Below, one piece after another: positions 1 to 20,451 of a stretch of DNA of 20,451 nucleotides. The stretch comes from a virus: positions 1 to 20,451 of IMG/VR virus record IMGVR_UViG_3300013126_000311. The stretch is one strand, 5' to 3'. The translations under genes and the position numbers were made by a program. Each line of letters opens with the position of its first letter. Position 1 is the stretch's first letter. A model generated the notes under the pieces. That model searched no databases, was not told the origin of the DNA, and saw only the letters and a program-made list of their open reading frames with translations.

Positions 1-224
1 CCAACAGCCGCCAAATCTTCTCTCTGCATGTTAAACGGGAGAAGGTCAATCTCAACACCCTTGTACACATTTATGTCGAGCATTTTCCTTGCGTCGTCCA
101 TTGCCTTTTGAGCTGCTGCTTCTGCCGCTTTTATTCTTGCGCTTTGCTCCGCTGCCTGGGCAAATGACATAGCCGAACCGGCTATTGATGTTCCTGCTGC
201 GATAGCTGCTGTTACACTTGGCAT
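1..224 (-). CDS. Conserved crAss-like virion protein, N-terminal part (runs off left edge)
   Basis: Only the first 74 residues lie inside the window. The sequence opens with a small-residue, weakly hydrophobic stretch (about residues 4-22), then an Ala-rich helical segment with AAEAAAQKAMDDARKMLD, then VYKGVEIDLLPFNMQRED. The combination of an AMxxARKxLDxN-like helix with a following LPFNMQRE-like motif is, from memory, a recurrent N-terminus of a virion protein encoded near the tail genes of crAss-like phages. Its exact structural role is not clear to me. ATG at 224 is one base after the TAA of the upstream GNAT-like gene, so the two are probably translated from one message. There is no Shine-Dalgarno site; the leader is A-rich. 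The total length is unknown. Confidence 0.7.
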   Translation of the reverse strand, partial: MPSVTAAIAAGTSIAGSAMSFAQAAEQSARIKAAEAAAQKAMDDARKMLDINVYKGVEIDLLPFNMQREDLAAV

Positions 225-225
225 A

Positions 226-627
226 TTAAATCTTTTTTATTAGTTCTACAAAATTAGTCGCTCCGGCTACATATCCTGCTTCTTTAAATGAGTTCACAAG
301 TGGATTGCTCATCGAGATAGAGTAACACAAAGAGAATCCGGCGACTTTCGCCATATTAGTTAATACCTCAATCAAATAGAGAAGCGCCTCTTTTCTCCCA
401 TCTTTATCCTTGTACTCAAAATTAGAGATAATAAACTCAATCCATGCTATGCCTGAGTTTGTCTGGTACAGGAATCCGGCACATACCGGAACCCCGTTAT
501 CGATAACCATAATGCCACCCTTGCCATTATCAGGAAGAATCTCCCTCAATGGAGGAGTCCATCTCCAGTCGCTCCACCACTTGGATAGCATATCATAATC
601 TACGTGTTCTAATCTTCGTACTTCCAT
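226..627 (-). CDS. GNAT-like acetyltransferase domain protein
   Basis: This 133-residue protein has the layout of a small GNAT N-acetyltransferase: an N-terminal MEVRRLEHVDYDMLSKWW helix, a central pair of strands (GGIMVIDNGVPVCAGFLYQ, about residues 37-55; AWIEFIISNF, about 61-70), a helix (KEALLYLIEVLTNMAKVAGF) and a C-terminal NSFKEAGYV segment like the last strand and helix of GNATs. From memory, similar proteins sit in the structural blocks of Bacteroidota phages. The classical acetyl-CoA loop (R/QxxGxG/A) is not obvious; YKDKDGRKEA stands where it would be expected, so catalysis is uncertain. The gene lies between the detached muzzle domain (19 bases upstream) and the next virion gene (1 base downstream), so a role in modifying a virion or host component is only a guess. 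A TATCTTTG box and a 10-bp inverted repeat overlap its start. Confidence 0.65.
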   Translation of the reverse strand: MEVRRLEHVDYDMLSKWWSDWRWTPPLREILPDNGKGGIMVIDNGVPVCAGFLYQTNSGIAWIEFIISNFEYKDKDGRKEALLYLIEVLTNMAKVAGFSLCYSISMSNPLVNSFKEAGYVAGATNFVELIKKI

Positions 628-666
628 AATGCAAAGATATTAAAATTTATGGATAGCTTTGCATTA
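627..666 (-). promoter_or_regulatory. 10-bp perfect inverted repeat over the start of the GNAT-like gene
   Basis: TAATGCAAAG at 627-636 and CTTTGCATTA at 657-666 are exact reverse complements separated by 20 A/T-rich bases. In the minus-strand transcript they would form a stem whose left arm is the end of the upstream coding region (stop codon 649-647, in the loop) and whose right arm ends at the first base of the ATG at 627-625. The arm contains most of a TATCTTTG -7-like box (632-639). It could be a protein-binding operator or an RNA hairpin that limits access to the start codon. The pairing is visible; the function is inferred. Confidence 0.5.
632..639 (-). promoter_or_regulatory. TATCTTTG, possible Bacteroidota -7 box before the GNAT-like gene
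   Basis: The minus strand reads TATCTTTG, which fits the Bacteroidota -7 consensus TAnnTTTG. No convincing TTTG -33 box lies 19-21 bases upstream. The box ends 4 bases before the ATG, so a transcript started here would be almost leaderless. It also lies inside an inverted repeat, which may be the real reason for the sequence. Confidence 0.3.
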
Positions 667-1432
667 CTTCAGCGTCAATCATAAATAATTCTTCATTAGC
701 ACTTGACGGATTGAGCGTCATATCAACAATCATTGTTTGTCCGAGGATTCCCATTGACTCTGCCGATCTGTTCTTTATAGCAAAAGCCGGCATTATGACT
801 GACTCAGGAGCATCCGTGGACCCGCTTATTGCAACCATCAATCTAAGCTCGCCTTCTACTACTGTCTGAGATATCCCATCGTATTTTCCAATCCACTTCG
901 TTTCAATCTCATCTATAACATACATGTAATCCCCTACAGATAACTGTTCCGGAACAGCGTATATTGATGCGTCGAAAATAAGCTCATGGTAATTTGCATC
1001 TCCGGTTACATCCGTTGTTGAGCCTATCCCCACAATGTGGCGGGCATCAGCATCGGTTATCACGACACTCGGAACTCCCTCTTCGCCTCTTATGTAGGCA
1101 TAAAAAACGCCTTCCTTCCTCTCGAACATATCAGGCTCAATGAACCCATCAGCTTGCACGTCCGTGCGAACCTCAACACCCCAAGCACTGTCTCCATTCA
1201 ATGATATCGCCTTGAACAGCTTCCTTTTCTCCGGGGAGTCGTTTATTACAGTCCTGATAGTCGAATCTGATTTGACCCCATAAAACGTGTTTACATCTCC
1301 GGAATTATGAAGATACAAATTGCCCTTGTTGAATGAGTAAAATTTCCCATCCATATACACCATGCTCTCAGGGGTGAAAGATAAAAATCTTGACCACCCC
1401 GCTGCGTTTGCTGTTATCGTATTACCTTCCAT
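647..1432 (-). CDS. Detached C-terminal domain of the muzzle/tail stabilization protein
   Basis: This 261-residue protein starts with a short lead, then AAGWSRFLSFTPESMVYMDGK, FYSFNKGNLYLHNSGDVNTFYGV and TIRTVINDSPEKRKLFKAISL. From memory, in one-piece crAss-like muzzle (P22 gp10-like) proteins this GWtSF..ytPE...FYsFk.G.LY.H block follows almost directly after the GGYDPxxNEY motif, in the same polypeptide. Here it is a separate gene. ATG at 1432 is preceded by a perfect AGGAGG (1440-1445) at a 7-base spacing, and it starts 2 bases after the TAA of the muzzle gene in the -1 frame. Its likely role is to complete the distal tail by assembling with the upstream product. Alternatives are an independent tail-tip protein, or a product made by rare frameshifting. 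The family link is strong to me; the split is seen directly. Confidence 0.75.
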   Translation of the reverse strand: MEGNTITANAAGWSRFLSFTPESMVYMDGKFYSFNKGNLYLHNSGDVNTFYGVKSDSTIRTVINDSPEKRKLFKAISLNGDSAWGVEVRTDVQADGFIEPDMFERKEGVFYAYIRGEEGVPSVVITDADARHIVGIGSTTDVTGDANYHELIFDASIYAVPEQLSVGDYMYVIDEIETKWIGKYDGISQTVVEGELRLMVAISGSTDAPESVIMPAFAIKNRSAESMGILGQTMIVDMTLNPSSANEELFMIDAEVMQSYP

Positions 1433-1434
1433 AT

Positions 1435-4400
1435 TTAAACCTCCTGTAATGGGATTACTTCTATAACAACGCTATTTTCGTTTATCAAAATTACAATTCC
1501 GGCTGTGGGTAGATATATATAACCAGAGCCTTGATAGTCCGCAGTTTTATCGACACCGTACAAGTCAAGATACATAGTATCGTCGATGTCAGGTATGTCT
1601 GCGCTTCCGTCGAAATACATCACATCAAGGCTACTACTATTAATAGCTTCATCCTGATACTGCTTAACAGGAGTTGCTTGAATCGCCTTTAACTCATTCC
1701 CGCATCCAACCGCAACGTCCGTAACCACGCTGTCTAATCCTATTGAGATATATCCGCTTCCGTACTTATAATTACCAGCAGGTGTCCCGTTCCCTGGGCG
1801 TACCAATTTAGTGACATACAAAGGGTCTATATAAATAGTATCTCCAACAGAAGGAGTGCCATCGACACCGGGATGATTGTAATACACCGTATCGAACGGG
1901 GCTATACACGCACTTGATTGTGTTTTATTTGATGATGATGACTTGAACCCGATTGGAGCGGAAACAGCTGAGCATGCGGTAACAACGTCAGCCCATCCAT
2001 TTTCATCAACCTCGGTATAAGAGTCAGACATTCTTATAACAGAATTAATCACAGGAGAGCTTCCAAATGGGTCGTCAAACATGAACGTTCCATCAGATAT
2101 AGACCCGCCGTCCATAGCGTAGAAATACTTAGTATCATTCAGCTCAGCTTCATCGCAAGGAGAAGCTTCTTCTGTTACTTTCATTTGGAATGACGGCAAG
2201 ACCTGTGGGCATGCCGGAGTTACCGTGAAATTCGTCCCATCACACAAAACATATATCCTCAACATAACCACATTCTCTTCTGTGGTTAAAACAGGGACTC
2301 CGACAAAATACCCGGTTGAAGATAAACTATCCAGTATGTATTTCTGTCCTTCATTAATAGTAATAAGCTCATTCGGCATACTACGAAATTCACCTGCCAG
2401 GAACTCGAAAACAGGAAGCGAGTATGATCCGGCTACCTCGCAAACCCCTATCTCATCTTTACCTATAAACACGGGAGCGTTATCAACGTCCGACTTCGCG
2501 ATACCATATCCAATCCATGATACTTTTGATATCCTGCTACCTGATGGATATGTGTATGCCATCACTCCAATGACACCAGAAGCAGAGTCTATTTTTATAT
2601 TGACAGGCATATGTCCGACATTCCCGCCGGTGTTTATTTTTATGTCGTAAATTCCCTTGTTAGCTCCGAGAACAACAAGGTCATCATCGCACTCAAGATG
2701 GCATCCGGGGCATTGAGATGTTGCGATACGGACATAGTCCTTAATCCTTACGACAGAAATACTATCAGAAAAATACTTGTCTTTGAATGGCAGGTTGCCA
2801 TTGTAGTCTTCTGCGTAGAATAAAGCAGTAGCTTTATCTATGGTATTCGCGTTTATATGATAAAATTCTGTAGCCGCGCAACACAGGGATGCATCGGAGT
2901 CTGATGATGATAATTCAACTTCCTTAATGGTTCTGAAGTCATAGACTAAGTAAATCACGTCGCTATCTCCAACCCCTACAGTCCCTTCTACTCCATCATT
3001 GTTATTTGAGCTAATGGCTATTGACTCAGCAAGCCCATCGAGTAACTCGGCCAAAGACAAGCTGTCGTTATCTGACTGAAACACCGCTATTCTTCTCGGC
3101 ATAGACGTAAATCCGCCAGCGGTAACGCCGGAGACTCCGATATACAAAGTGGAGTCATCTGTAGGGATTGAAGCGTACCCAACAGTTCCTGTTACCGTTT
3201 TCTCGAATGATGTATTTAGCGCATAATTTCCAACTACGACAGAGAACGAAGATTCGCTTCTCGGCGAGATATAATCCCCGTCTCTGTAGCTAAAATACAC
3301 GGAAGCTGACTTGTCCTCGTCATCATTACTCGTCATCACGAAGGTTTTAATTTTCCTTGTGCGAGGGATAAGGCATCCGACATTGAATTGAACAAACGCA
3401 TCTTCCTCCGGATCAAAAATCTCAACATCAACCCATCCCTGGTTTGCATTGTCTATGGTTACAGTAATTGTATCCCTATCTCCTGACTGAGCTGTAATAG
3501 GGCTCTCCATCCCTGTTACGAGGATTTTTACTGTATCGTTGGCGCTTTGTATGTAATAAAAGAAATCGACACTGCCCTCTCCTTTTTCAATGTAATATCT
3601 TTTTGTAAATGATGTGTCGTCCTGATTTACAACGACAGCCTCTGTATCCCCGCACTGTCCACTAATCTCATCAGCAGGCTTACTTATCTCTGTAAATGAA
3701 ACCGTGTACTCATTTACATGAGGGTCATACCCGCCGAGTATTATTTTCCCTTCGCTCCCGGATAACTTCTCGCGGAACCATTGAGTCATATACATATCTG
3801 ACATAATCGTTAGCTTGTCGTTTGAGTATGACTGTCCTTCCACCTTGATAACAGCGCCCCTCCTTTGGTCGACAAAGAATATGGACGATGCAAAACTGCA
3901 AAAGCTTTCCGGATTTACCGTTCCAAATTCCTCAATTCTTGCTATCTGAGTTCCAAGCACCTCTGGGATAGAAGCGACGCTACCACCATCAACAGAGTCT
4001 GATAAAAGATTCTTTCCGGTCAGAACATACGATATTTTATTCTCCTGAATAACCATAACGTCAGTGCCCCTGCCATGGGCGACCATAACCGGTCCAAAAG
4101 ACTCCTCAAGATGCTTATAATTCAACAGTCCGGATACAAATTGATTTAATTTGTCTGTGTTCGTGTCATCGTTATATGTACCACTCCATGTCCCGTCTGC
4201 AAATCTATCCACTCTCTTGACATCCGTATAAGCAGTAGCATAAGCCCTGTTTCCCAGATAAAACCTCCTCCCTGCTAAAGAGTCTTTTATTTTGAAGCTC
4301 TCTACGCCATTCCCGAAGCTGATACAATTAAAGTCGTCAAGACCTATAACACAAGCAGTGCCATTTGACAAATTTTGATTAGTTATATTGCCATAATGCT

Positions 4401-7257
4401 CTCCTGTTGTCTTATTGATTAAGAATGACTGAGACACTTCATAAAAAATTCCATTATCAACATTAGCAGCTTTTGTCTCGAATATAAACGATGTAATTCC
4501 GGACAGATACATTTGTATGTCGATGGACACAAGCGAGCGGCGCGAGTTCTCATACAGAACGCCGTTGCACATAGTAACACCCATCATATTAAGCGTTAAC
4601 TTACCATCTTCTAATACAAAGTAAAAAACATTATTCTTATCGGCATTCTCAGATTTCCATGCATTTATATTTCCCTCTGCCTCTGCCAGCGTATATGGAG
4701 CGTAGACATTATTCGTCAATACGCCAGGTTTATATACGCAGCTTAGCGGAGGCTTAGCTATATCACCAACAATGGAAGTTCCTGTGTTTAATATAGACGA
4801 AATACCTTCACCCTCCCAAAACCTCATGAAATCGTCATAATTTCTTGAAGCTCTGAATGTTTTAAATAAATCATACGACCTTTTCTCACAACTACCAGTT
4901 CCTTCTCTGGTAGACGAGATGCTCATTTTTATAATACTTCCCTCCGGAATTGGAACGTTTCCGCTCGCATCGTATAATGGGTATGACAAAAATGGGCAAA
5001 TATACGAATTGTTTATATCTATGAGTGCGGTATCCGTAACCGTTGTCTTTTTCCCCGGTGTAAATATAGTGCTATCCGTTACGTTCAGCCCACTTGACGC
5101 CAATTTTATGTAAGTTCCGGACGGGATTACTTTGCCTTGTATTCCAATAAAATTTTCTTCCTGGTCTTTCTTCTCAAGAACCTGAACCTCGATAAGCGAT
5201 TTTGTAGCGCCATAAGAGTCAGACTTAACAATGAGGTAATCATCCTCCTTCACCTTCCTTGCATTCTCTCCCGTCAAAAGGAAGTACGCAAACTTACTGG
5301 CCGGGTCATTGAAAAAGAATGAGCTAAAAACATTCTCATACGATCCGGCCGACTCTCTGATTGCAAACTTAAATCCGTGAGCCCATTCAGGCGCTCTTTG
5401 CGTGTCCGGGATAATGACTTTTGCAGTATTTTTACTTGCTGACTTACCCGCATCAATAAAGAATGATGAACCTTGCCCAACGAGAGCTGGCGTACTTCTT
5501 CCGTATTTATCAAAATAAATCATCCCAACCTGATAGCTTCTATTACTCTTCAGACTTTTAGTTGGAGCTGGATTCTTTACCTTAACCGTAGCTGTCGATA
5601 TCGACAAATACCAAACAATGTATTTCGATGGGGTGTCAATATACTGCATGGCAGGTATTTGTATCCCTATGACGCTTGACCCCTGTGACGCAATTATTTT
5701 GGCCGGCTCTTTAATCGTGCTGATTCCGGATGCAGTCTTATTAAAATCCCCAAGACTATCCGGCATTATGCTATTGAAAACATCCGTAAAAGTCCCAACG
5801 GCTACCTTTGATAAGTCCGTATTTATGTTCTGAGCGGTTCCAATAGCGCTCTTAAATTCAGAGCTTTGAGCAAACTCAAACACGCTTGCGTAATTCCCGG
5901 CTAACACTATAGAGTAAGCTACAACGATTGCGGATGATGGGGGCTCCGGAGCTACCGCTCCGCCTATAAGAGCGTATGATCCGGACACAACATCAAGCTG
6001 TATCGTAATCACATTTCCAGCGATTAACGATATTCCGCTTAAATCCATGTTAAATACACTATTCTCTTTGTATCCGGAGACTCCCAGGTTATAATTCGCT
6101 CCGGCCTTTACAACGCCAATGCTCGTTTCGCTTGTAGACACGGGAGATGCTGAAAAATTAACATTAATCGGGAAGCCAAATTTATCAATCAAATCAAAAC
6201 CATCTGAATAGTTCCAGTAAGACAACCTGTTACCCATATAAGTCTGAGCCTCGGCTTTAAACGGAACATTGTCATACAGCCTTAATATCTCATAATCAGG
6301 TAGCACTGATACATATTTATCTTCATCAAATAATACTACCTTTGACGTGTTGTCAGGAATCCCCAGCTTCACTTTGTTTATTTTGCTGATTACATAGATA
6401 GTCGGTGTATCTGCATACTTAAACAATAGCTCTATTTCAGCCACATTTGCCGGACCTGAGTTGTATGTTATCTTAACTCCGGTGGCGGCGTTAATCATCC
6501 CTTTGTTTGTGGCATCGTCATCATCAAGGTCAAAAACAGCAGGGTAAAACGCCGGCAATGTGAATTGTGATGTAGCCGAGTATTGACCGTTGAAATATTT
6601 GTAGCGATACGCAAAACAATAAGTCTTATCGCGCATAAAAGAGTCCTCCCTTACTGTATAGTCAGGCGTAATCACCGGAGCCTGTAATGGGGGTGCTTTA
6701 ATAACAAGAATATCGTCTTCTGTTGAATAAGAGTACGTCTTTGATAAAACGATCTGCCTCGGCTCGTTAATACCGTCAGTGAAATACATAACCCCATCAA
6801 CGATATTAATGGCTGAAATCCTTCTGTTTTTGTTGAACTTTAAGATGGTGTCAGATTCAACGCCGGGCTCAAGCAGGGCAGTGCTAACTATAACGTACTT
6901 TAGGTTATAATTGTTCCTGGCATTTGCGCCAACAATCATATCTGTTTTATACTCGAGCTGTTCAACGCCGTATGTGCGAGTGTCTGTTACCAACCAATAG
7001 ATGTGCCCGGTCTCTTCATCTGCGATACTTCCAACACAAACAGCATCATCGCTGAGCTCTGTGAATGTAGGCGTAGCGATAACAGACATCTTACTGTTAC
7101 CGACAACTGGCTTAACAACTCCGGAGTTGTCAGTCGAACCGTCTCCGACTTGTATGTTTACGGCGTCAATATACTGACCGTCCGGAACAAGGCGTTCATC
7201 AAAACTCTTGTTCATTATGCCTTTAGTGAAATTTCTTGATATTTTACCTGATGCCAT
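1435..7257 (-). CDS. Giant tail muzzle/stabilization protein (P22 gp10-like, crAss type)
   Basis: This 1940-residue protein is the largest gene in the window. Its N-terminus (NFTKGIMNKSFDERLVPDGQ, then YIDAVNIQVG) and the motifs ADEETGHIYWLVTD, ILKFNKNRRISAINIVDG and VMYFTDGINEPRQI are hallmarks, as I remember them, of the crAss-like stabilization/muzzle protein that closes the short tail. The body runs to about residue 1190 and ends in IILGGYDPHVNEYTVSF. The remaining 745 residues are an acidic, Ser/Gly-rich, beta-type extension with Ig-like strands, a CPGCHLEC cluster (residues about 1516-1523) and three degenerate repeats near the end. A domain that normally follows the GGYDP motif is encoded by the next gene. 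I place the start at ATG 7257, overlapping the upstream TGA as TGATG; a GTG one codon earlier is possible. Position after two ring-type genes supports a tail role. Confidence 0.85.
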   Translation of the reverse strand: MASGKISRNFTKGIMNKSFDERLVPDGQYIDAVNIQVGDGSTDNSGVVKPVVGNSKMSVIATPTFTELSDDAVCVGSIADEETGHIYWLVTDTRTYGVEQLEYKTDMIVGANARNNYNLKYVIVSTALLEPGVESDTILKFNKNRRISAINIVDGVMYFTDGINEPRQIVLSKTYSYSTEDDILVIKAPPLQAPVITPDYTVREDSFMRDKTYCFAYRYKYFNGQYSATSQFTLPAFYPAVFDLDDDDATNKGMINAATGVKITYNSGPANVAEIELLFKYADTPTIYVISKINKVKLGIPDNTSKVVLFDEDKYVSVLPDYEILRLYDNVPFKAEAQTYMGNRLSYWNYSDGFDLIDKFGFPINVNFSASPVSTSETSIGVVKAGANYNLGVSGYKENSVFNMDLSGISLIAGNVITIQLDVVSGSYALIGGAVAPEPPSSAIVVAYSIVLAGNYASVFEFAQSSEFKSAIGTAQNINTDLSKVAVGTFTDVFNSIMPDSLGDFNKTASGISTIKEPAKIIASQGSSVIGIQIPAMQYIDTPSKYIVWYLSISTATVKVKNPAPTKSLKSNRSYQVGMIYFDKYGRSTPALVGQGSSFFIDAGKSASKNTAKVIIPDTQRAPEWAHGFKFAIRESAGSYENVFSSFFFNDPASKFAYFLLTGENARKVKEDDYLIVKSDSYGATKSLIEVQVLEKKDQEENFIGIQGKVIPSGTYIKLASSGLNVTDSTIFTPGKKTTVTDTALIDINNSYICPFLSYPLYDASGNVPIPEGSIIKMSISSTREGTGSCEKRSYDLFKTFRASRNYDDFMRFWEGEGISSILNTGTSIVGDIAKPPLSCVYKPGVLTNNVYAPYTLAEAEGNINAWKSENADKNNVFYFVLEDGKLTLNMMGVTMCNGVLYENSRRSLVSIDIQMYLSGITSFIFETKAANVDNGIFYEVSQSFLINKTTGEHYGNITNQNLSNGTACVIGLDDFNCISFGNGVESFKIKDSLAGRRFYLGNRAYATAYTDVKRVDRFADGTWSGTYNDDTNTDKLNQFVSGLLNYKHLEESFGPVMVAHGRGTDVMVIQENKISYVLTGKNLLSDSVDGGSVASIPEVLGTQIARIEEFGTVNPESFCSFASSIFFVDQRRGAVIKVEGQSYSNDKLTIMSDMYMTQWFREKLSGSEGKIILGGYDPHVNEYTVSFTEISKPADEISGQCGDTEAVVVNQDDTSFTKRYYIEKGEGSVDFFYYIQSANDTVKILVTGMESPITAQSGDRDTITVTIDNANQGWVDVEIFDPEEDAFVQFNVGCLIPRTRKIKTFVMTSNDDEDKSASVYFSYRDGDYISPRSESSFSVVVGNYALNTSFEKTVTGTVGYASIPTDDSTLYIGVSGVTAGGFTSMPRRIAVFQSDNDSLSLAELLDGLAESIAISSNNNDGVEGTVGVGDSDVIYLVYDFRTIKEVELSSSDSDASLCCAATEFYHINANTIDKATALFYAEDYNGNLPFKDKYFSDSISVVRIKDYVRIATSQCPGCHLECDDDLVVLGANKGIYDIKINTGGNVGHMPVNIKIDSASGVIGVMAYTYPSGSRISKVSWIGYGIAKSDVDNAPVFIGKDEIGVCEVAGSYSLPVFEFLAGEFRSMPNELITINEGQKYILDSLSSTGYFVGVPVLTTEENVVMLRIYVLCDGTNFTVTPACPQVLPSFQMKVTEEASPCDEAELNDTKYFYAMDGGSISDGTFMFDDPFGSSPVINSVIRMSDSYTEVDENGWADVVTACSAVSAPIGFKSSSSNKTQSSACIAPFDTVYYNHPGVDGTPSVGDTIYIDPLYVTKLVRPGNGTPAGNYKYGSGYISIGLDSVVTDVAVGCGNELKAIQATPVKQYQDEAINSSSLDVMYFDGSADIPDIDDTMYLDLYGVDKTADYQGSGYIYLPTAGIVILINENSVVIEVIPLQEV
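1438..2160 (-). repeat. Three degenerate protein-level repeats at the end of the muzzle protein
   Basis: Three segments of the muzzle C-terminus share one pattern: DTKYFYAMDGGSISDGTFMF (from about residue 1708), DTVYYN..GTPSVGDTIYID (about 1788) and DVMYFDGSADIPDIDDTMYL (about 1878). The second and third are each followed by a YGSGYI/YQGSGYI segment and a V-rich strand; the first has only a weak counterpart. The first two end in a Cys. The unit is roughly 65-90 residues. The pattern D-x-x-Y-[FY]...GD-T-[IM]-Y-x-D...G-x-G-Y-I resembles small beta repeats I associate with surface and tail proteins of Bacteroidota and their phages. DNA identity is low, so the duplications are old. A role in receptor or glycan contact is inference. 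Confidence 0.55.
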
Positions 7258-8153
7258 CACTTTATAGTTTTAGAAGCTCCACGCACATTCATAAGCAATC
7301 TACCGGGGTGCATATTACTCATCCTTAATTTTGCGTTCCGAAGAAGGGCGCTTTTCTCTTTTCTTGCCCTCACAACAATATACTCCTGAACCCCGAGCTT
7401 TGATTTTAATATCTCGTAGTTTATGTAGGCATAAATAAATGCCTCAAAGAACTTATTTACCGATATGTTTGTGTTATCTCCACGCTCCATTCCGTCGCTT
7501 ATATACTCGAGGATACACGTCTCTCCGCTGACATTAGAGCTAAAGTCAATAACCCCGAGCTTTTTATTAATCCTGAAAGTGGGGTTGGCGTTTGCAGTCT
7601 CTGAGTTAGAGCCATATCTACCTCCAACGCTAATGCCATAATGCCAGTTGCCATCAATATATCTACCAGGAAGCTCATTCTCATTAAAGCTCCTGTTCAT
7701 GTAGATATCGTTCATGTCGCCCGATATTCTGTCGTTATTCATCTGAGTGTCGTACTCTTTGATAACATATCCATCTTCATCGAAAACGAGCTCACCACCA
7801 GAGACCTTGTATTTTTCTGACGTAATAGCTCTTATGTTTTCACTCAAAGGCATCAGTGTATGATCCTTATAGATAGATATTCTAACCCAATTTACATAGT
7901 CCGGTGGGAGGACAACCTTCAGCATGTCTGATATGGTAGTCTCAAGAACCTTCAGCTCTTTAGCTGCGTCATAATGCAACTCCTGAATAGCCCTTTTTGC
8001 GTGGAATAATATCAAATTCCTTTCGACATTGTTCACCAACTGGTGATTTCCGGTATATCCTATCTGGAAGCCAGAAACGATATCAACAAGTGATATATAC
8101 TGATATGAGCCCGACGACCCGTCGTAGTATTGCTCGTCTGTTATATACGCCAT
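7257..8153 (-). CDS. Ring/connector-type structural protein, crAss-like
   Basis: This 298-residue protein has an N-terminal half that I recognise as conserved in crAss-like and related Bacteroidota phages: YYDGSSGSYQYISLVDIVSG, then VERNLILFHAKRAIQELHYD, then LKVVLPPDYVNWVRISIY. The C-terminal half contains FFEAFIYAYINYEILKSK and a basic ARKEKSALLRNAKLRMSN helix. In crAss-like virions, proteins encoded between capsid and muzzle genes form stacked rings joining portal to tail; this is the most likely role, but I cannot say which ring. The start ATG overlaps the upstream TAA as TAATG, and the stop TGA overlaps the muzzle ATG, so the three tail genes are tightly coupled. No catalytic motif or membrane segment is seen. 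Confidence 0.7.
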   Translation of the reverse strand: MAYITDEQYYDGSSGSYQYISLVDIVSGFQIGYTGNHQLVNNVERNLILFHAKRAIQELHYDAAKELKVLETTISDMLKVVLPPDYVNWVRISIYKDHTLMPLSENIRAITSEKYKVSGGELVFDEDGYVIKEYDTQMNNDRISGDMNDIYMNRSFNENELPGRYIDGNWHYGISVGGRYGSNSETANANPTFRINKKLGVIDFSSNVSGETCILEYISDGMERGDNTNISVNKFFEAFIYAYINYEILKSKLGVQEYIVVRARKEKSALLRNAKLRMSNMHPGRLLMNVRGASKTIK

Positions 8154-8881
8154 TATTCTTCTGTTTTAACTTGTTCTTGTTTTGCGAAAGAATACACATC
8201 GGAATCCCTTATAGAGACGCCTGCATATTGAAGTATCTTGATTATCAAATCAATCTCAAATTCTTCCCCTATCTCAAAGTCCTGATAGTCCGATATTCCA
8301 GGATTAAACATGAATACATTTGTAGATATTTGGCTATACGTCCATTTTGGGGGAAGAGGGAACCTGCTATATGTGAGCTCGACACCTCCGGTATCGTAAA
8401 AGCTTGGATAAACAAGCATTTTGCCGCCAAGAACAGCATAAACAGGGAAATCTTTGCTCGGCTTAGTCAAAAGAGAATTGTTAAGCTGCCTTGCCTTCGA
8501 TGGAGTAGCCCTATCTGCCGTGCCTTTATATATCTTCGGGTCAAACTCATCACCGGTATCAAAACAGAGCACATCTTCTATCCTGTATAGCAGATATTCA
8601 GTTGCGAGCGAAAATGAAGGAGGCGTGTCGATTTTATCAAGGTCTTCTGTAACGAGAAACTTTTCTATAGTCGTTTGTATATCAAAAGACTTATCGGCAA
8701 ATCCAGTACCGGCGAGCCTCACATTCTCTTTGTTTATCGCGTCATTATACTCTGAAAACAAAGACCTGAAAATGTCAAGCTGCGCGAGATTTGCATACAG
8801 ATTAAAGTCCGATGGGGACAGATAGCCATAATTATTCTTATTCATTATGGCAAGCACGGTATTTCTTACTTGGTCTATCAT
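8153..8881 (-). CDS. Ring/connector-type structural protein, crAss-like
   Basis: This 242-residue protein begins with VRNTVLAIMNKNNYGYLSPS, then DFNLYANLAQLDIFRSLF, an N-terminal pattern (VxNxVLxIxNKxxxGYxxPxxFNxxAxxAQxDIF) that recurs in structural proteins of Bacteroidota phages, including crAss-like ones. A middle segment FPVYAVLGGKMLVYPSFYDTG and the C-terminal FEIDLIIKILQYAGVSIRDSD helix are also typical. The likely role is a head-to-tail ring or adaptor protein. It is the first gene after a strong terminator and a TATCTTTG box, so it probably heads the tail transcription unit. It is followed by a TAATG overlap with the next ring-type gene. The leader before ATG 8881 is A/T-rich without a Shine-Dalgarno site. 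Confidence 0.7.
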   Translation of the reverse strand: MIDQVRNTVLAIMNKNNYGYLSPSDFNLYANLAQLDIFRSLFSEYNDAINKENVRLAGTGFADKSFDIQTTIEKFLVTEDLDKIDTPPSFSLATEYLLYRIEDVLCFDTGDEFDPKIYKGTADRATPSKARQLNNSLLTKPSKDFPVYAVLGGKMLVYPSFYDTGGVELTYSRFPLPPKWTYSQISTNVFMFNPGISDYQDFEIGEEFEIDLIIKILQYAGVSIRDSDVYSFAKQEQVKTEE

Positions 8882-8896
8882 ATATAAAACTTTTCA

Positions 8897-8904
8897 CAAA
8901 GATA
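8897..8904 (-). promoter_or_regulatory. TATCTTTG, likely -7 box of the tail operon
   Basis: The minus strand reads TATCTTTG, fitting the Bacteroidota -7 consensus TAnnTTTG, 15 bases before the ATG of the first tail gene and 3 bases after the U-tract of a terminator. A clear -33 TTTG is not present at the usual distance, where the terminator stem lies. Placement between a terminator and a gene start is the best support. Confidence 0.45.
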
Positions 8905-8907
8905 ATT

Positions 8908-8945
8908 AAAAAAATAATAGGACTGACATTCACCAATCCTATTAT
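8908..8945 (-). terminator. Rho-independent terminator ending the head-gene operon
   Basis: On the minus strand ATAATAGGA (8945-8937) pairs perfectly with TCCTATTAT (8922-8914) to give a 9-bp stem, with two more pairs possible after one mismatch. The run of A at 8908-8914 on the plus strand gives a tract of U straight after the stem. It begins 25 bases after the stop codon of the gene at 8971-9729 and lies in the longest gene-free gap (89 bases). Confidence 0.8.
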
Positions 8946-8970
8946 CCGACACACCTATAAAAAACAACAA

Positions 8971-9729
8971 TCAACTATTCATGACAGACTCAATGTGTTT
9001 TAAAATCTCAATACCATCCTCAGTCTTGAAGTAAGCGATAGTGATGTCGACCGGGTCTTTTCCGAACGGTATGGTCAACAGCTTCTTCTTATTCGTGGGG
9101 GTATTAATAAAAATATCTTTCTGGTTATTTCTGAACGCGAGAAAGTTTCTGTCGAACATAGCCCTTACGTGAGCGTCCATCTCTAAATCAGGGTCTTCAA
9201 GTGCATCGAGAAACGCTCTTGGGTTGTTTCTGACCTGAACATAAATATCGCGCTTAATCTCGCTCGTTGTCATTCTCGACGGATCGACACCGAACATAAC
9301 CCTGGCTACAATCTCCATCTGCTCGGGTGAGAGCTTTTTAGCTTTTGCCATAGCTTCAACTTCGACCTCATAAGCCGCAATTTCCTGCTCAGCGTCCTTA
9401 GCTTTATTTACTTCTTCAAATGCCTTTCCGTTTAACGGATGATAATATAGAAACGCCTGAAGCGCCGGGTTTGTTTTTGGGACGTTTAACATCCCGTTTT
9501 CAAAAACAATAGGCTCGAGAATAACGTTCCCATCCTGCTCATCCTCAAATGGTGTCTTTTGGTTTGATGCGTACCTTAGCGCCCTGTTTTCCTTTTTGTC
9601 TTCGTCAAACCATAGGAGTGGATATCTTCTACTGTGTTTAACCGGGAGCATGTACGCGAGTGGGGTAGAACCGCCTTTCAGGCGATAAGTCTTGTCTGTC
9701 AACGCAGAACTACTGTCAAATTTTTTCAT
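8971..9729 (-). CDS. Conserved head-region protein following the capsid gene
   Basis: This 252-residue protein carries a block I recognise from Bacteroidota phages: STPLAYMLPVKHSRRYPLLW, RALRYASNQKTPFEDEQDG, IVFENGMLNVPKTNPALQAF and LYYHPLNGKAFEEV. The middle is a charged helix (EVNKAKDAEQEIAAYEVEVE) and the C-terminus is a compact alpha/beta segment. I know of no proven function; position directly after the major capsid gene suggests an auxiliary capsid or head-completion role. I start it at ATG 9729 (MKKFDSS). An in-frame ATG at 9771 would put the first 14 codons through a GC-rich hairpin and would not add conserved sequence. The leader is A/T-rich without a Shine-Dalgarno site. It is the last gene before a strong terminator. 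Confidence 0.7.
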   Translation of the reverse strand: MKKFDSSSALTDKTYRLKGGSTPLAYMLPVKHSRRYPLLWFDEDKKENRALRYASNQKTPFEDEQDGNVILEPIVFENGMLNVPKTNPALQAFLYYHPLNGKAFEEVNKAKDAEQEIAAYEVEVEAMAKAKKLSPEQMEIVARVMFGVDPSRMTTSEIKRDIYVQVRNNPRAFLDALEDPDLEMDAHVRAMFDRNFLAFRNNQKDIFINTPTNKKKLLTIPFGKDPVDITIAYFKTEDGIEILKHIESVMNS

Positions 9730-9755
9730 TTTAATATATTTAATTTTTAAGTGAA

Positions 9756-9781
9756 ATGGAGCGGGAGACACCCCGCCCCAT
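9756..9781 (-). terminator. GC-rich hairpin after the capsid gene, possible attenuator
   Basis: In the minus-strand transcript ATGGGGCGGG pairs with CCCGCTCCAT, a 10-bp stem with one G·U pair and a 6-base loop, starting 18 bases after the capsid stop. It is strikingly GC-rich for this A/T-rich setting. The bases after it (TTCACTTAAAAATT) are only weakly U-rich, so it may be a partial terminator or an mRNA 3'-end stabiliser that lets capsid message exceed downstream message. Confidence 0.6.
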
Positions 9782-9799
9782 CTCTAAGGATTCTAACGA

Positions 9800-11191
9800 T
9801 CAATATTTGAACAAAACAAAGTTGTTCGCTCCAAGAGTACAAGTACATCTTTCAGTCAGGTAGTTAACCTCCATAGCATCAAGATCGCTTGTATTTGCGC
9901 CACCAGCAGAGCCGGTAATCCATGTTTTGTATTTGCGATTCTCAGTCTGAGATGCGCGGTAACGAACGTGCAAGAATGGTCTCTTTGCGTTCTGTCCGAG
10001 AACACTGTCGTAAACAGTAGTCGTTCCGGCAGGAACAAGCATACCATTGATACGTCCGGAGCCGGCAGTTGCAACAAGCCCGCCTCTCATGGTTGGGTCA
10101 TTCAGGTATTTCCAGTCTGTTTTGTAGAAGTCGTAACCTCTGCGGAATCCGGAGAATCCTAAATTCAATGCCATTTTTTCGTCATTATCGAACAATCCAT
10201 AAGAAGTTCCACCTGCACCGTAGCTGTTTTGAGCAGCAAGCATGTCGTCGATATCGAAGCTGAACGCACGATTCACGAACAATGCATTTTCCTCGATAGC
10301 GCCCTGTCCGTCAAGACGTGCAACGATAGTGTCAAACTCAGCAAGAGTTTCGGGGTTTCCGGCAGCCCAAACGTTACCATTTGCATTTACTTCGTAGAAA
10401 ACGCCTTTTGTGCCCTTAACAGTAGCAACAGCACCAGAGTTTGCTTCAGCAGGAACAGCTTCGAGAGCCGATGTTTCGATGTAGTCATCAAAACGCAAGC
10501 GTGTTTCGTGCTCTGATTTGATATACCACAAGTAACCGGAAGCTCCATTTTCAGAAGTAACCTCTACCCAGCCAATCTGAGCCATATCAGAACCGTTAAC
10601 CGCATACTTGTCCTTCATGATAACAGGAGAGTTATCCTTGATGGTAGTTTCAGACTCCAAAGAGCCGGACATTCCGGATGTGCCTTTTGCGAACTCAGAA
10701 CCGTAAATAAACACGGTACAAGCTTTATTGATAGCAAAAGTCTGACCGCCAGCTTCATAAAAAGCAACCGTAAACGTCAAGTCGCCAGGAAGAGCCGTGA
10801 TGATACCCTTGTTAGAACCGGATGCGTCATTTGCAAAAATAGCTACAGTCTGACCAACACGCAACGCACTTGCAGTAACGCCGGCATCAGAGATAGTGAA
10901 AGTAGCAGTGTCCGAATTAACGGCAGCACCAGTAGTACAGGTTGTGTACTTGATATGCAGACGACCCTGCTCTGTCCATTTAATCATGTCAGAGGTTGAC
11001 GGGATTTCTGCGCTTACCATACGTAAGAAAGAAGCAACGGAGCGATTGCCATAGCGCTCAAATTCTTTCTCATAGGTCTCAGGCAAATACTGATTCAAAA
11101 AATCGAAGTCAGTGATGTAATTAGTCGATAACGCCACTTTTCCAGCGGTTGGTTGCAGGCTAATTCCGGGGGAGCTTTCTAATAATGCCAT
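9800..11191 (-). CDS. Major capsid protein, HK97-fold, crAss-like
   Basis: This 463-residue protein has the length and layout of crAss-like major capsid proteins. Conserved-looking parts are the N-terminal TDFDFLNQYLPETYEKEFER, then FLRMVSAEIPSTSDMIKWTE, the FRRGYDFYKTDWKYLNDPTM segment, and the C-terminal KRPFLHVRYRASQTENRKYK, followed by TWITGSAGG and an ending NNFVLFKY. Residues about 95-170 form a Gly/Ala/Thr-rich beta segment (ALRVGQTVAIFANDASGSNK) that could be an inserted surface domain. The N-terminus has no obvious cleaved propeptide, and a separate scaffold-like gene lies 20 bases upstream. The leader is A/T-rich without a Shine-Dalgarno site, as in highly expressed Bacteroidota genes. 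A GC-rich hairpin follows the stop. Position in the operon agrees with the capsid call. Confidence 0.88.
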   Translation of the reverse strand: MALLESSPGISLQPTAGKVALSTNYITDFDFLNQYLPETYEKEFERYGNRSVASFLRMVSAEIPSTSDMIKWTEQGRLHIKYTTCTTGAAVNSDTATFTISDAGVTASALRVGQTVAIFANDASGSNKGIITALPGDLTFTVAFYEAGGQTFAINKACTVFIYGSEFAKGTSGMSGSLESETTIKDNSPVIMKDKYAVNGSDMAQIGWVEVTSENGASGYLWYIKSEHETRLRFDDYIETSALEAVPAEANSGAVATVKGTKGVFYEVNANGNVWAAGNPETLAEFDTIVARLDGQGAIEENALFVNRAFSFDIDDMLAAQNSYGAGGTSYGLFDNDEKMALNLGFSGFRRGYDFYKTDWKYLNDPTMRGGLVATAGSGRINGMLVPAGTTTVYDSVLGQNAKRPFLHVRYRASQTENRKYKTWITGSAGGANTSDLDAMEVNYLTERCTCTLGANNFVLFKY

Positions 11192-11211
11192 AATTTCTAA
11201 TTTTTAATTTT

Positions 11212-12294
11212 TTAAACTTTTTTGATTCGTAAGCCACCAGCAAAACTCTGGTCGCTTATCTCTTTTATCTGCACTCCTCCCGGCTTCTGATTTTGCATTA
11301 CTTGTCTTTCACTCATATCGACATTTTTGATTCCTTTCATCAGTTCTTCTCTGGCTTGTGCCATTCCCTGGTCAAAGAAATGCTTTGCAAATTTCTCGGG
11401 ATTCATTGCAACAGATAAAGCTTTGTGATAACCTTCCACATCTGAAATCATTCCATCATCACCAATATACTTCTTTACGAAATTCATTGGGTCTGATTGC
11501 AGTTTCAACAACTCTTTTGGGTCTCCCGGTGTAAACGTAATACTCTTGTCATCCAACTTGAACTCAAATCCTTTGAACTCCGGACTGAAAAGCGCTTCCG
11601 TCTTCTTCATAAAAAACCCTCTTTTCTCAGATGCAGTAGCCTCTGCCCGCTCTTTCTGTGTAAGCCATTGCTGATAGGTCTGGTATTCATCTGAATCTTT
11701 CCTGATTACATTTTTGTCAATCTGCTCGATTGGTAATTTGTAGCTGGATTTTTGATCCTCAAAATACTTCTTAGCCTTACTCAGCGCTTGCTTCTTAGCT
11801 AATTGAGCTTTTCTCACTCTGGATTCATCATCAATGTCTTCGTCATACGAAAACTCAGCGAGCAATCCGGGAATATCCGTTTCGTCAATTCCTTCCTCCG
11901 TTGCGAGAAAATATTCAGCGAGGAGCTCGTCCTCTTTTACAGTCGTAACATCGCGCTGCAACTTCATGTAGTCAGCAATACCACGACCGGTTTCTTTTTT
12001 ATATTTTAAAAACGCATCGACATCTTCCGGTAACTCGATTTGCTTTTCCTGAATTAAATCGCTTAATCCAGAGATTTGCCTTCCGGTCTTTTCGGACAGA
12101 TATCTGAAAACGTCTTCTTCTTTTATTGATATAGTCTCAACCTCTTCTTCAAGATTTTTCAACCTCTCAGCCTCAGCAGCAGCCTCAGCGGCAGCAGCAT
12201 CTTCAGCTTCCTTCTTAGCGATTAACTCTCTCTCTATTTCCTGTTGTGATTTTTGCTCATCAGCATCAACCACTCTAACGCTCTTAAAGTTCAT
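11212..12294 (-). CDS. Scaffold-like capsid assembly protein
   Basis: This 360-residue protein is highly charged and mostly helical. Residues about 15-50 are an Ala/Glu/Lys coiled-coil-like run. A block follows that I know from crAss-like phages: EDVFRYLSEKTGRQISGLSD, PEDVDAFLKYKKETGRGIAD, YMKLQRDVTT, then a DEDIDDESRVRKAQLAKKQ segment. The C-terminal third holds PMNFVKKYIGDDGMI and an AKHFFDQGMAQAREELMKGI helix, ending in a short basic tail. Position directly before the major capsid gene, high charge, coiled-coil character and lack of enzyme motifs fit a scaffolding protein that guides capsid assembly. It is not proven that it leaves the head; a permanent internal protein is the alternative. 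The leader (ATTAAAATACAATACA) lacks a Shine-Dalgarno site. Confidence 0.72.
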   Translation of the reverse strand: MNFKSVRVVDADEQKSQQEIERELIAKKEAEDAAAAEAAAEAERLKNLEEEVETISIKEEDVFRYLSEKTGRQISGLSDLIQEKQIELPEDVDAFLKYKKETGRGIADYMKLQRDVTTVKEDELLAEYFLATEEGIDETDIPGLLAEFSYDEDIDDESRVRKAQLAKKQALSKAKKYFEDQKSSYKLPIEQIDKNVIRKDSDEYQTYQQWLTQKERAEATASEKRGFFMKKTEALFSPEFKGFEFKLDDKSITFTPGDPKELLKLQSDPMNFVKKYIGDDGMISDVEGYHKALSVAMNPEKFAKHFFDQGMAQAREELMKGIKNVDMSERQVMQNQKPGGVQIKEISDQSFAGGLRIKKV

Positions 12295-12342
12295 TGTATT
12301 GTATTTTAATTTAATTCAATTTATTCGAGAAAAGATAGCTTG

Positions 12343-12624
12343 CTACCGTTTCTTTTTAGCTTTTGCAGCATTAAACTCCTGCTGTAATTGATTGTACTTG
12401 TATCTGGGGGCTCCGGAGGAACTTACGCCAAGCTTTGATTTTGGCTCACCGAGAGTCTCCCTCACGTATGTAGTGTCATTCCCCCTCACACCAGGAGAAG
12501 TATATTTTCTATCTATGCTTCTTGATATGATTTCATTTTTACCTACTTTTACCGTATCTCTTTTCGCTGTCTCTCTGACTGGCATGGGCTTAATGGTTCT
12601 GCTCATTTTCATTTTAGTTGGCAT
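12343..12624 (-). CDS. Small basic protein of unknown function between portal and scaffold
   Basis: This 93-residue protein is strongly basic: it starts MPTKMKMSRTIKPMPVRETA and ends in AAKAKKKR. The middle (SRSIDRKYTSPGVRGNDTTY) is polar and probably disordered. There is no membrane segment and no catalytic motif. Similar short basic genes often lie next to the portal or scaffold in phage head operons, where they could bind nucleic acid or the scaffold, but I do not recognise this family. It is the only gene here with a TAG stop; reading through it would add only 8 codons. The gap to the portal gene upstream is 54 bases and contains a TATCTTTG box, so it may begin a transcript with the scaffold and capsid genes. 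Confidence 0.65.
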   Translation of the reverse strand: MPTKMKMSRTIKPMPVRETAKRDTVKVGKNEIISRSIDRKYTSPGVRGNDTTYVRETLGEPKSKLGVSSSGAPRYKYNQLQQEFNAAKAKKKR

Positions 12625-12651
12625 AGCTGTAATCTTTAATAATTATTTCGA

Positions 12652-12659
12652 CAAAGATA
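12652..12659 (-). promoter_or_regulatory. TATCTTTG, possible -7 box before the head genes
   Basis: The minus strand reads TATCTTTG 27 bases before the ATG of the small basic gene and 19 bases after the portal stop codon. The same octamer occurs before the tail operon (8897-8904) and the GNAT-like gene (632-639). No good -33 TTTG is visible; the upstream stretch is A/T-rich. Placement would give the scaffold and capsid genes their own promoter. Confidence 0.4.
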
Positions 12660-12678
12660 ATATATTTTTTTTAATGTT

Positions 12679-15117
12679 TTAACTTGGACTAAATTCCTCC
12701 AGGCTAAACCCATCTAAAGTATCCTCGTTTGACTCGAAATTCACAGGAGGTAAGTTATTTTGACGCTGCTCAATAAGCTTTGACTGCTGCGTGCTCTGCT
12801 TGTTTAGTCGTCGATCCTTAGCCTCTTCCTTCATTTCATCTTTGCTTTTAATAGCGTCAGCGTTTATTCCGGCAAGCTGCATGTTATATTCAAACTCTTG
12901 TCCCATGAGCTGCAATTTTAGTGCAGCTTCAGCTTTCATTTTCTCGATATCGAATGCCGCTTCTGATTGCTTGACCTGCATCTTCATCTGGCCCTCCATC
13001 TGTATTTTCTGCACAGCTACCTGACCGGCAAGCTCCTGAGATTTGAGATTTTGCTGAGCCTGCATAGCCTGACGTTGCATCTCCATGCGTTCGTCTCGCT
13101 CAAGCTTACGTCTTCTTCTTAGCTTCAGGAATTGATTGGCAATTTTTATATTACGAATCTCACGAACCTCGATAGCATCTTCAAGACTAATATCTTTTTC
13201 CTTCAGGGCTATCTGGATATTTTCTTCGAGCTTAGCCCTCTCTTCTTCATCCGGGGATATCTCAATAAAAATACCGAAATCATACAGATACAGGTCTTTA
13301 ATGCTATCAAGAACCGCAACGTTATATCTGCCTATCTTATTGATAAAGTCATATTTGAAGTCCGAGTACTCGAGCACATCGCTAATTCGGTAAGATAACG
13401 CTTCCGCTAAACTGCGATATACATACAGCCCGGCATTAAGAATGTGTCTTGTGGCGGTATTTGAGTTTGCAGCGGCAAGCTTTTGCAGTCCTACGAGCGA
13501 ATTTGGGTCAGGAGTTGAAGCGTCGCGAGCCTCATTCAGTCCTGTAACGATTCGTATCTGATTCAGATAGTGGTTAAAAGACGATATAATCGTTTGAACT
13601 TTATTTGAACCAGAGCTTGTACTTATCTCTTGAATCGGAACCCGGGCGTTATTGAACTCACCTTCAGATGTGTAGCTTCGACCAACGACACTACCGGTCT
13701 GGAAATAAAGCCTTAGAGCGTCTTCCGGAGTGTACTCAGCTCCGGTCCCCATGTCAACCTCATTGATGCCGTCTGCGTCAATGAACACACCATCAGGGGC
13801 GATTCTCGCCATTAGCTGTTGAAGCTTCAGGTGCGTTATCTGAATAGCATCGGCGAACGGTATCATTCTTGACGTTAAAGACTCTATCCGTCCCTTATAC
13901 ATCCTTGGAGCACAACCGACATACTGCGGAATGGCATATTGAGAACTCGATTTAGGGCGAACCATATTTTTCTGCATCTCCCACTTTAACAATTCCCTTG
14001 TGCCAAGAACAAGAACGCCTTCATACCAAACGTCAATCGTCTTATTTACAACCTCAAACGACCCGTCCTCAAGCATCTCCTGTGGAGGATTAAACGTGTC
14101 GTCTTTTGGTATCATCTTGACTTCTCCATTGTTCAGTTTTTTCTTTTTAAACCGGACGTCTGTAACTGTTTTGTAATTAAAATACAGCAAAGAGCATGTG
14201 TCGTTTCTGAACAGAGAGTTGTCGTATATTTGATTTGAGCCATAATAATCGAGCCACGCCTGCCCCATTCTCGAAATCTCCTGAATTTTCTCTTTTGGGA
14301 TGGACGGGTTTATCTTGTACAACTCACTTATGTGGACCTGTTTTACCTCTCCGAAATAAAAACAGTCCTTAAAGTATGGGTCTTCGGTATAGCTATATAC
14401 CATATTCGCCGGATCAACGTATGACAGTTTAATGCCGTGACCTTTCAAAAATTCATGTTTTGCAAACTCAACGCCAAGAACCGTAGCATCGTAATCAAGT
14501 CTTTTTCTCAAATCATCATATTGATTCTCGGAAAATAACACACTGACAGCCTCTTCTTCGGCAATCTCAATGGCTGGCTTGTAGTTTAATTGCATATGGA
14601 GCGAAAGCTCGTCATCATCCCCCGGGAGTTCCTCTTCGTTCATAACAAAAGCATCAACACCGGTAATATCCTTTATTTTAGATAATACGTCCTTAGCTGC
14701 CATCTGCCCCTCAATCATTGTCTGATATTTACTTCTTTCATCTTGCGATAAAGCATCCTGGGCATACGCTCTTGGCTTAAACATCCTATCAGACATCCCG
14801 TTTACCACTATGTCAACAAACTTTGGGATAACGGCAATCGGAGTCCAGTCAAGATTAATATGAGATAAATCGCCGTCAACAGATATCTCATTTTTGTACT
14901 TGTCGACAGGCTGTTCTGCGCGGGCATACAATCTCCTTCTGTGAAACTCACGAGCCTGGTCGAAATACCGAACCATATTCGAGTCTTTGCGAAACCACTC
15001 ATACTCAATGGCCTGCCCGACGGCAAGACCGTACTCCCAGCTCTTTTTTTCTGCCTCTGTCGCCATCTGGTTCGGGAACGACACGTAAGAGATATTTATC
15101 TTCGGTTTATCTTCCAT
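12679..15117 (-). CDS. Portal protein, crAss-like
   Basis: This 812-residue protein has the N-terminal signature of crAss-like portals: EYEWFRKDSNMVRYFDQARE, FHRRRLYARAEQPVDKYKNE, then DLSHINLDWTPIAVIPKFVD and IVVNGMSDRMF (together about residues 38-112). The centre (about 440-570) carries the FADAIQITHLKLQQLMARIA and LNQIRIVTGLNEARDAST segments of the wing/stem and clip region. Residues about 665-790 are a long Gln/Lys/Met-rich coiled coil, the usual C-terminal barrel-type tail of podoviral portals. Twelve copies are expected to form the DNA entry ring at one capsid vertex, binding the large terminase during packaging and the ring proteins afterwards. The start overlaps the terminase stop by 11 bases. 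Length is typical for the family. Confidence 0.9.
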   Translation of the reverse strand: MEDKPKINISYVSFPNQMATEAEKKSWEYGLAVGQAIEYEWFRKDSNMVRYFDQAREFHRRRLYARAEQPVDKYKNEISVDGDLSHINLDWTPIAVIPKFVDIVVNGMSDRMFKPRAYAQDALSQDERSKYQTMIEGQMAAKDVLSKIKDITGVDAFVMNEEELPGDDDELSLHMQLNYKPAIEIAEEEAVSVLFSENQYDDLRKRLDYDATVLGVEFAKHEFLKGHGIKLSYVDPANMVYSYTEDPYFKDCFYFGEVKQVHISELYKINPSIPKEKIQEISRMGQAWLDYYGSNQIYDNSLFRNDTCSLLYFNYKTVTDVRFKKKKLNNGEVKMIPKDDTFNPPQEMLEDGSFEVVNKTIDVWYEGVLVLGTRELLKWEMQKNMVRPKSSSQYAIPQYVGCAPRMYKGRIESLTSRMIPFADAIQITHLKLQQLMARIAPDGVFIDADGINEVDMGTGAEYTPEDALRLYFQTGSVVGRSYTSEGEFNNARVPIQEISTSSGSNKVQTIISSFNHYLNQIRIVTGLNEARDASTPDPNSLVGLQKLAAANSNTATRHILNAGLYVYRSLAEALSYRISDVLEYSDFKYDFINKIGRYNVAVLDSIKDLYLYDFGIFIEISPDEEERAKLEENIQIALKEKDISLEDAIEVREIRNIKIANQFLKLRRRRKLERDERMEMQRQAMQAQQNLKSQELAGQVAVQKIQMEGQMKMQVKQSEAAFDIEKMKAEAALKLQLMGQEFEYNMQLAGINADAIKSKDEMKEEAKDRRLNKQSTQQSKLIEQRQNNLPPVNFESNEDTLDGFSLEEFSPS

Positions 15118-17392
15118 GATTCATTATTTCGCTTGTTATGCCTCTGTTATTATATGTTGCAAATTTAATACTTATTTTTGATTGTTTCACTTCGGGTTGA
15201 TAAAGATGTTTCTGAGTAGCCATAATCGCCAGCCCCGAGCTGATAGAAGCATCATGCTTCGTTCTGTCGTCGATATTAAATCGAGCCCAATCTTCAAGCG
15301 TTCTATTAAAATACATGTTACCAATATCTTCCGGATCGCGGTAATGCCCCTCCATGTCATATCCAACAAATTTCTCTATGTACGCCTCAATAGCCGACGC
15401 ATGAGCTTGTTTCACATCCTCAGAGTTGTTCGGTATCCCTCCGAGCTCACGCTCTGTTTTAGACAGCTTATCCGTAGTTTTATCCGGTCTGTTTAGCGAG
15501 AACTTCCTGTATCCTCTATTTTTAAAGTGGTACAGTAATCTCGGCTTATTGTTTTCAACAAGAATCGGCATTCCGTAAAAGACACAAGCCATCAAAACAT
15601 CTTCATAGAATATCTCAGATGTCGCTGGCCTTGATATATATTCAAGAAAAAATGAATTTACAGGAGCGTCGTCCATATGATATCCGGTTTTTCCGTGAAG
15701 AGCTCCATTCGATCCGCTTCCATCAACCACACCTGATATATCATAAGAGTCACACCCGAAAGCTCCTAAATGCTCGTTCCCCGGATACTTCATATCATTT
15801 CTTTTGATTACACGATTACGCATATTCTCCGGCGGTATCCATGATACAAGAAACCTTCCTCTTGGGTCAGGAGTCCAAACTACAGTAGAATCCTGGACTC
15901 CATTAGCCCACCTGAACGAACCTCTTGTTACGTACAGCTCTTTTACAATAGAGTCATTATAATCGATCTGCTGGTATATCTTTGTCAGATTAAATAAAGA
16001 CGATCTACTTTCATCCCTGAAGGCGTGGCTTATTGTTCTTGGGAATTGTCTGTAATACTCATTCAGTCCATCCGGGTCGCTTTTAAGCGCTGCAATTTCG
16101 CCCTCCCAATAATTTATAGCCCCTACGGCTATCCATTCCCCATCTATGCCCATTACAGGCTTTACAGGGGTTCTTAATACCGGCATCCCGTATCTATCTA
16201 TGAACCCCTCCATATTCCACTCCATTGGAATAAACAGCGAATACATACCGGACTTTGTGTTTCCGTTCGAGTTTCTCGCCTCCACATCAGAGTCCATGTA
16301 CAACTGCTTAAACTCCTTGCCACCTTTCTCAAGCGCGTTACAGGTGGACCCCATCATACATTTGCCAACAACCTTATTACCAAGGCGCAAACAAGTCTTT
16401 GTTACCTTCCAGTTATTCGTTATGCTGTTTGGCTTTAACCATTTACTCGACTCGTCGTGCAACAACAGCTTCAGCTTCTCGCCGTCATAAGAGTTATCTC
16501 CGGTATTCTTCCAGTCTATGGTAGTATTAAGACCCTCAACTTCGTCAGAAAATAATTGGCTCATGTTTTTGCGCGTAATCTTCACAGCAGGGACCCTGAA
16601 CGATAATTCCGTTTTTGGCTTATCCATACCATCCTGAACGGGACGGAAAAAGAACGGAAGTTTATTATTGATGCTAACGACTTTGTCTGTAAACATCTTT
16701 TTTGCATCATCACCAGTCTTAGAGAGTATTCCGACTCTCGCATTCCTTGTAAGCGTTCCCACATTAATAGCTTCACTTGAAGCCATGTAAGAAAACCCGG
16801 AGCGCCTGATTTTTACATACATCTGCCCAAAACAACGACTATCAGCCTTGCAGGCTTCCCAATGCAAAAATAAAGCTCTATTAGCCTCTCTATAGTCCGG
16901 ATAGCCCACGTCAATACAGTTCCACTGTAAATACATATAATGAGAACCGGTAATATAGGTTTTGACGCCGTTATTCATAAACCAGAAGCCAATCTCTCTA
17001 CGGTCGAACTCATTTTCGATATAATCAACCCATCTATTCTTAAACTCAGAAGGCATCTCGCTCCAAACAGCCATGCTTTTTATTTTACTCAACTCTTTTG
17101 GAAGCTGAGTCCTTTCCCAGTATTGGTCGGATTGCTTTTTAGACCTTTCATAAATGTTTTCAGGCGGGGGAGGAAGCGCTATCAGTAGTCCCTGAATTTT
17201 CACAAGAGAGCCTATCGTTCCATCTTTTGATATCACAACGAAGTCAAAATCACTATTATACCCGTATTTCCACGACTTTTCTCTGTTCTTTTTTTTGACA
17301 ACAGCGATGTCTATGTATCCGCGTACAGGAGTTATGAGGTCATAACGATCTTCGCTCTGCGAATCCGCTGTTACTGTGAATTGATTTTCCAT
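15107..17392 (-). CDS. terL: Terminase large subunit (packaging ATPase and nuclease)
   Basis: This 761-residue protein shows the order of a large terminase. A deviant P-loop, VKIRRSGFSY (residues 193-202), resembles the lambda-type loop in which the Lys stands at the front rather than in GK[ST]. Walker B is LLLHDE (309-314) with the catalytic Glu at 314. A GST coupling motif is at 348-350. The C-terminal nuclease begins with AFGCDSYD (544-551), where Asp548 is the likely first metal ligand. It drives ATP-dependent translocation of DNA into the head through the portal and cuts the concatemer. The start at ATG 17392 lies inside the end of the upstream gene (53-base overlap) and has a CCGGAG Shine-Dalgarno-like site. 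The stop overlaps the portal gene. Length matches crAss-like terminases. Confidence 0.9.
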   Translation of the reverse strand: MENQFTVTADSQSEDRYDLITPVRGYIDIAVVKKKNREKSWKYGYNSDFDFVVISKDGTIGSLVKIQGLLIALPPPPENIYERSKKQSDQYWERTQLPKELSKIKSMAVWSEMPSEFKNRWVDYIENEFDRREIGFWFMNNGVKTYITGSHYMYLQWNCIDVGYPDYREANRALFLHWEACKADSRCFGQMYVKIRRSGFSYMASSEAINVGTLTRNARVGILSKTGDDAKKMFTDKVVSINNKLPFFFRPVQDGMDKPKTELSFRVPAVKITRKNMSQLFSDEVEGLNTTIDWKNTGDNSYDGEKLKLLLHDESSKWLKPNSITNNWKVTKTCLRLGNKVVGKCMMGSTCNALEKGGKEFKQLYMDSDVEARNSNGNTKSGMYSLFIPMEWNMEGFIDRYGMPVLRTPVKPVMGIDGEWIAVGAINYWEGEIAALKSDPDGLNEYYRQFPRTISHAFRDESRSSLFNLTKIYQQIDYNDSIVKELYVTRGSFRWANGVQDSTVVWTPDPRGRFLVSWIPPENMRNRVIKRNDMKYPGNEHLGAFGCDSYDISGVVDGSGSNGALHGKTGYHMDDAPVNSFFLEYISRPATSEIFYEDVLMACVFYGMPILVENNKPRLLYHFKNRGYRKFSLNRPDKTTDKLSKTERELGGIPNNSEDVKQAHASAIEAYIEKFVGYDMEGHYRDPEDIGNMYFNRTLEDWARFNIDDRTKHDASISSGLAIMATQKHLYQPEVKQSKISIKFATYNNRGITSEIMNHGR

Positions 17393-17645
17393 CTGCTCCG
17401 GTATCCTTTATTGATTGCTTCTCCGACTCTATTCTCGACAATATTTCAAATGCGTCAAATATAGCCATTTTCTTAGCCTGCGCTGCTGTTTTTAATCTAT
17501 CAGCTGCAAGCATAGAGTCAACTTCCGTATCATCCTTTCCGCCTTTTTTTACAATCTTTTCTTTCGCAACTTCAATAAGATGGCTAATAGCCTCATATCC
17601 AGCTGCGATAATCTCCTCTTTTATTTCCGTATTAGTCTTTTCCAT
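17340..17645 (-). CDS. Probable small terminase-like protein before TerL
   Basis: This 101-residue, mostly helical protein contains AGYEAISHLIEVAKEKIVKK and ADRLKTAAQAKKMAIFDAFE followed by ILSRIESE. That second block recurs, from memory, in small genes directly before TerL in crAss-like and related phages. Size, helical content, charge and position fit a small terminase subunit that recognises the packaging start and regulates TerL. I see no clear helix-turn-helix, so DNA binding is not shown. The last 53 bases overlap the TerL start, which suggests coupled translation. The start ATG is 1 base past the stop of the upstream gene; its leader is A/T-rich (TTAAATTGAATTAA) without a Shine-Dalgarno site. 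It may instead be an unrelated structural or regulatory protein. Confidence 0.6.
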   Translation of the reverse strand: MEKTNTEIKEEIIAAGYEAISHLIEVAKEKIVKKGGKDDTEVDSMLAADRLKTAAQAKKMAIFDAFEILSRIESEKQSIKDTGADGKSIHSNSGFAERRSL

Positions 17646-18179
17646 TTAATTCAATTTAACTGTAATATGTTTATCCATTATTCTAAACAGCTTTTCTCCA
17701 TCAATATCAAACTCATAAATACACCCCGGCACAAACGAAACCATATCTCCGCGCGCGAACCCGAGCTTTTCCATTCCAATAGATACGTGCGTTAATTCAG
17801 CAACAAGCATTCCGGTATCCGGAACTTTTGCGAAACAATAATCCCCATGAGGCATCCAAACACCGTTCCTTTTGTACATATAAAATTGGTCGTCATCGAG
17901 CAGGAAGTTATTGTCTCTCAAAAAACTCTTTCCGCTCCTCTGATATCCATGCATATCACCATACAGCCTGAATACATTATGATGCACCAGCAAAACATCT
18001 CCAATTATCGCAGGACCAGCATAGTTTGGTGGAGTTGAGAGTAGCGTAGCATACCTATTCGTATAGGCATAGTCTTCGTCATTTACACTGATGATAAAAT
18101 CAACCCCGGAAATGTTTATTGTATTGTTATACCTTTTATCATTAACGGGGGAAACTATAAACTGAAACGGCGATCTCAT
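17646..18179 (-). CDS. Conserved crAss-like protein, possibly GroES-like fold
   Basis: This 177-residue protein is conserved near TerL in crAss-like phages as I remember them; the marker segments are IIGDVLLVHHNVFRLYGDMH, FYMYKRNGVWMPHGDYCFAK and GFARGDMVSFVPGCIYEFDI followed by DGEKLFRIMDKHITVKL. The last part resembles the C-terminal half of a Cpn10/GroES barrel (V..GD.V.F.pg..ye..idGe.lyr....I), and GDVLLVHHN could be a second, degenerate copy. If so, it might help fold a virion protein with the host chaperonin, perhaps the capsid. The GroES-like mobile loop is not clearly identifiable, so this is a tentative fold idea, not a function call. ATG overlaps the previous stop as ATGA. Confidence 0.6.
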   Translation of the reverse strand: MRSPFQFIVSPVNDKRYNNTINISGVDFIISVNDEDYAYTNRYATLLSTPPNYAGPAIIGDVLLVHHNVFRLYGDMHGYQRSGKSFLRDNNFLLDDDQFYMYKRNGVWMPHGDYCFAKVPDTGMLVAELTHVSIGMEKLGFARGDMVSFVPGCIYEFDIDGEKLFRIMDKHITVKLN

Positions 18180-18403
18180 TGGAAGTCTATATTATACTCG
18201 ATTGTGTGTGGGACCCGCATACTGATGGACTTCCACATAATTATCTCGTTACCACGAAGCACAAAGACATTTATCATCTTTGACTCAAAATCTCTCAGTA
18301 TTTTGTGTATCTCGCATGTCTCATTGATAACGCGCTGGCCGATAGTATATACCATAAGATGGTTAAGCTCCGTTCCAACGCTCAATTTTCTAATGTCATT
18401 CAT
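18176..18403 (-). CDS. Small conserved protein of unknown function near TerL
   Basis: This 75-residue protein begins MNDIRKLSVGTELNHLMVYT, then IGQRVINETCEIHKILRD, and ends in a WKSISMRVPHTIEYNIDFQ segment. The pairing of an IRKLSxG...YxxGQ start with a WKxxxxxVPxxIEYNIxF end is one I recognise from small genes in the same place in crAss-like phages. No domain or function is known to me. It is probably a compact alpha/beta protein; there is no membrane segment. It is followed by an ATGA overlap with the GroES-like gene. Its leader contains a 20-base direct repeat (AAAATACATT units) and no Shine-Dalgarno site. Confidence 0.6.
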   Translation of the reverse strand: MNDIRKLSVGTELNHLMVYTIGQRVINETCEIHKILRDFESKMINVFVLRGNEIIMWKSISMRVPHTIEYNIDFQ

Positions 18404-18443
18404 AATGTATTTTATTTTATTTTAATGTATTTTATTTTACAAC
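18404..18443 (-). repeat. Two copies of a 20-base A/T-rich unit in the leader of the 75-residue gene
   Basis: AATGTATTTTATTTTA occurs exactly at 18404-18419 and 18424-18439 on the plus strand, a 20-base period. The copies cover the whole gap between the spanin-like gene and the next ATG plus the last codons of the spanin-like gene. A simple tandem duplication explains it; it also extends the A-rich leader that favours translation in Bacteroidota. Confidence 0.7.
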
Positions 18444-19052
18444 AGAGACTACAATAGCCCCTCCGGCTGCGCCCATTATAGCGTATGCCCACCTTGGAAG
18501 CTTCTTTTTCTCTGCTGATATCTCTTTCTCTGCCGCGTCAAGCGACTCTTTGCATGTTTTCATACTTGCTTCGTGCGATGTGATTATGCCCTCCAGTTTT
18601 ACTGATTTCGACTTAAACAACAAGGTCAAGTCAGTGTATTCAACGACCTGTTTATCAAGCTCGCTTATCTGCTCGTCTTTAATATCAATAACTGCGTTTT
18701 TAGCTTCTATAACACTGTCGCACAGCGTGTATTGCACTGACTCCTCATATAATGCCTGCAAGCTATCCGCCCTCTGTTCCGCTTCGTTACCGGAGGCGCG
18801 AAGTCTTCTTATCTTCTTATCTCTCTGGCTTATCGTGCTATCTTTTACGTTAACCATGCTGTCGATAACGGATATTTCTCTTTTTTTGTGCACAACGGTC
18901 AGGCTATCAATAAGAAAAGACTCACGGGCACTAAAGAAGATTTCCTGGTTAGCGGCATCATCAAGCCTTTTACATACATGGACAATTCCCGACGCCATAA
19001 GGATAACCAGAGATAAACACAAGACATACCCAAAAATCGTTACTGCTTTCAT
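18432..19052 (-). CDS. Spanin-like coiled-coil protein with membrane segments at both ends
   Basis: This 206-residue protein has a hydrophobic N-terminal segment (about residues 4-26, IFGYVLCLSLVILMASGIVH), a long charged coiled coil (about 30-180) with several Cys, and a second hydrophobic segment at the very end (about 187-204, AYAIMGAAGGAIVVSVV). No lipobox is seen at Cys12 or Cys27. The architecture and its place after holin-like and DUF5675 genes fit a spanin or other envelope-bridging lysis protein. A true unimolecular spanin would need a lipoprotein anchor, so the exact class is uncertain; a virion-associated tape-like protein is an alternative. The start overlaps the stop of the DUF5675 gene as ATGA. 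Confidence 0.6.
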   Translation of the reverse strand: MKAVTIFGYVLCLSLVILMASGIVHVCKRLDDAANQEIFFSARESFLIDSLTVVHKKREISVIDSMVNVKDSTISQRDKKIRRLRASGNEAEQRADSLQALYEESVQYTLCDSVIEAKNAVIDIKDEQISELDKQVVEYTDLTLLFKSKSVKLEGIITSHEASMKTCKESLDAAEKEISAEKKKLPRWAYAIMGAAGGAIVVSVVK

Positions 19053-19441
19053 TTTATGATAAGTTTAATGCGCCCTCCGGCTTTTTGTATTTTTGAGATA
19101 ATAACCTTTTCCCAGTATTTTGAATTAATTACCCTCCCGATAATTTTATTTTCACCAGGGAGAAGGCAACCTTCTGTATCGTGCTCCGAGTTTCCGGCAT
19201 GCAAACGCACACCTTCAAAATTTGGGACATTAAGCAATAACGGAAGCATTCTTTTGAATCTATTCGACATAGTCAGAATTATTTCATACTCTCCCTCCGG
19301 GATAGCGGTAGTTCCTTTTACCTTTTTTCCTGTACGAACCCTGTCTTCAAGGATATCACAAAGATATCCGGCGCCGGTACTTAATTTTCCTATCGTGTAC
19401 GTCTCCTTTTTCGCTACACGCGCAAGTGTCCATGTTTCCAT
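19049..19441 (-). CDS. DUF5675 protein, probable lysis-associated wall enzyme
   Basis: This 130-residue protein matches the DUF5675 pattern as I remember it: TTAIPEGEYEIILTMSNRFK (about residues 44-63), LPLLLNVPNFEGVRLHAGNS (66-85) and DTEGCLLPGE (88-97). His81, Asp88 and Cys92 lie in an H-x-GN...D-T-E-GC arrangement that recalls the YkuD L,D-transpeptidase His/Cys site, so a peptidoglycan-acting role is a reasonable inference. DUF5675 genes are common beside holins in Bacteroidota phages. No lysozyme or amidase is present in the window, so it may be the endolysin-like component. I start at ATG 19441, one base after the stop of the holin-like gene; an in-frame TTG four codons earlier overlaps that gene and is less likely. 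There is no signal peptide. Confidence 0.78.
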   Translation of the reverse strand: METWTLARVAKKETYTIGKLSTGAGYLCDILEDRVRTGKKVKGTTAIPEGEYEIILTMSNRFKRMLPLLLNVPNFEGVRLHAGNSEHDTEGCLLPGENKIIGRVINSKYWEKVIISKIQKAGGRIKLIIK

Positions 19442-19442
19442 A

Positions 19443-19625
19443 TTATTCCGCAAATAAGTTAGTTAAAAAAGTACCTGCAATGCCACACCCTAAACCGATA
19501 TACCCAACAGTATCATTGCCTGCCGTAATTCCGTACCCGGTAATAAAGCTTGACACAGAAAGAATAGCCATTCCCAGTTTCGCCCACTTAGCAGGCGTTG
19601 ATTTGTTTACATTGCTTAGTTTCAT
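19443..19625 (-). CDS. Two-TM holin-like protein
   Basis: This 60-residue protein starts with a short basic stretch (KLSNVNKSTPAKWAK) followed by two hydrophobic segments, about residues 15-35 (KLGMAILSVSSFITGYGITA) and 39-58 (TVGYIGLGCGIAGTFLTNLF), separated by a tight turn. The STPAKWAKLGMAILSVSSFI pattern recurs in small membrane proteins of Bacteroides-type phages as I remember them. Size, topology and position directly before the DUF5675 gene fit a holin. The C-terminus is short and not strongly charged, unlike most class II holins, so the call is not certain. The leader is a poly-A run (TTTAAAAAAAATATAAAT). Confidence 0.65.
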   Translation of the reverse strand: MKLSNVNKSTPAKWAKLGMAILSVSSFITGYGITAGNDTVGYIGLGCGIAGTFLTNLFAE

Positions 19626-19638
19626 ATTTATATTTTTT

Positions 19639-19941
19639 TTAAATTACACCTTCTTCTTCGACATATTTCTCAAATTGTGCACGAACCTTGCAGCCGCGAC
19701 TGTGAGGACAGTTTTTTGTCTCCCGCATTATGTTTGCAAGCCTTATAGCCTTATGATACCATCTTGACCTCTCGCTTTTAAGCTCGATGAGCTCATCCTT
19801 TAATTTTGTTATCTCATCTTTTAAAACTCCTATTGTCGCAGAATGAGTCTTGTGAACCCAATATGTGAGTCCTGACGACACGAGTAAGCTTGATAGCCCG
19901 GATAAAATAGCAGACAATTCTGTCATTGGCAACTGATCCAT
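19639..19941 (-). CDS. One-TM coiled-coil protein of the lysis cassette
   Basis: This 100-residue protein has one hydrophobic segment (about residues 9-28, LSAILSGLSSLLVSSGLTYW), a short coiled coil (about 36-62, IGVLKDEITKLKDELIELKS) and a C-terminal NCPHSRGCKVRAQF motif with Cys78 and Cys84. Small proteins with an N-terminal membrane segment, a coiled coil and a C-P-x-S-R-G-C end occur with holin genes in Bacteroidota phages, from memory. A holin-type or holin-regulating role is likely but not shown. It is the first gene after the best promoter candidate in the window (19963-19993) and is 13 bases from the holin-like gene. Confidence 0.6.
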   Translation of the reverse strand: MDQLPMTELSAILSGLSSLLVSSGLTYWVHKTHSATIGVLKDEITKLKDELIELKSERSRWYHKAIRLANIMRETKNCPHSRGCKVRAQFEKYVEEEGVI

Positions 19942-19962
19942 ATCTCTTTTGATTTACTTATG

Positions 19963-19993
19963 CAAATATACATTAATTTTCATTATCTCCAAT
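19963..19993 (-). promoter_or_regulatory. Bacteroidota-type promoter before the lysis genes
   Basis: On the minus strand ATTG (19993-19990) is followed after 19 bases by TATATTTG (19970-19963). This fits the Bacteroidota vegetative consensus TTTG-N19-TAnnTTTG with a single mismatch in the -33 box. The -7 box ends 21 bases before the ATG of the first lysis gene. The -33 box lies within the end of the upstream 65-residue gene. It is the only site here with both boxes at the right spacing. Confidence 0.55.
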
Positions 19994-20170
19994 CTCATTT
20001 TCCTTTTCATAAATATCATTCCCAACTTCAATAAACCATACACCCTCCTCGTCTTGTTGAGGAATAGCATAGGTAAGTGTTGCCCCATCAGGCGTAGGCA
20101 AGCCCATCAAACGGTCACATACAGCAACACGTTCGAGTGCTTCGGCTTCTGTGTTAAAAGTTTCTCTCAT
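19973..20170 (-). CDS. Small protein of unknown function after the FISUMP gene
   Basis: This 65-residue acidic protein (RETFNTEAEALERVAVCDRL, GLPTPDGATLTYAIPQQDEE, then GVWFIEVGND) has an N-terminal helix and a C-terminal beta hairpin-like part. There is no membrane segment. The EAEALERVAVCDxxxGLPxPxGxTLTYA pattern looks like short genes I remember from Bacteroides phage tail-fibre regions, and its place one base after the FISUMP-type gene is compatible with a fibre assembly partner. I cannot name a function. The start ATG follows the upstream TAA by one base; there is no Shine-Dalgarno site. Confidence 0.6.
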   Translation of the reverse strand: MRETFNTEAEALERVAVCDRLMGLPTPDGATLTYAIPQQDEEGVWFIEVGNDIYEKENEIGDNEN

Positions 20171-20171
20171 T

Positions 20172-20451
20172 TTAGTAGTCTTTGATTAATAGGATATATG
20201 CACCATAATTCTTTGTAAAAGATAATATGAAATAGCTATTGTTATCCATTATTAAAACTCTTTTATCTGAATCTGCGATTAAAAAAGACATACTTGCTTT
20301 ATTTGCCCCAAACGCACCTGATGTATCTCTATATCCTCCACCCAGCACCGTCAATCCACTTGTATTCGTACCATTGGCGCTCGTCCAATAATTAGTTCCC
20401 ATCGCCTTCAATCCTGCTACACCAACAGCCTCGATAATCGCTGTCCATTCC
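20172..20451 (-). CDS. FISUMP-like surface/tail protein, C-terminal end (runs off right edge)
   Basis: Only the last 92 residues are inside the window. They read EWTAIIEAVGVAGLKAMGTN, YWTSANGTNTSGLTVLGGGY, RDTSGAFGANKASMSFLIAD, then a C-terminal FTKNYGAYILLIKDY. This follows the FISUMP (Fib_succ_major, TIGR02145-type) pattern: eW..l....G.....aGxkLKa.Gt..W....gaTNssGf.alpgGyRd.sGsF, then a terminal k.yG..vrlikD. The usual YWWSST centre is replaced by SMSFLIAD. FISUMP modules are C-type-lectin-like or surface-exposed repeats, common in Bacteroidota proteins and in tail fibres of their phages. A receptor-binding tail fibre tip is the likely role. The coding frame is open to the window edge with no start codon needed. 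Confidence 0.7.
   Translation of the reverse strand, partial: EWTAIIEAVGVAGLKAMGTNYWTSANGTNTSGLTVLGGGYRDTSGAFGANKASMSFLIADSDKRVLIMDNNSYFILSFTKNYGAYILLIKDY

Follow-up and report, generated by a model that had tools for sequence, protein, structure and literature searches.

The window analysed here is the whole of a 20,451-base IMG/VR fragment whose portal, terminase and virion genes lie on the minus strand. Two adjacent genes within it appear to encode a crAss-like muzzle in two chains (Table 1). The two open reading frames, the motif, the stop codon and the separate 261-residue gene noted in a preliminary description of this DNA were all confirmed at their coordinates in the sequence. The body of the large chain comprises its first ~1190 residues. 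The GGYDPHVNEY motif stands at residue 1176, counted from the GTG, and about 750-755 residues remain after it. The large gene ends in TAA at 1437-1435 and the 261-residue gene begins with ATG at 1432; the N-terminus of its product reads GWSRFLSFTPE..FYSFNKGNLYLHN..FYG. The two genes are in different frames, and stop readthrough would therefore be unable to fuse them.

Table 1. Features of the two muzzle genes and their neighbours in the window.
Feature	Position	Strand	Evidence or remark
Muzzle large chain	1435..7257	-	stop codon included; 1940 aa from ATG 7257, 1941 from in-frame GTG 7260
GGYDPHVNEY motif, final conserved strand of muzzle body ahead of break	3706..3735	-	sequence
Proximal extension domain, ~residues 1190-1465, common to split muzzles	2866..3693	-	profile and AlphaFold2
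Distal module, ~residues 1467-1769, in-frame fusion	1954..2862	-	blastp, alignment A7, AlphaFold2
Terminal ~170 residues, two alike Y-rich stretches	1438..1944	-	AlphaFold2, no confident model
AGGAGG ahead of distal gene, within final large-chain codons	1440..1445	-	sequence
Muzzle distal chain, 261 aa	647..1432	-	PF25729; gp44 alignment
crAss_MUZ_C domain, distal-chain residues 45-116	1085..1300	-	Pfam hmmscan
Upstream conserved virion structural neighbour, PHROG_13977	7257..8153	-	1.8e-44
Downstream conserved small neighbour, PHROG_17252	226..627	-	8.1e-42

The distal gene had also been credited with a ribosome site of its own. An AGGAGG hexamer does precede it, and no other of the window's ~20 listed gene starts has one just ahead of it. 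However, four further copies occur on the coding strand away from listed gene starts, and an SD-like site of any kind precedes the distal gene at only 9 of 63 split loci, so that the hexamer carries little weight.

Both chains were compared with known muzzle families. The large chain matches PHROG_14478, a virion structural protein, over residues 9-1321 (E = 7.8e-151), and the 261-residue chain matches PF25729, crAss_MUZ_C, with E = 2.7e-15 and 57 bits against a cut-off of 27. These matches bear out the earlier proposal of a muzzle protein split at the GGYDP/GWxSF boundary; the similarity to muzzle C-terminal domains, whose absence had been named as counting against a split, is present in the 261-residue chain. 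In the case of PF25731, crAss_MUZ, a Pfam scan gave no match to the window's large chain at E 0.1; the family does match relatives whose bodies align with it (L098, 6.4e-9; L107, 8e-15). No muzzle was found when the large chain was searched against PDB chains with phmmer, nor did a profile made from A1, the full distal alignment, match any PDB chain at E 0.1. The link of the large chain to gp44 of phicrAss001 is drawn from PHROG_14478, the relatives matching PF25731 and a weak profile alignment. The large chain was also aligned with the muzzle homologues of Cellulophaga and Flavobacterium phages and of ctfjg026. The homology of both chains to muzzle families is far beyond chance.

The surroundings are conserved as well. 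The muzzle genes come after those for the PHROG_14543 and PHROG_13977 virion proteins, an order shared by phi13:2, phi38:1 and elemo, and the PHROG_17252 neighbour has its equivalent position in ctfjg026, where it is named N-terminal acetyltransferase complex subunit, and in Panino. Among the structural homologues compared, the isolates closest to the window are members of Pachyviridae, Pervagoviridae and Elemovirus, whose taxonomy lines do not name the order Crassvirales. Where a crAss-like muzzle would be a single polypeptide, the window has two genes in different frames; its muzzle is thus to be regarded as a two-chain variant and no ordinary member.

The position of the break was located on gp44 by profile alignment. 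Residues 1042-1193 of the large chain correspond to gp44 1049-1198 in the weak alignment (probability 85), and residues 5-86 of the distal chain correspond to gp44 ~1202-1284 (probability 95). By these alignments the break falls at gp44 ~1198-1202, in one hairpin, with essentially zero residues missing. In the one-piece muzzle of L107, the PF25731 match reaches profile position 1223 of 1224 before PF25729 follows immediately, which indicates that the two split chains correspond to neighbouring parts of one protein. The available text on gp44 describes its domains as ring-joining, propeller (seven-bladed, with Ig domains inserted into it) and crass, IG2 lying between 318 and 1021 in the published structure (PMC10172136). 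Because IG2 ends at 1021 in that description, gp44 ~1200 should be late propeller. Going by the same text, the break should lie inside the late beta-propeller, in a hairpin, and not between two independent domains as had been supposed.

Relatives were surveyed by profile searches over 126 sequences, comprising the window, phage records and IMG/VR loci. The anchors were the upstream structural protein PHROG_13977, with 577 IMG/VR relatives, and a two-sequence distal alignment; IMG/VR scans with single window proteins confirmed nothing, and A1 was too diverse for scanning. No relative was found in a bacterial-genome scan. Both muzzle parts were present in 68 loci, 57 of which were left once near-copies were taken out. 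The muzzle is split at the same hairpin in 63 of the 68 and is in one piece in five, a ratio that is no estimate of prevalence, since retrieval was seeded with the window's lineage. One-piece muzzles occur in Flavobacterium elemo, Cellulophaga phi38:1 and Tenacibaculum Gundel, and in one-piece chains just 4-19 residues separate the two profile regions. Among phage records, split muzzles were found in Cellulophaga phi13:2, phi18:3, phi19:3 and phi46:3 and in ctfjg026. Maribacter phage Panino was rejected as a split muzzle, its break being a frameshift at another site in the gene.

No large chain among the surveyed split loci carries a distal domain of its own, and a distal gene beside a complete one-piece muzzle, the arrangement in relatives that had been named as speaking against a split, is absent at every surveyed locus. 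The unusual rearrangement of one phage that the preliminary description envisaged gives way to a shared feature, as the loci with this break include cultured Cellulophaga phages. These comparisons indicate that the two-gene muzzle is the normal design in a whole group of environmental phages and no single-genome oddity.

The large beta-rich extension at the break, with the distal domain in its own gene, is upheld by the sequence and by AlphaFold2. At 751 residues the window's extension is the longest among the 63 split loci, the rest ranging from 262 to 557. However, it is not the single insertion of ~745 residues first described: split muzzles have ~280 of these residues in common as a proximal domain, and the remainder is for the most part homologous to a gene that intervenes between the two muzzle genes in most relatives. 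The proximal extension corresponds to the first ~280 residues after the motif. A profile built for it from 22 relatives matches split large chains (window, 3.4e-16; phi13:2, 5.7e-39) and matched zero one-piece muzzles. AlphaFold2 models window residues 1176-1490 as nearly all beta with a mean pLDDT of 81. In many relatives the large chain stops after this domain with a Cys-rich tail; the extension of phi13:2 (~500 aa) contains a Big_9/cadherin-like domain. The extension and the intervening proteins were aligned and modelled separately, since MAFFT, given the two jointly, spread them over shared columns.

In most relatives the large-chain and distal genes have a further, separate gene between them, of 154-634 aa, whose product begins YYLDxxxLxxATAVYTDxxLTxxAxDGFYSDGxIxREQ..CPSC. 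Window residues 1467-1769 align by blastp with these intervening proteins (L024, 2.4e-18; L030, 1.1e-14; L067, 2e-13), starting at their residues 2-7. The ~750 residues thus consist of the proximal extension, the fused intervening protein and a ~170-residue tail, and the intervening gene is fused in frame to the large chain in the window. The fusion is what sets the window apart. A fusion of similar kind is seen in the L098-L108 group, in L047 and L055/L057 the module exists in fused as well as free form, and L017 is without the intervening gene. The distal module has an AlphaFold2 pLDDT mostly of 70-95; it resembles predicted viral proteins without names, and no PDB structure matched it at E 0.001. 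The terminal ~170 residues have a pLDDT under 50 and scant similarity to relatives.

Muzzle trees were built on the body only, with the extension left out. The main split group comes out as a single clade (support 100), with the window nested inside it (support 99) on a long branch. In the case of phi13:2, the body falls outside this clade; a single origin of all split muzzles was nevertheless not rejected (p-AU 0.267). As the proximal extension of phi13:2 is homologous, two histories are possible: a single origin with later reversion to a one-piece chain, or transfer from phage to phage. Mean identities of body and distal chain between relatives are nearly equal in each of the comparisons made (84.5/86.0, 67.8/67.6 and 59.1/60.7 percent). 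In the same comparisons the proximal extension falls to 76.6, 49.1 and 42.4 percent and the intervening protein to 64.1, 37.7 and 35.6 percent. Such a pattern would be expected of a body and distal chain that work as one machine, with modules under diversifying or relaxed pressure.

We consider it likely that the two genes encode one two-chain muzzle, with the propeller completed in trans and exchangeable modules displayed from the broken hairpin. In crAss-like podoviruses the muzzle is the large structure closing off the tip of the tail, and both genes would contribute to it. From the large chain would come the ring-joining, Ig and crass domains, together with the greater part of the seven-bladed propeller. 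Late in the propeller, at a hairpin, this chain would exit rather than turn back, leading into a conserved all-beta domain pair and, in the window, a fused accessory module that in most relatives is a separate gene. The 261-residue chain would open with the partner strand of the hairpin and supply the remaining propeller and the C-terminal domain. The broken hairpin would then offer a way out for beta-rich modules that change fast and probably make contact with the host surface. Detection of both chains in virions by mass spectrometry, proposed earlier as a check, has a counterpart in a relative: in the GenBank record of phi18:3, the annotation credits experimental MS/MS proteomics for both the large chain, gp114, and the distal chain, gp115. 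Assembly in trans within one hexamer, exposure at the tip, and host contact or adhesion are inferred.

Host contact has indirect support from the fast divergence of the modules, their modular exchange, the Big_9/cadherin-like domain of phi13:2 and the suggestion, in the available text on gp44, that the muzzle tip (its crass domain) contacts the cell (PMC10172136). Fast divergence fits host contact and also mere surface exposure; an adhesion role of the extension is plausible. The extension could instead be purely structural, bracing adjacent muzzle subunits or plugging the tail without touching the host. The proximal extension is conserved throughout the clade, no ligand of it is known, and cross-links could be formed by its C-terminal Cys cluster and by the CPxC in the module that follows. 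However, the distal modules differ greatly between near relatives (L098 and L108 are 83 percent identical in the body and 44 percent in the distal part), which would be unusual for an internal brace, and we regard a purely structural role as unlikely.

Conceivably, the distal chain could instead have descended from a muzzle C-terminus to become an independent protein of the tail tip, outside the propeller, with the large chain closing its propeller by means of its own extension. The proximal extension would suit this arrangement, being nearly all beta and beginning where the missing strands would sit. On the other hand, the distal chain retains the invariant positions of one-piece muzzles, it diverges at the rate of the body while the extension diverges faster, and a second copy of the distal domain occurs at no locus. 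The retention of both genes in split loci is partly a product of how the survey was constructed. An independent distal chain is therefore improbable, and completion of the propeller in trans remains the preferred reading.

An enzymatic role for the extension and intervening protein, for example as a surface-glycan hydrolase instead of a binding module, has a similarly small probability. The intervening protein of ctfjg026 is named a putative glycosidase, and glycosidases are among the top Foldseek matches of the proximal domain in the PDB. These matches have TM-scores of about 0.14-0.2 and an rmsd near 19, values that reflect generic beta-sandwich parts. Ten intervening proteins contained no Pfam domain, and the conserved positions of alignment A7, which combines the window module with intervening proteins, are mostly cysteines and glycines. 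A stop produced by sequencing or assembly error, an intron, an intein or recoding, with one chain as the real product, is extremely improbable: the Panino muzzle is frameshifted and crAss-like phages do have introns, inteins and alternative genetic codes (PMC7886860), but the identical break recurs across dozens of separate contigs, a whole gene lies between the halves in most relatives, the window's two reading frames differ and a TAA separates the genes, and the phi18:3 proteins were separately detected, as annotated. Intron, readthrough and sequencing error were dropped in view of the differing frames and of the absence of Rfam families from the window and six relatives; no splicing domain was found at the break in a Pfam scan of window proteins.

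What makes a two-chain muzzle of interest is the part the structure plays in a very abundant group of phages: it controls the ejection of cargo and is probably in contact with the cell. The broader proposal, held more tentatively and at slightly under even chances, is that a large environmental group of crAss-like phages opened the propeller at one hairpin, that a second chain completes it, and that the free end serves as a standing port for exchangeable host-contact modules, docked or fused. If true, many environmental phages would have, in the variable module at this fixed port, a candidate determinant of host range. Cultured Cellulophaga phages with a two-chain muzzle make this reading testable.

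In the available portions of published muzzle accounts, length variation arises through insertions into the crass and IG2 regions and the atomic muzzle model is described as a single chain; the open-access literature searched on the muzzle, to the extent available, yielded no description of a split one. The T7 nozzle gp12 is one known system for comparison: by the literature description, as far as its text is available, its ring-joining and propeller domains are similar to those of gp44 and the other three gp44 domains are absent (PMC10172136). Another is phicrAss001 gp44 itself (PDB 7qok, 7qol, 8ckb; Steigviridae), which has a homologous late propeller and C-terminal region, along which the window's chains align consecutively. 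However, gp44 is one chain of 1371 aa without the extension, whereas the window has two chains with ~750 residues added at the hairpin. Flavobacterium elemo, Cellulophaga phi38:1 (Pervagoviridae) and Tenacibaculum Gundel have whole-muzzle homologues with the same distal domain, but in a single chain. The Baltivirus phages phi13:2, phi18:3, phi19:3 and phi46:3 (Pachyviridae) share the break and a homologous proximal extension with the window, and like it they have a small distal chain (241 aa) and no gene between the halves; the differences are the ~500-aa extension with its Big_9/cadherin-like domain in phi13:2 and the position of phi13:2 outside the main split clade. Caudoviricetes ctfjg026 (MW202828) and ~50 IMG/VR contigs belong to the window's own clade and have its break and proximal extension, with distal chains at most 38 percent identical to that of the window; in these the intervening gene is usually separate, whereas in the window it is fused.

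The IMG/VR loci L114-L126 of the survey carry a muzzle gene that is broken at a site other than that of the window. In these loci, the muzzle profile is spread over two ORFs: its N-terminal part falls in ORF1 (1074-1728 aa), and its last part falls in ORF2 (407-626 aa), together with crAss_MUZ_C, the C-terminal muzzle domain. Because these ORFs divide the profile differently, there seem, judging from the profile matches, to be two separate break sites among muzzles.

The intervening proteins, encoded between the two muzzle genes in most relatives, form an unnamed family, with no Pfam match in ten members scanned. They contain a module of ~65 residues ending in CPxC, which is present in three tandem copies in some of them.

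Coordinates of the features discussed
Source	Position	Strand	Feature
Window	20172-20450	(-)	fragment, open at end, containing GTNYWTSANGTNTSGLTVLGGGYRD
L117	4690-10546		muzzle with second break site
L088	8641-9948		intervening protein
L084	11849-12769		intervening protein
L061	16087-17961		distal-chain fusion
L005 (phi13:2)	2141-6982		gp120
L004 (Panino)	8600-8760		muzzle frameshift

The fragment at the window's end had no Pfam match at 0.01; it presumably resembles a C-type-lectin-like or Fib_succ_major-type domain.

In Cellulophaga phage phi13:2, a Big_9/cadherin-like domain lies within the extension of gp120 (2e-20). The GenBank notes of phi13:2 and phi19:3 cite 'phi8:3_gp112-123'; judged by gene numbers, the phage meant appears to be phi18:3.

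In L061, a DUF5122 beta-propeller (PF17164, 7.4e-31) is joined to the N-terminus of the distal muzzle chain, the reverse of the window's fusion, in which the accessory module is on the large chain. PHROG_38031 (460 aa) may be similar to this distal-chain fusion. In Maribacter phage Panino, the muzzle annotated as two genes owes its division to a simple frameshift close to a T/C tract, at a different site from the break of the split muzzles; this may be a sequencing error or a true frameshift.
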